Part shown: in pieces, positions 1 through 64,000 of the stretch | How positions within the stretch are numbered: the first letter of the stretch is position 1 | Layout of the letters: every line of letters starts with the position of its first letter | NCBI RefSeq assembly: GCF_003050965.1 | Contig: NZ_QAOU01000002.1 | Coordinates: 62,001-126,000 of the forward strand | DNA from: Nitrosospira sp. Nsp2 | GTDB lineage: Bacteria > Pseudomonadota > Gammaproteobacteria > Burkholderiales > Nitrosomonadaceae | DNA: 64,000 nucleotides | Reading direction: 5' to 3' | Program-made: the position numbers and the translations under genes | The notes under the pieces: generated by a model | Databases searched by the model: none | What the model saw: only the letters and a program-made list of their open reading frames with translations | Told to the model about the DNA's origin: nothing

Positions 1-656
1 ATGCGGGGCAAGTGGTGGGAGTGTCCGGTTCCCATGCCTTTATTACTGGGTCGGATGGCATGGGGATGAGAAGCCTTGGCACGTTGGGGGGGTATTATAG
101 CGTTGCTCGGGGCATCAACGAGGCCGGACAGGTGGTGGGAGAGTCTAGCACTGGTGAATTTGGCGATTCCCATGCCTTCATCACCGGCCCTGACGGCATG
201 GGAATGAGAGACCTTGGCACGTTAGGCGGGGATAGTGTCGCCCGTGACATCAATGATGCCGGGCAAGTAGTGGGAGAGTCCAATTTCCATGCCTTTATCA
301 CTGGTCCAGATGGCATGGGTATGAAAGACCTTGGCGCGTTGGGCGGTATTTTTCCCTTTAATTCCAGCGAAGCTTTGGGCATCAACGACGCCGGGCAGGT
401 GGTGGGAAGTTCTTACACTGATGAAGATCGTTTATTCCATGCCTTCGTCACCGGTCCTGATGGGGAAGGCATGATGGACCTCAATTTGCTGCTTGATCTG
501 CCTGATGGGCTGGTTCTATCGCAAGCTACTGGCATCAATGACACGGGCCAAGTCATCGCCACCGCATTTATCCCGGAGCCGGACTCGTATCTCGTGTTGC
601 TCGCGGGGTTGGGGCTGGTCGGGTTCATGGCTCGGCGAAAGTGGCGGCCGGCATAA
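1..656 (+). CDS. HAF-repeat PEP-CTERM secreted protein, 5' end cut by window edge
   Basis: The reading frame is open from the window edge and ends in TAA at 654-656, so the N-terminus lies outside. Visible are four HAFITGPDG-type motifs, each followed by a DLGTLGG-like turn and a GINDAGQVVG-type motif. The C-terminus is a PEP-CTERM tail: a PEP motif, a hydrophobic stretch (YLVLLAGLGLVGF) and a basic ARRKWR end. PEP-CTERM tails are known sorting signals cut by an exosortase in bacteria that make exopolysaccharide. The HAF repeat is a named extracellular repeat family of unknown function. Complete paralogues here have seven units, so about two units and the signal peptide are probably missing to the left. 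Confidence 0.9.
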   Translation, partial: AGQVVGVSGSHAFITGSDGMGMRSLGTLGGYYSVARGINEAGQVVGESSTGEFGDSHAFITGPDGMGMRDLGTLGGDSVARDINDAGQVVGESNFHAFITGPDGMGMKDLGALGGIFPFNSSEALGINDAGQVVGSSYTDEDRLFHAFVTGPDGEGMMDLNLLLDLPDGLVLSQATGINDTGQVIATAFIPEPDSYLVLLAGLGLVGFMARRKWRPA

Positions 657-925
657 AAGATATCGAAAAATGGGTAAAGGAAGAGGCGAACAGCGAAGCG
701 CCGCGTCCGAGCGACTTGTTCTTGAGGATAGTTCGTTGGGTGGCTCAATTAAAAGCGGTTGAGCGGAATGGGGGCCTCACCGTTAGAAGCAGGCGACCAA
801 ACGCTGTTGTGCTGGTTGTCGACTGGCCGAAGCGGGGCTCATCCTGCTTGACAACGCAGGCCGGTTGTCTATTCTGAGATCGTGCTTTCCGCTGGGCAGT
901 ACCCCTTCCCGAGGAGTTCTTCATC
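657..925. other. Intergenic region and leader of the second HAF gene
   Basis: No gene is supported here. The last 50 bases resemble the leaders of the HAF genes near 32-36 kb: a CTTT-rich stretch, a GGGCAG element and a GAGGAG ribosome site followed by TTCTTCATC just before the ATG. Confidence 0.5.
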
Positions 926-2032
926 ATGAGAAAAACGCGCGGCTTTAACGTCGGAAGCTTTATTCTCGCTGCAACCTTGTTCGCTGGGCCCGGTTTTATT
1001 GCTCATGCCGCTGCGCAGGAACGCTCCTACCTTATCGATCTCAATAGCAGGACGGTGACCGAACTCGGAGATCTGGGGGGCGGTTTCACCAGGGCCTACG
1101 GCCTTAACGATTCTGGACAGGTAGTAGGAAGTTCCAACACGTCTGCCGGCACGCAACGCGCTTTTATCACCGGCCCAGATGGCGTGGGCATGACTGATCT
1201 CGGTACCCCAAGCGCGAATTCGAGGAGCCAAGCTTATGGCATCAATAATGCGGGCCAGGTGGTTGGATTTTCGGCCACGCCCGAAGGCGCTCCCCGTGCT
1301 TTCATGACCGGGCCCGGCGGGATGGGTATAAGGGATCTTTTCGGGGGCGTTGCTCAGGACATCAACGCGGCTGGGCAGGTCGTCGGCGGAACCGGCGATG
1401 ATTTTCATGCTTTTATCACTGGCCCGAATGGCATCGGCGTGAAAGATCTAGGATACCTGGAGGGAAATTACAGCGTGGCTTTTGGTGTCAATGATCGTGG
1501 CGAGGTGGTCGGGTGGACACCGGTGTCAGGGAATTCACACGCTTTTATCACCGACCCGGGTGGCGCGAATATGAGAGACCTTGGGACTTTGGGCGGAAGC
1601 TTTAGCCACGCTAATGCTATCAACGGTGCGGGGCAGGTCGTAGGATTTTCCTCAAAAGACGATTCGGGTCAGGGAGGGTTTGCTTTCATCACTGGCCCCG
1701 GCGGGGTGGGGATGAGGGACTTGGGCACCCTGGGGCGCAATTCCAGTGTGGCTAATGACATCAACGAAGCCGGGCAAGTGGTGGGATTTTCCGCTACCTC
1801 CATCGATGGCCTTGACCACGCTTTTATCATCAATCCTGATGGTACTGGCATGATCGACCTGAATTCGCTCGTGGACGTGCCGGGCGGCGCTATTCTCACC
1901 CGAGCCATGGATATTAATAACATGGGCCAGGTAATCGCGCTGGGTATTCCCGAACCGGAATCCTATGTCATGTTGCTTGCGGGGCTCTTCATGATCGCGT
2001 TAATGGGACGGCGAACGTCGATGCACGCGTAA
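926..2032 (+). CDS. HAF-repeat PEP-CTERM secreted protein
   Basis: This is a complete 368-residue protein. Residues 1 to about 31 are a signal peptide ending near AHAAAQ. The body has one N-terminal unit (SYLIDLNSRTVTELG) and six HAFITGPDG-like motifs, with seven GINDAGQVVG-type motifs in alternation. The last unit runs into a DLNSLVDVPGG block and a PEP-CTERM tail with PEPESYVMLLAG and a terminal RR cluster. It is expected to be exported and processed by an exosortase. The start has a strong GAGGAG site. It is more diverged from the 31-38 kb paralogues than those are from each other. Function is unknown. Confidence 0.93.
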   Translation: MRKTRGFNVGSFILAATLFAGPGFIAHAAAQERSYLIDLNSRTVTELGDLGGGFTRAYGLNDSGQVVGSSNTSAGTQRAFITGPDGVGMTDLGTPSANSRSQAYGINNAGQVVGFSATPEGAPRAFMTGPGGMGIRDLFGGVAQDINAAGQVVGGTGDDFHAFITGPNGIGVKDLGYLEGNYSVAFGVNDRGEVVGWTPVSGNSHAFITDPGGANMRDLGTLGGSFSHANAINGAGQVVGFSSKDDSGQGGFAFITGPGGVGMRDLGTLGRNSSVANDINEAGQVVGFSATSIDGLDHAFIINPDGTGMIDLNSLVDVPGGAILTRAMDINNMGQVIALGIPEPESYVMLLAGLFMIALMGRRTSMHA

Positions 2033-2126
2033 ACGCGGTGGGAAGTTGAGATGGTTCCGGTGAGTGAAGCCGGGGCGGCGCCGTGCCCTTTGCTATTGAC
2101 CGATGGGCCGAGCTCGAAAGGTACGA

Positions 2127-2453
2127 TCAATCCGGCAGAAACCCATACTCGACCGGAAATTTGACATAAAACAGGTCTATAGCTTCCGTTTCCAGCAAGT
2201 CGAGGAAAAGCGCGGCATCATCTTCGGTCAGGATAAAACTTACTTCCACCGGGAGGTCCGCCGCGAGTTCGAGAAAAGTTGCTTCATGCAGCGTGCCGTG
2301 GCGCCCGAAACCGGCCACGGCACGCATCGCCGTGCCCCCCTCCAGGCCGAACTTGCGCCCACGCTCAAGCAGCCATTCGAACATCAGAATGCCCTTGTGT
2401 TCGCGGTATTCGCTTACGTAGAACTTCAGGTATGTTCCGTGTGCGGTTTGCAT
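2127..2453 (-). CDS. DUF190 family protein
   Basis: The 108-residue product starts MQTAHGTYLKFYVSEY and contains the family's typical pattern: a first strand with a Y-x-x-E-x-x-x-H stretch, a GLEGGTAMRAVAGFG loop and a hydrophobic C-terminal strand. DUF190 proteins have a PII-like fold and are presumed regulatory. A longer frame runs upstream to 2540 but overlaps the aldolase 3' end, so the ATG at 2453 is preferred. The gene lies 37 bases downstream of the aldolase on the same strand and is probably co-transcribed. The functional link to aldolase is unknown. Confidence 0.85.
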   Translation of the reverse strand: MQTAHGTYLKFYVSEYREHKGILMFEWLLERGRKFGLEGGTAMRAVAGFGRHGTLHEATFLELAADLPVEVSFILTEDDAALFLDLLETEAIDLFYVKFPVEYGFLPD

Positions 2454-2490
2454 TGTCCCATCGGCTTTTACGGTCGGGGTGAATGCCGGT

Positions 2491-3510
2491 TCAGGCAGTT
2501 TCCATCGCGCGGCTGTATATGCCTTCGCGAGCCAGGCCATTCAGCTGGCAACGCTTGGAGAAGGCACGCTGCGCAGCGGCAACGTTTTCGTCCCGTCCCC
2601 GCCAGGTGGAGAGAACCGGCTCCTGCAGCGCGCGGCCATAGGAGAAACTGAGCTGCCATGGGTGTTCCCCCATCGCGTTCATGGCGTTGAGATGGTCGGT
2701 CGCATCCTCGGGGGTCTGGCCGCCCGACAGGAAGACAATGCCAGTCACCGCTGCCGGGACGTAGCGCCGCATGCAGCGCACTGTGGCCTCTGCAACCTCG
2801 GGAACGCTGGCCTGCTGCGGGCACTTCTTCCCTGGAAGCACCATGTTCGGCTTGAGCAGCATGCCTTCGAAGAGGATTCCGTGAGCATCAAGTTCGGCGA
2901 AGACGCATTCAAGCACTTGCGAGGTGACCGCTTCGCATCGCTCGATGCCATGGGCGCCGTCCATGAGCACTTCGGGTTCGACGATCGGCACCAGGTCGAT
3001 TTCCTGGCACAGGGCTGCATAACGCGCCAGGGCATGGGCATTGGCGTGGATGGCGCAGGCGGACGGTACGTCACGTTCGTCGATGTCGATGACCGCCCGC
3101 CATTTGGCGAACCTCGCCCCGAGCTGCTTATACTCGGCAAGGCGGTCGCGCAGGCCATCCAGTCCTTCGGTCACTTTGTTGCCGGGTTGCAATGCGAGCG
3201 GCTTCGCGCCTTTATCCACCTTGATCCCGGGCAGGATGCCCCGGTTCCAGAGAAGTTTCGGGAAGGGCGTGCCATCGCTGGCGCTCTGTCGTAGCGTTTC
3301 GTCATAAAGTATGACGCCGCTGATATAACGTTCGATGCCTTCGGTGGTGAAAAGTATTTCGCGATACCGCCGGCGGGTTTCTTCGGTCGATTCCACCCCG
3401 ATCGGTTCGAAGCGCTTCTTGATGGTCGGACCGCTTTCATCCGCCGCCAGAATCCCTTTCGGCGGCGCGACGATTTGTTCAGCCGTTGACCTGAGTTCAT
3501 GGATATTCAT
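2491..3510 (-). CDS. fba: Class I fructose-bisphosphate aldolase
   Basis: The 339-residue protein begins MNIHELRSTAEQIVAPPKG, followed by the ILAADES segment that is diagnostic of class I aldolases. Further signatures are the LPGIKVDKG segment, the WRAVIDI strand, VPIVEPEVL, the GMLLKPNMVLPG lysine region expected to form the Schiff base, and a C-terminal GIVFLSGGQ phosphate-binding loop. It cleaves fructose 1,6-bisphosphate to two triose phosphates in the cytoplasm; in an autotroph it would also serve gluconeogenesis and the Calvin cycle. The ATG at 3510 is preceded by a strong AGGAGG site. The open frame extends to 3714 but that extension is not aldolase-like. Confidence 0.95.
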   Translation of the reverse strand: MNIHELRSTAEQIVAPPKGILAADESGPTIKKRFEPIGVESTEETRRRYREILFTTEGIERYISGVILYDETLRQSASDGTPFPKLLWNRGILPGIKVDKGAKPLALQPGNKVTEGLDGLRDRLAEYKQLGARFAKWRAVIDIDERDVPSACAIHANAHALARYAALCQEIDLVPIVEPEVLMDGAHGIERCEAVTSQVLECVFAELDAHGILFEGMLLKPNMVLPGKKCPQQASVPEVAEATVRCMRRYVPAAVTGIVFLSGGQTPEDATDHLNAMNAMGEHPWQLSFSYGRALQEPVLSTWRGRDENVAAAQRAFSKRCQLNGLAREGIYSRAMETA

Positions 3511-3742
3511 TGGCTTATCCTCCTCTTGACCCGCCCCATTGTATATTTCCGGAAGATGGCAGCATGGCGATGGATTGAATCCGGCCATCGCAGCCGCTCC
3601 TGATCGTTGTCCGCTCTGGGGTGGAGAAAGCAGGCAGCGGCCGATAGAGTCAATATAGACCAAGCACCGGTCGCATGCCCAGACTTGCGGGCAATCAACA
3701 GGGGACCCCGACACGCGGCCCTGCAGTCGGGCGCAGTGCTGT

Positions 3743-5905
3743 TTAAGGCGTTCGAGGCCCGTCGAACAGGCCCATCAGCCATAGGAGAATAATGGCAACG
3801 ACGACCCCGGCGATGATGACATAGTACGGCCACACCGGTTTCTTGTCGGCGTAGGGATCGGTCAGGGAGCGATGCGAGCCTTCCGGCAGGCGGGCGAGCT
3901 TAGTCAGGGAGGTGCCGAAGGAGATGTTGATGAGCGCCCTCGAATTGATCGCCCAGCCATTTGCGTCCAGCACGGGGCCAAGGTTGCGTTTTTTCAATTT
4001 GAACCATGCAATGATCATTGCCGGACCGGAAATGATGAGGATGACGCCGAGGATGGCCAGCGGAATCTGCCAGAATTTCAACCCCAGTATTCCGCCGACA
4101 ATGGATGCGAGCACACCGCCGATGGCGCCGAGTGCCAGCCCGATCGCGGCAAAAATACCGGCGAATTTGCCCACATCGAAAGGTGGCTTCGGCGGTGGCG
4201 GGGGAGCGCCCGCCACCACAGGCGTGCTGGTGGCGACGGCGGTCTGGATGAGCTTTGCATCCGCCGCCGCGGCCCTGGCTGCGGCGAGCTTCTGTAACTG
4301 ATCGTTGACGAACCTGATCAGTTTTTTATACGGCGACCAGAACGCCTGCCGGATACTGATGGGGTGGTCGACAATGCGCACGATGGAAGCGTCCCAGTCA
4401 TTGCCCTTGCGATCATAGAAAATTCCGTTGCGGCCCACCATGAGAAAGTCCGAATCGCCGGCGGTAAAGGCAGCAGCGATGCTCATTTTCTCCGCGCCGC
4501 CATTGCGCACGCAATCGCAATACGCGAGGTACAAGCCACTCATATTGGCAAATTCCGCGTGCTTGGCGATATCCTCGACCCGTACGCAGAGATCGCAACT
4601 GCGGCCGTCGAGATAAAGGGTTCCCAGCTGGAATATCGCCTTCTCCCGTCCGGTGTAAAAGCTGCGGAACGATACGAAGTTATTCACCAGCTTGTACAGA
4701 TCGCGGCGGTAGCGCAGCAGCCGTTCCATCGAGTGGGTTGCCTTTACCTCGGTTTCCACCGATTTATCCAGTCCGATCAACCCATCGATCGCGTCCCGAT
4801 GGTCGCTGGCCGCGATCTCGCGCAGACGCGCCAGGCCCAGCTGCTCGACGCTGCCCGCGGGCTTGGCCGCCTGCCATGCCTCGAATGGCTCAAATCGGGC
4901 GCAAAGCGTTGCCCACTCCGACCTCGACAGGCTTTCCTTTTTGCCGAACAGGGGAATGATGACGAGTTGTCGCAACGCTTCGATCGGTTTTTGCCACGCT
5001 GGGTTGATGCCGGCAACCAACGGCAGGGGTTTGTCCGGCTCCACTGTCGCCAGAGGGAAATTGGCGATATCGCTGCTATCCGTGGACAGCGTTTGGGCCG
5101 CAATGCCCTGGTAATCTTCCACGGATCGGCTGAGCGGCACGGCAGCGCGTACGTCGTAAGCAGCCAGGCTACAGCGTGTGAAGTAGTCGCTGATTTTTTC
5201 CTTTACCGCGTGAAACGCATCCGCCGCGGCGCTGGTCTTTTCCCCAACGAAACGGATATTTGCGTCCCCGTCCGCTTTGGCCTGCCAACCGAGGTAGGCG
5301 GCAACTTCCGCGAAAAATGCATCGCTCATTTCCTGGTTGACGCCGGGCTCTCCGCTCAGGTCGACTGCCGGCCCGAGGCATTTGATCATGTCCAGGACCG
5401 TTGCGCGCACGTCCTCGTCGGCAATGCGCGCGGCGGAAATGATGCCATCGCCGTTGAATTCCAGCCCGGCGACGAATTTTTCGATATCAGCCATGTCCGC
5501 CATGGAAATGGTGGCGGCATTGGGTTTGCCCAGATTTTTCAGGATGTAGTGCGCCGAAGCCAGCACCTGCCGGCCTTCCTGGGTGCTATCGTTTATTTCC
5601 GAAAGCGCCAGGCTATCTCCGCCTTGCACCAGCAGATCGGGGTTTCTCAGCAAGCCGCCTGCCCAGCCAATCGCACCCAGCACTTCGTTTGCATGCACGC
5701 GCGCATCATCATCAGTGTCGATCAGGTCAAGCGTCCTGGTATCGAATTCTATGCCCCTTGTCGGGCAGCTCAGCGCCACCCATAGCTTCTGATCCAGCTC
5801 TTTTAATGCCAGCAAGTCGGCGCCGGTATCGATCTGCACCTGGTCGAAACCACCGGCGCGGAAAAAATTCCATGCGTGTGGGGGTAGGAGTGAGGGCGTG
5901 GCCAT
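3743..5905 (-). CDS. Large uncharacterised membrane protein with EF-hand-like motifs
   Basis: The 720-residue product matches no family I can name with confidence. Residues 63-74 (DTDDDARVHANE) fit the EF-hand calcium loop, with acidic residues at positions 1, 3, 5 and 12 but alanine in place of the usual glycine. Residues 151-160 (NGDGIISAAR) look like the core of a second loop without the final glutamate. Two hydrophobic blocks lie near the C-terminus: one at about 590-650, rich in Gly and Ala and possibly two spans, and one at about 693-715. The bulk, residues 1-580, is soluble and mixed alpha in composition. The start has an AAGAAGGA ribosome site. It is a single gene with no close partner. 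Confidence 0.8.
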   Translation of the reverse strand: MATPSLLPPHAWNFFRAGGFDQVQIDTGADLLALKELDQKLWVALSCPTRGIEFDTRTLDLIDTDDDARVHANEVLGAIGWAGGLLRNPDLLVQGGDSLALSEINDSTQEGRQVLASAHYILKNLGKPNAATISMADMADIEKFVAGLEFNGDGIISAARIADEDVRATVLDMIKCLGPAVDLSGEPGVNQEMSDAFFAEVAAYLGWQAKADGDANIRFVGEKTSAAADAFHAVKEKISDYFTRCSLAAYDVRAAVPLSRSVEDYQGIAAQTLSTDSSDIANFPLATVEPDKPLPLVAGINPAWQKPIEALRQLVIIPLFGKKESLSRSEWATLCARFEPFEAWQAAKPAGSVEQLGLARLREIAASDHRDAIDGLIGLDKSVETEVKATHSMERLLRYRRDLYKLVNNFVSFRSFYTGREKAIFQLGTLYLDGRSCDLCVRVEDIAKHAEFANMSGLYLAYCDCVRNGGAEKMSIAAAFTAGDSDFLMVGRNGIFYDRKGNDWDASIVRIVDHPISIRQAFWSPYKKLIRFVNDQLQKLAAARAAAADAKLIQTAVATSTPVVAGAPPPPPKPPFDVGKFAGIFAAIGLALGAIGGVLASIVGGILGLKFWQIPLAILGVILIISGPAMIIAWFKLKKRNLGPVLDANGWAINSRALINISFGTSLTKLARLPEGSHRSLTDPYADKKPVWPYYVIIAGVVVAIILLWLMGLFDGPRTP

Positions 5906-6168
5906 GATTTATCCTTCTTTTTTATTGATTATGCCAAACAGCGCTTGTTTCCGCCGCTTCTTGTCACGCAGTCCTGGAATAATCCCGGATGCGCCAATTC
6001 CCTAGCCCGACGCTGACGCTGGGGTTTGAAAAGGTCCAGGTAAAGCCTGCGGTGATACCGGTTATGCCATTATGGACGTGCCCGGCATTCCTGTTTTATA
6101 GATGCAGCGCGCGAGTATTGCAAGCAGGCGATAAAGACCTGATGGACGAGCAGAGTCAGGGAGCAACG

Positions 6169-8310
6169 TCAAGGTACGGAGGGAACCGGCGGTGCTTGCT
6201 TCACTCCGGGCCCGGTGAATCCCTTGAATCCCAGTCTTGTGAGCGTTTTCACCTCTGCTTCGGTCTGGACACCGCCGGCAATGACCATGATACCGTTGCC
6301 GCGAGCCAGGGTGCATAACCCTTTCAGGAATTTCTGATTGCTCTTGTTCTGATTGATGCCGTGCACAAAGCTGGGATCGACCTTCAGATAATGCAGGCCC
6401 AGGCCGGTCAACTGCCCAAACTCATCCCGGTGGTGGCCGAAGTGCTCGATGCCGGTGCGGCATCCGAGTTCCCGGAAGATCTGGCAAAAATCCCGCAACG
6501 CTTCAATATTCCCGAACGCCCCCTGCTCCGGCACCTCGACCCAGAGGCGCGAGCACAGGCCGGAGTGCTGGCGCAGCAACTCTACGAGCCTGTCGCGATC
6601 ATCCCGGGCGGCGACCGATTCGATGCACAGGTTGATCGCCAGGTCGTCTGTGCTCGACTCCAGCAGCTGGAGCGCGTGACGGATGACCGTCAGGTCGAGC
6701 GCGCCGGTCAGGTTGAGGCGCGCCGCAATAGTGATGAAATCGCTTGCGTCAAGCCAGCCCCCATCAGGCTGGGCTTGCATGCGCACGAAGGCTTCCTGGT
6801 GCAACACGGCACCAGCGGCGCCAGCCACGGGAAAGAGAACCAGTTTAAAGCGATCCTGGGCGAGCGCCTCGCCGAAGATATCGCGCCAGTTGCTGATATC
6901 GCGAGCAGGTGCGGCTGCGGATAAGGGATTGCTGATATGCCAGGCATTGGCGCCCGCTCGCTCGGCCGTCGCCAGCGCGCTGTCTGCCTTGGCGAGAAGG
7001 TCACCCAGTTTATCCCCCCGATGATAATGAATGGCGCCGATGTGGTAGAGGTTGGCTGAGTCAGGGCTAAGCTGAGACGATAGCGCGGCGAGCTCGCCCA
7101 TCAACCGGTTCGCGAATTCCGTTGCATCCTCCATATGCGGGACGATAAGGGCGAAATCCGAGCCGTTCAGGCGCGCTGCGAGGCGACCGGCGGGCTCGCC
7201 ACCCCCTTCGCCGGCAATCCTGCTGACGAGATCGCCTATCTGCCGCAGCAGCCTGTTTGCCTGTCTGTAGCCAAGCTTCTGGTTGATCTGCTCCAGCCCA
7301 TGCAGGCGTATGAGGAAGAGTACGCCGCCTGCTGCCTCATCCGGAATGACTGGGGTGGTACCCGTGTTCGCGGCAGAAACGGGATGCCCGCCATCGCTCG
7401 CCGGAGCTTCTTCGCCAGTTGCGCCATTAGCCCCACTGCCTGCACTGATGCTTTCGCCACCGGCAGCAGGCACGGTATCAGCATCGCCCTGCGTCTGCGG
7501 AGCCTGCTGACTCTGCGCCTCTGGCCCGGTCTCATCAACATCCAGCAATTTACCGAACCGGTCCATGAAATACTCGCGCGTGGAGAGTCCGGTGATGGGG
7601 TCGTGGTTGATCTGCTGCTGAAACGCGTCCAGCCGCAAGGCTTCCTCAAGGGTTCTGTTGTGCAGACGTCTTACCAGGTCGTTCATGGCGCGTGCGATAG
7701 TACGCAGCTCGGCAATCCGCGGTTCGGAGACGGTGAGAAAGCTCCGGTCAAGAATGGCCTCGGACTGGGCAACCATCGCGGCCAGCGGCTTATTGATACG
7801 TTGCAGTATCAGCATGCCGATAAATCCGCAGAGGATGCCGGCAGCCAGAAACCAGCGCAGCAGGGTTTCGGTCTGCTCCCATAGGGCCTGATGGGCGAGA
7901 CTGGCGCTGCTCACGACTTTTATCACACCAAAATTGATCCAGCTATCGGGAATCTGGGCCAGTCCCGCGGGGGCGCTGATGGGGAAGAGTTCGACGAACC
8001 AATCCGGAACACCGGTCGCTACCGGGTTCGCCACCCGTTCGATGATGACCTTGCCATCTGGGGACGTGATTGAAATCGTCGCGTACTGGCCGCTGCTGAA
8101 GAATGCGTCGATCTGCAGGCCGACAGTGACCGGGTCTTTCCCCAGACGGGAAATGGAGTGAGCGAGGGCATTGGCGGTATCGACATTTTTTCGGTGCAAC
8201 TCCTGCTCCAGATAGCGGTGGGTGCTGAGCAGGCTTACCGAAATACTCCCGGAAAAACTTGTCAGCGTAACCAGAATGACGGCCAGCCAGAGTTGTCGAA
8301 AAAGTGACAT
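6169..8310 (-). CDS. LapD-like c-di-GMP receptor with degenerate GGDEF and EAL domains
   Basis: The 713-residue protein starts MSLFRQLWLAVILVTLTSF, typical of the LapD/MoxY N-terminal module: TM1 at about 7-28, a periplasmic domain, TM2 at about 151-171 and HAMP to about 215. The GGDEF domain (about 230-460) has NGSDF at 382-386 in place of GGDEF. The EAL domain (about 475-700) has EAF at 506-508, EHFG in place of DDFG, and IAGGV in place of VAEGV, while K643 is kept. It is therefore expected to bind c-di-GMP rather than make or degrade it. In Pseudomonas LapD controls the periplasmic protease LapG; no lapG is visible here. Residues 259-327 are a low-complexity A/G/S/P/Q/E insertion within the GGDEF domain. 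Confidence 0.88.
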   Translation of the reverse strand: MSLFRQLWLAVILVTLTSFSGSISVSLLSTHRYLEQELHRKNVDTANALAHSISRLGKDPVTVGLQIDAFFSSGQYATISITSPDGKVIIERVANPVATGVPDWFVELFPISAPAGLAQIPDSWINFGVIKVVSSASLAHQALWEQTETLLRWFLAAGILCGFIGMLILQRINKPLAAMVAQSEAILDRSFLTVSEPRIAELRTIARAMNDLVRRLHNRTLEEALRLDAFQQQINHDPITGLSTREYFMDRFGKLLDVDETGPEAQSQQAPQTQGDADTVPAAGGESISAGSGANGATGEEAPASDGGHPVSAANTGTTPVIPDEAAGGVLFLIRLHGLEQINQKLGYRQANRLLRQIGDLVSRIAGEGGGEPAGRLAARLNGSDFALIVPHMEDATEFANRLMGELAALSSQLSPDSANLYHIGAIHYHRGDKLGDLLAKADSALATAERAGANAWHISNPLSAAAPARDISNWRDIFGEALAQDRFKLVLFPVAGAAGAVLHQEAFVRMQAQPDGGWLDASDFITIAARLNLTGALDLTVIRHALQLLESSTDDLAINLCIESVAARDDRDRLVELLRQHSGLCSRLWVEVPEQGAFGNIEALRDFCQIFRELGCRTGIEHFGHHRDEFGQLTGLGLHYLKVDPSFVHGINQNKSNQKFLKGLCTLARGNGIMVIAGGVQTEAEVKTLTRLGFKGFTGPGVKQAPPVPSVP

Positions 8311-8434
8311 TGCAACGCCTGATGTTAGGGAAGCGATAAATATACCGACGACCGCGAGACCTCCGCATTGCCGAACAGAATGCGCGAAAGGCGACGAGCG
8401 GATGCGAGCCCGCGGGCGGAGCAGCATCTTCGGA

Positions 8435-8461
8435 GGAAGGTGCCCGCCGGGGGCACCTTCC
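8435..8461. other. Strong hairpin between divergent genes
   Basis: A perfect 11-bp stem (GGAAGGTGCCC at 8435-8445 with its complement at 8451-8461) closes a 5-base loop. It lies between the start of the LapD-like gene and the start of the HDAC-like gene, which diverge. A simple end-of-gene terminator role therefore does not fit. A T-rich run follows at about 8510-8526. Confidence 0.7.
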
Positions 8462-8690
8462 CGCCATCCCTGGGGAGATCGCAGACCGAGTCAGGGATCC
8501 TGCTCGCGCGCCTTTTCTTTTTTTCTGATTCTACCTGCAACGCGCACGCGGCGGGCCGATTTAGAAATTGCACTCGAGATTATCACGGACTGGACGGTGG
8601 TTCAATTTCAGAGGAAGATCGAGCGCGAGAACAACATCCGCCCGGGTGAGCTCAATGTCAGCCCACGGGTCTGCCGCCTGAAAAACATCG

Positions 8691-9623
8691 ATGCGTACCG
8701 CTTTCATCTCGCACCCCGACTGCCTGTTGCACGAATGCGGTCCATATCATCCTGAATCCCCGGCCCGGCTACAGGCCATAGAGGATGAACTGCTGGCATG
8801 CGGCCTTATGCCGCAACTGGAACGTCATCTTGCGCCGCTGGCAGCTCTCGAGCAACTGCAGCGCGTGCACGCACCCGGTTACATCAAAATGCTGGAGGCA
8901 GCAAGCCTGCGCGCATCTGCAACCGGCGGGGCATATCTCGATCCTGACACCGCGATGAACCGCCATTCCATGAAGGCGGCGTTGCGAGCGGCGGGCGCGG
9001 TCGTGCTCGCAACGGACCTCGTAGTGCAAAAGAAGGCGGATAACGCGTTTTGCAGCATCCGTCCCCCGGGCCATCATGCGCAACGCAGCCAGGCCATGGG
9101 CTTTTGCTTTATCAACAATGTCGCGGTCGGAGTGGCGCACGCCCTGGAGGCACATAAGCTGGAGCGCGTCGCTGTGGCTGACTTCGACGTGCATCACGGC
9201 AACGGCACCGAAGATATTTTTCGGGACGATGCGCGGGTCATGATGGTTTCCACATTCCAGCACCCCTTCTATCCCTACCAGGGCCTCGAGGGGCGCTCCG
9301 ACCGAATGGTCAATATCCCGCTGCCGGCTGGCGCCGGGGGCGAGCTGTTTCGCGCCGCCGTGCGTGAGTTCTGGTTGCCCGCGCTGGAGCGCTTCCGGCC
9401 GCAAATGCTGTTTGTCTCGGCCGGCTTTGACGCGCATAGAGACGATGATCTTTCTTCGTTGAATCTTGTGGAAGAGGATTACGCCTGGGTAACCCGGATA
9501 ATACGGGAAGTTGCCAGCCGCTTTGCCGGTGATCGGGTGGTATCGGTTCTCGAGGGCGGCTATCACCTGAAGGCGCTGCGACGGAGCGTGGCGGCTCATC
9601 TGCAGGCCCTGAATGCTCCATGA
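8691..9623 (+). CDS. Histone deacetylase family amidohydrolase
   Basis: The 310-residue protein carries the full class II-type HDAC signature: HPESPARL near the N-terminus, RPPGHHA (tandem active-site histidines), GFCFINNVAVG, ADFDVHHGNGT (zinc-ligand aspartate and histidine) and FVSAGFDAHRDD (second aspartate ligand). The C-terminus has the expected VLEGGYHL motif. Bacterial members deacetylate acetylpolyamines, acetoin-related substrates or acetyl-lysine; the substrate here cannot be told from sequence. It is a cytoplasmic, zinc-dependent, single-gene unit, divergent from the LapD-like gene. The ribosome site before the ATG at 8691 is weak. Confidence 0.92.
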   Translation: MRTAFISHPDCLLHECGPYHPESPARLQAIEDELLACGLMPQLERHLAPLAALEQLQRVHAPGYIKMLEAASLRASATGGAYLDPDTAMNRHSMKAALRAAGAVVLATDLVVQKKADNAFCSIRPPGHHAQRSQAMGFCFINNVAVGVAHALEAHKLERVAVADFDVHHGNGTEDIFRDDARVMMVSTFQHPFYPYQGLEGRSDRMVNIPLPAGAGGELFRAAVREFWLPALERFRPQMLFVSAGFDAHRDDDLSSLNLVEEDYAWVTRIIREVASRFAGDRVVSVLEGGYHLKALRRSVAAHLQALNAP

Positions 9624-10027
9624 GCATGCTCCGGCCGTTCCCCGCCGTTCCCGGTCGTTCCCCGAGCCCTCCTTATAAATGAACCAGAGCGGTGCCGCGC
9701 TGATGCAGCGCGCCACGCCGCATGCGGCGTGGAACCTGAAGGAACTTGGGGAACCTCAGCACAACTTAAGGGCCAAACCAGAACCAGAATCCGAACGGGC
9801 CTCGATTAAAGGTAGGCCTCAGACGGGAACCCATGGCGGATCTACGCGGCGCAAGAGGTTATAAGTGGGTTGGCTGGGGATTATTAGCGTTTCTTCTTTA
9901 ATTTTACCGATCTGTTTCGCAACACGACCATTGTGTCTATGATAAGGACGTACTCACCACAAGGTTATTCAGACTTTGATTATCAGCCTTTCAACCGGCA
10001 CCTCATGGTCATGGCGGAAAACACGCG
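9624..10027. other. Intergenic region with a perfect palindrome
   Basis: No coding sequence is supported. Three imperfect copies of a CCGTTCCC-like word lie at about 9630-9663. A perfect 20-bp palindrome (CCACGCCGCA and its complement) lies at 9713-9732. The last 120 bases are AT-richer and probably hold the promoter of the binding protein-kinase operon. Confidence 0.6.
9713..9732. repeat. 20-bp perfect palindrome
   Basis: Positions 9713-9722 are the exact reverse complement of 9723-9732 with no loop. It could be a terminator stem for the HDAC-like gene, about 90 bases upstream, or an operator. There is no T run directly after it, which weakens the terminator reading. Confidence 0.6.
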
Positions 10028-11299
10028 GTGAAGATCAGCTATAAGTCGGGCGTGGCCCTTGTTCTGCTGATTGTTCTGCTGGGCGTCGGTTTCGTCATAT
10101 GGCATCACAACGCTCGCGCGCAGACCAGCATCAGGGTCGGCGTACTGCATTCACTGTCGGGTCCGATGGCCGTGAGCGAAAGGCCATTAGTGAATGCAAT
10201 CCAGCTTGCCATCGACGAGGCCAATGCATCCGGCGGAATAAACGGACGGAAAATAGAAGCTCGGGTAATCGATTGCGGGTCTGATCCGGATGACTGCGCC
10301 CAGGACGCGGAGCGGCTGATCACGCAAGACTATGTCGAGGCCCTGTTCGGATGCTGGACGTCGGAGTGCCGGAAAGCGGTGGGGCAGGTCGTCGAGAAGC
10401 ATCGCCACCTGCTCTTTTACGCGCTGCGGTATGAAGGCATGGAACAGTCGCCGAACATCATTTACGGCGGCGCTGTACCCAATCAGCTGGTCATGCCGGC
10501 GGTTCACTGGGCATTGGAAAATCTCAGCAGGGCCGGGGGGCCGAGCCGAGGGGGTAAACGGGTGTATCTGGCCGGCTCGGACTACGCTTTTTCGCGCGTG
10601 CTGAATGTCCTTATGAAGGATTTACTCGCTGCGCACGGCGCGGAGGTGGTGGGCGAGCGCTATGAGCCACTGAAGAGCACTGCAATGGACGACCTGGTAG
10701 CTGATATCGCCCGTCAGCAACCGGACGTTGTGCTCAATACCATCAGCGGCATCGACAATGCCGCATTCTTTAACGCGCTGCGGGAGCAGGGGCTCACCGC
10801 CGACAAGGTTCCCGTGCTCTCGTTCAGCATCACCGAGGTGTTGACCGCCGAGGATACCGCACGGATGGCCGGCCATTTTGCGGCGCGGAATTATTTCCAG
10901 ACTGTTCCTACCATCGAGAACCAGGCTTTTTTGAAAAGGTTCAGCAAGCGTTTCGGTTCCGAGGCCATGGTCGATAGCCCGGCGGAAGTTTCTTATGTCA
11001 ATATGAAAATGTGGATTGATGCGGCGCGGGAAGCAGGTTCCGGCGAGCTGACCCGCGTGCAGCGCATCATCTTGCGCCAAAGCCTGCCTGCGCCCGAGGG
11101 TGTGGTCTCGCTCGATCCGGTTACGCGCCATGCATGGAAAGTGGCGCGGGTCGGCCGGGCGCGCCCGGACGGTCAGTTTGACATCGTCTGGGAATCGGGC
11201 CGGCCGCTTGAGCCTTCGCCATTTCCCTCGTACCGGTCGCGCGAAGAGTGGGATTCTTTGCTCAAGTCGCTCGGGTTGGCTGGGGAGCCGAAAACATGA
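10028..11299 (+). CDS. Periplasmic ABC-type substrate-binding protein, branched-chain amino acid/urea type
   Basis: The 423-residue product has an N-terminal hydrophobic signal or anchor (residues about 9-26) and the type I periplasmic-binding fold of the Leu/Ile/Val-urea-amide group: IRVGVLHSLSGPMAVSE, a DEANASGGINGRKIE segment and an ALFGCWTSECRKAV ligand-loop region. It resembles the UrtA/AmiC group more than classical LivJ. No permease or ATPase gene follows. Instead the stop codon overlaps the start of a hybrid histidine kinase by four bases (ATGA). This suggests the protein serves as the sensory subunit of the kinase rather than in transport (inference). Confidence 0.87.
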   Translation: MKISYKSGVALVLLIVLLGVGFVIWHHNARAQTSIRVGVLHSLSGPMAVSERPLVNAIQLAIDEANASGGINGRKIEARVIDCGSDPDDCAQDAERLITQDYVEALFGCWTSECRKAVGQVVEKHRHLLFYALRYEGMEQSPNIIYGGAVPNQLVMPAVHWALENLSRAGGPSRGGKRVYLAGSDYAFSRVLNVLMKDLLAAHGAEVVGERYEPLKSTAMDDLVADIARQQPDVVLNTISGIDNAAFFNALREQGLTADKVPVLSFSITEVLTAEDTARMAGHFAARNYFQTVPTIENQAFLKRFSKRFGSEAMVDSPAEVSYVNMKMWIDAAREAGSGELTRVQRIILRQSLPAPEGVVSLDPVTRHAWKVARVGRARPDGQFDIVWESGRPLEPSPFPSYRSREEWDSLLKSLGLAGEPKT

Positions 11300-14200
11300 T
11301 GCGGTTCACCTCACTCACGCAGCGCTTCGCGGTCTGGTTTGTCGCGGTCTCCCTGCTGCCTATCCTGGTCATCGGGTATACGCTGCTTCGGACTTTTGAA
11401 ACCGAGATGGAACAAACCGCCATCCGGCAGGTTTCCGCGATGGCCGATATGAAAGCGGAGCAGATCGACAGTTATCTGCGCGAGCGTCTCCTCGATGCGC
11501 GTGTCATACAGACGGCAAGCACCACGCGCCAGGCGGTGCGCGAGTTTGCCGAGGTCCATGCCCGGTGGGGCGTGAACTCGGATGCCTATCATCGCCTGGA
11601 CGCCCGCTATCGCGAGCACTTCAAACGGTTTGTGGAGGAAGCCGATTATTATGACCTGTTCCTGATCTCCCGGCAGGGGCAAATCGTCTATACCGACGCT
11701 CATGAGGCCGACTTTGACACCAACCTGATCACCGGTCCGTTTCGAAACACCGGCCTGGGCATGGTGACCCGCCAGGCATTGAACACCCTACAGGACGGCG
11801 TTTCCGATTTTGAACGTTATGCGCCATCCCATGGCAAGATCGCTGCGTTCATGGCGTTCCCGATCGTGATTCAGGGCAAGCTTGAGGGCGTGCTGGCGCT
11901 GCAGATCTACAGCGAGCGCGTTTTCCAGGTGGTGACGGACAACGTCGGGCTCGGGGCGAGCGGCGAAACGGTGCTGACGCGACTGCTGGATGAACGCACC
12001 GGCCTGGTGATGGCTCCCCTCAAGCATGAACCCAATGCGGCGCTGGAGTTCAAGGTGCCGCTCAATAACCCGCCTTCTTCGGCTGCGGTAGAGAGTGGCT
12101 TGCACGGCGAGCGCGGGGGTGGCCTGAAAACGGATTACCGCGGGAAGGAAGTGGTGGCGGCATGGCGATATCTGCCGCGCATGAACTGGAGCATCGAGGT
12201 AAAGATGGATGCGGACGAGGTGTTTGCGTTCATGCAGCGCGTGCGCACCTTCGGCCTGCTGATCTCCGGTCTGACCCTGGTTGCGGCTGTACTCGGCGCA
12301 CTCCTGTTCAGCCGCCGCGTCGTCACCACGTTGAAAAATCTCAGCCAGAGCGCCCGCCACATTGCGGCGGGAAACCTTGAGCAGCGCGTGCCGGTGGAAG
12401 GATGGGACGAAATAGGGCAGCTGGCGAGGACTTTCAATACCATGACCGAGCGCCTCAACGCCAGCAACCGCGAGCGCGACATTGCCGCAAACAACCTGCG
12501 GCAACTCAACCAGGAACTGGAAGAAAGGGTGGCAGTCCGAACCGCTGACCTCGAGCGCGCCAATGCGATCCTGGTCAGCAAGGAAGAGGAAATGCGCTCC
12601 ATCGTGGAGCATATGGTGGATTGCATCATCACTATCGACGACAAGAGCATCATCCGGTCGGTCAATCCGGTAATAGAAAAACTTTTTGGATACACGCGCG
12701 ATGAGGTGATTGGCCAGAATATTTCCATGCTCATGCCCGAACCCCATCGGAGCAGCCACGACTCGTACATCAACAGGTATTACCGCACCGGGCGAGGGCG
12801 CTGCGAATTCGATCATATCCTCTCGCTTGAAGTCGAGGGCATGCATAACATAGGCATGGGCCGGGAGGTCGAAGGGCGGCACAAGAATGGAGAGCTCATC
12901 GACCTGTATGTCGCGGTGAGCGAATATTTCGTCGGCGGAAACCGCTATTTCACCGGCGTTTTGCGCGATATCCGCGAACGCAAGCGCGTGGAACAGGCGC
13001 TGCGCGGCAGCGAGCAGCGTTTTCGCGCCATCGTGGACAACCTAGCCGCGCTTGTTGGCGAAATGACCCCTGATGGTGTCGTGGTGGATATCAACCGTAC
13101 CGCACTGGAGGTAGGCGGCCTGCGGAGCCAGGATGTCATTGGCAAGACGCTGGACGAAACGGGATGGTTTTCCTACAAGCCGGAGGTGCAGGCCCAGATT
13201 CGAGAAGACATCAACCGGGCGCAAGCCGGGGAAATAGTTCGCCGTGACGTTGAGATACGCATTGCCAATGGCGGTCTCATGACAGCTGATTGCATGCTGG
13301 TGCCGGTTCTCGACCCCAAAGGCCGGGTCGTGAAAATAATTCCTTCTGCAATCGACATCAGCATGCGGACGCGCATCCTTAAGGAGTTGCAGCAGGCACG
13401 CCTCGACGCCGAACAGGCCAATCAGGCAAAATCGATCTTTCTTGCCGCCATGAGCCATGAAATACGCACGCCCATGAACGGCGTGATCGGCATGGCTGAC
13501 GTATTGCAGCAAACCAGCCTCAGTGGTTACCAGACGGAGATGGTCGATCTCATCCGGGAGTCGGCCTTCGCCCTGCTGGAGATCATCGACGATATTCTTG
13601 ATTTTTCCAAAATCGAGGCGGGCAGGCTGGAAATCGAGCAGGCCCCCATGTCGGTGGCAAAGGTGGTGGAAAAGGCATGCGGCATGCTCGAAAGCCTGGC
13701 GGTCAGAAAGGGCGTTGAACTTACGATGTTCCTGGACCCGGCGATACCCGACGAGGTGCGGGGCGACGCCTTGCGCCTGCGCCAGGTGCTGGTCAACCTA
13801 GCGAACAACGCGATCAAATTCTCCAGCGGCCAGCAGGAGCCCGGCCGGGTGGCCGTGCGCGCGGTGCTGATGGAGCGCAGCCTCGACCAGGCGACGGTGG
13901 AGTTTCAGATTATCGATAACGGCATCGGGATGGACGAGGAAACCCAGTCGCGGCTTTTTACCTCCTTTACCCAGGGCGATGCATCCACCACCCGCCGGTT
14001 CGGCGGGACGGGCCTGGGGCTGGCAATCTCCCATCATCTGATTCAACTGATGGGGGGGTCGGTCAGCGTGACGAGCGCGCTGGGCGAGGGGTCCGTTTTC
14101 ACGGTGCGTCTGCCGTTTACGTCTCCGCTTGCCGCCCCCGCCGCGAGCAAGGTTGTGGATCTGACCGGGATCTCGTGTCTCGTCATCGGCGACCCGAAGG

Positions 14201-15411
14201 GGCTGGCGGACGATCTGGCGATCTATCTGGCATATAGCGGGGCGACGGCCGAGCGGGCGGTGGATGTGGCGGAGGCAACTAAACGGATCGGGAAACTTCC
14301 CCCCGGCTTGTGGCTGGTCATCATCGATGCGGGACACGACCTTCCGCCACTCGAGACTGTACGCGCCGCTTTCCATGCCCGGCCCGACGTCGATCCCCAC
14401 TTCGTGGTGCTCGAGCATGGGCATCATCAGCCCGACATCGAACCGCGCTTTGTTGTGATCAGGCGCGGGCGGCGCCGTCACGAGCGTACCGAAACCGTGG
14501 ATACCGTCACGGTTGACGGAGATGTCATGCATCGGGACGCGTTCCTGCGGGCGGTCGCCCTTGCGGCGGGACGTCTGCAGGAAGAAGCCGAAGTGCGTCC
14601 GCCCGAGCAGGTGGAGGCGGTGGCGGTGCCATCGCGCGAGCAGGCCATGAGCGAGGGCAGGCTCATTCTGGTGGCGGAGGATAATGAAATCAACCAGAAA
14701 GTGATCCGGCAACAGCTGACCTTGCTGGGATATGCCGCAGACATTGCCAGCAATGGCCGCGAAGCGCTGGAACGCTGGAAAAGCGGGAACTACTCCCTGC
14801 TGCTGACTGATATCCACATGCCGGAGATGGACGGCTACGAATTAACGGCGGCTGTCCGTCAGGCGGAGGGGGAGGTGCGCCGCGCGCCCATTATCGCTTT
14901 TACCGCAAATGCGCTCAAGGGAGAGGCCGAGCATTGCCGTGCGGTGGGCATGGACGATTACCTGAGCAAGCCCGTGCAGCTTGCGCATCTAAAAGCTATA
15001 CTGCAAAAATGGATGCCACCAGTAGCCGCAACCGCTCAGCTGATCAAACTTGCGACTCCTTCGGCAACGCCGGTTTTGCAAAAACCGGTAGACGTGAAGG
15101 TTCTGGAACAGTTGGTCGGGAATGACCCTGCGGTAATTGGAGAATTTTTACAGGACTTCCGCATCAGTGCGGCAAAAATTGGAACCGAACTGCGTGCTGC
15201 CATCGTCGCGGGGGATACCGTGCCGGCTGCCGCCGCCGCACATAAGCTTAAATCGTCGGCCCGTTCCGTCGGCGCCCTGGGCTTGGGTGAGTTGTGCGCA
15301 GAGATGGAGCGGGCGGGAAAGGCGGGGGATGCCGCGGCGTTGAATTCGCTTTTGTCGCGTTTTGAACTGGAGTTGGCGACCGTGGATAAATATATCGAAT
15401 CATTGGCATAA
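11296..15411 (+). CDS. Hybrid sensor histidine kinase (Cache-HAMP-PAS-PAS-HisKA-HATPase-REC-Hpt)
   Basis: Starting at the ATG overlapping the upstream stop, the protein is 1371 residues. Order: TM1 (about 12-32), a large periplasmic Cache-like sensor, TM2 (about 316-338), HAMP (about 339-400), coiled coil, PAS1 (from about 436), PAS2 (from about 576), HisKA with SHEIRTPM and phospho-accepting H722 or adjacent, and HATPase with DNGIGM (about 876) and GGTGLGLA. Then follow a degenerate receiver lacking the phospho-acceptor pattern (about 956-1060), a complete receiver with EDN (about 1129) and phospho-acceptor D1172 in LTDIHMPEMDG, and an Hpt with AAHKLKSSA (His about 1316). It should run an internal His-Asp-His relay. 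PAS1 holds an extra segment of about 17 residues (CEFDHILSLEVEGMHN) before its GREVEGRHKNGE strand. Confidence 0.93.
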   Translation: MMRFTSLTQRFAVWFVAVSLLPILVIGYTLLRTFETEMEQTAIRQVSAMADMKAEQIDSYLRERLLDARVIQTASTTRQAVREFAEVHARWGVNSDAYHRLDARYREHFKRFVEEADYYDLFLISRQGQIVYTDAHEADFDTNLITGPFRNTGLGMVTRQALNTLQDGVSDFERYAPSHGKIAAFMAFPIVIQGKLEGVLALQIYSERVFQVVTDNVGLGASGETVLTRLLDERTGLVMAPLKHEPNAALEFKVPLNNPPSSAAVESGLHGERGGGLKTDYRGKEVVAAWRYLPRMNWSIEVKMDADEVFAFMQRVRTFGLLISGLTLVAAVLGALLFSRRVVTTLKNLSQSARHIAAGNLEQRVPVEGWDEIGQLARTFNTMTERLNASNRERDIAANNLRQLNQELEERVAVRTADLERANAILVSKEEEMRSIVEHMVDCIITIDDKSIIRSVNPVIEKLFGYTRDEVIGQNISMLMPEPHRSSHDSYINRYYRTGRGRCEFDHILSLEVEGMHNIGMGREVEGRHKNGELIDLYVAVSEYFVGGNRYFTGVLRDIRERKRVEQALRGSEQRFRAIVDNLAALVGEMTPDGVVVDINRTALEVGGLRSQDVIGKTLDETGWFSYKPEVQAQIREDINRAQAGEIVRRDVEIRIANGGLMTADCMLVPVLDPKGRVVKIIPSAIDISMRTRILKELQQARLDAEQANQAKSIFLAAMSHEIRTPMNGVIGMADVLQQTSLSGYQTEMVDLIRESAFALLEIIDDILDFSKIEAGRLEIEQAPMSVAKVVEKACGMLESLAVRKGVELTMFLDPAIPDEVRGDALRLRQVLVNLANNAIKFSSGQQEPGRVAVRAVLMERSLDQATVEFQIIDNGIGMDEETQSRLFTSFTQGDASTTRRFGGTGLGLAISHHLIQLMGGSVSVTSALGEGSVFTVRLPFTSPLAAPAASKVVDLTGISCLVIGDPKGLADDLAIYLAYSGATAERAVDVAEATKRIGKLPPGLWLVIIDAGHDLPPLETVRAAFHARPDVDPHFVVLEHGHHQPDIEPRFVVIRRGRRRHERTETVDTVTVDGDVMHRDAFLRAVALAAGRLQEEAEVRPPEQVEAVAVPSREQAMSEGRLILVAEDNEINQKVIRQQLTLLGYAADIASNGREALERWKSGNYSLLLTDIHMPEMDGYELTAAVRQAEGEVRRAPIIAFTANALKGEAEHCRAVGMDDYLSKPVQLAHLKAILQKWMPPVAATAQLIKLATPSATPVLQKPVDVKVLEQLVGNDPAVIGEFLQDFRISAAKIGTELRAAIVAGDTVPAAAAAHKLKSSARSVGALGLGELCAEMERAGKAGDAAALNSLLSRFELELATVDKYIESLA

Positions 15412-15531
15412 TAGGCGTTCTCGGTAGGGTCGGACGTGGGTTCCACCGTGCTTCCACCAGGTACATCGCGGTTTTTTTCCCGTCAACGAATAACATAAAG
15501 TGAGTCGGCAATCGACTTCTGGGGGTACTTG

Positions 15532-15927
15532 ATGGCAACTGCCAGGCCGTTCCTGATGTTTACGGGCAACGCGCAAGCCGCGATGGATCTGTACGTCGCC
15601 ACTCTCCCTGATTCCCGCATTATGCGCGTTGAGCGCTACGGGCAAGGCGAGCCCGGCCCTGTCCATACAGTCAAAGTCGCAGTTTTTGCTCTCTGTGGCC
15701 GCGAGTTCATGTGTTCGGATAGTCCCGTCAAACATGATTTTACGTTTACACCTTCAAGCTCCATTTTTGTGGAATTCTCTACTGAAGAGGAGCTTGACCG
15801 TGCATTTGACATACTGTCGGATGAAGGCAAGGTTTTTATGCCGCTGGGCAACTATGGTTTTAGCCAGCGGTTTGGTTGGGTAAGTGACCGCTTTGGTGTT
15901 TCCTGGCAGCTCAACCATGCCGTCTAA
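15532..15927 (+). CDS. VOC/PhnB-like family protein
   Basis: The 131-residue product (MATARPFLMFTGNAQAAMDLY) has the PhnB-like glyoxalase/3-demethylubiquinone-methyltransferase fold pattern. Signatures are the FTGNAQAAMDLYVATLPDS helix, the GPVHTVKVAVFALCGREFMCSDS strands and the C-terminal FGWVSDRFGVSWQLN. The ATG at 15532 follows a GGGGGT ribosome site; a TTG one codon upstream is also possible. Function is not predictable beyond a metal-site fold. It sits between the hybrid kinase and the REC-EAL gene on the same strand and may be co-transcribed with the latter (57-base gap). Confidence 0.85.
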   Translation: MATARPFLMFTGNAQAAMDLYVATLPDSRIMRVERYGQGEPGPVHTVKVAVFALCGREFMCSDSPVKHDFTFTPSSSIFVEFSTEEELDRAFDILSDEGKVFMPLGNYGFSQRFGWVSDRFGVSWQLNHAV

Positions 15928-15983
15928 TAATTCATTCAAGCCGAAGTCGCTTCGCGGTCGGCGTAATTCAGGCGATAAAAGCA

Positions 15984-17228
15984 ATGGTTGAAAGATCGGA
16001 AATCAGAATTCTGGTACTGGACGATGAGTCCTTCATGCTGAAGCTGCTGAGGCGCGTGCTCGTAAACGCGGGCTTTACCAATGTCACGCTGTGCGACAGC
16101 GGGCAGGCTGCGCTGGACCGGATTGCCGGCCTGCAGGGGGGGCCGGATGTGATCCTGCTGGACCTTAACATGCCCAAAATGGATGGGATCGAGTTCGTGA
16201 GGCACCTGGTCGGCCTGCACTACCAGGGCAGCCTCATTCTGGTCAGCGGGGAAGATGAGCGCATGCTGCGAACCGCCGAGAAACTGGTTCAGGCCCATCA
16301 TATTCCCATACTTGGTTACCTGCATAAGCCGGTCAAGCCTGAGGCCCTGGCCGCACTGGTCGAGACATGGGTCCCTTCCGCAACCAGTACCGGTGGACCG
16401 GCGAAAAAAGCATATAGCGTGGATGAGTTGCGGGCCGCGATCGACAACGGCGAGCTGATCAATTATTACCAGCCCAAGGTGTCGGTTGCCACCGGCGACG
16501 TGGTCGGCGTCGAGACGCTGGTGAGATGGAGGCATCCGGTCGATGGTATCGTTTTTCCGGATCAGTTCATCAATGTGGCCGAAGCCGGGGGCCTGATCGA
16601 CGCCCTCACACGGGTGGTATTCGCCGGGGCGATCGAGCAGACGAAAATCTGGCGCGAGGCGCAGCTACCCTTGCGGGTCGCGGTGAACGTGTCCATGGAT
16701 AATCTGGCATCCCTGGACTTTCTCAATTTTGTCGCTGAGCTGACGGCAGAAGCCGGTATCGCGCCGCAGGGCATCGTGCTGGAAGTGACGGAAACAAAGC
16801 TGATGCAGGACACGCGCGCTCCGCTGGAGATCCTCACCCGGCTGCGCCTGAAGCGCTTCCGTCTGTCCATCGACGATTTCGGCACCGGGCACTCTTCGCT
16901 GGCTCAGCTGAGGGATATTCCGTTCGATGAACTGAAGATCGACCAGGGCTTCGTGCACGGCGCATGGGCAGATGAGACCCTGCGCGCCATGTATGACGCG
17001 AGCTTGTCCCTGGCACGGCAGCTGGGAATGGAAGTGGTGGCGGAAGGCGTTCAGGATCGCAACGACTGGGAGCTTCTGCGCAGCACCGGGTGTGACTTGG
17101 CCCAGGGAAATTTTATGTCGCGTCCCATGTTGCCCGCGGATCTGCCGGGGTGGGTTGAAAGCTGGCGCGAACGGGTGCGGAATGAGTTATTCTCATCCCT
17201 GCCGACGCGCGAAGGTACGAAGGAATAG
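15984..17228 (+). CDS. Response regulator with EAL c-di-GMP phosphodiesterase domain
   Basis: The 414-residue protein has an N-terminal receiver (ILVLDDE acidic pair, phospho-acceptor aspartate in ILLDLNMPKMDG, lysine in YLHKPVKP) and a C-terminal EAL domain. The EAL motif reads ETLVRW. The other catalytic elements look intact: NVSMDNL, EVTETKLM, SIDDFGTGHSSL, ELKIDQGFV and VAEGVQ. It is therefore probably an active phosphodiesterase that lowers c-di-GMP when phosphorylated. The hybrid kinase two genes upstream is a candidate phosphodonor (inference from position). Together with the LapD-like receptor this makes a c-di-GMP-rich neighbourhood. Confidence 0.92.
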   Translation: MVERSEIRILVLDDESFMLKLLRRVLVNAGFTNVTLCDSGQAALDRIAGLQGGPDVILLDLNMPKMDGIEFVRHLVGLHYQGSLILVSGEDERMLRTAEKLVQAHHIPILGYLHKPVKPEALAALVETWVPSATSTGGPAKKAYSVDELRAAIDNGELINYYQPKVSVATGDVVGVETLVRWRHPVDGIVFPDQFINVAEAGGLIDALTRVVFAGAIEQTKIWREAQLPLRVAVNVSMDNLASLDFLNFVAELTAEAGIAPQGIVLEVTETKLMQDTRAPLEILTRLRLKRFRLSIDDFGTGHSSLAQLRDIPFDELKIDQGFVHGAWADETLRAMYDASLSLARQLGMEVVAEGVQDRNDWELLRSTGCDLAQGNFMSRPMLPADLPGWVESWRERVRNELFSSLPTREGTKE

Positions 17229-17296
17229 ACGCAGGAATAGCCCACCCGACCGGCCGCCAGATTAGCGCGCAGCGTACCGAGTAATGCGGCAAGAGG

Positions 17297-17665
17297 CTAG
17301 ATCAGCAGCGCCGCCGCAACCCGCCGCCCTTCCGCGGTGAGGATGTTGTAGGTGCGGCAGGCGGCCGCGGTATCCATCACCTCTACGCCGATGCCCGCCT
17401 GGAGCAGGCTCCGGGTCAGCCGCGGGTGCGGAAAACGCAGCGTGGCCCCGGTGCCGAACAACACCATTTCCGGTTGCAGCGACTTCACGAAGTCGAAGTG
17501 TTCCGCCGTGACGTCCTCGAAGGCGGTCGCATCCCAGTTTTCGATGATGCGGTCAGGCAATACGATCAGGCTGTGCTCGTAACGCTGGTGGTTGATAATG
17601 ACATGCCCGGCCCCATAGCCGGTGAACATATTCTGTCCGGTCATTCCGGAAAGATGCAGCTTCAA
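17297..17665 (-). CDS. Mth938-like (DUF498/NDUFAF3) domain protein
   Basis: The 122-residue protein has the Mth938 domain pattern: an N-terminal strand region, GYGAGHVIINHQRYEHSLIVLP, an FVKSLQPEMVLFGTGATLRFPHP core with the conserved GTG, and GIGVEVMDTAAACRTYNILTAEGRRVAAALL. The family is common in proteobacteria and related to a mitochondrial complex I assembly factor; its bacterial role is unknown. It converges on the REC-EAL gene and diverges from alaA. Confidence 0.88.
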   Translation of the reverse strand: MKLHLSGMTGQNMFTGYGAGHVIINHQRYEHSLIVLPDRIIENWDATAFEDVTAEHFDFVKSLQPEMVLFGTGATLRFPHPRLTRSLLQAGIGVEVMDTAAACRTYNILTAEGRRVAAALLI

Positions 17666-17918
17666 TCAAGGCTCCATTTGCGGCAGGTTGGCTGGTCGGG
17701 TAACATTACATCTTTTTCGTGCCGTGATAAAGTTTTTGTGCCTGCTCAAGTGTAAACAATGGCGGAAAAAGTAGCATTTTCCTGATTGACGGACGAGCCG
17801 CGAGGTCCTGAAGCGGTAAAAATCCGTCACTGGTTATTCCTACCGGCGCTTGACTGGCATTACCGGCACCCTATCCCATTACGCGACTACGCGATCACGC
17901 GATCACGCTTTCCCATCC

Positions 17919-19145
17919 ATGCGGCCCATCCTGAAATCCAGCAAGCTGGCGAATGTCTGTTATGACATCCGCGGGCCGGTGCTCGACCGTGCCCGGCAAA
18001 TGGAGGAGGAAGGGCAATACATCATCAAGCTGAATATCGGCAACCCCGCGTCTTTCGGTTTCGACGCGCCGGAGGAGATCCTGCAGGATGTGATTCATAA
18101 CCTTTCCGCCGCATCGGGCTATTGCGACTCGAAGGGTCTTTTCGCGGCGCGCAAGGCGATCATGCACTACACGCAGCAGAAGCGCGTCAAGGACGTGCGG
18201 ATGGAGGACATTTACATCGGCAACGGTGTTTCCGAGCTGATTGTGATGGCCATGCAGGCGCTTCTCAATACTGGCGATGAGGTACTGGTTCCTTCCCCCG
18301 ACTATCCGCTATGGACGGCGGCCGTGGTGCTCGCGGGAGGCACGGCGCGGCACTATGTTTGCGATGAACAGTCCGGCTGGCTCCCCGACCTCGACGATAT
18401 CCGCTCGAAGGTCAATTCGAACACTCGCGCAATCGCCATCATTAACCCGAATAATCCGACCGGAGCGCTTTATCCGGACGAGATGCTGTTCGAAATCATC
18501 GAGATCGCCCGCCAGCATCAGTTGATCGTTTATGCGGACGAAATCTACGATAAAGTACTGTACGACGGCGCTGAGCACACATCGATCGCCTCGCTGGCGG
18601 ATGACGTGCTATTTGTCACCCTGAACGGTTTGTCCAAGAACTATCGCGCCGCCGGTTTCCGTTCCGGCTGGGCGGTGGTTTCAGGAACAAAACAATATGC
18701 CCGCGACTACATTGCCGGACTCACCATGCTGGCTTCGATGCGCCTGTGTGCGAATGTTCCATCGCAATTCGGCATCCAGACCGCACTGGGCGGATACCAG
18801 AGCATTAACGATCTTGTCCTGCCCACCGGGCGGCTCATGCGGCAGCGCGATCTCGCCTGGAAACTGCTGACGGATATTCCCGGAGTTTCCTGCGTCAAGC
18901 CCAGCGCGGCGATGTATTTATTCCCGTGTCTCGATCCAAAAATGTATCCGATCGAGGACGACGAGCAGTTCGTGCTGGATCTGCTTCTGGAAGAAAAGGT
19001 GCTGGTGGTGCAGGGAAGCGGGTTCAACTGGCCGCGACCGGATCATTTCCGCGTCGTCTTCCTGCCTAACAGCGATGACCTTACCGAAGCGCTGGGCCGC
19101 GTCGCCGATTTTCTCGGGCGGTACCGCAAGCGGCACCGTACCTGA
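17919..19145 (+). CDS. alaA: Alanine-synthesising aminotransferase AlaA
   Basis: The 408-residue protein begins MRPILKSSKLANVCYDIRGPV and matches E. coli AlaA along its length from memory: KLNIGNPASFGFDAPEEIL, SGYCDSKGLFAARKAI, EDIYIGNGVSELIV, the NPNNPTGALYP substrate loop, YADEIYDKVLYD and the PLP-lysine region NGLSKNYRAAGFRSGW. It transfers an amino group from glutamate to pyruvate in the cytoplasm. The frame is open upstream to 17850 but the family start is the ATG at 17919. The 10 bases before it carry short GATCACGC repeats rather than a clear ribosome site. It is followed by hom on the same strand. Confidence 0.94.
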   Translation: MRPILKSSKLANVCYDIRGPVLDRARQMEEEGQYIIKLNIGNPASFGFDAPEEILQDVIHNLSAASGYCDSKGLFAARKAIMHYTQQKRVKDVRMEDIYIGNGVSELIVMAMQALLNTGDEVLVPSPDYPLWTAAVVLAGGTARHYVCDEQSGWLPDLDDIRSKVNSNTRAIAIINPNNPTGALYPDEMLFEIIEIARQHQLIVYADEIYDKVLYDGAEHTSIASLADDVLFVTLNGLSKNYRAAGFRSGWAVVSGTKQYARDYIAGLTMLASMRLCANVPSQFGIQTALGGYQSINDLVLPTGRLMRQRDLAWKLLTDIPGVSCVKPSAAMYLFPCLDPKMYPIEDDEQFVLDLLLEEKVLVVQGSGFNWPRPDHFRVVFLPNSDDLTEALGRVADFLGRYRKRHRT

Positions 19146-19260
19146 GAATCGTGAGGGACTTGCGGGACCTGAGAGCGGACGAAAGCATGGCGGAGGGAAA
19201 TGAAAACGGTGCCTCCCAGCCAATCAACCGATTTATCTGAATAATAATATTACTCACGCT

Positions 19261-20577
19261 ATGAAACCCATCAATGTAGGACTAATAGGCATCGGCACTG
19301 TCGGCGGCGGTACGTATGCCGTCCTCGAACGCAACCAGGAAGAAATTACGCGCCGGGCCGGCAGAGGCATTGTCATCCGCATGATCGCGGATCGCGACGT
19401 GGAGAAGGCGCGCCAGCTCGCGGGCGAAGGCGTGCTTGTCACGGCCGATGCCAATGAGGTTGTGTCGGACCCGAATATCGATATCGTGGTCGAGTTGATC
19501 GGCGGCTACACCGTTGCAAAGGAACTGATACTGAAGGCCATCGACAACGGCAAACACGTCATTACCGCGAATAAGGCTTTGCTGGCCTCGCACGGCACCG
19601 AGATCTTCGCCGCGGCGCAGAAAAAGGGGGTCATGGTTGCGTTCGAGGCGGCGGTCGCGGGCGGCATCCCCATCATCAAGGCGCTGCGCGAGGGATTGAC
19701 GGCAAACCGCATCGAATGGATTGCCGGAATCATCAACGGCACCAGCAATTTCATTCTTTCCGAAATGCGCGACAAAGGTCTGACTTTTGATACCGCGCTG
19801 AAGCAGGCGCAAAAGCTGGGGTATGCCGAGGCCGATCCGACCTTCGATATCGAAGGCATCGATGCCGCGCACAAGCTTACTATCATGGCTTCGATTGCCT
19901 TCGGCATTCCCATGCAGTTCGAGAAGGTCTATACCGAAGGCATCGCGAAACTGACGCGCGAAGATATCCGCTACGCCGAGGAACTGGGCTACCGCATCAA
20001 GCTCCTGGGCCTTACCCGCCGTACGGAGGGGGGGATCGAACTACGGGTTCATCCAACACTCATTCCGGCCCGGCGGCTGATCGCCAATGTCGAGGGCGTG
20101 ATGAACGCGGTCGTGGTAAAAGGCGATGCGGTGGGCGCAACACTCTATTATGGCGCGGGCGCGGGTGCGGAACCGACCGGCAGCGCAGTCGTGGCCGATC
20201 TCGTGGATGTGACCCGCATGCATACTGCGGATCCCAAGCACCGCGTTCCCCATCTCGCGTTCCAGCCCGACCTGTTATCGGATACGCCGATCCTGCCGAT
20301 GGAGGAAGTGGAGACTTCCTATTACTTGCGGCTGCGGGTCCTGGACAAGCCGGGGGCGCTCGCGGATATCGCGCGCATACTTGCGGACCTGGGCATTTCC
20401 ATTGAAGCCATGGTGCAGAAAGAGCCCAGTGAAGGGGAAGAACAGGTCGATATCATCATGCTCACCCATGTGACGCTCGAAAAACAAATTAATGCGGCCA
20501 TCGCCAAAATCACGAAGCTGCCGACAATGACCGGCAAGGTCACGCGAATTCGGCTGGAACACTTGAACAGCAAATAA
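19261..20577 (+). CDS. hom: Homoserine dehydrogenase
   Basis: The 438-residue protein has an N-terminal Rossmann domain (GLIGIGTVGGGTY), ELIGGYTVAKELI, the TANKALLA catalytic region, the GIINGTSNFIL substrate loop and EADPTFDIEGIDAAHKL. A C-terminal ACT domain lies at about 355-430 (YYLRLRVLDKPGALADIA), as in threonine-inhibited enzymes. It reduces aspartate semialdehyde to homoserine. thrC follows at a spacing of 196 bases, so the pair forms the threonine branch. The ACT domain implies feedback control by an amino acid, expected to be threonine. Confidence 0.96.
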   Translation: MKPINVGLIGIGTVGGGTYAVLERNQEEITRRAGRGIVIRMIADRDVEKARQLAGEGVLVTADANEVVSDPNIDIVVELIGGYTVAKELILKAIDNGKHVITANKALLASHGTEIFAAAQKKGVMVAFEAAVAGGIPIIKALREGLTANRIEWIAGIINGTSNFILSEMRDKGLTFDTALKQAQKLGYAEADPTFDIEGIDAAHKLTIMASIAFGIPMQFEKVYTEGIAKLTREDIRYAEELGYRIKLLGLTRRTEGGIELRVHPTLIPARRLIANVEGVMNAVVVKGDAVGATLYYGAGAGAEPTGSAVVADLVDVTRMHTADPKHRVPHLAFQPDLLSDTPILPMEEVETSYYLRLRVLDKPGALADIARILADLGISIEAMVQKEPSEGEEQVDIIMLTHVTLEKQINAAIAKITKLPTMTGKVTRIRLEHLNSK

Positions 20578-20773
20578 TGGCGGCGTTGGACACATTTGGC
20601 CGCCGAGTCGCGGGGAGCCCCCTGTAATCTTTTGAAACGGCTTCAACGGCGGCCCGGCTCAATAACAGCCTTCATGAAAGGCCTTTAGGAAAGCCTGGGG
20701 GAGCGAGCCAAAACGCTGCCGCCATGCAATTTTTTCAGTTAAAGAACATTCTGTATTCCTTGACGGTGAACGA

Positions 20774-22189
20774 ATGCGCTACATTTCCACTCGCGGCGGA
20801 ATGCCGCCAAAGAAGTTTTCCCAAATCCTGCTGGGCGGGCTCGCGCCCGATGGCGGGCTTGCCATGCCCGAAACCTATCCGCAAATCGATGCGGCCGGGC
20901 TGGCCAGACTGCGCGGCCTGAGTTACGCGGAACTTGCGTTCGAGATCATTTCCCGGTTTGCGGACGATATCCCCACGGATGACCTGCGCGACATGATCGC
21001 GCGCACCTATAGCGCGGAAGCGTTTCAAAGCGACGAAATCACGCCGCTCAAAACGCTGGAGCCGGGGTTGCATATCCTCGGGTTGTCGTATGGCCCGACG
21101 CTGGCGTTCAAGGATATCGCCATGCAACTGCTGGGCAACCTGTTCGAATATGCCCTCGAAAAAACAGGAGAGCGCCTGAACATCCTGGGCGCGACATCCG
21201 GGGATACGGGTCCGAGCGCGGAACACGCCATGCGCGCCAAGCGCAGCATTCGCGTATTCATGCTGTCGCCGCAAGGCAAGATGAGCCCCTTCCAGACCGC
21301 GCAGATGTTTTCCCTGCAAGACCCGAACATTTTCAATATCGCCATTCGGGGGGTATTCGACGACTGCCAGGATATCGTCAAAGCAACCAGCAATGATATT
21401 GCCTTCAAGCAGAAGTACCGCATTGGCACCGTCAATTCGATCAACTGGGCCAGGATTGCAGCGCAGATTGTCTATTATTTCAAAGGTTACTTTGCCGCGA
21501 CCCGCTCAAACGAGGAACAGGTGTCCTTTTCCGTGCCATCCGGCAATTTCGGCAATATCTGCGCGGGGCATGTTGCCCGCATGATGGGATTGCCCATCAG
21601 GAACCTGATTCTTGCCACTAACGAAAACGATGTGCTGGATGAATTCTTCAGGACGGGTCGCTATCGCCCCCGGGAAACCGCCGAAACACTGCACACCAGC
21701 AGTCCCTCAATGGATATTTCGAAAGCGTCCAACTTCGAGCGCTTCATTTTCGACCTTACCGGACGGGACGCGGCAAGGGTAAAAGAATTATGGGACGTGG
21801 TGGACGCGGGTGGGGCCTTTGATCTTGCCGGAACCCCCTTATGGGAGAGAATGAATGATTTTGGCATGGTGTCCGGTACCAGCAGCCATTCGGCCCGGAT
21901 TGAGATGATACGCAAGGTACGCGAAATGTATGGCCTGCTGGTCGATCCGCATACCGCCGACGGTTTGAAAGTGGGGTTGGAGCATCGTGAGGCCGGCGTG
22001 CCGCTGGTCTGCCTCGAAACTGCCCTCCCGGTCAAGTTTTCCGAGAGCATTGTCGAGGCTATCGGAAGTGAACCCGCCCGTCCCGCCGGCTATGAGAATA
22101 TCGAAGACCTGCCGCAACGGTACGTGGTCATGAATGCCGATCCGGACGTGGTCAAGGCCTTTATTGCCGAGCAGGCCCGCCAGGATTAG
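20774..22189 (+). CDS. thrC: Threonine synthase
   Basis: The 471-residue protein starts MRYISTRGG and carries the class-typical LGGLAPDGGLAMPE segment. It has the PLP lysine in PTLAFKDIAMQLL, GATSGDTGPSAEHAMR, VPSGNFGNICAGHVA (phosphate cup) and a C-terminal MNADPDVVKAFI tail. It converts O-phosphohomoserine to threonine. Length is normal for the long (E. coli-like) class. It is downstream of hom on the same strand and probably in the same unit, although the 196-base gap could hold its own promoter. Confidence 0.96.
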   Translation: MRYISTRGGMPPKKFSQILLGGLAPDGGLAMPETYPQIDAAGLARLRGLSYAELAFEIISRFADDIPTDDLRDMIARTYSAEAFQSDEITPLKTLEPGLHILGLSYGPTLAFKDIAMQLLGNLFEYALEKTGERLNILGATSGDTGPSAEHAMRAKRSIRVFMLSPQGKMSPFQTAQMFSLQDPNIFNIAIRGVFDDCQDIVKATSNDIAFKQKYRIGTVNSINWARIAAQIVYYFKGYFAATRSNEEQVSFSVPSGNFGNICAGHVARMMGLPIRNLILATNENDVLDEFFRTGRYRPRETAETLHTSSPSMDISKASNFERFIFDLTGRDAARVKELWDVVDAGGAFDLAGTPLWERMNDFGMVSGTSSHSARIEMIRKVREMYGLLVDPHTADGLKVGLEHREAGVPLVCLETALPVKFSESIVEAIGSEPARPAGYENIEDLPQRYVVMNADPDVVKAFIAEQARQD

Positions 22190-22576
22190 AGGGAGCTGCA
22201 CTTTCCCGGCTTCCCACTCTGCCTTGGGACACCTTCCTGCCTGGGCGCCTTCCTGCCTTCGTTGATCTCGTCGCTCGTCCGCTGATCCCCGCCGGACCTT
22301 CCCCGCCCGTATCGATTTCCCCCCGGCCTAAACCTTGCGATAAAAGTTACCGATAAAAGTTATTCATGCCACCCGAATCGGGGGCACTTCTCGCCTTCTC
22401 GAGGGCGATTCCATGGGGATTATTTCGCGAATTTTCAGCCTGATAATTCGCGCTTTTCACAACAGCCGGAACCCTGGCGGTGCTACCAGGCAGGATGGCA
22501 CTTTGAGACTATTGCTCTCACTCGTCAAGCGCGTAAGCTGAAAGGCCCATTACAATGAAACAGGTTCGTCAAAGTC
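22190..22576. other. Intergenic region upstream of HU
   Basis: No gene is seen. The first 130 bases are pyrimidine-rich. A 13-bp direct repeat (CGATAAAAGTTAC/T) lies at 22338-22350 and 22351-22363. It sits within an AT-rich patch that probably contains the HU promoter region. Confidence 0.5.
22338..22363 (+). repeat. 13-bp tandem direct repeat upstream of HU
   Basis: CGATAAAAGTTAC is followed directly by CGATAAAAGTTAT. Two adjacent identical half-sites could be a binding site for a regulator acting on the HU gene; no family is recognised. Confidence 0.6.
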
Positions 22577-22885
22577 ATGAATAAAAAAGAACTTATTGAT
22601 GCGATGGCCGCTAAAACCGGCTCTCGCAAAGTCGATGCGGAACGCGCTATTGTTGCGCTGATCGAGGTTATTTCGGATGCCCTGAAAAAAGGGGATTCCT
22701 TATCGCTACCCGGTTTTGGTTCCTTCGGAATACGCGAGCGTTCTGCCCGTACTGGCCGAAATCCCAAGACAGGGGAAGAACTCGCGATTGCGGCCTCCAA
22801 GGTTGCTATATTCAAACCGGGTGCGGCATTTAAGGCTGCGCTCAATGAGGGCAAGGGTAAGGACGGCAATAGGCGCCAGGGTTAG
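22577..22885 (+). CDS. HU-family DNA-binding protein
   Basis: The 102-residue product starts MNKKELIDAMAAKTG and has the HU/IHF fold signatures: VDAERAIVALIEVISDALKKGDSLSLPGFGSF and the DNA-contacting arm ERSARTGRNPKTGEEL, with the C-terminal VAIFKPGAAFKAALN. It bends and compacts DNA as a dimer. The basic tail after the conserved end is slightly extended (EGKGKDGNRRQG). It is closest in pattern to HU rather than IHF. Confidence 0.93.
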   Translation: MNKKELIDAMAAKTGSRKVDAERAIVALIEVISDALKKGDSLSLPGFGSFGIRERSARTGRNPKTGEELAIAASKVAIFKPGAAFKAALNEGKGKDGNRRQG

Positions 22886-23322
22886 CGCAAGCAAATGTGC
22901 GCGTTTCAACGCTCGGGCTAGTGGCTGATTCCGCAACACAGAAGCGGAAATTCCCATCAGCCCATGCCGACGTTGATAGCGCCACCCCACGTCCTCCACG
23001 TACCGCTGCGGTGTCCAGCAGTGCATCGGCCATCAGATGCTTGAGCTTGCTGTTCTGCTTTCTCTTCAAGGGCGCTCAATCGCCTGGCCTCAGACACTCA
23101 TGCCCCCCGCAGCCTGGCCCTCAACTTGTAACAGGAGGGCATCCAAAAATCAGGTGGGGGGGTGCGTCCCGTGCACAGGCACGTCCGCCTCTATTCTCTT
23201 CAGGAACCAATCACCTGTTCACTGATTGCTTCGTCAGGAGTCCGCTCCTTTTTTCAAGGATCGCACTCGACGTAATGAAGCCAATAAACAAGAGCAGGTC
23301 ATTCCCGCGGATAACCGACTGA

Positions 23323-23355
23323 CCGGACACATTAGCTACCTTCTAATGTGTCCGG
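23323..23355. other. Perfect 13-bp hairpin
   Basis: CCGGACACATTAG at 23323-23335 is exactly complementary to 23343-23355, with the 7-base loop CTACCTT. No T run follows on either side, so it is not a standard terminator. No nearby gene end explains it. Confidence 0.7.
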
Positions 23356-23769
23356 CAATTGCCGGCTTGCCCCCAGCATTTTCCCCTCTTAGTCTATTTA
23401 TTCGCCTAATTCAATCCGCCCGCACGATCAGGCGGCGATTCCTTGATGCAACCACGAATCTTCCAATTACTCGTCATACACAAGTTTTGGTAATAGCTCC
23501 AACCCATGTCATGCACGCTGCCTTGGATTTATAGTACAAAGATTTCTAAATAGCGAAGAATCTTGTGTCACGTCGGAACAACATTTTCGCTTACTGCTGG
23601 TTTTTCCTATTCCTTGCTCTTCCCGGAAGCCCCATCTATCGAGAAAACAGGTGTAGTCAACTCTTTGTAGACGATAAATTACAAGTTGCAAATTTTGTCG
23701 CTGTATGACCCTCGCTTTTTGCGCCTCGCAAGCTAAGTTAACAGGGAATTTGCCAGAAAAACGCAGAAA

Positions 23770-23860
23770 CGCAGGTTGGGCTGGCGCAGCATAACTCGAC
23801 GCCGATCTCGGGCGCATGAGCGTCGTGCTGTCGGATTATACTGTGCTAATCCAACCTGCG
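23770..23860. repeat. MITE-like inverted-repeat element
   Basis: CGCAGGTTGG at 23770-23779 is the exact complement of 23851-23860. Similarity continues inward imperfectly for about 15 more bases on each side (GCTGGCGCAGCATAAC versus ATTAGCACAGTATAAT). This resembles the common proteobacterial palindromic repeat type built on a GGTTGGGTTAGCGCAGCGTAACCCAAC theme. It is 91 bp long and non-coding. Confidence 0.55.
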
Positions 23861-23961
23861 AGTTCCATAGCGTTCAACGGGAGCGATTTCAAAAAAGGTC
23901 ATCGGAGGACTTCCGGTGTTCTGTTCTGTATGCGGGTCCATTGATAACCGGCGTGCCTGGT

Positions 23962-24738
23962 TCACTTGCGCTGCTTTTCCGCAGCGGCAAGAAAGTCGTC
24001 CAGGATGGGTCCGGAATCAAGCAGTTCGCTGCCCAGGCCGTGAAACTCGGGATGCCATTGAAAGCCGGTCACATAGGATTGGCCGCGCATGCGTATTGCC
24101 TCGATAATGCCGTCGCTTGCGGAAACAGCCTCGACCACGGAGTCGCGTCCAAGCCGCTTGATGGCCTGATGATGGATACTGTTGACCAGATGCTGATGCT
24201 GGTCCCCGTATAGCTTCGCCAGGCGCGAGTTCTCCTCGATCAGGACCGTGTGCCGGTGCTGGTCGTACAAGTCTGCGTCCACATGCGCCATGGCGTCGGG
24301 ATTTTCGGTAACGATATCCTGGTAGAGGCTTCCGCCCAGCGCGACGTTGATCAGCTGCAGCCCGCGGCAGATGCCCAGCACAGGCTTTGACTGCACCACG
24401 CATTCCCAGAAAAGCTCCATTTCATAGAGATCGCGCACCCGGTCGCCGGACCATTCGGGCCGCACCGGCGTTTCGCCATATGAGACGGGACTTACGTCCG
24501 CACCTCCTTGCAGAACCAGGCCGTCTATTTCCCTCACGTAGTCGCTGATGCGTACCTTGGAGCGTTCAACCCCCCCGGTTTCGATCGCCGGCAACATGAA
24601 TACCAGCGCGCCGCGCCGCATGATCCAGTGCGCGACCGTTTGCTCGAGGTATTGCAGGGTCTTGTTGCGAAAGCCGAGTTCGGGCGGGGGGTTATGCAGG
24701 ATTCGTGGCGACAGGCCAATCCGTAGCGGGCGGGGCAT
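23962..24738 (-). CDS. Gamma-glutamyl-gamma-aminobutyrate hydrolase family protein (peptidase C26)
   Basis: The 258-residue class I glutamine-amidotransferase-like hydrolase resembles PuuD. It has LVLQGGADVSP (oxyanion region), the nucleophile cysteine in VLGICRGLQLINVALGG, VNSIHHQAIK and the His/Glu pair in GFQWHPEF. It is expected to hydrolyse a gamma-glutamyl bond in the cytoplasm. It starts 24 bases after the stop of the carboxylate-amine ligase gene and is the last gene of a three-gene operon. Confidence 0.9.
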   Translation of the reverse strand: MPRPLRIGLSPRILHNPPPELGFRNKTLQYLEQTVAHWIMRRGALVFMLPAIETGGVERSKVRISDYVREIDGLVLQGGADVSPVSYGETPVRPEWSGDRVRDLYEMELFWECVVQSKPVLGICRGLQLINVALGGSLYQDIVTENPDAMAHVDADLYDQHRHTVLIEENSRLAKLYGDQHQHLVNSIHHQAIKRLGRDSVVEAVSASDGIIEAIRMRGQSYVTGFQWHPEFHGLGSELLDSGPILDDFLAAAEKQRK

Positions 24739-24762
24739 GGTAGGGGGCCGCCAGGCTGGCCC

Positions 24763-25878
24763 TCAATTGCCCATCCACAATTCGGCCTGCAATTGCATTA
24801 CATCGCCGAGATTGTGCTCGCGCGCGTAGGTTTGGCGCAGCCAGTTGGTGCCATTGCCGACAATGAGTATTTCACGGATGCGCTCCAGCGCCTCGCTCGC
24901 GCGCAGTTCGCGCGCGTGATCGCTGATGCGTTCCAGCATGTCGTTGATATCCTCGCGAATACTGCGCCGCACGTGGGTGCGCGGATCGATAAAGACGCCG
25001 TCGAGGCCGAAACGGCATGCCTGGAAACGATTGAAGGTATAAACCAGGTAATCGTCCTCTTCCGGAGGGGTACGCTGTTCCACCATGATGTATCGTGACA
25101 TCGATTGAATATAGCAGGCAATGGCGGCCGCTATCTCTACCGTGAGAGGCGTGTCGCACACCCTGACTTCTATGGTGCCGAATTCTGGCTTGGGTCGGAT
25201 ATCCCAATAAAAATCCTTCATTGATTCCACCACGCCCGTGCCGGTCATTTTCGAGAAAAACTGTTCGAAGTCTTCCCAGCGTAGCACGAACGGAGCACGT
25301 CCACTCAAGGGGAACGAGAACACCGAATTCAGCCGCGCCGAGGCAAACCCGGTATCGTGTCCCTGTACGAATGGAGAGCTGGCGGATAACGCGATGAAGT
25401 GGGGAATATAGCGCGACAGCATATGCATCAGGTGCAGCGCCTCATCCGGTCCGGGACAGCCGATATGGACGTGCTGGCCGAAGATGGTGAACTGCTTCGC
25501 CAGGTAGCCGTACAGTTCCGACAGGTAATGGAAGCGCGGCGCATCGTAAATCTTCTGTTCGCTCCAATGCTGGAACGGATGGGTGCCACCGCCCGCCACG
25601 GCCACATTCAGAAAGCGACCGGCATCGGTAACGGCGCTGCGCAGGGTGAGCAGTTCCTCGACAAGCTCGCCGTACTCCTGCTGCACAGAGGTGTTGATTT
25701 CGATCATGCTGCGGGTCATCTCCGGCTTTATTTCGCCCGGGTGCGTGGATTTCTCCAGGCGGCGCAGTATATCCGGGGCTGAGGAAACCAGGTTATAGTC
25801 ATTACAGCTGAGCAGCTGCAGCTCAAGCTCCACGCCCAAGGTCAGGGGGCGCGAGGAAGCAAAGGGCATCAGGCTCAT
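24763..25878 (-). CDS. Carboxylate-amine ligase, glutamate-cysteine ligase type 2 family (YbdK-like)
   Basis: The 371-residue protein has the GCS2 pattern: LTLGVELELQLLS at the start, IKPEMTRSMIEINTSV, AGGGTHPFQHW, FGQHVHIGCPGPDEAL, NSVFSFPLSGRAPF and FGTIEVRVCDTPLT. Family members ligate glutamate to an amine through its gamma carboxylate using ATP; E. coli YbdK has weak glutamate-cysteine ligase activity. Its ATG overlaps the stop of the upstream antiporter by four bases (ATGA). A gamma-glutamyl hydrolase follows, so the operon may make and break one gamma-glutamyl compound. Confidence 0.92.
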   Translation of the reverse strand: MSLMPFASSRPLTLGVELELQLLSCNDYNLVSSAPDILRRLEKSTHPGEIKPEMTRSMIEINTSVQQEYGELVEELLTLRSAVTDAGRFLNVAVAGGGTHPFQHWSEQKIYDAPRFHYLSELYGYLAKQFTIFGQHVHIGCPGPDEALHLMHMLSRYIPHFIALSASSPFVQGHDTGFASARLNSVFSFPLSGRAPFVLRWEDFEQFFSKMTGTGVVESMKDFYWDIRPKPEFGTIEVRVCDTPLTVEIAAAIACYIQSMSRYIMVEQRTPPEEDDYLVYTFNRFQACRFGLDGVFIDPRTHVRRSIREDINDMLERISDHARELRASEALERIREILIVGNGTNWLRQTYAREHNLGDVMQLQAELWMGN

Positions 25879-27083
25879 CTTCCGTTCTCCGACGTCTCTC
25901 CCGCTTTCCGCAGGGCGGCTTGCACCAGAAATGGGCCGGCAAGCTCAAGAATGACAATACAACTCATCAGCGCAAGGCCCAGTCCCGAGGCGAAGCCAGG
26001 AAAAACCGTTCCCGTATCCACCGTAAGCAGAAGCGCGACGCTGGACATGGGCGTCAGCGCCACGCCCAATGCGAGAGCCTGGCGCAGGCCGATGCCGCTG
26101 TAATTGGCCAGAGCCAGCACCGAAAGGAGCTTGGCCGCCGCCCGCACTACGATGAGCAGCAATACCAGCAGGAAGCTGTCGCTCAAGCCGCCGAGGTCGG
26201 CTGCGAGGCCGGTCGCGATGAACATCATCACCACGAGCACAGCCCCCGCCGAGCCGAAGTGCGGCGGAAAGGTGCGCGGACGCTTGCGGCGGTAGCGCGT
26301 GATAAGGCCCGCGGCCAGCAGCACCAGAATTGGACTGAGTTTGAGCGTCGAGGCCATGATGGTCGCGAATGCGATCATGCCGAACAGGACAAAGGAAAAG
26401 GTTTCTTCGTGCTGTCCCAGATAATGATGGATGCGCTCGAAGGTAATACCGAACAACCAGGCCAGCAGCGCGGAACCACCGAGGAGATAGAGGGGCGGCA
26501 ATATGGTATGGATCAGTTCAGCCCCCGTTGCTCCATGCAGGCCTGCGACGGCCAGCTTATGAAAGATGACCGCATAAATGCAGTTGAGCGCGGTCATGAG
26601 CATAAGCCGGTCGGTCACCTGCCCCTGGGCGCGCGTTTCGGTAACGATTCGCACCACAATGGCGGGAGAGGTGGCGATGACGATAGTGGCGACGACGGCG
26701 GCAGCAGCCCCAGCATAGCCAAACGATTTCAATAGCCCGAAAACAGCGGCAAACGTGGCAGTCGCTTCAAGCAGGCTGGTGGCCAAAATCCAGGGGTTGG
26801 CCTTGAGCCAGCGAAGGTTCACCCGGCTTCCAAGCTCGAACAGCAGGATGCCCAGCGCCAGGTCCACCACCAGCCGCCATTCGGCAGCCGACACCTCGGG
26901 TATCAGGCTCAGCCCCCCGGGACCCAACAGTATGCCGATGCCGATATAGCCGACAATGCGTGGCCACCGCAGGTGCCGCACCATCATTTCGCTGACGAGC
27001 ACCGCGATAACGAGCGTGAGCGCGAGCCATAGCGCCGGACTCACCGCAAACGGCCATACGGGAAGATAGTCAGACCAAGTCAT
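25875..27083 (-). CDS. CPA2-type cation:proton antiporter (Kef-like membrane domain)
   Basis: The 402-residue protein has about 11-12 hydrophobic spans and the CPA2 signature: RHLRWPRIVGYIGIGILLGPGGLSL, DLALGILLFELGSRV, then a Gly/Ala-rich core (ATIVIATSPAIVVRIVTE) and an inverted second half. It lacks the cytosolic RCK/NAD-binding domain of KefB/KefC, ending soon after the last span. It exchanges K+ or Na+ for protons in the inner membrane. It is the first gene of the operon with the ligase and the gamma-glutamyl hydrolase. Confidence 0.9.
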   Translation of the reverse strand: MTWSDYLPVWPFAVSPALWLALTLVIAVLVSEMMVRHLRWPRIVGYIGIGILLGPGGLSLIPEVSAAEWRLVVDLALGILLFELGSRVNLRWLKANPWILATSLLEATATFAAVFGLLKSFGYAGAAAAVVATIVIATSPAIVVRIVTETRAQGQVTDRLMLMTALNCIYAVIFHKLAVAGLHGATGAELIHTILPPLYLLGGSALLAWLFGITFERIHHYLGQHEETFSFVLFGMIAFATIMASTLKLSPILVLLAAGLITRYRRKRPRTFPPHFGSAGAVLVVMMFIATGLAADLGGLSDSFLLVLLLIVVRAAAKLLSVLALANYSGIGLRQALALGVALTPMSSVALLLTVDTGTVFPGFASGLGLALMSCIVILELAGPFLVQAALRKAGETSENGR

Positions 27084-27486
27084 GCGGTACCGGGAAGGGA
27101 CTGCAGGGAAACGCCCTGCCCGACAGCGAAAAATCTTATCAATTGCATCCGGTCTCCTTCGAGGGTGATTGGTTTAAAACCGATGTTTGAATGGTTCGAA
27201 GAAACTCGGAGGGCCTCAAGCCGGGCCCCGGAAATGCTTCCGTTGGTTCAGCGCGGCGCCCGCATTTGGTGCTGGATCCCAAGTGGAAGGAGAATCATTA
27301 TAAACTATGAACGAGACGAGAAAAACCCAACCGCTGAGCAGTGCCCGGAAACGACGGTGGGCACGGAGCGCGCGGCCTGTTTAACCTGGGGCCAATTTCC
27401 GATCCACGCGGAATTCGTTTCCCCTTTCAATGAGTAACGGCGGCGGGCTCGATAATATAACCGCTAACCAGTTTTTGTGACGAAAA
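27084..27486. other. Intergenic region, nothing recognised
   Basis: It lies between the divergent antiporter operon and the DUF1810 gene and should hold both promoters. A frame for a 25-residue basic peptide at about 27307-27384 follows an AAGGAG word, but the spacing is too long to support it. Confidence 0.4.
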
Positions 27487-27924
27487 ATGGATGATCCCCA
27501 CAATCTTCAACGCTTCGTCGATGCTCAGCGGCCCGTGTTCGAGAGCGCTTGCCGTGAACTGCGGCAGGGACGGAAGCAAAGCCACTGGATGTGGTTCATC
27601 TTTCCACAGGTCCAGGGCCTGGGCCGCAGCGAAATGGCCCAAAGATTTGCCATCTCTTCCCGTGAAGAAGCCGAAGCATATCTAGCGCACCCCATCCTCG
27701 GGCCGCGGTTGCGGGACTGCAGCCGCATTGTCGCCGATCTTAAGGGCCATTCAGTGGAGGATATTTTCGGTTATCCGGACGATATGAAGTTCCGGTCGTC
27801 GATGTCCCTGTTCGCGCAGGTCACGGCGAATAATGAAATATTCCAGCAATGCCTGGAAAAATATTTCCAGGGGGAACCCGATCCCGGGACGCTTGCCGCG
27901 CTAGTTTCCTTAAACGGTCGATGA
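27487..27924 (+). CDS. DUF1810 domain protein
   Basis: The 145-residue protein MDDPHNLQRFVDAQRPVFESACRELRQGRKQSHWMWFIFPQ is a textbook DUF1810 member: the KQSHWMWFIFPQVQGLGRSEMAQRFAI block, then AYLAHPILGPRLRDC, VEDIFGYPDDMKFRSSMSLF and a C-terminal FQGEPDPGTLAAL. The function is unknown. Its last 15 bases overlap the end of nadC, which runs the other way. Confidence 0.93.
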   Translation: MDDPHNLQRFVDAQRPVFESACRELRQGRKQSHWMWFIFPQVQGLGRSEMAQRFAISSREEAEAYLAHPILGPRLRDCSRIVADLKGHSVEDIFGYPDDMKFRSSMSLFAQVTANNEIFQQCLEKYFQGEPDPGTLAALVSLNGR

Positions 27925-28761
27925 GAAGCGCATGGACAGGTCCACTGCCTTGATGTCCTTGGTGAGGCTGCCGATCGAGATCCGGTCCACGCCGGTTTCC
28001 GCCACGGCGCGAACGTTGTCGAGCGTAATCCCCCCCGATGCCTCCAGCGCGGCGGCACGGTTGGTCACTCTGGCGTTCAATATCACCGCTTCGCACATTC
28101 CGTCGAGGTCGAAGTTGTCCAGCAGCACCAGTTTCGCTCCGGCGTCCAGGGCGGTGTGCAGGTCCTTGAGGGTTTCCACTTCGATCTGGACGAATACCCC
28201 GGGCGGCGCAATCTTTCTCGCCGCGCGCAGGGCGGGTGCGATGCCCCCCGCAGCAATGATGTGATTCTCCTTGATGAGTATGCCGTCGTATAAACCCAGC
28301 CGATGATTGGTGCCACCGCCGCATCTGACCGCGTACTTTTGCGCCAGCCGCAATCCCGGTAGTGTCTTGCGCGTATCGACGATGACCGCGCCGGTTTTCG
28401 CAACCGCGTCGACGTAAAGCCGGGTGCGGGTGGCAACCGCGGAGAGCAACTGCACGAAATTCAGGGCGGTGCGCTCTGCTGTAAGCAGCCCGCGCGCCGG
28501 TCCCGTGATCTCGCAAAGTTTCTGTCCGGCGCCGATGGTCTCGCCATCCTGCACGAACCAGCGCACCGCGGCTTGCGGCGCCAGTTGCGTAAAAGCCGCT
28601 TCGAACCATCCGGCGCCGCATAACACGGCCGTCTCGCGGCTTATCACCGTCGCGGCCGCGGCCTCATCAGCGGAAAGCAGGGCTGCCGTCAGGTCGCCGG
28701 TGCCGATGTCCTCTGCCAGGGCCTGGCTGACGTTTCTCTCGATTTCTGCGGTTAAATCCAT
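27910..28761 (-). CDS. nadC: Nicotinate-nucleotide pyrophosphorylase (quinolinate phosphoribosyltransferase)
   Basis: The 283-residue protein shows the family pattern: EDIGTGDLTAALL, AGWFEAAFTQL, ERTALNFVQLLSAVATRTR, DTRKTLPGLRLAQKYAVRCGGG (substrate-binding), HRLGLYDGILIKENHI, QIEVETLKDL, LVLLDNFDLDGM, LEASGGITLDNVRAVAETGVDRISIGSLT. It makes nicotinate mononucleotide from quinolinate and PRPP in de novo NAD synthesis. Its 3' end overlaps the DUF1810 gene tail to tail by 15 bases. No nadA or nadB is adjacent. Confidence 0.96.
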   Translation of the reverse strand: MDLTAEIERNVSQALAEDIGTGDLTAALLSADEAAAATVISRETAVLCGAGWFEAAFTQLAPQAAVRWFVQDGETIGAGQKLCEITGPARGLLTAERTALNFVQLLSAVATRTRLYVDAVAKTGAVIVDTRKTLPGLRLAQKYAVRCGGGTNHRLGLYDGILIKENHIIAAGGIAPALRAARKIAPPGVFVQIEVETLKDLHTALDAGAKLVLLDNFDLDGMCEAVILNARVTNRAAALEASGGITLDNVRAVAETGVDRISIGSLTKDIKAVDLSMRFSSTV

Positions 28762-28924
28762 GAAGATTCGAGTCTAAGAGGATGCTCGGGCGGACATTCT
28801 AATCGAATATGGCCTGTGCAAACCAGTGGCAACCAGCGGGGGCGCAGGGGCGTAGGGGGTAGGGGAGGGGCGTAGGGCGTAATAGGCCGGCCGGTTGCGG
28901 CATCATATTGAATCCCTTGCTGAC

Positions 28925-28954
28925 CTTGAAATTCCCGTCTCCGCCCCTAATATA
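28925..28954 (+). promoter_or_regulatory. Sigma-32-like heat-shock promoter of clpB
   Basis: CTTGAAA at 28925-28931 is followed after 12 bases by CCCCTAATAT at 28944-28953. This closely fits the known sigma-32 consensus (CTTGAAA, 11-16 bases, CCCCATnT). It ends about 33 bases before the clpB ATG, as expected for a heat-shock chaperone gene. Confidence 0.8.
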
Positions 28955-28986
28955 AAACCTATTCAAAACGAACCGGGGGCTTCCTT

Positions 28987-31584
28987 ATGCGTTTCGACAA
29001 GTTAACCACCAAATTCCAGCAGGCGCTGGGGGCGGCGCAGAGCATCGCGGTTGGCCTGGATAATCCCTATATCGAGCCCCAGCACTTGCTGCTTGCGCTC
29101 TTGCAGCAGGAAGATGGCGGTATTACCTCGCTGTTGCAGCGCGCGGGCGCCAATGTGCCTCCGCTGCGCGATGCGCTGAAGAAAAGTATCGAGCGTCTGC
29201 CCAAGGTGGAGGGGACAGGCGGAGAAATCACCGTTTCGCGGGAACTGGGCAATTTGCTCAATCTCGCCGACAAGGAAGCGCAGAAACGGGGCGATCAGTT
29301 CATCGCATCGGAGATGTTCCTGCTGGCAGCGATACAGGATAAAGGCGAAACCGGAAATCTGTTGAGGCAGCACGGCGCCAACCGCGCAGCGTTGGAGGAG
29401 GCGATCAGCGCGGTCCGCGGGGGCGAGAATGTACGAAGCGCGGAAGCTGAGGGCAGCCGCGAAGCGTTGAAGAAATATACCCTCGACCTGACCGAGCGGG
29501 CGCGCATGGGCAAGCTCGACCCCGTTATCGGGCGGGATGACGAGATCCGCCGCACCATCCAGGTGTTGCAGCGGCGCACCAAGAATAATCCCGTCCTGAT
29601 CGGCGAGCCAGGCGTAGGCAAGACCGCCATCGTGGAAGGCCTGGCGCAGCGGATCATTAATGGCGAAGTGCCCGAGACCCTGAAGGACAAGAAGGTGCTT
29701 TCCCTGGATATGGCGGCGTTGCTTGCAGGCGCCAAATACCGCGGCGAGTTCGAGGAACGCCTGAAATCGGTCTTGAAGGAGATCGCGCAGGCCGAAGGCG
29801 GCATTATTGTGTTTATCGACGAACTTCATACGATGGTGGGTGCCGGCAAAGCGGAAGGCGCGATCGATGCCGGGAATATGCTTAAACCCGCGCTCGCGCG
29901 CGGCGAACTGCACTGTGTGGGGGCGACCACGCTGGACGAGTACCGCAAGTACGTCGAGAAGGATGCGGCGCTGGAGAGGCGCTTCCAGAAGGTGCTGGTG
30001 GATGAGCCGTCCGTGGAAGCGACCATCGCCATACTGCGCGGCCTGCAGGAGAAATATGAAGTTCACCATGGGGTGGACATTACCGACCCGGCGATTGTCG
30101 CCGCCGCGGAACTGTCTCACCGTTACATCACTGACCGCTTTTTGCCTGACAAGGCGATCGACTTGATCGATGAAGCGGCGGCGCGAATACGCATGGAGAT
30201 CGACTCAAAGCCGGAAGCATTAGACAAGCTCGACCGTCGATTGATCCAGCTCAAGATCGAACGCGAGGCAATGAAGAAGGAGAAGGATGAAGCGTCGCAA
30301 AAGCGCCTGGCCCTCCTGGAAGAGGAAATAGCGAAACTTGAGCGTGAATACGCTGATCTCGAAGAGATCTGGAATGCGGAGAAAGCCCAGGTGCACGGCA
30401 CCCAGCACATCAAGGAAGAGATGGAGAAGATCAAGCTGGAAATGGAAGCCGCCAAGCGCCAGGGAGACTGGCAGAAGGTTTCAGAGCTGCAATATGGCCG
30501 TTTGCCGCAATTGGAAGCGCAGCTGCATTCACAACTCAGCGCAGAGAGCGAACAGCGCGAACAGGGCGCCGAACATAAGCCCAAGCTGTTGCGAACGCAG
30601 GTGGGCGCGGAAGAAATCGCCGAGGTGGTGTCGCGCGCGACCGGCATTCCTGTTTCCAAAATGATGCAGGGCGAACGCGAAAAGCTGCTGCATATGGAAG
30701 AGAAGCTGCACGAGCGCGTGGTCGGGCAGGATGAAGCCGTGCGCCTGGTGTCCGATGCCATCCGCCGCTCGCGCGCGGGTCTCGCCGATCCCAACCGTCC
30801 TTACGGCTCGTTCCTGTTCCTGGGTCCGACCGGGGTGGGCAAGACGGAGTTGTGCAAGGCCCTGGCCGGGTTCCTGTTCGATTCTGAAGACCATCTCATC
30901 CGCATCGACATGTCGGAATTCATGGAGAAACATTCGGTAGCCCGCCTGATCGGCGCGCCACCCGGTTATGTCGGATACGAGGAGGGCGGCTACCTGACCG
31001 AAGCGGTGCGTCGCAAACCGTATTCGGTGATCCTGCTGGATGAGGTGGAGAAGGCTCATCCCGACGTGTTCAATGTCCTGTTGCAGGTGCTGGATGACGG
31101 CCGCATGACCGATGGGCAGGGGCGCACGGTGGATTTCAAGAATACCGTGGTGGTCATGACTTCCAACCTGGGTTCGCAAATGATCCAGCAGATGGCGGGG
31201 GACGATTACCAGGTCATCAAGCTGGCGGTGATGGGCGAGGTTAAAACCTATTTCCGCCCCGAGTTCATCAATCGCATCGATGAGGTGGTTGTGTTCCACG
31301 CACTGGATGAGAAGAATATCCGCTCCATTGCGCGGATTCAGTTGCAATACCTCGAAGCGCGGCTGGCAAAGCTTGAGATGAAACTTGAGGTCACCGACGC
31401 GGCCCTGGATGAAATCGCCCGGGCGGGTTTTGACCCGGTGTTTGGCGCACGTCCGCTAAAGCGCGCGATCCAGTCGCAGATTGAGAATCCGCTGGCAAAG
31501 GAAATACTCGAAGGCCGCTTTGGCCCCAAGGAGACGATTACCGTGGACAGCAGGAATGGCGGGATGACGTTCGCTAAATCTTAA
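28987..31584 (+). CDS. clpB: ATP-dependent disaggregase ClpB
   Basis: The 865-residue protein has normal length and all domains. The N-domain begins [21 protein letters not shown]1 has Walker [14 protein letters not shown] and Walker [12 protein letters not shown] long coiled-coil middle domain (about 410-525, rich in E/K/Q) is the ClpB hallmark absent from ClpA. AAA2 has [13 protein letters not shown] and [15 protein letters not shown]. It works with DnaK to extract proteins from aggregates. Expression is probably heat-shock controlled through the sigma-32-like promoter. A diverged copy of the last 87 bases recurs at 40967-41049. Confidence 0.97.
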
Positions 31585-31641
31585 ATTGTGTGTTGCTTCG
31601 GGGTGGCGCGGCTAGTCCCTGGGCCGCGTCTCCCCACCGGC

Positions 31642-32865
31642 CTACCTCACGCTAAAGGCGTCCGCGCTAATCTTCTTTCGCCGCGCAATGAATCCGACCA
31701 GCGCCAAGCCTGCAAGAAAGAGCGCATAAACCTCCGGTTCTGGGACGATTCCGATTGCGATGACCTGTCCCATATTATTGATGCCAGCGGCTGAGGATAA
31801 AACCACTCCACCAGGCAGATCAACTAGCGAATTGAGGTCCATCATGCCTGCCCCGTTAGGGCCCGTGATGAATGCATGGGAAATCGGCCGCAGCTCGCAG
31901 GCGAAGCAAGTGGCCCCGATGGAGGACGTCCCCACCACCTGCCCGGCGTCGTTGATGCCGGAAGCATAGCTGTAATCATAATAGCTGCCAGGACCGCCCA
32001 AAGTGCCGAGGTCTCTCATGCTCTCTCCGGCGGGTCCGGTGATGAAAGCATGGCTAGGCTGGTCAGAAAAAACAGAACCGCCCGCGGAACCCACGACCTG
32101 CCCTGCGTCATTGATGCCAGAAGCGCTCGCATCACCACCCAAAGTGTCAAGCTCTCTCATGCCCATTCCGTTGGGGCCTGTCATGAAAGCATGGACGCTG
32201 AAGGCTCCCGTGTTTCCATAATAAAATCCCACCGCCTGCCCCGCATCGTTGATGCCACGAGCCTCGTTGTAAGAGCCCGCCACAATACCAAGATCCCTCA
32301 TACCCATCCCATTGGGGCTTGTGATAAAAGCATGTTGGTTATAACCACCTTGATCAGTCAGACTCATCGACGAACCGACCACCTGCCCCGTGTCGTTGAT
32401 GCCGAACGCATGGCTGGAAATACTACCACCCAAAGTGCCAAGGTCTCTCATGCCCATCCCATCGGGGCCGGTGATGAAAGCATGGTAGGCGCCTCCTGAA
32501 GCCATGCCTCCACCCAGGTAAGAATAACCCACGACCTGGCCGGCGTCGTTAATGCCAAAAGCATCGCTGCTAGTCCCACCTAAGGTGCCAAGGTCTCTCA
32601 TGCCGATCCCATCGGGGCCGGTGATGAAAGCATGGGTGCCTCCAGCCGTATCAGACGAACCCACCACCTGCCCGCCGTCATTGACGCCGATAGCATAGCT
32701 GGAAAGACCACCCAAGGTGCCAATATCAGTTACGGTCTTGCTGTTGAGGTCGACCAGGTATGAATGTCTTGCTTGTGCGGAGGCGCTGGTGGCGAAACCC
32801 AGACCAGCAGAAAATGCGGCAGCGAGGATAAAGCCACGGACTTTGAAGGCACGGATGATTTTCAT
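31642..32865 (-). CDS. HAF-repeat PEP-CTERM secreted protein
   Basis: The 407-residue protein has a signal peptide ending at about residue 31 (TSASAQ). Seven units follow: the first reads HSYLVDLNSKTVTDIGTLGG and six are of the HAFITGPDGMGMRDLGTLGG type, each with a GINDAGQVVG motif. The tail has DLNSLVDLPGGVV, GINNMGQVIA, then VPEPEVYALFLAGLALVGF and ARRKK. One inter-unit loop carries two extra cysteines (ATCFACELRP), unusual among the paralogues. The leader contains a TTTAAAGCACG element and a TTGACAGCTTGGCAG block shared with other HAF genes, then AGAAGGATTCATC before the ATG. Confidence 0.93.
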   Translation of the reverse strand: MKIIRAFKVRGFILAAAFSAGLGFATSASAQARHSYLVDLNSKTVTDIGTLGGLSSYAIGVNDGGQVVGSSDTAGGTHAFITGPDGIGMRDLGTLGGTSSDAFGINDAGQVVGYSYLGGGMASGGAYHAFITGPDGMGMRDLGTLGGSISSHAFGINDTGQVVGSSMSLTDQGGYNQHAFITSPNGMGMRDLGIVAGSYNEARGINDAGQAVGFYYGNTGAFSVHAFMTGPNGMGMRELDTLGGDASASGINDAGQVVGSAGGSVFSDQPSHAFITGPAGESMRDLGTLGGPGSYYDYSYASGINDAGQVVGTSSIGATCFACELRPISHAFITGPNGAGMMDLNSLVDLPGGVVLSSAAGINNMGQVIAIGIVPEPEVYALFLAGLALVGFIARRKKISADAFSVR

Positions 32866-32981
32866 GATGAATCCTTCTCAATTTTCTCGATGAAAGGACG
32901 GGACTGCCAAGCTGTCAAAAAGCAATGCAGCGGCTTAGCGTGCTTTAAAGCGCGAATCGTGTCTTTACCTCAACTACAGGC

Positions 32982-34142
32982 CTACCCCAGGCGAAAAGCT
33001 TCCCCACCCATCTTCTTTCGCCGCGCGACAAACCCGACAAGGGCTAGGCCTGCAAGAAAGAGCGCATAAACTTCCGGCTCAGGGATAACTCCAATCGCGA
33101 TGACCTGCCCGGCGTTATTGATGTCGTAGGCCGAGAATAGAATCGCCCCCTTAGGCAGATGAATCAGGGAATTGAGGTCTATCATGCCTGTGCCGTTGCT
33201 GCCGGTAATGAAAGCATGTTGTTGATAAGGGAGGCCGTTTTCCCTAGAAACATAACCCACCACCTGCCCGGCGTCGTTGATATCCAAAGCAGAGGAGACA
33301 TATGGGCCAGCACCCCCAAAACTACCAAGGTCTCTCATACCCATCCCGTCGGGGCCGGTGATGAAAGCATGGTGAGAGCCGTCAGCCGTGTAAGAATAAC
33401 CCACCACCTGCCCGGTCTCATTGATGCCCACAGCCTCACCAGTGCCAAGATCCCTCATACCCGTCCCATCAGGGCCGGTTATGAAAGCATGTTGAGCGAC
33501 TTCAGGTATGGTGGACTGACCCACCACCTGCCCGGTGTTGTTGATGCCAAAAGGCACACTGTAAGAAGTACCGCTCAAAGTGCCAAGGTCTCTCATGCCC
33601 ATCCCATCGGGGCCGGTGATGAAAGCATGTCGAGCGCCGTCAGCCGTGTAAGAAGTCCCCACCACCTGCCCGACGTCGTTGATGCCGTTAGCAATACTGC
33701 TGCCAGTACCGTCCAAAGTGCCAAGGTCCCTCATGCCCATCCCGTTGGGGCCGGTGATGAAAGCATGGGTGCGACCTCCAGCGGTGCTAGAAGCCCCCAC
33801 CACCTGCCCGGCATCGTTGATGCCAGTAGCAGCGACGTAATCACCGCCCAAAGTGCCAAGTTCTCTCATGCCAACCCCATCGGGGCCGGTGATGAAAGCA
33901 TGTCGAGTACCGTCGTCCGCGACAAATCCGCCCACCACCTGTCCGGCGTCATTGATGGCACTGGCCCCCCTGGAGTTGGGGGCGTCGCCCAGAGCACCAA
34001 ACTCGGTAGCCGTCTTGCTGTTGAGGTCGATGAGGTATGCATGTTGTACTTGTGCTAAGGCACTAGTGCCGAAGCCCACACCAGCAGAAAATACTGCTGC
34101 GAGGATAAAGCCACGGACTTTGAAGCCAGGTGTAATTTTCAT
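32982..34142 (-). CDS. HAF-repeat PEP-CTERM secreted protein
   Basis: The 386-residue paralogue has a signal peptide (MKITPGFKVRGFILAAVFSAG) ending near ALAQ. It has seven alternating HAF-type and GINDAGQVVG-type units and a PEP-CTERM tail (IPEPEVYALFLAGLALVGFVARRKK). Tail and signal peptide are nearly identical to the neighbouring copies while the internal units vary. Its upstream region is an inverted copy of the region upstream of the gene at 36353. It is exported and expected to be exosortase-processed; function is unknown. Confidence 0.93.
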   Translation of the reverse strand: MKITPGFKVRGFILAAVFSAGVGFGTSALAQVQHAYLIDLNSKTATEFGALGDAPNSRGASAINDAGQVVGGFVADDGTRHAFITGPDGVGMRELGTLGGDYVAATGINDAGQVVGASSTAGGRTHAFITGPNGMGMRDLGTLDGTGSSIANGINDVGQVVGTSYTADGARHAFITGPDGMGMRDLGTLSGTSYSVPFGINNTGQVVGQSTIPEVAQHAFITGPDGTGMRDLGTGEAVGINETGQVVGYSYTADGSHHAFITGPDGMGMRDLGSFGGAGPYVSSALDINDAGQVVGYVSRENGLPYQQHAFITGSNGTGMIDLNSLIHLPKGAILFSAYDINNAGQVIAIGVIPEPEVYALFLAGLALVGFVARRKKMGGEAFRLG

Positions 34143-34384
34143 GATGGTTCCTCTCCAGTTTTTTAAACAAAGATGGGGCTACCATGCTGTCGAAACCCAG
34201 TACTCCTACTTTAAAGATAGATAAAGGATTGGAATTAACTAGGTGGACGAAATCGAAAGGCCCCTGGAAGGCAACAGCAAAGGTCTTTAGGAAGTTTCTG
34301 AGGGAAAGGGCAATCTTCCTCGTTTAAGGCCCCAGTGGCCTTAAACGCGCTGCCCGTTTCTAGGCAAGGTTGTGGGAAGCAGGG
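34143..34384 (-). repeat. Left arm of a roughly 245-bp inverted repeat (HAF leader region)
   Basis: Read on the minus strand, this stretch matches 36107-36352 on the plus strand almost throughout. Shared segments include GCTTCCCACAACCTTGCC, GAGGAAGATTGCCC, GCTGTTGCCTTCCAGGGG, the ATCCTTTATCTATCTTTAAAG block (34199-34230) and TTTCGACAGC. The similarity continues into the signal-peptide codons of the genes at 34142 and 36353. The arms face outward, each serving as the leader of one HAF gene. Confidence 0.85.
34321..34347. other. Hairpin within the inverted-repeat arm
   Basis: CGTTTAAGGCC at 34321-34331 pairs perfectly with 34337-34347 around the loop CCAGT. The equivalent stem in the right arm (about 36144-36168) is degenerate. 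Confidence 0.65.
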
Positions 34385-34432
34385 GCATCCCGCTACCGCA
34401 TTCTGTAAGCTATTTGACCAGTACCCGGTTAC

Positions 34433-34638
34433 CCGGCTAAAAGCCTCCCCACTCATCTTCTTTCGCCGCGCGAAGAAACAAGGACCAGGCCGCAAGAAAG
34501 AGCGCAGAGATATCCGGCTTCGGGACGATTGGCGATGACTTGACTTGAGTTATTGACGCCGGGAGCTTGCTTGAGAACCAGTTCGCCGGGCAGATCACTA
34601 ACCGGATTGAGGCCCATCACGGCCTTGATAATTTTCAG
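34433..34638 (-). pseudogene. Internally deleted relic of a HAF/PEP-CTERM gene
   Basis: On the minus strand, CTGAAAATTATCAAGGCC at 34638 resembles the ATGAAAATCATC start of the HAF genes with the ATG changed to CTG. It is joined directly to a C-terminal block (MGLNPVSDLPGELVL, GVNNSSQVIAN) matching the family's DLNSLVDLPGG and GINNMGQVIA. The PEP-CTERM tail can be read only by changing frame (PEAG, then SALFL-like and ARRKKMSGEAF). The signal peptide and all seven units are gone. This is what recombination between repeats would leave behind. Confidence 0.75.
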
Positions 34639-34640
34639 TC

Positions 34641-34669
34641 TCTTATCTATCTTTAGAGCAAGATTATTG
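34641..34669 (+). promoter_or_regulatory. Conserved HAF leader block
   Basis: TCTTATCTATCTTTAGAGCAAGATTATTG lies 52-80 bases before the ATG at 34721. It matches the block before the genes at 34142 and 36353. A GAGGATTCATC ribosome region follows. It is probably a shared promoter or regulator site; no sigma-54 pattern is evident. Confidence 0.5.
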
Positions 34670-34720
34670 TTTTTTACGTATGGCTGTGCATACTTTTGTT
34701 GAAAAAAAAGAGGATTCATC

Positions 34721-35869
34721 ATGAAAAATGCCCACAACTTTAAAATCCCCAGCCTTATCCTCGCGGCAGCATTTTTTGTTGGTCTGGGTTTCGGCACCAG
34801 TGCCTCTGCCCGACTTTCATATCTCGTCGACCTCAACAGCAAGACGGTATCCTACCTTGGCACCTTGGGCGGTAGTTTCACTGAGGCGTACGGCGTCAAC
34901 GACGCAGGGCAGGTGGTGGGTTGGTCTTACTCGGCTGACGCTCAGCATGCTTTTATCACCGGTCCCGATGGCCTAGGCATGAGAGATCTTGGCACTTTGG
35001 GGGTCGGTGTTGTCAGCCACGCTTATGGCATCAACGACACTGGGCAGGCGGTGGGTTTTTCTTCCACGGCTTACGGTGAGCATGCTTTCATCACCGGCCC
35101 CGATGGGATGGGCATGAGGGACCTTGGGACTTTGGGCGGTACTTCCAGCTGGGCTTTCGGCGTCAACGACGCCGGGCAGGTCACAGGTTGGTCTGAGAGG
35201 GCCGGAGGCGCTAGACATGCTTTCATCACCGGCCCGGATGGGACGGGCATGAAAGACCTTGGCACTTTGGGCGGGGCTATCAGCATTGCTTCTGGCATCA
35301 ACGAAGCGGGGCAGGTGGTGGGTTATTCCGACACGGCTGGAGGCTCTCGCCATGCTTTCATCACCGGCCCCAACGGGACGGGCATGAAAGACCTTGGCAC
35401 TTTGGGTGGGACTATCAGCATTGCTTTTGACATCAACGATGCCGGGCAGGTCATAGGTTGGTCTAGCACGGCTGGAGACGCGAGCCATTATGCTTTCATC
35501 ACCGGCCCCGATGGAATGGGTATGAGAGATCTTGGCACTTTGGGCGGTGCTGGCACCGATAATTACAGCGAGGCTCTTGGCATCAACAGCGCCGGACAGG
35601 TGGTGGGTTATTCTTACACGGCCGGAGGTGATTCGCATGCTTTCATTACCGCCCCCGATGGCGCAGGCATGTCGGATCTTAATTCGGTGGTCCATCTGCC
35701 CCCGGGAGTGATTCTAGAGCGAGCCACCAGCATCAATAACGCGGGACAGGTCATCGCCTTCGCCATCCCGGAGCCGGAAATCTCTGCGCTTTTTCTTGCG
35801 GGCCTGGCACTGATCGGATTCACTGCGCGGCGTAAGAAGACGAGTGCGATGGCCTTGAACCTAGGGTAG
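34721..35869 (+). CDS. HAF-repeat PEP-CTERM secreted protein
   Basis: The 382-residue paralogue has a signal peptide (MKNAHNFKIPSLILAAAFF) ending near ASARLS. It has seven units with HAFITGPDG and GINDAGQVVG-type motifs, a DLNSVVHLPPGV block and the tail IPEPEISALFLAGLALIGF followed by ARRKK. It lies between the outward-facing inverted-repeat arms and next to the deleted relic. The DNA repeats (a GTGGGTT-containing unit of about 150 bases) are similar enough to allow unequal recombination within the gene. Confidence 0.93.
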   Translation: MKNAHNFKIPSLILAAAFFVGLGFGTSASARLSYLVDLNSKTVSYLGTLGGSFTEAYGVNDAGQVVGWSYSADAQHAFITGPDGLGMRDLGTLGVGVVSHAYGINDTGQAVGFSSTAYGEHAFITGPDGMGMRDLGTLGGTSSWAFGVNDAGQVTGWSERAGGARHAFITGPDGTGMKDLGTLGGAISIASGINEAGQVVGYSDTAGGSRHAFITGPNGTGMKDLGTLGGTISIAFDINDAGQVIGWSSTAGDASHYAFITGPDGMGMRDLGTLGGAGTDNYSEALGINSAGQVVGYSYTAGGDSHAFITAPDGAGMSDLNSVVHLPPGVILERATSINNAGQVIAFAIPEPEISALFLAGLALIGFTARRKKTSAMALNLG

Positions 35870-36106
35870 CCCGGTACTGGTCAAATACCTTCGGGTCAAA
35901 TAACTTCGAACACACTGTAGCGGCAACTGTTGTTTAGCCTCGCGTATCTGAGCAGGTTCGGTCAGGTCGGTCCGACGCTCCTTAGTCATCGCCACTTTTG
36001 GCAAAAATCGAGTGTTTTCGGTTTCGGTAGCGTCAAGGCCAGGCGCTGCAGGCTACTTTTCGTCAGCCTTGTCTGCCTTAAGCGCTAAATTCCCTTGGCG
36101 CAAATA
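35870..36106. other. Intergenic region, duplicated in diverged form after 37468
   Basis: No gene is seen. The stretch of about 200 bases after the stop resembles 37490-37680 after the next HAF gene (shared words include TTTGGCAAAA, TTTCGGT and CAGCGCTAAAT). This points to duplication of whole gene-plus-spacer units. Confidence 0.55.
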
Positions 36107-36352
36107 CCCTGCTTCCCACAACCTTGCCGAGAACCAGGCGGCGCGTTTAAAGCCGCCGGAGCGTTAAATGAGGAAGATTGCCCTTTCCCTCAGGAACCCG
36201 CTAAATGCCTTTGCTGTTGCCTTCCAGGGGCATCTCGATTTCGTCCACCTTGTTAATGCCAATCCTTTATCTATCTTTAAAGCAAGAGTATTGCGTTTCG
36301 ACAGCCTGGCAGTTCTATCCTGTTGTTGAAGAAAGACTGAAGAGGATTCATC
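36107..36352 (+). repeat. Right arm of the roughly 245-bp inverted repeat (HAF leader region)
   Basis: This is the reverse-complement partner of 34143-34384. It contains the AATCCTTTATCTATCTTTAAAG block at 36261-36282 and TTTCGACAGCCTGGCAG at 36296-36312, then AGAGGATTCATC before the ATG at 36353. The two arms enclose about 1.7 kb holding the relic and one complete HAF gene. Confidence 0.85.
36259..36312 (+). promoter_or_regulatory. Conserved HAF leader block
   Basis: The same block occurs before the gene at 34142 (minus strand, about 34184-34232) and, less well kept, at 34641 and before the gene at 32865. It is a palindromic CTTTAAAG core followed by a GACAGC-TGGCAG element some 15 bases further on. 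Its constant distance from the ATG (about 45-90 bases) suggests a promoter or activator site. Confidence 0.55.
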
Positions 36353-37468
36353 ATGAAAATTACCCCTGGCCTCAAAGTCCATGGCTTTATCCTGGCTGCA
36401 GTATTTCTCACTGGTTTTGGTTTCGGCACCAGTGCCTCCGCCCAGTATTATCGTTCATACCTCATCGACCTCAACAGCAAGACGGCAACCGATATTGGCA
36501 GCTTGAGCGGTGGTCTTACTGAGGCTCATGGCATCAACGACGCCGGGCAGGTGGTGGGTTGGTCTCGGACGGCCGAAGGCTCTCACCACGCTTTTATCAC
36601 CGGCCCCAACGGGGTGGGTCTAAGAGACCTTGGCACGCTGCGCGGTCCTCTCAGCCAGGCTCATGGCATCAACGACGCCGGTCAGGTTGCCGGTTATTCT
36701 CTGACGACTGGAGGCGACTACCATGCTTTCATCACCGGCCCTAATGGGATGGGCATGCGAGACCTTGGCACTTTGGGCGGTACGGGCTCCATTGACACCA
36801 GCTCTGCTAACGGCCTCAACGCCGCCGGACAGGTGGTTGGTTATTCTTGGACGACTGGAGGCGCTTACCATGCTTTCATCACCGGCGCTAACGGGATGGG
36901 CATGAGGGACCTTGGCGCGGTCGGTGCTAATGACATCAACAACGCCGGGCAGGTGGTGGGTCAATCTGGGAGCCATGCTTCCCTTACCGGCCCCAACGGG
37001 ATGGGTATGCGCGACCTTGGCACGTTGGGTGGTGCTTTCAGCCAGGCTTTAGGCATCAACGACACCGGGCAGGTGGTGGGTGAGTCTTACCTCGCTGGAG
37101 ATACTCTTTCGCATGCATTCATTACCGGCCCCGATGGGATGGGCATGAAAGATCTTGGCACTTTAGGTGGTTTCAACAGCGAGGCTTTCGGCATCAACAA
37201 CGTCGGACAGGTGGTGGGTTTGGCAGAGACAGCTGAAGGCGTGGCGCATGCTTTCATAACCGGCCCCGGTGGCAGAGGGATGATGGACCTCAATTCGCCG
37301 GTTGATGTGCCTGGCGGGGTGATTCTAGCCCAAGCTACCGACATCAACGACGCGGGGCAGGTCATCGCCCTCGCCATCCCGGAGCCGGAAATCTCCGCGC
37401 TCTTTCTTGCGGGCCTGGTCCTGATCGGATTCACTTCGCGGCGAAAGAAGATGAGTGTGAGGCCTTAG
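36353..37468 (+). CDS. HAF-repeat PEP-CTERM secreted protein
   Basis: The 371-residue paralogue has a signal peptide (MKITPGLKVHGFILAAVF) ending near ASAQ. It has seven units, one of them shortened and with a changed motif (HASLTGPNG), and the tail IPEPEISALFLAGLVLIGF followed by SRRKK. Its tail DNA is nearly identical to that of the gene at 34721. An adjacent unit lacks the TLGG turn (DLGAVGANDINNAGQ). It is secreted, with exosortase processing expected; no function is known. Confidence 0.93.
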   Translation: MKITPGLKVHGFILAAVFLTGFGFGTSASAQYYRSYLIDLNSKTATDIGSLSGGLTEAHGINDAGQVVGWSRTAEGSHHAFITGPNGVGLRDLGTLRGPLSQAHGINDAGQVAGYSLTTGGDYHAFITGPNGMGMRDLGTLGGTGSIDTSSANGLNAAGQVVGYSWTTGGAYHAFITGANGMGMRDLGAVGANDINNAGQVVGQSGSHASLTGPNGMGMRDLGTLGGAFSQALGINDTGQVVGESYLAGDTLSHAFITGPDGMGMKDLGTLGGFNSEAFGINNVGQVVGLAETAEGVAHAFITGPGGRGMMDLNSPVDVPGGVILAQATDINDAGQVIALAIPEPEISALFLAGLVLIGFTSRRKKMSVRP

Positions 37469-37855
37469 CCTGGGGTAGCCCTTAACTAGTCAAACACTTT
37501 CACTTGCTGTAACGGTAGTTGCTTGGTCAGCCAATCGCCTTGGCTCGCGTAATAGCCTGTAACACCTGCCGTTCATCGGATCTTTGGCAAAATCCAGCAT
37601 CTTTGCTTTCGGTCAAGGCTAAGTACTGGGAAGGGTCTTGCCAGCTTTGATCCTGCCTTCTCAGCGCTAAATGTCGATGGGTGGGGCAACGTCTCGGCCT
37701 AGGCTTTATTAACCGATTTCCAATGCGACTCCTTGTTTTTAGGATGAACTGGTATACAAATAGATGGAGGTTGTGGGGTACTCGAACCGGGCAAATCGCA
37801 GAGCATGTGCTCACGGAAAGTCTGGACCACCCGAACAATCTAAGGGAGATATGAA
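37469..37855. other. Intergenic region before the cysteine-rich gene
   Basis: The first 200 bases are a diverged copy of the spacer at 35880-36090. The rest is unique and should hold the promoter of the small cysteine-rich gene, whose ribosome site is AAGGGAGAT at 37842-37850. Confidence 0.5.
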
Positions 37856-38209
37856 ATGAATACGATGAACATGCCAGGATTTACTGCAGAAAAATCTATT
37901 TACAGAACGAGTGATCATTATCGTGCGATAGCTAATACTCCCAATGACGTGAGAAGCAGTCGCGAGGTCTTGCCTCAATTACCTATAGGTTTCTGCCAAG
38001 CGAATTGTGACCGCATTCAGGATAGTTTTTTAAGAAGCGTTTGTGTACTTCGTTGCTTGGACCAAACAGGTGGAGGCGGAGGAGGTGATGGCGGCGGTCC
38101 ATTTTGTCGTCCGAGTTGCGGGCGGTGTTTAGCTGACCCAGACTCATTAACAGGCCGATCTAGAACATGCATTAGACGCAATTGCGACGATTACGTGCGC
38201 GCCTGCTAG
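37856..38209 (+). CDS. Small cysteine-rich protein with MPGFTAE leader-like N-terminus
   Basis: The 117-residue product is not a known enzyme. It opens MNTMNMPGFTAEKSIY; from memory, short bacterial proteins with an MPGFTAEASLY-type start recur in betaproteobacteria, and this N-terminus looks like a conserved recognition or leader segment. The C-terminal half has ten cysteines in CxxxC-like spacings, split by a GGGGGGDGGG linker; there is no signal peptide of the Sec type. A good AAGGGAGAT site precedes the ATG. It may be a modified or exported peptide precursor; no modification enzyme or transporter gene lies beside it. The stop is followed at once by a truncated HAF gene in another frame. 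Confidence 0.75.
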   Translation: MNTMNMPGFTAEKSIYRTSDHYRAIANTPNDVRSSREVLPQLPIGFCQANCDRIQDSFLRSVCVLRCLDQTGGGGGGDGGGPFCRPSCGRCLADPDSLTGRSRTCIRRNCDDYVRAC

Positions 38210-38603
38210 TCGCCAAGAATGTAGACCCGTCTCGGCACAGCAGGAGTTCCATTCCTATATGGTAGGTTCCAACGGCAAGGGACTGACCGAGCTCGGGACA
38301 CTGGGTGGATTTTCCAGTTTCGCCCATGGCATCAACGACGCCGGGCAGGTGGTGGGGCAGTCCAACACGGCCGCAGGTGCTGACCACACCTTTATCACCG
38401 GCCCCAATGGCGCGGGCATGACCGACTTAAACTCGTTGGTGAGTGTGCCGGGCGGAGCTGTTCTAAGCATGGCGACGGGGATCAATAATCATGGGCAAGT
38501 CGCCGCCATTAGCGTAATAATCCCCGAACCCGAAACCTATGCCATGCTGTTGGCCGGTCTGGGTCTGCTGGGCTTTATCGCGCGCCACCGCAAGTCTGCT
38601 TGA
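38210..38603 (+). pseudogene. Truncated HAF/PEP-CTERM gene lacking its signal peptide
   Basis: Reading from just after the previous stop, the frame encodes SAQQEFHSYMVGSNGKGLTELGTLGG. The first part corresponds to the signal-peptidase site and unit 1 of complete paralogues. A GINDAGQVVG motif, one HTFITGPNG unit, a DLNSLVSVPGG block and a full PEP-CTERM tail (IPEPETYAMLLAGLGLLGF) follow. Only units 1 and 7 remain, and the signal peptide is missing. The first in-frame ATG is at 38259. If expressed, the product could not be exported by Sec, so it is treated as a remnant. Confidence 0.75.
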
Positions 38604-38747
38604 GCAGCGTTTGATGCCGAGCCACAAAGGGGAAGATGCGCCCTCGTTGCTTATTGTTACCGATGCCTGAGGGCCGCTTCCTGCTGGGTGAGATGCTGAA
38701 CCGTGCAATCCGGTCAGCCGACGTCTTCTTGACGTTATTGGTTGACG

Positions 38748-39212
38748 TTATTGATGCTGGACCGGTTTGATCCCTTTATTCCCTCCCACATCCAGCCTTA
38801 TCCTCCAGGCCGCGGGCGTGACTGCAAGACTCGGTTCTTTAAAGACGGCCAGCAGGCGTGCGGGTTGAGTCTTGCTGTTATTTGCGCTGACGCCATGATG
38901 ATCGCCTGGTAGTTCCGCGAAGTTCTCGCCGGCGCGGTAAACCTTTTCCGGACCGTCATTGACTTTGCTACGAATTTCCCCCTCCAGGACCGTTGCGTAG
39001 ATGAAAGCCGATTTTGGGTGGGTATGTGCTGGCGATGAGCCACCCGGCTGATATTCGACGAGCACGCCTTTCATGCTCTTGCCGGGCACATTCGGAAGAA
39101 CGTGATCAAAGACGACCGTTACCTTGGACTTATCAGCAGGCAAGTTATCGGCAGATGTTGCACTCACCGAGAGAACTGCGAGGGCAACTCCGCAGAGAAA
39201 TCTAGTAAACAT
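38748..39212 (-). CDS. Secreted cupin-domain protein
   Basis: The 154-residue protein has a signal peptide (MFTRFLCGVALAVLSVSATSA) and one small cupin barrel: SPAHTHPKSAFIYATVLEGEI (metal-site histidines and glutamate) and ENFAELPGDHHGVSANN (second motif). It is probably periplasmic and metal-binding. Start choice is supported by GAAGGAGAACACG before the ATG. It lies 79 bases downstream of the P460 gene on the same strand and may be co-transcribed with it. The substrate is unknown. Confidence 0.88.
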   Translation of the reverse strand: MFTRFLCGVALAVLSVSATSADNLPADKSKVTVVFDHVLPNVPGKSMKGVLVEYQPGGSSPAHTHPKSAFIYATVLEGEIRSKVNDGPEKVYRAGENFAELPGDHHGVSANNSKTQPARLLAVFKEPSLAVTPAAWRIRLDVGGNKGIKPVQHQ

Positions 39213-39291
39213 CGTGTTCTCCTTCGTTGCTAAAAATTAAACGATACAAATCCACCGCAGGATGCCTTCACCGAATGGTTCTCCAGTGCGT

Positions 39292-39852
39292 TTATTGTGG
39301 TTCGAGGGTGGGGTAGCCTTCGATATATACCCAGCCGGTTTGTTTTGCCGGCACATGGCAGGGAAGACAGCTTTCCAGGTAACCTTTGGATGTATTTATT
39401 TTCCGGTTTTCGGCTTCAAACAGCGCCCATCCCCAACCTTCCCCCCAGTTGGCATTGCCTTTGAAACGACCTTTTGTATCCTTGATCATCACAAACCATA
39501 CGGATATATCGCCTGCCCATACCGCCGGTCCAGTGGTCAACGCACGTGAGTTCATCTTGCGGACTTCCTTTATTAAAACTGCCCCATCGGGAAACTGGCC
39601 GGTTTCAAGGAATGCCTTGACTACCTCCGGCTGTGTGTAAACATCGTGGAAACCGTAGCCCGGCGCCTTGGCATCATTAACCGCCCATGAGCCCAAATGA
39701 CTCCAATGGTGTCTGTGGTTTGCGGGCAGACTAATTTCCCCGGTTTTATTGACATAAGTTGCATAGGTTTTAGTCGCAAGATCACTTGCCTGGGATTGAC
39801 AGGTAAACAGAACCCCGGTCAAGCCCAGGAATACAGCTAAAAAATAGTTCAT
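39292..39852 (-). CDS. Cytochrome P460 family protein
   Basis: The 186-residue protein has a signal peptide (to about residue 23) and one c-type haem site near the C-terminus, CLPCH, followed by VPAKQTGWVY. The upstream body (WAVNDAKAPGYGFHDVYTQPEVVKAF, FPDGAVLIKEVRK, WFVMIKDTKGRF, GWGWALFEA) fits the P460 fold. In Nitrosomonas, cytochrome P460 oxidises hydroxylamine and has a lysine-haem crosslink. Candidate lysines are in the KDTKGRFKGN region, but I cannot assign the crosslink from sequence alone. It acts in the periplasm. Confidence 0.85.
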   Translation of the reverse strand: MNYFLAVFLGLTGVLFTCQSQASDLATKTYATYVNKTGEISLPANHRHHWSHLGSWAVNDAKAPGYGFHDVYTQPEVVKAFLETGQFPDGAVLIKEVRKMNSRALTTGPAVWAGDISVWFVMIKDTKGRFKGNANWGEGWGWALFEAENRKINTSKGYLESCLPCHVPAKQTGWVYIEGYPTLEPQ

Positions 39853-40017
39853 TGTATATTTCTCATCATCGAGATTTGATTATTGCGGTTGTTGCTATCT
39901 TTCCTTGATTTCATGGTGGGCAGAGTCTCCTGCGATTTGCGCCTTTCCCTCTCCAGTCGCCACCAGGATCAGGCTTCCAATACACAGCCCACCGAGCAAG
40001 CTGGAGCCGGAGTTTTA

Positions 40018-40257
40018 CACGGGGTGCGTGGCCGGCGCCTTCAAAAACGCGCGACCAATCCCATCAGGAGCACTTGTCATTCCTTCGGCCGTTAAAAGGT
40101 CCACATGAATGCGCTCAACCTTTCCTCCAGCGTTGTGTGTCACTTTCTTGCTGGATGTCACACGGACCGAGTGACCGTCATCAGCTAGCTGCTTCAAAAG
40201 GCTGCGGGCCTGCGCGCCCCGAAACCACCTACCACCGAAAATCCGATGCTATTTCAT
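40018..40257 (-). pseudogene. Remnant of an NmrA-like/NAD(P)-binding protein gene
   Basis: The minus strand has a CAGGAGAG ribosome site and ATG at 40257, but the frame stops at the third codon (ATG AAA TAG). In another frame the sequence reads LLKQLADDGHSVRVTSSKK, then GGKVERIHVDLLTAEGM and GIGRAFLKAP. This is the start of an NmrA-type Rossmann protein, and it is then cut off at about 40018. Such genes often neighbour carboxymuconolactone-decarboxylase-like genes, as here. Confidence 0.65.
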
Positions 40258-40353
40258 TACATTGCTCTCCTGTTCGGTTGAAATCGTCATGCCTAACGCC
40301 TGACTTAAACCGAGCCGAGCAGCGGCTTTGGCTGAATGAACTGCCGGCCATGC

Positions 40354-40806
40354 TCACGGCTTCACAGGATAACGGCTGGAAGTGGCAATGCGATTCCAGG
40401 CATTGATGACTATCGAAAGCCACTCGACAGCCGATATTTCATCCTTTGACAGATTGGCTGCTGCTTGCTCATAGATGGCTTCTGGTACTTGCCCGTCAGA
40501 GATCAGTGTTATTGCTTCTACCAGTGCCAATGATGAGCGTTCCTTTTCGGTGAAATACCCACTTTCCCGCCAGGCTGGCAGGACACTTATGCGATCGGTT
40601 GACTCGCCACTGGAAAGGGCATCGCGAGTATGCATCCTCACACAGTATGCGCACTGGTTGAGCTGGGATGCACGAAGGCGCAATAGATTTGCAAAGCCAG
40701 CCTGAATGTCTGCGGAAGCAACGGCCTCAGCCGACAGCTTCTCAAGGCCCATGACTGCCTGGTAAAGCGCTGGAGCGGATTTACCAAGATTGATTCTTTC
40801 TGACAT
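40354..40806 (-). CDS. Carboxymuconolactone decarboxylase/AhpD-like family protein
   Basis: The 150-residue protein has the AhpD-like core: LLRLRASQLNQCAYCVRMHTRDAL with a CxxC and following histidine, FTEKERSSLALVEAITLI, and a final VINAWNRIA helix. The CxxC-x-x-x-H motif suggests peroxidase or disulphide reductase activity rather than decarboxylation. The start follows AAGGAGATTTC. It is the first gene of what appears to be a decayed unit with the NmrA remnant downstream. Confidence 0.92.
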   Translation of the reverse strand: MSERINLGKSAPALYQAVMGLEKLSAEAVASADIQAGFANLLRLRASQLNQCAYCVRMHTRDALSSGESTDRISVLPAWRESGYFTEKERSSLALVEAITLISDGQVPEAIYEQAAANLSKDEISAVEWLSIVINAWNRIATSSRYPVKP

Positions 40807-40966
40807 GAAATCTCCTTATCTGTATGTATAACGCCGATGAACAAGCTCACCAACCCGGCCGCGCAACATGCACCATGGCGACAAGCCACCGCCCGCCATC
40901 GCCATTCTGCATTTTCAGTTCAGTTATAGATGACGATAAAGAAAAGGCAAGAAGTTAGAGATGTCA
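40807..40966. other. Intergenic region, nothing recognised
   Basis: It holds the leader of the CMD gene. No other feature is seen. Confidence 0.4.
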
Positions 40967-41049
40967 GAAATACTTGAAGGCAGCTTTGGCCCAAGGATTC
41001 CATTACCGTGGATAGCAGGAATGGGGGAACAACGTTTATTAAATCCTAA
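40967..41049 (+). pseudogene. Duplicated 3' end of clpB
   Basis: This stretch matches the last codons of clpB (31498-31584): GAAATACT(T/C)GAAGG, GCTTTGGCCC, CATTACCGTGGA(T/C)AGCAGGAATG and the final CTAAATC-type end with TAA. One C is lost in the CCCC run, so the frame is shifted. It lies about 1.1 kb from a tRNA remnant, at the left end of the accessory region. It is a scar of duplication or of an integration event. Confidence 0.8.
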
Positions 41050-41204
41050 GCGATATATGCGAAGGGATGACGCGGCGCCGAGGGGCTTGCGTCATGTTGG
41101 CGGCAAGCGCGAAAGAGGCGGGCGGCGCAGGGTAAGCGGTCGAGTCGACCCTCAGTACAAGCTACCCCGAAAGTGAAGAAGAAACATGCTGATCGATCGA
41201 GAGC

Positions 41205-41960
41205 CTAAGTTATGACCGCTGGTCCAAACCATAGCCAATAAAGCAACCAGCCAAAAATTACCAAGATCACGAAGTACTGAGAAAAATTTAGGATATACAT
41301 AAATGCGACTTTTGTCTTTAACCACGCTTTTACATGCAAACTAAACTTATAATTTTCCGGCATATCGAGTTGAGCCCGCATGTAATCGGCATTAAAATCA
41401 TTAATAGCTGCTGCTTCATATAGTTTAAGAATCTCATGGTATTCATCTCTAAAACCCGCGTATTGCTCAGGAGTTCCAGATTCCAAAAAGGGATACATTT
41501 TTTGCTTCAACTCGCCTAAACGAGACGCACAGGAATACATTCTTTCAGATAGGCTTGAAAAACCATTTTTGTCAATTAGCAGGGAATACACAAGCACTGT
41601 TATTGAAGAAAAGACTTGAATTAAAGCGAGATGCCTCGAATGAATATTGACTCCTAAGCTATATGCCTGCATAAGCGCTATAAGAATTAATACTAACGAT
41701 ATAAAGACAATCGTTGCTGTTGACAGTCTTGTGTGTAATTTCAAACGACGAGATGAGTGAAAGCGCATCTTGGATGTGGCGTCAACTTTCTTATAAAGAT
41801 TTAGTAAATCAGCTTCTTTCTTCAATTTAAGTCCAATATACTTGATTCCAATGGCCACCCCGCCGTTCACTTCGATGGAGCTTAAACGGCGCGTATCAAG
41901 CGAGTTTATCGGCGTGGGAGGCTCGACGCCCACAAGGCGAAAGCTCGGCGGTCGTCTCAT
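41205..41960 (-). CDS. SLATT-like 2TM/3TM membrane effector protein
   Basis: The core matches the SLATT effector pattern: LLNLYKKVDATSKMRFHSSRRLKLHTRLST, a TM pair (STATIVFISLVLILIALMQAY; ALIQVFSSITVLVYSLLI) and a conserved cytosolic helix SERMYSCASRLGELKQKMY. A third C-terminal span follows (YILNFSQYFVILVIFGWLLYW). SLATT proteins are predicted membrane-disrupting effectors of nucleotide-signalling and related defence systems. The frame extends to a TTG at 42038, but that part lies in an interspersed repeat. The ATG at 41960 is the first plausible start, and a later GTG or TTG is possible because the SLATT core begins at about 41805. No partner enzyme is adjacent. The gene looks AT-richer than the core genes. 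Confidence 0.65.
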   Translation of the reverse strand: MRRPPSFRLVGVEPPTPINSLDTRRLSSIEVNGGVAIGIKYIGLKLKKEADLLNLYKKVDATSKMRFHSSRRLKLHTRLSTATIVFISLVLILIALMQAYSLGVNIHSRHLALIQVFSSITVLVYSLLIDKNGFSSLSERMYSCASRLGELKQKMYPFLESGTPEQYAGFRDEYHEILKLYEAAAINDFNADYMRAQLDMPENYKFSLHVKAWLKTKVAFMYILNFSQYFVILVIFGWLLYWLWFGPAVIT

Positions 41961-41970
41961 AGGTACTGTG

Positions 41971-42030
41971 ATTTTAACTAACTCAGCAGTATTTACCAGT
42001 GTGACGAGGTACACCAGATAATCAGTGTGG
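41971..42030 (-). repeat. Interspersed 60-bp repeat, copy A
   Basis: This is the first of three same-orientation copies (others at 47082 and 55211), about 80-90 percent identical by eye. The core contains ACTCAGCAGTATTTACCAG and a GTGTAC/GTACAC hairpin. Here similarity with copy C continues about 30 bases further (TTTCAAAAAA, GGGGAAATG). It overlaps the open 5' extension of the SLATT-like gene. The minus strand carries a TAAAAT word, a possible -10 element, kept in all copies. Confidence 0.85.
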
Positions 42031-42116
42031 GATTTCAAAAAATGCGGGGGGAAATGCAGCCTACATAAAGAGTGAAAAAGTTTCTTCTTCCCAAATTAGA
42101 GAAGAAACATCACAAC

Positions 42117-42182
42117 GAGCGTAGGGAAGACGCCACTGATTTGTAATCAGAAGGTCGAGTTCGAATCTTGGTGTCGGCACCA
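42117..42182 (+). tRNA. 3' remnant of a tRNA-Thr(UGU)
   Basis: An anticodon arm (ACTGA, loop TTTGTAA with anticodon TGT, TCAGA), a T-arm (TCGAG, TTCGAAT, CTTGG), a 3' acceptor strand TGTCGGC and ACCA are visible in order. The variable loop is short and no matching 5' acceptor strand or D-arm lies upstream. It is therefore a non-functional fragment, as left when an element integrates into the 3' end of a tRNA gene. It marks a likely attachment-site scar. Confidence 0.6.
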
Positions 42183-42377
42183 TTGCTATTTGTGTAGACG
42201 ATATGTAGATACTAGAACGATATCGATGTGAACCTTGAACCCGTAGGTCCTCGGTTCGAGTCGGACATGTTTCCCCCTGTAACGAAAGTCGCACACTCAC
42301 ACAAATCGGACGGATAGTTTTCGCCGAAAGAGAAATTGGAATTTAAAAGCGGTACGCTTCAAACTCCGCTTGACCTG

Positions 42378-42424
42378 AGCACGGCATGGGCGTGCTAGTC
42401 GGGCGAAGGCCGCAAAACGCCCGA
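42378..42424 (-). terminator. Tandem hairpins at the 3' end of the membrane protein gene
   Basis: AGCACG (42378-42383) pairs with CGTGCT (42391-42396), and TCGGGCG (42399-42405) pairs with CGCCCGA (42418-42424). They start just beyond the stop at 42432 and could end that transcript. No long T run is present. Confidence 0.45.
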
Positions 42425-42431
42425 AAGGCGA

Positions 42432-43097
42432 TCAGACAGAGATTTGTTTTGAACCCATAACAATTTGATGGGCCCGGAGCTCCGCCTCACGAGCGCGGGC
42501 TAAATAATCTAGATTCTCTTTCGGGCCTGCGGTCTTAGCAAGCTCCCGATATCTAGCTGCATAATCCAAAAGTTCTGTAACCGATGTAGAACCCGCAGGA
42601 TTTATCGGGGGATTCGCGATTGCTCCTCCCTTTATTCTCAACTCGCCTATTTCCGATTTTAGCTTTTCTTTTATTTCTTGATCTTCAATTTTATTCAACT
42701 CCTCGTCTCTTTTTGCTCTATCGATCAATTCTCTTTCCCTGCGTGAAAGTATCTCGGACCGAATATTTTCGAGCCCCTGCTTCACTACTAATAAATTATG
42801 CTCTGTTCGGGCTTGGACACTATTTTTGAGCTCGGTGGGCTTAATGCATAAATGCAAGAAAAAGTAATTAATCCACGGGTAAGCAACGGAAAATATTCCG
42901 GCTGCGATTGCGGGAAGAATGAGAAGAAAAACGAAATCTGTGTTGCTTTCGAAATAAGATATTCGATCTAGAGCACTTTTATTTTCAACAAAAAGATAAA
43001 AAATAACCTTCCAATTTATAGCAACGAACGCAAATATGAAATAACCCAAAACAGGGCTTTTTATTCTTGATTCAATTACCTCAAGTATTTCTCTCAT
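42432..43097 (-). CDS. Membrane-anchored coiled-coil protein, function unknown
   Basis: The 221-residue product from the preferred ATG (MREILEVIESRIKSPVLGYF) follows a CTAGGA site; two further in-frame ATGs lie up to 43118. There are two or three hydrophobic segments: VLGYFIFAFVAINWKVIFYLFV, VFLLILPAIAAGIFSVAYPW and possibly the adjoining INYFFLHLCI. A charged coiled coil (RTEHNLLVVKQGLENIRSEI to KEKLKSEIGELRI) and a short C-terminal helical part follow. From memory, similar IESRIKSPxxGYF proteins exist in many bacteria without assigned function. The gene looks AT-rich compared with its surroundings. It may act with the neighbouring SLATT-like or ABC-3C genes (inference from position only). 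Confidence 0.75.
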   Translation of the reverse strand: MREILEVIESRIKSPVLGYFIFAFVAINWKVIFYLFVENKSALDRISYFESNTDFVFLLILPAIAAGIFSVAYPWINYFFLHLCIKPTELKNSVQARTEHNLLVVKQGLENIRSEILSRRERELIDRAKRDEELNKIEDQEIKEKLKSEIGELRIKGGAIANPPINPAGSTSVTELLDYAARYRELAKTAGPKENLDYLARAREAELRAHQIVMGSKQISV

Positions 43098-43420
43098 AGG
43101 CATCCTAGCCCTAACCAATTAAGTTTTCACGGATTTGGATAGTTCCGCTCATTTATTACCTTTTGTGAGGATTTAACATTCACTGTAAAAATATGAGTAT
43201 CTCTACCATGATGATATTAATATAGAAACGGAGGGTATTATTGAATCTTCCAGCCTATTTCAGTAACAGCGGATCGATTGGCTGCTTCTGGCACGATGCA
43301 GCCCCTCATGTTTCTCGAAAGTAGTCATTCCGAAATGTCTACGAAACCGGGTAAGGTCCAGTTCATCGGTTACGTTCTATTCCGCATTTAGCACGGCTCA
43401 AGTAAAAATCTCGCAGAATT
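43098..43420. other. Intergenic region, nothing recognised
   Basis: About 320 AT-rich bases lie between two minus-strand genes. They should hold the promoter of the membrane protein gene. No repeat or hairpin of note. Confidence 0.4.
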
Positions 43421-45472
43421 TCAAAGAGGACTCAACAGCTTTCCATCCCACTCGATAAGCTTGTATTGGAGTCCATCCGTCGCCTCCTTAAAAACAGACT
43501 CATTCTCGTCGAATGACGCTGCGATTATGCTTTGCAGATTCGTCTCAGCGCTCAGCAGTTGCAGTAGCGCGTGTTGACTGCTTGACCGCATTGAGTGTTG
43601 CCCCGGCTCATCCAGAAGAAGAACTCCTGGATGATTGCCCTTCGTGCTGTGCTGCGCCGATGTCTGATATAGAGCAAGTAGGTAGCTCCAAATAAGTCGC
43701 ACAAAGTCACTTGCACTTGAGTCCGCCTTGATGTCAGCCTTTGGCACCTTCGTGATGATTTCTCGTAGTTCTAACTGCGACAGGGTCGGCGTCAAATTGT
43801 CTAAGCTTATTTTGATTTCGGAGATAGTCGCGCTCTCGTATCCAAACGAACCCGCATTAGCCCGGAACATCTTCTGGAACAGCGAAATGCGCGCTGTGTC
43901 GCTCTGGGTATAGGTGTCCTTCGGCAAAGCTTTTCGTGCCGCTTGGTTCTCTGCGAGCCGACCCGCAACACCTTTTAACCGCTCCAAATGTGTAGTCATC
44001 TGAATTTCTAGTTTCTCGATAGCGGCGACCTCAAGTTCAATCTGCACTTGGCGACGGACAATGGCACGAGACTCTGATGCACCATTGCTGACGTCACCTC
44101 GCAGGGCGTTCCGGTAGTCGTGCTTTGCCGCAACTCTGGTAGCAAGATTGGCCACATCAACCTCCGATTTGCGAACTGCCTCCTGCATCCCAGCGATTTG
44201 CCTCTGAAGCATACGGCGTTGACTATCCAAGTAATCGATGTTTGCCTGCAGATCCATCTGGGGGCCAGAGACCATACCCCCCAACAACGTATCGTCGACA
44301 TGTTGATGACAAGTCGGGCATTGCCCAATCGCAAGCTCTACTGCATGCTGCGCCCCGAGATCACGAAGCTTAGCTGCGGTCTTGTTGCGCTCCAAGTCTT
44401 CCTTTGTCTCCATGAGCAAGATCTCGTACTCCAGCAGAGATGCTCGCTGCAGGGTAAGCGACGCTGTCGCCCGCTCGTGCAAGACGCTGAGGTGTTGCAG
44501 TTCTTCGCTCATCGTGTCGAGCACCTTGAGAATATGCGCTCCACTGCTACGGCTATAGCCCTCAGCTTGCTGCGTCAGTGCCGTGTGCTCGTTTCGTAGC
44601 TGAACAACGTACTCTGAAATTGGCATAGAAGCCCCTTCGATCTGCTTGACCAAGCGAACAAGCGCAGTATCAAACAATGCGCCTGGTCGCCCTTGAATCC
44701 CTTCAACGACAACACCCATGCCGGTTACCTCACGCCGCAGTTCGTCGCTAAAAGTGCGCCAGTTAAGGTCGATAGCAACCGCATCCGCATCCAAGCGGTT
44801 TCGAAGGACATTAGTTTCAAAGACGCTGAGTCCAAGCAGGAATTGTGTGACCTGCGTGCGAGCGTCACGGATGCCATAGAACGGAATGTTCGCGATGTAG
44901 TCCGTCCAGCCGCGCTTCTGCTCAACAGCCAGCGCCGCAAAAATCGTCTGTAGATAAAGCTTGCATTCACCACCGCCCGTTTTTGCCACAGGGGGCAACT
45001 CTAGCCCGAGAAAGTTTTCCAAAAAGCGATGGTATCCCTCAAGCTTCATGGCACCTCCGGCATCGTGCAAGTAAGTTGGGGTTGCTGCCCCACGCTCTGC
45101 TTTTGTCGTTAAGTGCGCACCTTCGAAAATCTCAACAAGCTTAGTGTCTCTAACTTCATCACGAATGGCACGTCGGAGTGTAACAATGCGGCCAGTGTTG
45201 TTCTCGAGCTCAACATAGACCTCAGATGCAACAATATTAATTTGTTGGTTGTTGTATTCGAAGTATTCTTTTACCGCATAGGGGAGAACTTTTTCACCCT
45301 TACCTCCGACAAGCTCTTCCATTCCAAGCCCGTACAGCAGACAGTTGAATAGCGTGCTCTTACCACTGGAGTTGCCGCCACGGATAACAGTCAGGCCACG
45401 CGCGAATGGAAAATAGAAGCCATAGTCCCCTTTGCTGGTTATGGCGCGAAGCTTGATTGCGCGAATAATCAT
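43421..45472 (-). CDS. ABC three-component (ABC-3C) system ATPase, Rad50/SMC-like
   Basis: The 683-residue protein has Walker A GGNSSGKST at 32-40. A long coiled-coil middle is broken at about 385-390 by CPTCH, like a Rad50 zinc hook. A C-terminal lobe carries Walker B (GVLLLDEPGQHSM, about 617). This is the architecture of ABC-3C ATPases, predicted to act in bacterial conflict systems with a middle component and an effector. The ATG at 45472 overlaps the stop of the middle gene (ATGA) and follows GGGAGGT. It is the last gene of a coupled three-gene unit and appears intact. Confidence 0.85.
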   Translation of the reverse strand: MIIRAIKLRAITSKGDYGFYFPFARGLTVIRGGNSSGKSTLFNCLLYGLGMEELVGGKGEKVLPYAVKEYFEYNNQQINIVASEVYVELENNTGRIVTLRRAIRDEVRDTKLVEIFEGAHLTTKAERGAATPTYLHDAGGAMKLEGYHRFLENFLGLELPPVAKTGGGECKLYLQTIFAALAVEQKRGWTDYIANIPFYGIRDARTQVTQFLLGLSVFETNVLRNRLDADAVAIDLNWRTFSDELRREVTGMGVVVEGIQGRPGALFDTALVRLVKQIEGASMPISEYVVQLRNEHTALTQQAEGYSRSSGAHILKVLDTMSEELQHLSVLHERATASLTLQRASLLEYEILLMETKEDLERNKTAAKLRDLGAQHAVELAIGQCPTCHQHVDDTLLGGMVSGPQMDLQANIDYLDSQRRMLQRQIAGMQEAVRKSEVDVANLATRVAAKHDYRNALRGDVSNGASESRAIVRRQVQIELEVAAIEKLEIQMTTHLERLKGVAGRLAENQAARKALPKDTYTQSDTARISLFQKMFRANAGSFGYESATISEIKISLDNLTPTLSQLELREIITKVPKADIKADSSASDFVRLIWSYLLALYQTSAQHSTKGNHPGVLLLDEPGQHSMRSSSQHALLQLLSAETNLQSIIAASFDENESVFKEATDGLQYKLIEWDGKLLSPL

Positions 45473-45930
45473 ATTACCTCCCAATCCTTGGCTACCGCTT
45501 CGACCATCCCCTCGGTAATGTCCTTACCTATCGATATAAGAATGGCTTTTTCTGAACCAAAGATATCTTTATCTTTAACCACTGCATCCGCGAGTGCTAT
45601 GCCACGGTCTGTTAACTCATAGCCAGTGGATACTGTCCGCACTAGCCCCTCAGCAATACCATATTTCAGAGCAATGGCAAGCGCTGGGTCAAAACCCCAA
45701 GCAGTGACGCGCAACTCCTTCGACTTTGCTGCTTCAATGATGCGTGCGCTACGATCACTGCGCTTGAAAGCCCAGTTGAATAAATGCATGCGGGTCAGGC
45801 TGGACTTACCACTTCTGGATGCCATACGAAGCACGAGTAGAAATTGACAAATCTTATACAGTGGCCTGTGATCCGCCATGATCGGAGCAGGCCTACGTTG
45901 GAAAAGCAGGCGCATTTTGGCCTCAGTCAT
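45469..45930 (-). CDS. ABC-3C system middle component, winged-helix-like
   Basis: From the ATG at 45930 the product is 153 residues (MTEAKMRLLFQRRPAPIMADHRPLYKICQFLLVLRMAS). It is helical with a likely winged-helix region (LTRMHLFNWAFKRSDR, then ALKYGIAEGLVRTVSTGYELTDRGIALADAV). This fits the middle component placed between effector and ATPase in ABC-3C operons. Its start overlaps the upstream stop by eight bases and its stop overlaps the ATPase start, so translation is tightly coupled. The frame is open upstream to 46020 but inside the effector gene. Assignment rests on context and fold pattern. Confidence 0.75.
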   Translation of the reverse strand: MTEAKMRLLFQRRPAPIMADHRPLYKICQFLLVLRMASRSGKSSLTRMHLFNWAFKRSDRSARIIEAAKSKELRVTAWGFDPALAIALKYGIAEGLVRTVSTGYELTDRGIALADAVVKDKDIFGSEKAILISIGKDITEGMVEAVAKDWEVI

Positions 45931-46848
45931 AGTCGAGCTCACAAATAGCCAGCCAGCGTGCGACCATATGCCTAGATATCTGACTGGCGTTCGTTTCATC
46001 GAGCAGCGGCGAGAGATCACGCACTATCCGTTGCGTCAACTTATCTCGCACAGTTCTTGTTAACTCATCCGCAGTGCCATCCCAAATGGCACTTGTCTCC
46101 ACAACAAACTTCTCGAACTCGTTGATGAGACGAACAAGCTTGAAATACAAAGTCGGCGCCGTCTCTTGGATTCTCCGAAAGCTGGCGTCGGACTCAAGAA
46201 AGCTCTTCAGGGTTTGCTGATTAATTTGATTCACGAGGAAGTCGTACCGTGCCGACGTCTGTTTCGACACGAGTAGTGCTTTGCATTTACGAAGTACATT
46301 GTCTTCATAGATCTCTATCTGCTCTGTTAAGGCGGGCAGAACCGAAGGGCTAATGCCAAAATCCAGAGCTTCGCCAGTAGCCGCCTGAATTTCGTTGATT
46401 TCGATGAGATAGTGGTCGCGTCGTGCAGATGGACGCGAAAGTTGGGCTGCAGAATACAAAGATTCCAGCTTCTTACTTCTGCCTCTTTTGTTCGCGCATG
46501 AGCAAGCAAATCGTTCTTGTTAATTTCTGGTGTAACGAAGTACCAGTCGCTCAACGTAGTGGAGCCAAATCGCCGCTTTAGCTCTGTTTCGTTTTTCTTC
46601 AGCTTACATAGATCCCTCGTTATCTTGTTGCGCTGCGCCTCATACAACTCTTGGCTGGTATAGTGTTTATCTGGGCAGTAACACTGAAACCCAATGCCCG
46701 TGACCATTGTGAAGCCTTCGAGCCCAAAATCGCCTGGAGATGCTGGTATCGGTTGATAGCCTTCCTTCGCGAATTTTTTCTTGAAGACCTGTTGGCAAAG
46801 TGCTTCCCATCCGTCTCCGTCGAAAACACCAAAACTTGTTTTAAACAC
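45923..46848 (-). pseudogene. ABC-3C system effector gene, restriction-endonuclease-like, frameshifted
   Basis: Two overlapping frames make one protein of about 308 residues. The N-part (46848 to about 46420) reads MFKTSFGVFDGDGWEALCQQVFKKKF, ASPGDFGLEGFT and TGIGFQCYCPDKHY, a PD-(D/E)xK-like core, then WYFVTPEINKNDLLAHARTKEAEVRSWNLCILQPNFRVHLHDA. The continuation DHYLIEINEIQAATGEALDFG and a helical C-part end at 45923. The natural join HLHDA-DHYLIEIN is broken by loss of one base in the GACGCGACCAC stretch at about 46415-46425. Either the gene is inactive, or there is an assembly error or ribosomal shifting. The middle and ATPase genes downstream are intact. Confidence 0.75.
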
Positions 46849-47081
46849 CGTATTTGCAGTCTATCAATAGCAGGATTTAGTTGGCTCTATCAACGTCAAA
46901 GGGGGAAATTTATTTTCGAGAGGGCATGAACGATGAGACTCCGTGCCGGAACCGCACAAAGAGAAACCAGAGAGGCTTGCAGTCATATTATTCCCCAACG
47001 ACAAACTTGTTGTTTTTGATTAGCCACTGCACATTGCAGCACATTTTTGTTATGGCCGTCGCGCAAGTGATGCACCGCGTG

Positions 47082-47141
47082 ATTTTAGCTAACTCAGCAG
47101 TATTTACCAGTGTACCGAGGTACACCAGAGAATCAATATGG
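47082..47141 (-). repeat. Interspersed 60-bp repeat, copy B
   Basis: Same orientation as copies A and C, here 234 bases upstream of the start of the ABC-3C effector gene, which is transcribed on the minus strand. Similarity to the other copies ends near TATGG. Confidence 0.85.
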
Positions 47142-47295
47142 TTATTCCGAATTTAGGGATGAAGCAGACGCTCTTAAGTGAGCGGTGCTAAGTGCTGGAA
47201 TTGGTTTATCGAGTAGCGGACGGATGGACTCAGCGAGAACGGGGCTGGGTCTGTAGCTAAAATGTGCTCTTTATGGCTTGCTCAGCAATGATCTT

Positions 47296-47346
47296 TAGAC
47301 GACTAGACGACTAGACGACTAGACGGCTAGACGGCTAGACCGCTAG
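47296..47346. repeat. 8-bp tandem repeat, six units
   Basis: TAGACGAC occurs three times, then TAGACGGC twice, then TAGACCGC, and ends with TAG. The homologous position near 50919-50931 has only about one unit, so the array expanded after duplication. Confidence 0.9.
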
Positions 47347-47460
47347 TTGGCGAGACCAGGAAGGGACAAAAGATGTGAGAGAGTATAGCTTGTGACTTTA
47401 AATGGCAGGGTATCCGAAAGGAAGGCCCGTTTTATCTAAAGCACTCCGCTACATCGAACT

Positions 47461-47892
47461 TGTTTAGCGGTTTTTCAGAGGGTTCTTAGCCACTCCCGAG
47501 ATGGATATCATGTGGACGCCGTGATCCGGAACTTCACCTGTCCATGCCAATAAAAAATCTGAACCGTCCGCAACCATTTGCGGCACGCCGCTATCCCGTC
47601 CGTCACTGATTTCCGCGAGGCGTATCAACCGACCGGATGAGCCATTGGTATACAACTTGCGTAGCACCAGGTGGGATTTCATTGTGCCAGGTCTGGCGCC
47701 GCAATCCAGGAAATGACCGCAGTACGGTCATCAATCCAGGATAATCCCACGCGTCCAGACGGGTTCTTCCCATCCACTTCAATTGTCTGGCCGAATCTCT
47801 GCCCGCCGTCAGAGGAGAATGCGGCGTTACGCGGGGCCGGTCGCCTTGGGCGGTAAACCACGCAGCGGCAACCTGCATACCGCGCGCACTCC
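47461..47892 (-). pseudogene. Duplicated 3' part of the sialidase-like gene
   Basis: This stretch matches the last third of the intact gene at 51057-52292: MKSHLVLRKLYT, GSSGRLIRLAEIS, GVPQMVADGS, NAAFSSDGGQ, GKNPSGRVGLSWIDDRTAVISWIAAPDL and MQVAAAWFTAQGD. At least two single-base changes break the frame, for example near 47683. It ends abruptly at 47892, where a carotenoid-oxygenase fragment begins. Confidence 0.88.
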
Positions 47893-47893
47893 T

Positions 47894-47983
47894 AGAAGTA
47901 TGTCGTTTTGATGGAGTTTCCCCTGGTGGTGAATCCGCTAAGCATGTTGTTGCGAGGTAAGCCATTCGTAGCCAACTACACAT
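47894..47983 (+). pseudogene. 90-bp fragment of the carotenoid oxygenase gene
   Basis: Nearly identical to 56594-56683 inside the intact carotenoid oxygenase gene (AGAAGTATGTCGTTTTGATG through AACTACACAT), with about five differences by eye. It joins directly to the sialidase fragment, so two genes that lie 4 kb apart downstream are fused here as scraps. Confidence 0.9.
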
Positions 47984-48095
47984 CGGAGCACGGCGGGGCA
48001 CGCGCTTCTCGCATATGCCCGTTTTCCTATTGTCGTCACATTCGGGGCCGAGTATGGCCTTGGCCATAGTTAACCCCAAGTAGTATCCTTCACAT

Positions 48096-49482
48096 ATGGA
48101 TATAAAACCTTACCCATCGTTGACTAGATTTATAGATGACCTGCTTGACGCTATTTGCATTGTTGATAGAGAGGGGCGTTTTATCTTTGTCAGTGCCGCA
48201 TGCGAGCGCATTTTTGGCTACACACCGAAAGAAATGATCGGCAAGGCTATGTTAGAGATGGTGGTACCGGAGGATCGAGCGATAACTCTCCGGGCGGCCA
48301 ATGAAATCATGTCAGGGCATCCCAAACTTGATTTTGAGAACCGCTATATACGCAAGGACGGACAAGTGGTGCACATTATGTGGTCAGCCCGCTGGCTGGA
48401 AGCCGATAAGGTGAGGATTGCTGTTGCTCGAGACGTCACCGAGCGCAAACAGGCTGAAGCACTGCAGGCCGCGCTCTATGCCATTTCTGAAGCCGCGCAT
48501 AATGCAGAGGATCTACCCTCTTTGTTTCAGCTAATTCATCCAATAATCGGCAAGCTGTTGTCAGCGACTAACTTTTCCGTGGCGATGTACGATGAGAGAA
48601 ATGATCAGCTGAGCTTTCCCTATTACACCGGTGACTTCCGCGAGGCGTCTGAACCGCAGCAAACAGCCCTAGGTGCTCTCTGCGCAGAAGTCATTCGTAC
48701 CAGACAGTCCCTGCTGCTGGGACCTGACTCGCTGGCGACCTTTCCCGATGGATCAGGTGCTATCAAGGATAGCAATGTGGTGTACTGGCTGGTCGTCCCG
48801 CTCAATTCGCATACGGGTACTATCGGTGCCCTGATTTTGAAAGGCAACCCGGACGGAGCACGCTACACTAGGAAGGACAAGGAACTGGTGCAATTCGTCT
48901 CCAGTCAAGTTGCTACTGCTATCGAGCGAAAACAGTTACATGCCCGACTAAAACACATGGCTCAATACGACGGCTTGACCGGCCTACCCAACCGAGCACT
49001 TTTATATGATCGCCTGAAAATGGCGCTCGCAAGAACACGACGTGAACAAGGGCAAATGTCAGTGCTCTACCTGGACTTGAACAATTTCAAACAAGTCAAT
49101 GACTCTTTGGGTCATGCTGCAGGCGATGAGCTGCTGCAAGAGGTTGCCAATCGTCTAAAGCGGTGCCTGCGCGGTTTGGATACGGTCGCGCGCATGGGCG
49201 GTGACGAGTTTGTGGTGCTGTTGGAAAACATCCAGATGCCTGAGCACGCCTCGAATATCGCCAAAAAAATCCGCAGTGCTATCAGCCAACCCATCAAAAT
49301 AAGAGGCCGCAGCTTGTGCATACTGCCCAAGCATAGGAATTGCACTCTACCCTCGGCATGGTGACGAGGCGCAACAACTTCTCAGACATGCTGATGAGGC
49401 GATGTATTTGGAGAAAAAGAAGAGTGATAAGGGCCTTGCACAGGGCGTTTATAACGGCGTCCGCACGAAATCGGCATCATAA
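48096..49482 (+). pseudogene. PAS-GAF-GGDEF diguanylate cyclase, frameshifted near the 3' end
   Basis: The frame from 48096 gives a PAS domain (LLDAICIVDREGRFIFVSAACERIFGYTPKEMIGK), a PAC segment, a GAF domain (about 130-285) and most of a GGDEF domain with intact RMGGDEFVVLLEN and YDGLTGLPNRALLYDRL. After about 49320 the frame is lost. The expected SIGIALYPRHGDEAQQLLRHADEAMYLEKKKSDKG resumes in another frame and ends at 49482. The truncated 422-residue form lacks the last strand and helix of the GGDEF fold and is probably inactive. The gene sits between two copies of the sialidase 3' end. Confidence 0.85.
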
Positions 49483-49488
49483 AAGAGG

Positions 49489-49707
49489 AGTTTTTTAGAG
49501 GTTTCTTAGCCAGTCCCGAGAGACGGATATCATGTGGACGCCATGATCGAGAGCCTCACCTGTCCATGCCAATAAAAAATCTGAACCGTCCGCAACCATT
49601 TGCTGCGGCACACCGCTATCTCGTCCGTTACTGATTTCCGTGACGTATCAAACGACCGGATGAGCCATCGGATCGATATACAACTTGCGTAGCATCAGAT
49701 GGGCTTG
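49489..49707 (-). pseudogene. Second duplicated 3' scrap of the sialidase-like gene
   Basis: Matches 51056-51250 with small indels (GGTTTCTTAGCCAGTCCC, GATATCATGTGGACGCCATG, CCATGCCAATAA-AAAT). It has the same orientation as the other two copies. It directly follows the GGDEF gene. Confidence 0.87.
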
Positions 49708-50060
49708 GTTAGAACAAGTCGCCAGCTACAACGGTATGTCTGTCACGTTCCGGTGGAAAGAGGCACGGGAGGCTTGCGGAGATTGAGTTTGGAGGAAGGA
49801 CTAATCAATTGGGCGATCGACGGAATAACTGATTTAAACATCGTCGGGCAGTTCTGCATACACAATTTCCACGTAGCGAGGGGTAAACCCAACACGCACT
49901 ACCGAGCCAATAGGGACAGGTCGAGTCTGTCCCTATTGTTTTGTACCATTAACGCCGGTTCGATTCTTGTCCGGGGTCGCGGCCCGGACCCATCCGCGAG
50001 GCAAATTATTTTCGAGCCTCGCAGTAATAAATCATCGATTCCCGGAAAAACGGAATGGAG
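49708..50060. other. Intergenic region with terminator-like hairpin
   Basis: No gene is supported. The only clear feature is the hairpin at 49909-49937. Confidence 0.5.
49909..49937. terminator. Terminator-like hairpin
   Basis: AATAGGGACAG pairs perfectly with CTGTCCCTATT around a 7-base loop, followed by GTTTTG on the plus strand. It could stop transcripts of either strand, for instance the small gene ending at 50061. Confidence 0.6.
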
Positions 50061-50282
50061 TTATCCCGATACGAAGCCCAACTGATCATCTGATCTCGAA
50101 GTTGCATCCAGCGGCGCCAGACCCACGGCGGGCCCTCTGTCGTTCGCCCAATATACCTTTGATTCGGGCCAGCCCACGAGGGTTTCTTCATAATGGTAAG
50201 GACCGAGTTGCGTGGCGGTGGCATTTGGCAAGCGCTCGATATTGCCTTCGAGGGTCCGCAAATACGTAACATATTTACTCAT
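50061..50282 (-). CDS. Small hypothetical protein
   Basis: The 73-residue product (MSKYVTYLRTLEGNIERLPN, then YHYEETLVGWPESKVYW) has a good AGGAGA site eight bases before the ATG at 50282. I recognise no family. The aromatic and charged composition looks like a real protein; a competing frame on the same strand (50006-50272) looks like a shadow. Confidence 0.4.
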   Translation of the reverse strand: MSKYVTYLRTLEGNIERLPNATATQLGPYHYEETLVGWPESKVYWANDRGPAVGLAPLDATSRSDDQLGFVSG

Positions 50283-51056
50283 TCTCAAGTCTCCTGTGGT
50301 TGCTCTTACGAAAGTAATTAAATTAAGTGGTGCTCCGCTCCGTACCGCTCCGCTCCGTACCGCGTACCGTACCGCGTACCGTACCGTACAGTACCGTATG
50401 GTATACCACTAAGACGATCATGGATAAATTTAGTTCGCAAAAAATTCACATTTTCTTGATGTTTTTTTGACGTAATGTTCGTAAACGTAACTTCGAGCCC
50501 AGCCCAGCATTTGCTACCTGATTTCAGCGTCTATGGCGTCCTGGTTGGCTCTTCTGATCTGCCAATTTCGCCGCTCGGCGGATCGGTTCTGCGCGGCTGA
50601 TTTCCGCTGTTTGGCTGGAATCTTCAATGAAATTTCGAGAGGTATGCTAACCTCGAAAAAAATCAAAGCGCGCTACGCACTACGCATATCAAAATACACT
50701 GTAATTTTTATTGATTCGTCGACATTATGGGACGGGCGCATTGCGGGTTGAGCCGTTCACAAACACGCAGTGGCCTAAGGGGGGCGTAATGGCAGTTGAA
50801 AATGGTTGTGTAAATCCTGTGTAATTGAGCAAGGAAAATTACACAACTTGCCAGAACTGAAGAGAACCAACCGACATACGTCGGGCGGAATCGAGCCGCC
50901 GCTGCTTGGCCATGATTTCTAGACGGCTAGTTGGCGAGATTAGGAAGTGATATGAGATGTGGGAGAGTATAGCTTGTGACTAAAAATGGCAGGGAATCCG
51001 AAAGCAAGGCCCCTTTTTTCTAAAACCCTTCTACATCGAACTTTTTTAGAGATTTC
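50283..51056. other. Repeat-rich intergenic region
   Basis: No gene is supported. It contains a CGTACCG-type low-complexity stretch at 50330-50405 and an inverted pair at about 50800-50855 (GTTGTGTAAAT and ATTACACAAC) that could be the remains of a small element. From about 50905 comes the copy of the sequence that also precedes the sialidase fragment at 47461. Confidence 0.5.
50330..50405. repeat. CGTACCG low-complexity repeat
   Basis: Irregular runs of GCTCC, CGTACC and GTACCGTA follow one another for about 75 bases and are framed by AGTGGT and ACCACT, so the whole could fold. It lies upstream of the small gene at 50282. Confidence 0.7.
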
Positions 51057-52292
51057 TTAGAGGTTTCTTAGCCAGTCCCGGGAGACGGATATCATGTGGA
51101 CGCCATGATCCGGAGCTTCACCTGTCCATGCCAATAAGAAATTTGAACCGTCCGCAACCATTTGCGGCACGCCGCTATCTCGTCCGGCACTGATTTCCGC
51201 GAGGCGTATCATCCGACCGGATGAGCCATCGGTATACAACTTGCGTAGCACCAGGTGGGATTTCATGGTTGCCAGGTCTGGCGCCGTAATCCAGGAAATG
51301 ACTGCGGTACGGTTATCAATCCAGGCGAGTCCAACGCGTCCAGTCGGGTTCTTGCCATCCACTTCAATTGTCTGGCCGAAACTCTGCCCGCCGTCAGAGG
51401 AGAATGCGGCGTTCACGCGGGGGCGATCACCTTGGGCGGTAAACCACGCAGCGGCAACTTGCATGCCGTGGGCACTCAACATGGGGCCGTTGACCGGGCA
51501 CCCATCAATTTCCCATCCCTCATTACCCAGCGGTGCAGGTGCTGACCATTTATCAGCAAGCAAACGCGCTACCCGGTGATCGCGGATTTCGTTTTCCGTG
51601 CGGCCACGCCAGGCTGCAACTGGACCGACTGGTGTTACGGATACTGTTGTCCAGCAGCAAGTGCATGTACTGCTGTCGATGATCTGCTCGCTATCCATCC
51701 TGCCGTCGCGATGAATGTGTGCATAGCGTAAAGTGAAAGCCGATTTGCCACCGCCATTCCGCTTGCGCCGATCGCGTCCATCCAGCCAGATCACGCCGGC
51801 ACTGTCATTCACGGGGAATATCGTGGCAAAACCATATTGCGCCGCGGTAGCGCCGCGATAGGGTGGACGGGGAGCACTCCACGTTATGCCGGCATCCCGG
51901 GAAATGGATATGGCGATATCGTAGTGATAGACGTTCTCGCCTTCCTTATTGATTAGCCAATGCGCCACCCAAAAGGACTCGTCAATGGGTACCACAGACG
52001 GAAAATCGCTCCAGTTGACGAACCAGTCATTACCGCGCGCGGCTTCGCCCTTGTGGATCCATCGTCCATCGCGCAATACGCCATACTTGAGAGCATGGCC
52101 GTCGGCAACCGGTTCTACCCAGCTCATCAATATGCCCCCAGCAGGGAGCACGGCAAAGTGAGGGGACTGAGCGCCGAGGGCCGCAGGGTTTGCAATATTC
52201 CGTATTTTTGCTGCCGGCTGGGCCGCCTGGCCCAAGGTGGCGGTTGCCATTAGTAAACCTAGAATAGCTGTGATATGCAAGCTGTAGGTCAC
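51057..52292 (-). CDS. Secreted sialidase-like (BNR/Asp-box) protein
   Basis: The 411-residue protein has a signal peptide ending near LGQAAQ. It has a beta-propeller body with Asp-box-like motifs (SISRDAGITWSAP, FSSDGGQSFG) and conserved WLDGRDRR and TVSVTPVGPVAAWRGRTENEIRD segments. A CTCC cluster (SSTCTCCWTT) is unusual for true sialidases and suggests a disulphide or metal site. Members are often annotated exo-alpha-sialidase without proof of activity. The 3' third is present in two further scraps at 47461 and 49489. The gene is alone and transcribed toward the duplicated spacer. Confidence 0.87.
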   Translation of the reverse strand: MTYSLHITAILGLLMATATLGQAAQPAAKIRNIANPAALGAQSPHFAVLPAGGILMSWVEPVADGHALKYGVLRDGRWIHKGEAARGNDWFVNWSDFPSVVPIDESFWVAHWLINKEGENVYHYDIAISISRDAGITWSAPRPPYRGATAAQYGFATIFPVNDSAGVIWLDGRDRRKRNGGGKSAFTLRYAHIHRDGRMDSEQIIDSSTCTCCWTTVSVTPVGPVAAWRGRTENEIRDHRVARLLADKWSAPAPLGNEGWEIDGCPVNGPMLSAHGMQVAAAWFTAQGDRPRVNAAFSSDGGQSFGQTIEVDGKNPTGRVGLAWIDNRTAVISWITAPDLATMKSHLVLRKLYTDGSSGRMIRLAEISAGRDSGVPQMVADGSNFLLAWTGEAPDHGVHMISVSRDWLRNL

Positions 52293-52646
52293 TTATCACC
52301 ACCCGCAAGCTAGTGTAGGGAAGCCAAGCCAAAGCATAGTGCGAAAGCGTCGATTTGAGAATGCGGCAAATTGCCGCGCGGCATTTTGTCGCACCCCGCT
52401 ATCCATCTGTGCATCCAATCGTTCGCATGGAGTGGAGACATCGTGCCGGCGCGTGAGTCGACCAGCCTCCATTACCAAAAACTGCAACCTCATCGACGCT
52501 CGGAGATATACAAAAATACTATCTTCAAAGGAAATACGGGACGCGGTGGTATATGGTCAAAGATGTATCATCTGGCGAGACACGGCGGCGCACCATATGA
52601 TTAACCCCTTGTCACACTGCCCCCTTCAGGGGAGGGAGGATTTATT
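52293..52646. other. Intergenic region, nothing recognised
   Basis: It separates the divergent sialidase-like and secreted-protein genes and should hold both promoters. A GGGAGGGAGGATTTATT ribosome site precedes the ATG at 52647. Confidence 0.4.
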
Positions 52647-53579
52647 ATGGATGAAAAGACTACCAGTTACCGACACAAAGTACTCGCGCTGGTGTTCGTA
52701 TTACTGCTCAGCCGCAGCCTCTCCAACGATGTCCAGGCGTCTGAGTCTGAGTTTAACGACGCGGAGGTAGATGCAATTGAGGACTCAGTAAGAAGTTGGT
52801 GTCCGAAAGGATCTTCAGCACCAACCTACGACGCATACCCCGGAACCGCCCCATACCCGGAACGGGCCGCCGGCCCTGGCGATGAGTGGAGCGAGACGTT
52901 CAATGAATACGCGGATAATGAAATAGTTGAGTGTGCTTCCGGCAAATCGCTCCGGCCACACCTTGATGTTAGCTCTCAGTGCCTGCGCAAGCAGACCATC
53001 AGCGACGGCCGCACGGGATATGCAGCCTCGGTCGAACACGCATTGCTCGATTTACCCCGGGGTTTGGAGTACCGAAAAATTCGCGCGGTGACGTTCAGCC
53101 TCGACCCGCATGGAAAGCGCGTGCTCTGGACGAACCAGGAGCACAGAATTCGGCTCTATCTCAGTTCGCTAGACAAGCAGGAGCCAGGGGAGGAAAGCGA
53201 TCAAGGGATGTCGATGTACGCCCGGTACAGAACTACAAATGATCACTATGTGGCGTCGTTAAAAACCGATGGGGGGATGTTCATCAAACAAAAGCTTTGT
53301 AAGGATAATAACTACATCCTTCTGAAGGACGATACGTTCGGGAGCCCCGTCAGCACCAAAAACTGGTACAACCTCGTTTTCCGCGCTGAAGACGTGAAAC
53401 ATCCCGCCACCGGCGCGCCGGGGGTGAAGTTGACGTTCACCGTCACCCGTCCGTCGGATGACTATAAGAAGACCCTGACCACCACTCACTACGCCCGTAG
53501 TCGTTTTCCCAATGGCACAGGTGGCTTTCGGACCGACTTCATCCGGGGTTACGTAGATGACTGGCGCGTAAGGTTCTGA
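52647..53579 (+). CDS. Secreted protein, probable concanavalin-like jelly-roll fold
   Basis: The 310-residue protein has an N-terminal hydrophobic segment (HKVLALVFVLLLSRSLSNDVQA) acting as signal peptide, a cysteine pair region (SWCPKG, VECASGK, SQCLRK) and a C-terminal beta-rich domain. That domain has the strand pattern of polysaccharide-binding or lyase jelly rolls: ASLKTDGGMFIKQKLC, NYILLKDDTFG, NWYNLVFRAED, VKLTFTVTRPSDD, GYVDDWRVRF. Catalytic residues cannot be assigned. A very strong ribosome site precedes the start. It may act on extracellular polysaccharide together with the divergent sialidase-like protein (inference). Confidence 0.75.
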   Translation: MDEKTTSYRHKVLALVFVLLLSRSLSNDVQASESEFNDAEVDAIEDSVRSWCPKGSSAPTYDAYPGTAPYPERAAGPGDEWSETFNEYADNEIVECASGKSLRPHLDVSSQCLRKQTISDGRTGYAASVEHALLDLPRGLEYRKIRAVTFSLDPHGKRVLWTNQEHRIRLYLSSLDKQEPGEESDQGMSMYARYRTTNDHYVASLKTDGGMFIKQKLCKDNNYILLKDDTFGSPVSTKNWYNLVFRAEDVKHPATGAPGVKLTFTVTRPSDDYKKTLTTTHYARSRFPNGTGGFRTDFIRGYVDDWRVRF

Positions 53580-53709
53580 TGGATTGAATAGTGCTTTTAG
53601 CGTCCCCCCTACCGTGGAATTCGTAAGATGGCAGGAGATTTATAGACTTTTTGTCCCCGTTCTCACCCATTTAACAGGTCTGCTGTTGGTAACAGCGGTG
53701 TCTTCTAGC

Positions 53710-55023
53710 TTATTTGCTGCCACCGAGTTCTAGCTCTATGTCGCGCGCTTGATCAGCTTCCGTTGTCGGAAGAATTATTTCGCTAACTATTTCACTTGCC
53801 TGAACAACCATTTTATCAACGTCTATTCGCAACGCTAATTCCTGAATTTCAGGCTGTGCTAGTGTGTCAGCAAATATTTTTGCAGTGATGATTACGTCAC
53901 AGCTTTCGGGGGTGCCAATAAACAATTCCGTAGCTGGGCTCAACTCTCGTTGAGGTTGCAACGCCCGAACCTCGATTTTGGTGTTCCAACTATCACTGCC
54001 GCTTGAGATAAGTTCATCAGGGGACTCTGGATGATGATCGCCCAAAAGCCCTGAACGAGATGAAGATCTTGAAGGTAATGAAGTTGGAAGCTGGTGTTTT
54101 GAGACCACAATTATTCGACCATTGTTACTATGAATATTGAGATCTATATAAACGTCTCGCGCACCGATACCGCCACGGTTCTTAAGCCAAAAGCGTATTG
54201 GGCGGAAAAATTCCTTCAGCACCAATGCAGTTACTCGCTGACGATAATAATTCTTATTGGAATCGGATATCTGTAGATTTGTAAGCCAACTTTGCGTAAG
54301 TACATCCGTAATACGTTCTACGCTTGAGTTTTTTTTCTCGGTCTTCGGTGGGGTAAAATCAGGAATTGATTCAAAATCCGTGACATCAACCACTTTAGTT
54401 TTCAACATCAATATTGCTCCTACGTCCTCACCTTTATCCGGATCCGCGAAACGGAGAATAATATCGGTAACAGGTCGAACAGACGTTGCTTCTGAGTCGC
54501 TCTCAGCGCGTTCAGCCAGTAGCGTTCTTAACTGCATCTCTATTTGCTTCGATAATTTATCCTTAAACTCGATAACATCAGAGTAGCTTTCTACGAGAGC
54601 GTGCGGGAATGTCTTTTTCTTGAACTCCCGCAGCTTAGCCAATTGCTCAAGGTCTAATTTGTCCGGATCTTGCTTTGCTTGGGAAAAATAAAGCATTACA
54701 GGCTTTCCCTCTGATGCGACGCGTTCAAGCTCTTCAATGGTGCCGCTATCAGCCATTCCAGTAGGGCTGCCCACGCGCGTCCAGAAGATCCCAACTAATA
54801 AATCACAACGGTCAACGACTTGTTGATTGATGATCTCTTGAGGCCGCTCCCCGTACTTTGGTGCGGAATGTGTTTCCCACCTTAAAGGCAGTAGCACTAA
54901 CCGGCGCTCTGCCGCATTTAAGTCATTCCACTCTTGCATAGTTCTGACTGCGATATCTCGTTCGACGATAACGTCCGAGGGCGACGCGATCAGTATTCGG
55001 AATACTTGGGCTGGAAACGACAT
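53710..55023 (-). CDS. DUF4062 domain protein (TIR-like, putative conflict-system protein)
   Basis: The 437-residue protein opens with FRILIASPSDVIVERDIAVRTMQEWN, PLRWETHSAPKYGERPQEIINQQVVDRCDLLVGIFWTRVGSPTG and SGTIEELERVASEGKPVMLYFS, a standard DUF4062 domain with a TIR/Rossmann-like fold. The remaining 270 residues hold two beta-rich stretches of unknown family. DUF4062 occurs as an N-terminal module in putative defence and NLR-like proteins. It is intracellular with no membrane span. Copy C of the interspersed repeat lies 188 bases upstream. The gene looks AT-richer than the flanking core. Confidence 0.82.
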   Translation of the reverse strand: MSFPAQVFRILIASPSDVIVERDIAVRTMQEWNDLNAAERRLVLLPLRWETHSAPKYGERPQEIINQQVVDRCDLLVGIFWTRVGSPTGMADSGTIEELERVASEGKPVMLYFSQAKQDPDKLDLEQLAKLREFKKKTFPHALVESYSDVIEFKDKLSKQIEMQLRTLLAERAESDSEATSVRPVTDIILRFADPDKGEDVGAILMLKTKVVDVTDFESIPDFTPPKTEKKNSSVERITDVLTQSWLTNLQISDSNKNYYRQRVTALVLKEFFRPIRFWLKNRGGIGARDVYIDLNIHSNNGRIIVVSKHQLPTSLPSRSSSRSGLLGDHHPESPDELISSGSDSWNTKIEVRALQPQRELSPATELFIGTPESCDVIITAKIFADTLAQPEIQELALRIDVDKMVVQASEIVSEIILPTTEADQARDIELELGGSK

Positions 55024-55394
55024 GTAGCTGTTCCCCTGGGTAGGTGATGGTAGTAACTATGGAAAAGCGGGAATCTCGGTAGAGATAATCTTTTCACAGC
55101 TGGTTTTTGGATTTCTATACCGAGGCTCATACCTAAGTATCACCGTACGAAGAGAATCCGTTCACCGCTAAGTATATCTTCGCATCCGATACATGGACGC
55201 TGTCCGGGTAATTTTAGCGAACTCGGCAGTATTTACCAGTGTACTGAGGTACACCAGAGAATCAGTGTGGGTATTTCAAAAAAACGGGAAGGGAAATGTA
55301 GTGTAGGTGGTTAGCAAAGAATTGCTTCCTGGTACATCACGTCGATGAAAACGAATAAAATCTCAGTCATTACTCTTTTCTAATTTAGGAAATT
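55024..55394. other. Intergenic region holding repeat copy C
   Basis: Apart from the repeat no feature is seen. It should hold the divergent promoters of the DUF4062 gene and the small membrane protein gene. Confidence 0.5.
55211..55270 (-). repeat. Interspersed 60-bp repeat, copy C
   Basis: Same orientation as copies A and B. Similarity to copy A continues to about 55305 (TATTTCAAAAAAACGGG and GGGAAATGTAG). It lies upstream of the DUF4062 gene, in the spacer shared with the divergent small membrane protein gene. Confidence 0.85.
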
Positions 55395-55793
55395 ATGACG
55401 CTCGGGCTTTTCCTTGATCTGTTTGCTCTTGTTGTCGGTCTGGGTAGTGGAGTAGCTTTTTCGATGGGTGTCCTTAGAATAAAAGATGCCTCGCTGGATG
55501 TAATTGCTGTTGCTTTTTACGATAGCGGCGCGGCGGTCGCGAAAGAGCTTGCTCAACAAAAAACTGACTTTGTTTTTGGTTCCGTTCTACTATTTTTTTC
55601 CTTTGCACTTCAATTTTCTTCTAAAGCTATTACTGGTTTAGATGAAGTCGTTTTGCCATTCGCTAGAATGTACGGAGTCAGCCTGAGCCTTGTTTTGGCG
55701 TCGGCTCTGCTATTCCTCTGTTACCTCCTCTGGTGCGATTTAAGTCGTAAGCGGATGGAGAGAATAACAAACTTGATAAAAGAAAACGGTTAG
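55395..55793 (+). CDS. Small three-span membrane protein, unknown
   Basis: The 132-residue protein has three hydrophobic spans at about 5-25 (LFLDLFALVVGLGSGVAFSMG), 60-75 (FVFGSVLLFFSFALQF) and 91-112 (YGVSLSLVLASALLFLCYLLW), and a basic C-terminus. No family is recognised. It is AT-rich, lies in the accessory region and is divergent from the DUF4062 gene, so a role with that protein is possible but only by position. The ribosome site (AGGAAATT) is weak to moderate. Confidence 0.65.
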   Translation: MTLGLFLDLFALVVGLGSGVAFSMGVLRIKDASLDVIAVAFYDSGAAVAKELAQQKTDFVFGSVLLFFSFALQFSSKAITGLDEVVLPFARMYGVSLSLVLASALLFLCYLLWCDLSRKRMERITNLIKENG

Positions 55794-55929
55794 CATTCCG
55801 ATTAGTAAGTGCTTCTTTGTTTCTATCTTCTTATTAGCTAAGAACGCAATACATATCTCTCCTGAGCCTTACAACCGTACGGCAGCGTGACTACTACCGT
55901 TTCAATCTCGGAAATGAGGAGGTGCTGAA

Positions 55930-57339
55930 ATGAGAGATGACTACAGAAAAGGGTTTGCGGATCAGACGAAAGAAATCATCGCTCCTTCGCTAAACGTAGA
56001 GGGGATCATACCTGACTGGCTATCCGGCACGCTTCTGCGTAACGGTCCCGCCCGGTTCGGCCTGGAAGACAAAACGCTGAATCACTGGTTCGACGGCTTG
56101 GCGATGCTGCACAGGTTCCATATCGCCAATGGCCGGGTCAGCTATGCGAACAAGTTCCTCGACAGCCCTGCTTTTCGAGCGGCTGAAGATGGAAAAATGC
56201 AATATGCGGAATTTGCAACTGATCCCTGCCGTTCCCTGTTCAAACGTATTGCCCAGGTCTTTACGGGATCGGCACCCGGCGCCAATGCCAATGTCTCGAT
56301 CGGCAAGATTGCCGGACGGTTCGTCGCTCAAACTGAAGGCCCCGTGCCGATTGCTTTCGACGAAGAAACCCTGAAAACCATAGGTATCGTCAGCTACGGC
56401 GACACGCTGAAGGGCCAATTGACCACCGCTCACCCGCATTACGATCACGGCAGCCAGTTCAACTACCTGCTCAATTTTGGGCGCCAATCCACATACAACA
56501 TCTACACGTTGCCTGACGGCAGCAGTGAACGTCGACTGGTTGGCAGCTACCAGACAGACAGGCCATCGTATATGCACAGCTTCGGGCTCAGCCAGAAGTA
56601 TGTCGTTTTGATGGAGTTTCCCCTGGTGGTGAATCCATTAAGCATGTTGTTGCGAGGCAAGCCGTTCATTGCCAACTACACATGGCAACCACAGCGCGGC
56701 ACCCGTTTTTCGCTGGTTGATCGCGATACGGGCGAAGTCAGCCATGCACATACCGACGAAGCCTGGTTCGGCTTTCACCACGTTAATTCAGCCGATCGGG
56801 ACGGCAAAATAGATTTCGACATGATCGTGTATCCGGATGCCGATGTGGTGCAGTACTTCTACCTGAACTCATTGCTCAACAGGCCGAACCATGAGGTTTA
56901 TCCGCAAAACGAATTGCGGAGATTTACGATTGACGTGTCGGCCGGCACGGTCAGCTCCCGCAGACTGGCGGACTATTCGGGAGAGCTGCCGCGCATCAAC
57001 TATGAGCGGTGCAACGGCCAGACGTACCAGTATGTTTATGCTGCCGGCCTTACAAAAGGGGGTGAATCAGCCATTTTTGACAGTGTTGTTAAATTCGATC
57101 TGGCGGGCGACGTCAGGGAGTGGAAGCAGGAGGACCAATACCCTGGCGAGCCGGTGTTTGTCGCACGGCCAGACGCCCAACTGGAGGACGAGGGCATATT
57201 GCTGTCGGTTGTGCTGGATGCACCTGCAAACAATTCGTATCTTTTGCTGCTCGACGCGCGTGACTTGTCGGAGGTTGCCCGCGCGACTGTTCCCCAGCAC
57301 GTGCCGTTCGGCTTTCACGGTGCTTATGTTCGTTCGTAG
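55930..57339 (+). CDS. Carotenoid oxygenase (RPE65 family)
   Basis: The 469-residue protein has the family pattern: GTLLRNGPARFGLEDKTLNHWFDGLAMLHRF near the start, then four iron-ligand histidine regions (TTAHPHYD, SYMHSFGLSQKYVVLMEFP, WFGFHHVNS and the C-terminal PFGFHGAYV). It cleaves a double bond of a carotenoid or stilbene-like substrate using non-haem iron and oxygen. A strong GAGGAGG site precedes the ATG. A 90-base piece of this gene is duplicated at 47894. No carotenoid biosynthesis genes are nearby. Confidence 0.93.
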   Translation: MRDDYRKGFADQTKEIIAPSLNVEGIIPDWLSGTLLRNGPARFGLEDKTLNHWFDGLAMLHRFHIANGRVSYANKFLDSPAFRAAEDGKMQYAEFATDPCRSLFKRIAQVFTGSAPGANANVSIGKIAGRFVAQTEGPVPIAFDEETLKTIGIVSYGDTLKGQLTTAHPHYDHGSQFNYLLNFGRQSTYNIYTLPDGSSERRLVGSYQTDRPSYMHSFGLSQKYVVLMEFPLVVNPLSMLLRGKPFIANYTWQPQRGTRFSLVDRDTGEVSHAHTDEAWFGFHHVNSADRDGKIDFDMIVYPDADVVQYFYLNSLLNRPNHEVYPQNELRRFTIDVSAGTVSSRRLADYSGELPRINYERCNGQTYQYVYAAGLTKGGESAIFDSVVKFDLAGDVREWKQEDQYPGEPVFVARPDAQLEDEGILLSVVLDAPANNSYLLLLDARDLSEVARATVPQHVPFGFHGAYVRS

Positions 57340-57823
57340 CTTCGGGGCTTGGCGCAGGTCGCCACCATCCCATCCTGGCTTGCATCGAGCGGGTGATCCG
57401 TTCACTGGATCGAATAATCGAGTGCGCGGCCGGCCTGGGCCGAATATAGTGCGATAACCGAGCCAGAATACGTTAGCGCACTGATTGCCACGAACAAAGC
57501 GTCGCGGTCCCCGCAAGTAACTAAAAAAATGAGTGGCGTTAAACCTGATCCAGGCCCCGCTTCATATCGTTCTTGACCTGTTTCCTAGCACCGCTGACTA
57601 CTGGCTACCGAAGCATAGTTCCTACGGATGTAATTGCTAGTGTATCGCTCCATTAGTAGCGCTTTAAGGCTAACGATTCCCAGTCGTATGTGGGACATTT
57701 AACAGACTCGCCCGGAATGGCTGCGTAAAACCTACCGATTCTAGGTTTTATCCGTGAAACACAACGCACTCTCATGCAAATCGGACATTGCGGAGGCTTG
57801 TGAAATCTACATTCTGGAGTCTT
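57340..57823. other. Intergenic region, nothing recognised
   Basis: About 480 bases between two plus-strand genes with no repeat, RNA gene or coding pattern that I can support. Confidence 0.4.
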
Positions 57824-58384
57824 ATGAAAATCCTCCTTCTGGTTGCCAGTGCGTTTATCGCCCCTATATTTTGGACTCAGGCCCAGGCACAATCAGCATT
57901 GGATGATCATCAAATTGCGGCCATCATCACCGCAGCGCATGCCTTGGATATCGAGTCCGGCACGCTTGCTCAGTTCAAGTCATCCAGCGCGGAAGTACGG
58001 TTTTTCGCGCAACGGATGGTTGCTGATCATACGACGGCGCTTGAATCATTAACTGAACTGATCACGCGGCTTGGAATTACGCCGCGGGAAAATACTATCA
58101 GTCAGGGCTTGAAATCCAGCGCGGACAAAAATATTGCAAGACTGAAACCGCTGAGAGGGGAGGCATTTGACAAGGAGTACATCAATTTTGAAATCCCCTT
58201 TCATGAGCATATGCTCGAGATGATTGATAACGAACTGATTCACAATGTCAAGAATGAGCAACTGAAGGGCGCGCTAGTCAAGACGCGTCCGCTTTTTTTT
58301 CACACCTACGAGCAGGCTATCCGGGTGGAAAGCATTTTGAAGAAGGAACCGCCCCGCCAGAAATACCAGTGCTGTGCACATTAA
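57824..58384 (+). CDS. DUF4142 family exported protein
   Basis: The 186-residue protein starts MKILLLVASAFIAPIFW with a signal peptide ending near QAQAQ. The mature part has the DUF4142 four-helix, ferritin-like pattern: IAAIITAAHALDIESGTLAQ, VRFFAQRMVADHTTALESL, FDKEYINFEIPFHEHML, LIHNVKNEQLKGALVKTRPLFFHTYEQA. The function is unknown; members are common in periplasms of proteobacteria. The frame is open from a TTG at 57788, but TGGAGTCTT before the ATG at 57824 fixes the start. Confidence 0.9.
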   Translation: MKILLLVASAFIAPIFWTQAQAQSALDDHQIAAIITAAHALDIESGTLAQFKSSSAEVRFFAQRMVADHTTALESLTELITRLGITPRENTISQGLKSSADKNIARLKPLRGEAFDKEYINFEIPFHEHMLEMIDNELIHNVKNEQLKGALVKTRPLFFHTYEQAIRVESILKKEPPRQKYQCCAH

Positions 58385-58456
58385 CGAGATGCAGGGTTGG
58401 AACGCTCCGGTTTACGGTGGTTTTGGTTCCGCCTCTGAAAGGAATCGCGCCGGTCT

Positions 58457-58718
58457 GGAATCGTGAAGCGTGAAGTACTGGCAGTAAGGCCGCGCCTCCG
58501 ATCTATCCGTTTGACCGATGGGCGTGCCATCAGCCAGTCGAACTAGTGGGCCAGGTTCTCGTGGCTGGCCGAAAATAGCGCGACGATGCGTAGGACAGCG
58601 CCGGCGCCGCAGCGCAGTCTGTCATGCTGAAGCTTTTCCCCACCGCCCAGTTGCGGTCGCCGCGCCTGTCCTCGATCATGCCGTACGCATCTCGCATCTC
58701 GCAGCTCCGTCAGCGAGT
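58457..58718 (-). pseudogene. Duplicated 3' part of a glutathione S-transferase gene
   Basis: Matches 60563-60822 of the intact GST gene in the same orientation, about 85 percent by eye (shared runs include GGGCGTGCCATCAGCC, CATGCTGAAGCTTTTCCC and GCCGCGCCTGTCCTCGATCATG). Indels break the frame. It lies on the other side of arsB from the intact copy. Confidence 0.88.
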
Positions 58719-58773
58719 CAGTTAATAGTTTGCATGCTTACGCCTATATTTTTGCTGACCCTAGCGCCCGTAT

Positions 58774-60064
58774 TCATTGATTGAGATTCAAACGATATGC
58801 AAGGGCCGCCAGTGTAACCAGCAACACCGGCATGGTCAGTACGATGCCAACCTTGAAGTAATAGCCCCAGGTGATTCTCATGCCTTTACGTGCCAGGACA
58901 TGAAGCCATAGCAGTGTCGCCAATGAACCGATGGGGGTGATCTTGGGTCCCAGGTCGCAGCCAATCACATTGGCGTAGATCATCGCATCCTTGACCACAC
59001 CTGTGGCATTCGTGGCATCAATTGAAAGGGCTCCCACCAGCACCGTCGGCAGATTGTTCATGACCGAGGACAACAGCGCGACAAGAACACCCGTTCCAAA
59101 CGCAGCTCCCCATATCCCGCCCTGTGCAAAGTAATCGAGCAGCCGGGTGAGGTGGTCGGTAAGCCCCGCATTGCGCAGGCCATAAACCACGAGATACATC
59201 CCGAGAGAGAAAATGACGATCTGCCATGGAGCCTCTCGAAGCACCTTGCGGGTACTGATGACATGCCCATGCGCGGCAACGGCGAACAAAAGCAGCGCGC
59301 CGGGGGCGGCGACGGCGCTGATCGGCACGCCTAAAGGTTCGAGGCCGAAAAATCCGACCAGCAACAGCATAAGCACCAGCCAGCCGGTGCTGAAAGTGAT
59401 TCCGTCCCGAATGGCATCATTTGGCCGCTTAAGCTGATTCACGTCATAGCGTGCCGGAATACTCTGGCGAAAATAGAGCAATAACACCACGAGAGCCGCC
59501 GTGATGGCAGCGATATTCACCGGAACCATGATGACGGCATATGTCCTGAAACCGATCCTGAAAAAATCGGCTGATACGATATTGACCAGGTTGGAAACGA
59601 CGAAGGGGAGACTGGCAACATCGGCAATGAAGCCAGCTGCCATTACGAATGCAAGGGTGGCCCCCGGACTGAATCCCAACGCCAGGAGCATCGCCATTAC
59701 GATAGGTGTAAGGATCAGCGCCGCGCCATCATTGGTAAATAGGGCAGAAACCGCTGCGCCAAGCAGGACAATCGAGGCAAATAGCATCCGTCCATGTCCG
59801 CCGCCCCACCGTGCCACGTGCAGGGCCGCCCATTCAAAAAAAACCGGCTTCATCCAGCAGCAGGCTGATGATGATAACGGCGATGAAGGTAGCCGTTGCG
59901 TTCCAGACAATCTGCCACACCGTCAAAATATCGGCGGGATGGACCACGCCTGACAGCAACGCCAGGACAGCACCGAGCGTTGCACTCCAACCAATACCGA
60001 GCCCGCGCGGCTGCCAGATCACCAGGATAATGGTGACAAGAAAAATCAATACGGCGACAAGCAC
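58774..60064 (-). pseudogene. arsB: Arsenite efflux pump ArsB, frameshifted at a T8 run
   Basis: Two frames join into a full-length ArsB of about 429 residues. From the GTG at 60064 it reads [31 protein letters not shown] to LLLDEAGFF. The other frame continues [44 protein letters not shown] to the stop at 58774. The break is a run of eight A on the plus strand (59836-59843) where seven would keep the frame. All expected membrane spans are present. The gene is either inactive, mis-sequenced, or expressed by slippage on the run. No arsR, arsC or arsA is adjacent. Confidence 0.85.
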
Positions 60065-60517
60065 TTCATTCTCCCTTTGAGCGGCCCTCTAAACGGGTAC
60101 CGCTCGCTGTGACTATCGGCTCTGGCAGCCGAGACAGTCGGAAAATCTAGAACGTGCTTAACGGCGTGTTCGGGGAAGTCCGGGAGGGTTGGAGCTTGGT
60201 AGAAGCGATATTCAGTAATATTTCAGGATTCGACACCGTCGCATCGCGTTTCACCGATCACTTGAAGTTTCCTACTTTGTAGCCATGCGGCCAGCCGCGT
60301 CGGGATTGCGGTTTACGAGTAAGTTAATGCGCTGAATCATATAAATATGAGGGAAAGTCAAGAGCGGAGTTTCTGCGCCAAACGGGAGGGCGATATGGAG
60401 CGGTCGAGCCGGGCCGGATACGGATGCAAACCCGGCACCGAGCTGGTCGATGATTGTGCACCAGAGCTTCCATTCGCGAGCGCGGCGAAGAGCCGGGCAA
60501 GGCGACCCTGCTTTGCG
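60065..60517. other. Intergenic region, nothing recognised
   Basis: About 450 bases between the arsB and GST genes. An imperfect hairpin lies at about 60111-60139 (GACT..CGGCT with AGCCG..AGTC). No gene is supported. Confidence 0.4.
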
Positions 60518-61207
60518 TCAGGCTGTCTCCGGCGCATCCGAAAGGAAGTGCGCTGGGATGGCATCGTGGAGCGGGAAGTATTGGAAGTAGGGCCGCGCCT
60601 CCGTGATTACCCGCTTGACAGATGGGCGTGCCATCAGCCGGTCGAAGTAGCGGGCCAGGTTCACGTGGCTGGACGAAAATGGCGCGACGATACGCGCGTA
60701 GAACAGCGCCGGGGCCGCAGCACAGTCTGCCATGCTGAAGCTTTCCCCCACCGCCCAGTTGTGGTTGCCGCGCCTGTCCTCGATCATGTCATACGCATTT
60801 CGCAGCTCCGTGAGCGATTCGCCAATGATTCCCAGGTCCCGCTCCGCCGCCGGCCGCAGCTGCTGGGCGATGAAGCGCTGCATAGGGGCCATGACGTAGA
60901 GATCGAAAAGGCGGTCCCATAGCCGCACGCTTAATTGCACAGGCGGGTCTTGCGGGATGAGACGAAGCTTTCCGGGATATCGCTGCTCGATATGCTCAAT
61001 CATGATCGAGGTCTCGGGGACGATCTCGTTTCCATCCTCGAGAAGCGGAATTTTCGCGGTCGGCCACAACGTCTTGAACGCCGCCTTCGCCTCCAGATCG
61101 CCGAGATTGACCATTCGCGCATCGAAGGGCGTGCCATTCTCATAGAGGGCGATCAGAACCTTCCAACAATAGGAGGACAGGGGGTGAGAATAGAGTGTCA
61201 GGGCCAT
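60518..61207 (-). CDS. Glutathione S-transferase family protein
   Basis: The 229-residue protein has an N-terminal thioredoxin fold (MALTLYSHPLSSYCWKVLIAL, TAKIPLLEDGNEIVPETSIMIEHIE) with the cis-proline before LLED, and an all-helical C-domain (GNHNWAVGESFSMADCAAAPALFYA). It conjugates or reduces with glutathione in the cytoplasm; the substrate is unknown. Residues expected to activate glutathione are the Ser/Tyr/Cys in HPLSSYC. Its 3' part is duplicated at 58457-58718. Confidence 0.93.
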   Translation of the reverse strand: MALTLYSHPLSSYCWKVLIALYENGTPFDARMVNLGDLEAKAAFKTLWPTAKIPLLEDGNEIVPETSIMIEHIEQRYPGKLRLIPQDPPVQLSVRLWDRLFDLYVMAPMQRFIAQQLRPAAERDLGIIGESLTELRNAYDMIEDRRGNHNWAVGESFSMADCAAAPALFYARIVAPFSSSHVNLARYFDRLMARPSVKRVITEARPYFQYFPLHDAIPAHFLSDAPETA

Positions 61208-61436
61208 GATGCCTCTAATGGTTTTTTAAAAGGCCAAGCATACCTGCTGCAAATAAGGGTGCAAGCTAAGCTTTCCTTGATTGTTAACTTTTTTCGCGCT
61301 CCGCCAACCTTTTTCTATTCATGTATTCTTACCGCAAGACACGAATGCACGCGAGGGCTTCAGCCAACCTAGGGTCAGGACCCATAAACTGAACGAAAAA
61401 CTCGGATGACGACTTTGAGCCCGGGATGGACCTCAA

Positions 61437-62090
61437 TCAACTGGTCGGTGGCTTGCCGGTGTAAACTGCCAATTGGGCAGCGAAAGCCCGCTTGTAGGCA
61501 GGACGCGCTTCGCCGCGGACGACATAGGCGGCCAAGTTCGGAAATTCGTCCAGAATGCCCGAGGATTTCAGCCTGAGCAGCACCGACACCATCATCAGGT
61601 CGCCGGCGCTGAACGTACCATCGAGGCAGTCGGCATCACCCAAGCGAACAGAAAGTTGGTTTAGCCGACCGCGAACGCGATCTTCCACCAGAGGAAGGCG
61701 CTCCGCATGCCAGGGCTTGTCGCTCTCGAGCAGCCTCGCGGTTCCAAGTTCAAGGATCGGCGGTTCCACCGTGTTGAGCGCGGCAAACATCCATGTGATT
61801 GCGCGCACCCGGGCATTGGCATCATCTGGCAGCAGGCCCGCATGGCGCTCGGCGATGTGGAATACGATCGCCCCTGTCTCGAACAGGGCGAGGTCGCCTT
61901 CCTCATAGGTCGGAATCTGGCCGAAAGGATGAAGCGCCAGATGCGCGGGTTCCTTCATCGCACGGAACGAAACAAGGCGAACCTCGTAAGGTTGGCCCAC
62001 TTCTTCAAGCGCCCAGCGAACACGCGTATCACGCGCCACTCCCTTGCCACCGTCGGGTGACCGTTCAAAGGCGGTAATGGTGATGGTCAT
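61437..62090 (-). CDS. Glutathione S-transferase family protein
   Basis: The 217-residue protein has the thioredoxin fold (FGQIPTYEEGDLALFETGAIVFHIAERHAGLLP) and the helical C-domain with CLDGTFSAGDLMMVSVLLRL. The N-terminal region (RSPDGGKGVARDTRVRWALEEVGQPYEV) has arginine at the usual catalytic Ser/Tyr place. AAGGAGGAGCCTCACG precedes the ATG. It is a different subgroup from the GST at 60518, so not a recent duplicate. Confidence 0.92.
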   Translation of the reverse strand: MTITITAFERSPDGGKGVARDTRVRWALEEVGQPYEVRLVSFRAMKEPAHLALHPFGQIPTYEEGDLALFETGAIVFHIAERHAGLLPDDANARVRAITWMFAALNTVEPPILELGTARLLESDKPWHAERLPLVEDRVRGRLNQLSVRLGDADCLDGTFSAGDLMMVSVLLRLKSSGILDEFPNLAAYVVRGEARPAYKRAFAAQLAVYTGKPPTS

Positions 62091-62358
62091 CGTGAGGCTC
62101 CTCCTTGGCCAAAATCATGGGCTGCGGGGCTGGAAGCTGTCAAGGCAAACTTACCGAGATTGAAGACGACCCAGTTCTATGGCAACAGCATAAAATAGCC
62201 GATGGGCAAGCTGAGTTGATTTACACGCGCTGGATAAAACAAGGACGGGAAGCCTGCGAGCTGTCGCCGATGCTACAGGCTTCGTCCGATCGCTTATTAT
62301 CCTGCCTCTGCATCCTGGGTCCGAAGTCTGCCCGCAAGAGATGAGCCTGTGCCAAGCG
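62091..62358. other. Intergenic region, no supported gene
   Basis: A 79-codon plus-strand frame exists (62105-62344) but has no ribosome site or recognisable sequence. Confidence 0.4.
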
Positions 62359-62715
62359 TTAGGCCTCTACGATCACCTCGAATCCGCCAAAGATTACGCG
62401 CTTGCCGTCGAACGGCATTGGGTTCACGTCGGGCTGCATTCGCGGGTCGGCCATCATCTTCTTCCAGGCTTCGTCGCGCACCTCGCGTGAGGGCCATGTC
62501 ACCCACGAGAACGCCACCGTCTCGTCCGCCTCACGCTTGACCGCCATCGGAAAGGACGTCAATTTGCCCTCGGGCACGTCATCGCCCCAGCACTCGACAA
62601 CGTTCAGTGCGCCGTATTCCCTGAATACCACGGCAGCTGCTGCCGCATGTTGCCGGAAGATTTCCCGATTTGCCGTAGGTACGGCAGCAACGAATCCATC
62701 CACGTAGTTCATCAT
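62359..62715 (-). CDS. DUF1428 domain protein
   Basis: The 118-residue protein (MMNYVDGFVAAVPTANREIFRQHA) has the family pattern ECWGDDVPEGKLTSFPMAVKREADETVAFSWVTWPSREVRDEAWKKMMADPRM and MPFDGKRVIFGGFEVIVE. It is a dimeric alpha-beta barrel of unknown function. A GAAGGAGATCA site precedes the double ATG. It is part of a same-strand cluster with YciI and VOC genes that in other bacteria often accompany an ECF sigma factor; none is visible here. Confidence 0.93.
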   Translation of the reverse strand: MMNYVDGFVAAVPTANREIFRQHAAAAAVVFREYGALNVVECWGDDVPEGKLTSFPMAVKREADETVAFSWVTWPSREVRDEAWKKMMADPRMQPDVNPMPFDGKRVIFGGFEVIVEA

Positions 62716-62825
62716 TGATCTCCTTCACTGTTTGAATTGAAACGACCCAAGCCAAGCCTGTGGTCGTTCCTGGGTATTGGCGCGAGGGCCTTGCTTCCCC
62801 GAATGAAACGCATGCCAGCCATCTC

Positions 62826-63239
62826 TCAGGACTGCCCCTGCCGCATCGCAGAAAACCCCTCCGCCGCCTTTTGCACGTCAGGCGGAAAGTCCGCCAGCTC
62901 CTGCACCTGGCGGATCTCGATAATCTCATTGTCAGCCATCGGACAGCGGGACGCCCACGCAATCGCCTCCTCCTTCGAATCGACGCGAATCATCCAGTAG
63001 CCGCCGAGCACCTCCTTGGTCTCGATGAAGGGGCCGTCGGTGACAGTCGGCCGGCCCCCGGAGAACGATACGCGCGCCCCCATCGACGGCGGGTGCAGCC
63101 CGTCGAGCGCGAGCAGGACGCCGGCTTTCTGCAGCTCCTCGTTGTATTTCATCATTTTCTCGACCGCCTTCGCGTCCGGCATCGTTCCGGCGGCCGCGTT
63201 CTCATAGCCCTTCGGGATCACAAGCATCATGAATCGCAT
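62826..63239 (-). CDS. YciI family protein
   Basis: The 137-residue protein has the DGPFIETKEVLGGYWMI motif of the YCII-related DGPF family, then DSKEEAIAWASRCP and IEIRQVQELADFPPDV. The family is of unknown function, possibly enzymatic. It starts one base after the VOC gene stop codon, with GGAGGGT before the ATG, so the two are translated from one message. Confidence 0.93.
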   Translation of the reverse strand: MRFMMLVIPKGYENAAAGTMPDAKAVEKMMKYNEELQKAGVLLALDGLHPPSMGARVSFSGGRPTVTDGPFIETKEVLGGYWMIRVDSKEEAIAWASRCPMADNEIIEIRQVQELADFPPDVQKAAEGFSAMRQGQS

Positions 63240-63240
63240 G

Positions 63241-63693
63241 TCACTGACCCTCCTTGCCGGCTTCGCAGTTTATCATCCAGGGCACGCCGAATTGGTCCAT
63301 GAACATGCCGAAGCGGGCAGCCCAGAAGGTCTTGCCGAGCGGCATTTGCACTGTGCCATTTTCGGAAAGCGCGGCAAAGATGCGTTCGGCTTCGCCAACC
63401 GAATCGACGTTCAGCGAAACCGCGCAACCCTTGATGCCCTCGTAAGGACAGTGGGAGGGCGTATCTGACGCCATCAGAAGCTGGTCGTTGAACGACAGGC
63501 AAGCATGCATGATAAGGTTTTCTGATCCGGGGGGAAGCGGGCCACACCCGCCGGCGGCGTCCTCGCCGTGCTCGCCTTTGGGCGCTTCGGAGAATTTTAT
63601 CATCGCCTTAAGGGTGCCGCCGAGACACTGCTGGTAGAACTTGAAGGCGGCCTCACACTGGCCGTTGAACATGAGATAAGGGTCAATTCGCAT
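63241..63693 (-). CDS. VOC/PhnB-like family protein
   Basis: The 150-residue protein (MRIDPYLMFNGQCEAAFKFYQQCLGG) has the PhnB-like VOC pattern with HACLSFNDQLLMASD, VSLNVDSVGEAERIF and FWAARFGMFMDQFGVPWMINCE. It is a likely dimeric metal-site fold; substrate unknown. GGAGAGCACC precedes the ATG. It is directly coupled to the YciI gene and is a distant relative of the VOC gene at 15532. Confidence 0.92.
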   Translation of the reverse strand: MRIDPYLMFNGQCEAAFKFYQQCLGGTLKAMIKFSEAPKGEHGEDAAGGCGPLPPGSENLIMHACLSFNDQLLMASDTPSHCPYEGIKGCAVSLNVDSVGEAERIFAALSENGTVQMPLGKTFWAARFGMFMDQFGVPWMINCEAGKEGQ

Positions 63694-63876
63694 GGTGCTC
63701 TCCTTGGTTAAAAATGAAGTTGAAGGGTCGGGGATCGTTTCTTAACTCGCACCGGCCGTGGTACTTGCAAGAGTGGTCGCGGTGTCCATGACAGGCTTTC
63801 CTTTGAGCGGGTAATACAGTTGCTTGCATCCGATAGTCGAATGACGGGCCGCCAAATCGACATGGCGCTCTCGCCA

Positions 63877-64000
63877 TCATGCAAATTCCGGACCGTCAGC
63901 TCCAAGCGCACGCAGAGTCTGTAAATCCTCTGCGACAGGCCGCACCTCGACGCAACCCCGTTTCGCGCCCGGAATCCGCGATGCGACCTGAATTGCTTCG
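63877..64000 (-). CDS. YciI family protein, cut by window edge
   Basis: The last 41 codons before TGA at 63877-63879 read EAIQVASRIPGAKRGCVEVRP, then VAEDLQTLRALGADGPEFA. This matches the C-terminal part of the DGPF/YCII family (EAxxxASRxPxA followed by a VEVRPV strand). The start lies beyond the right edge. It would be the first member of the DUF1428-YciI-VOC cluster. Confidence 0.75.
   Translation of the reverse strand, partial: EAIQVASRIPGAKRGCVEVRPVAEDLQTLRALGADGPEFA

Follow-up and report, generated by a model that had tools for sequence, protein, structure and literature searches.

Cyanobactins are treated as products of Cyanobacteria in PMC4603692, where YcaO is also described as missing from some known cyanobactin clusters. 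The cleavage sites of PatA and PatG are given as G(L/V)E(A/P)S and AYDG in PMC10885120. As of 2014, a terminal domain of PatA and PatG was present in all characterised cyanobactin pathways and had no assigned role (PMC4259220). The structure of the PatG DUF has been published and reveals a novel fold, and the same paper reports no detected binding to the linear substrates tested (PMC4259220, Mann et al.). The NHLP and Nif11 precursor families have constant leaders and hypervariable cores, with NHLP-Burk precursors occurring in tandem, according to PMC4603692.

The window analysed here is a stretch of 64,000 nucleotides from the genome of the ammonia-oxidising soil bacterium Nitrosospira sp. 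Nsp2 (G000), corresponding to C2:62001-126000. At positions 37856-38209 on its forward strand lies a gene that we interpret as an orphan precursor-peptide gene on the basis of its open reading frame, its ortholog and its match to a leader profile (E 1.2e-17). A ribosome-binding site read from the sequence, aagggaga (37842-37849, forward strand), ends 6 nt 5' of the ATG. The product is 117 amino acids long, opens with MNTMNMPGFTAEKSIYRTS and contains 10 cysteines, at residues 47, 51, 63, 67, 84, 88, 91, 105, 110 and 117. Its conserved leader, residues 1-41 (37856-37978, forward strand), was delimited in alignment A1 and has VLPQ at its end, with PQ as the putative boundary. Behind it, the variable Cys-rich core (37979-38206, forward strand) opens with a CX3C-X11-CX3C pattern (residues 47-67), which a Gly-rich linker (residues 72-81; 38069-38098, forward strand) separates from a second Cys cluster (residues 84-117). 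The ORF therefore bears out the small Cys-rich protein with ten cysteines and a glycine linker that an earlier sequence-only reading had described. A Gly-rich stretch of varying length occupies the same place in the relatives of alignment A2. Searches of Pfam and NCBIfam up to E 10 and of PHROGs up to E 0.1 yielded nothing for the protein, and its predicted structure, made from an 8-row alignment, is too poor for use (pLDDT 38.8).

That reading had also held that no processing gene is adjacent. This is true of the 64-kb window, in which the S8, PatG and small partner proteins found nothing better than E 0.083. It is misleading for the genome as a whole, where the contig that carries the window gene (C2:99856) also has an S8 subtilase gene and a PatG_D/PatG_C gene, at a distance of some 245 kb (PatG_D at C2:345623). 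The stand-alone PatG_D/PatG_C protein matches PF18047 (E 2.2e-36) and PF18065 (E 2.2e-30), both above cut-off. The candidate processing genes encode this protein and a PatA-type S8 protease, where a peptidase-transporter or radical-SAM partner had been proposed. G000 carries five leader ORFs, the window copy and four others; two of these lie directly downstream of the S8 and PatG_D/PatG_C genes, and S8 and PatG genes were not seen in the 3-kb loci around the leader ORFs at C3:57954 and C2:187725. The remote ORF at C3:57954 (L067) encodes 157 amino acids with 24 cysteines and resembles a 157-aa, 24-Cys ORF in a Methylococcales array (L005).

Nitrosospira sp. Nsp14 has an ortholog of the window protein with 94% identity. 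The two genes differ by 9 synonymous and 7 non-synonymous codon changes (dN 0.028, dS 0.147; dN/dS ~0.19), and 10 of 10 cysteines are retained. The low dN relative to dS, together with the retained cysteines, indicates selection on the window protein. This observation bears on whether the window copy could be a dead relic, a functionless leader cassette scattered from the PatG locus. Its surroundings would suit such an origin, as it sits among repeat-rich PEP-CTERM genes, and G105, a genome of the same species, lacks this stretch at the equivalent position and carries four leaders where G000 has five. However, the ORF is intact in both G000 and Nsp14, and the dN/dS ratio and the ten conserved cysteines speak for a maintained gene; we therefore consider a relic improbable.

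Several other features of the window surround the gene. Four long ORFs with GINDAGQVVG-type repeats, two per strand, span 31642-37468 and 38259-38603, and a PEP-CTERM motif was observed in both ORFs tested (34721-35866 and 36353-37465), as well as in a fragment that closely follows the precursor gene. A cytochrome P460 family protein (39292-39852, reverse strand; PF16694, E 3.8e-24) is encoded beside a cupin (38748-39212) and a CMD-family protein (40354-40806). A SLATT_5 two-helix membrane effector domain is encoded at 41205-42038 (reverse strand; PF18160, E 2.4e-22), near a 228-aa protein without a Pfam match and a 687-aa protein that appears ATPase-like by eye; this region is possibly a defence island.

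The leader belongs to a family that shares the pattern MxxxMPGFTAExSxY and finishes in a VxPQ-like sequence, in most cases with a Tyr around residue 22. In alignment A1 (30 rows), three positions are invariant (P7, F9, A11) and three others are conserved at 90% or more (E12, S14, P40). At E<=1e-5, the A1 leader profile matched 62 places, which belong to 17 of the 125 Nitrosomonadaceae genomes sampled, confirming the recurring MPGFTAE start that had been noticed in the sequence; three more family genomes have weak leader matches only (E 0.02 to 0.1). Calling the motif betaproteobacterial was too narrow, as it also occurs in Methylococcales, Chromatiales, rhizobia and Streptomyces. Searches of viral contigs with the leader profile found no relative. 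When the whole window protein was used as the query in the same family, all 17 matches at E<=1e-3 started at residues 1-5, and 11 of the 17 stopped by residue 57. Because all of these matches begin at the N-terminus and most of them end early, the front is the shared part of the protein even without selection on the leader.

We gathered proteins with the MPGFTAE start and compared both ends among 43 representatives less than 80% identical to one another (61 distinct ORFs were reduced to 45, from which 2 with short profile matches were removed; 4 ORFs without a regular motif were dropped from the leader/core identity comparison). Mean pairwise identity was 0.373 for leaders, 0.271 for cores and 0.241 for shuffled cores, and the leader was more similar than the core in 782 of 903 pairs, in a set collected by leader profile, which favours leader over core identity. 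Cysteine accounts for 0.8% of leader and 13.3% of core residues, and grouping at the similarity used sorted the cores into 27 groups, of which 18 are singletons. The front is thus constant and the Cys-rich rear variable, as had been suggested, and the family has the constant leader and variable core by which RiPP precursors are recognised. This comparison of both ends, together with the search for processing genes, supports the precursor reading: the proposed shape of a modified- or secreted-peptide precursor holds in its leader/core anatomy, and the candidate processing genes are of another type than proposed.

The cores also show a bias toward paired cysteines. Counted after the leader-end motif, the number of core cysteines is even in 40 of 43 representatives (binomial p 1.5e-9, ignoring kinship), with a boundary defined by a pattern with a fixed fallback that was written after the sequences were seen; with the profile end as boundary, it is even in 31 of 43. 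A CX3C-X(8-14)-CX3C pattern is present in 8 of the 43 cores, including that of the window protein, and two or fewer cysteines in 7. The even-Cys bias points to pairing of the cysteines.

We observed a strong association between leaders and PatG_D across genomes. PatG_D is present in 16 of the 125 sampled Nitrosomonadaceae genomes, all 16 of which have leaders, whereas a leader (E<=1e-5) occurs in only one of the 109 family genomes without PatG_D (G095; Fisher p 2.7e-19 over the 125 genomes, a figure that relatedness inflates). In each of the 16, one to four leaders lie within 1.9 kb of PatG_D; overall, 35 of the 62 leaders are placed within this distance and 27 elsewhere. There is one PatG_D per genome versus up to seven leaders at E<=1e-5 (G098), and such an excess of precursors, many of them remote, implies action in trans, if the remote ones are processed. 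Among 369 genomes sampled from the class, 5 had leaders (E<=1e-4) and 5 had PatG_D; G000, G145, G293 and G401 had both. Beyond the Nitrosomonadaceae, the module is found in a second family of this class. The leaders of G152 are on a contig apparently identical to L006, which begins inside the PatG_C end. In G156, S8 and PatG_D are fused in a protein of 649 aa, and no leader match was found at E<=1e-4. A phylum sample of 378 genomes contained leaders in G000 only and PatG_D in G000 and G803; in the latter, PatG_D lies in a 670-aa frame, again with no leader match at E<=1e-4. Since the genomes with a fused or long-ORF PatG_D have no leader, the tie is one between the leader and a stand-alone PatG_D/C. 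The leader family thus co-occurs with, and is physically linked to, the S8 and PatG_D/C genes. The PatG profile found no relative among viral contigs.

Behind the fused S8-PatG gene of G156 (L073) lie two small Cys-containing ORFs with an MNLPIQ start (2527-2682 and 2983-3141), which perhaps belong to another leader family, distinct from the present one, that serves enzymes of this type. A tie of the system to ammonia or methane oxidation as such was considered and rejected: AMO subunit A was found in G000 and G152 and not in G156 or G803, and it was not found in G145, G293 and G401 despite their leaders and PatG_D.

Relatives of the window protein itself occur beside PatG genes. The nearest one outside the ortholog pair (65% over residues 4-68) is encoded in a Methylococcales MAG (L005), where it starts 15 bases (GTG) or 24 bases (ATG) past the end of the PatG_C frame and is the first of a five-ORF leader array. 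Another, in L012 of G109, a genome of the window's own genus, has the same first Cys pattern and 33% overall identity to the window protein, and lies about 1 kb behind PatG_D. These two placements indicate that the window copy belongs to a type also found beside the candidate processing genes. Further similar proteins, in L008, L009 and L014, are encoded away from the PatG loci of their genomes. The predicted structure of the L005 PatG_C fragment, made from a single sequence, is too poor (pLDDT 44.5).

In all 20 chromosomal loci retrieved, and in 3 of 4 from plasmids, the S8 protease either is encoded upstream of PatG on the same strand or forms a fusion with it. Its best PDB match is 4h6w, an "N-terminal cyanobactin protease" (E 8.8e-29), with which its Asp, His and Ser motifs align. 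The next matches are 3zxx, 4h6v and 3zxy, which we take to be PatA (PDB name: subtilisin-like protein). The match to the PatG protease 4aks is weaker (E 1.5e-13) and near those of ordinary subtilisins, and NCBIfam TIGR03895 is matched far below cut-off. S8 also matches the PADLOC subtilase and IetS models (E 1.6e-16 and 1.4e-9), as would be expected if it degraded or activated proteins as regulatory substrates in stress or defence proteolysis, with the leader acting as a degron or activation tag. However, the PatG-type, small and window proteins have no PADLOC match at E<=0.001, the best solved relatives of S8 are cyanobactin proteases, and the strong diversification of cores in tandem arrays suits products and not a degron. 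We consider this alternative very unlikely.

The PatG_D/C proteins are 64-89% identical to that of G000 (14 rows, some partial), and a PDB sequence search with the PatG-type protein gave a best E of 0.042. Many loci encode, between S8 and PatG, a small PCGGC protein with the pattern LPGF..DEEIGLGD..GIKPCGGC..RA..LN (for example, L102 6601-6822 and L103 4087-4299). It is present in 16 of 25 genomes searched, comprising 13 of the 16 PatG_D family members plus G145, G293 and G401, and absent from G000, G105 and G111, all of which have PatG_D, and from all six genus members without PatG_D (0/6); the gene looks broken in G098 and G099. No Pfam or NCBIfam match was found for this protein, and phrog_32048, of unknown function, is matched at E 1.4e-6 by one of two copies tested and at 0.015 by the other. 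It shares a PGF...DE motif with the leaders (LPGFITDEEIGLG versus leader MPGFTAEASLY). PatG_D/C turned up in five of 72,556 plasmid records, four of which, and no others, also have the small PCGGC protein. Leader ORFs follow in the plasmids of Mesorhizobium sp. B2-1-1, Sinorhizobium mexicanum and Streptomyces sp. NBC_01568; these ORFs are missing from the records' gene tables, which are incomplete. The S. xanthophaeus plasmid has a candidate leader, RIPGFRSD..., recognised by eye, and no adjacent S8, and the PatG_D/C match of the Photobacterium plasmid has 21% identity.

In a comparison of 20 loci (mostly the upstream side, in stretches no longer than 20 kb and with a minimum ORF length of 70 aa; PatG was called as an ORF in 19 of 20), S8 and PatG_D/C were the only proteins common to all, and no exporter common to all compared loci was found. 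YcaO (PF02624) was found in 0 of 20 genomes, with 5 of 14 control genomes positive. Two genes some kb upstream of S8/PatG were considered as further members of the core module, namely a tyrosinase (PF00264; 7 of 20 loci; L036 1737-2636) and a 245-aa protein without a Pfam match (9 of 20 loci; L036 447-1184). Because both are confined to the window's genus, we place them outside the module. HlyD-like and ABC-like genes, named by eye, lie 11-17 kb upstream in 4 of 20 loci only and were likewise rejected.

So small a common gene set, with YcaO in none of the 20 genomes, would also be expected if the family consisted of disulfide-rich secreted or periplasmic proteins whose front is an export or sorting signal trimmed by S8/PatG, with no further modification. 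The even-Cys bias and the twin CX3C pattern in 8 of 43 cores are in line with such proteolytic maturation, which would not be a RiPP pathway in the strict sense. On the other hand, the front is unlike a signal peptide by eye, and the identity among the PatG-type proteins exceeds what a mere trimming aid would appear to need. We regard trimming alone as plausible without favouring it; it overlaps with the explanation that we prefer, so the confidences placed in the two are not exclusive.

The explanation that we prefer, and consider likely, is that the window gene is an orphan precursor of a YcaO-free, cyanobactin-protease-like pathway, cleaved in trans and carrying paired cysteines. In this pathway, the leader (the first 41 residues) would be recognised, probably through its PGFTAE part, by proteins for which each genome has a single set of genes. 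These are a PatA-type subtilase and a PatG_D/PatG_C protein that stands alone, joined in most genomes, but not in G000, by the small PCGGC protein. The subtilase would remove the leader as PatA does, probably at the VxPQ end, freeing the Cys-rich core, whose cysteines may then be paired by disulfides or another pairwise link. Because PatG_D/C is so constant and so tightly tied to the leaders, it probably acts on, or presents, all these precursors.

The arrangement of some loci suggests how such precursors could multiply. Before some leader ORFs (L005 1942 and 2366; L006 1111; L102 8632), the tail of the PatG gene, with a tatgac-type end and a stop, is repeated and is followed by a ribosome-binding site and leader start. 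The start block of the window gene is identical in 33 of 38 bases to that of the first leader ORF behind PatG_C in L006, compared with at most 23 of 38 for the 1133 other ATGs of the window. The PatG-gene tail pattern was not found before the window copy, in window positions 36001-39000. From these sequence patterns, new precursors seem to arise by copying of the front block and attachment of a new core. A more specific reading, that the leader-like motif of the small protein is a shared docking tag and that new cores are gained via a copied PatG-tail/RBS/leader-start cassette, is offered as tentative and somewhat doubtful.

Compared with the described systems, the pathway most resembles that of the cyanobactins: its S8 is nearest to cyanobactin N-terminal proteases among solved structures, its PatG_D/PatG_C domains are those of the C-terminal DUF of PatA/PatG, here on a separate protein, and variable cores follow a constant leader. 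However, cyanobactin pathways have two multidomain proteases, whereas here one split S8 accompanies a stand-alone DUF protein. The second, PatG-type macrocyclising S8 of cyanobactins was not encountered, as the 20 chromosomal loci and 3 of the 4 from plasmids each gave a single S8 match, and neither was their YcaO heterocyclase (0 of 20 genomes). The PatE sites G(L/V)E(A/P)S and AYDG occur in 0 of 67 precursor ORFs, in which the leader instead has PGFTAE...PQ. Unlike those of cyanobactins, the cores are long and mostly Cys-rich, and many precursors lie far from the enzymes. With no second protease in the loci, no YcaO in the genomes and no cyanobactin sites in the 67 ORFs, we do not file the system as a cyanobactin, although cyanobactins are its nearest known counterpart. 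Constant leaders and hypervariable cores are shared with NHLP/Nif11, but Pfam and NCBIfam gave no match for the window protein and the linked enzymes are different. Prochlorosin-type systems combine a single processing locus with many distant precursors. The system described here resembles them in its single candidate processing locus and distant precursors, and differs in that only S8 and PatG_D/C are common to all loci compared.

We found no published description of the leader family, or of a PatG-type pathway in Nitrosospira, other proteobacteria or Actinobacteria, in the open-licence literature, and this stripped-down pathway appears to be undescribed so far. It points to a family of peptides, most of them rich in Cys, that spans ammonia oxidisers, rhizobia, Streptomyces and MAGs of Methylococcales and Chromatiales, and genome mining via YcaO or the TIGR03895 cut-off probably misses such peptides. 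The system also offers the PatG-type domain alone, with a single protease and a set of candidate natural substrates at its side, which makes the role of this domain open to a simple co-expression test.
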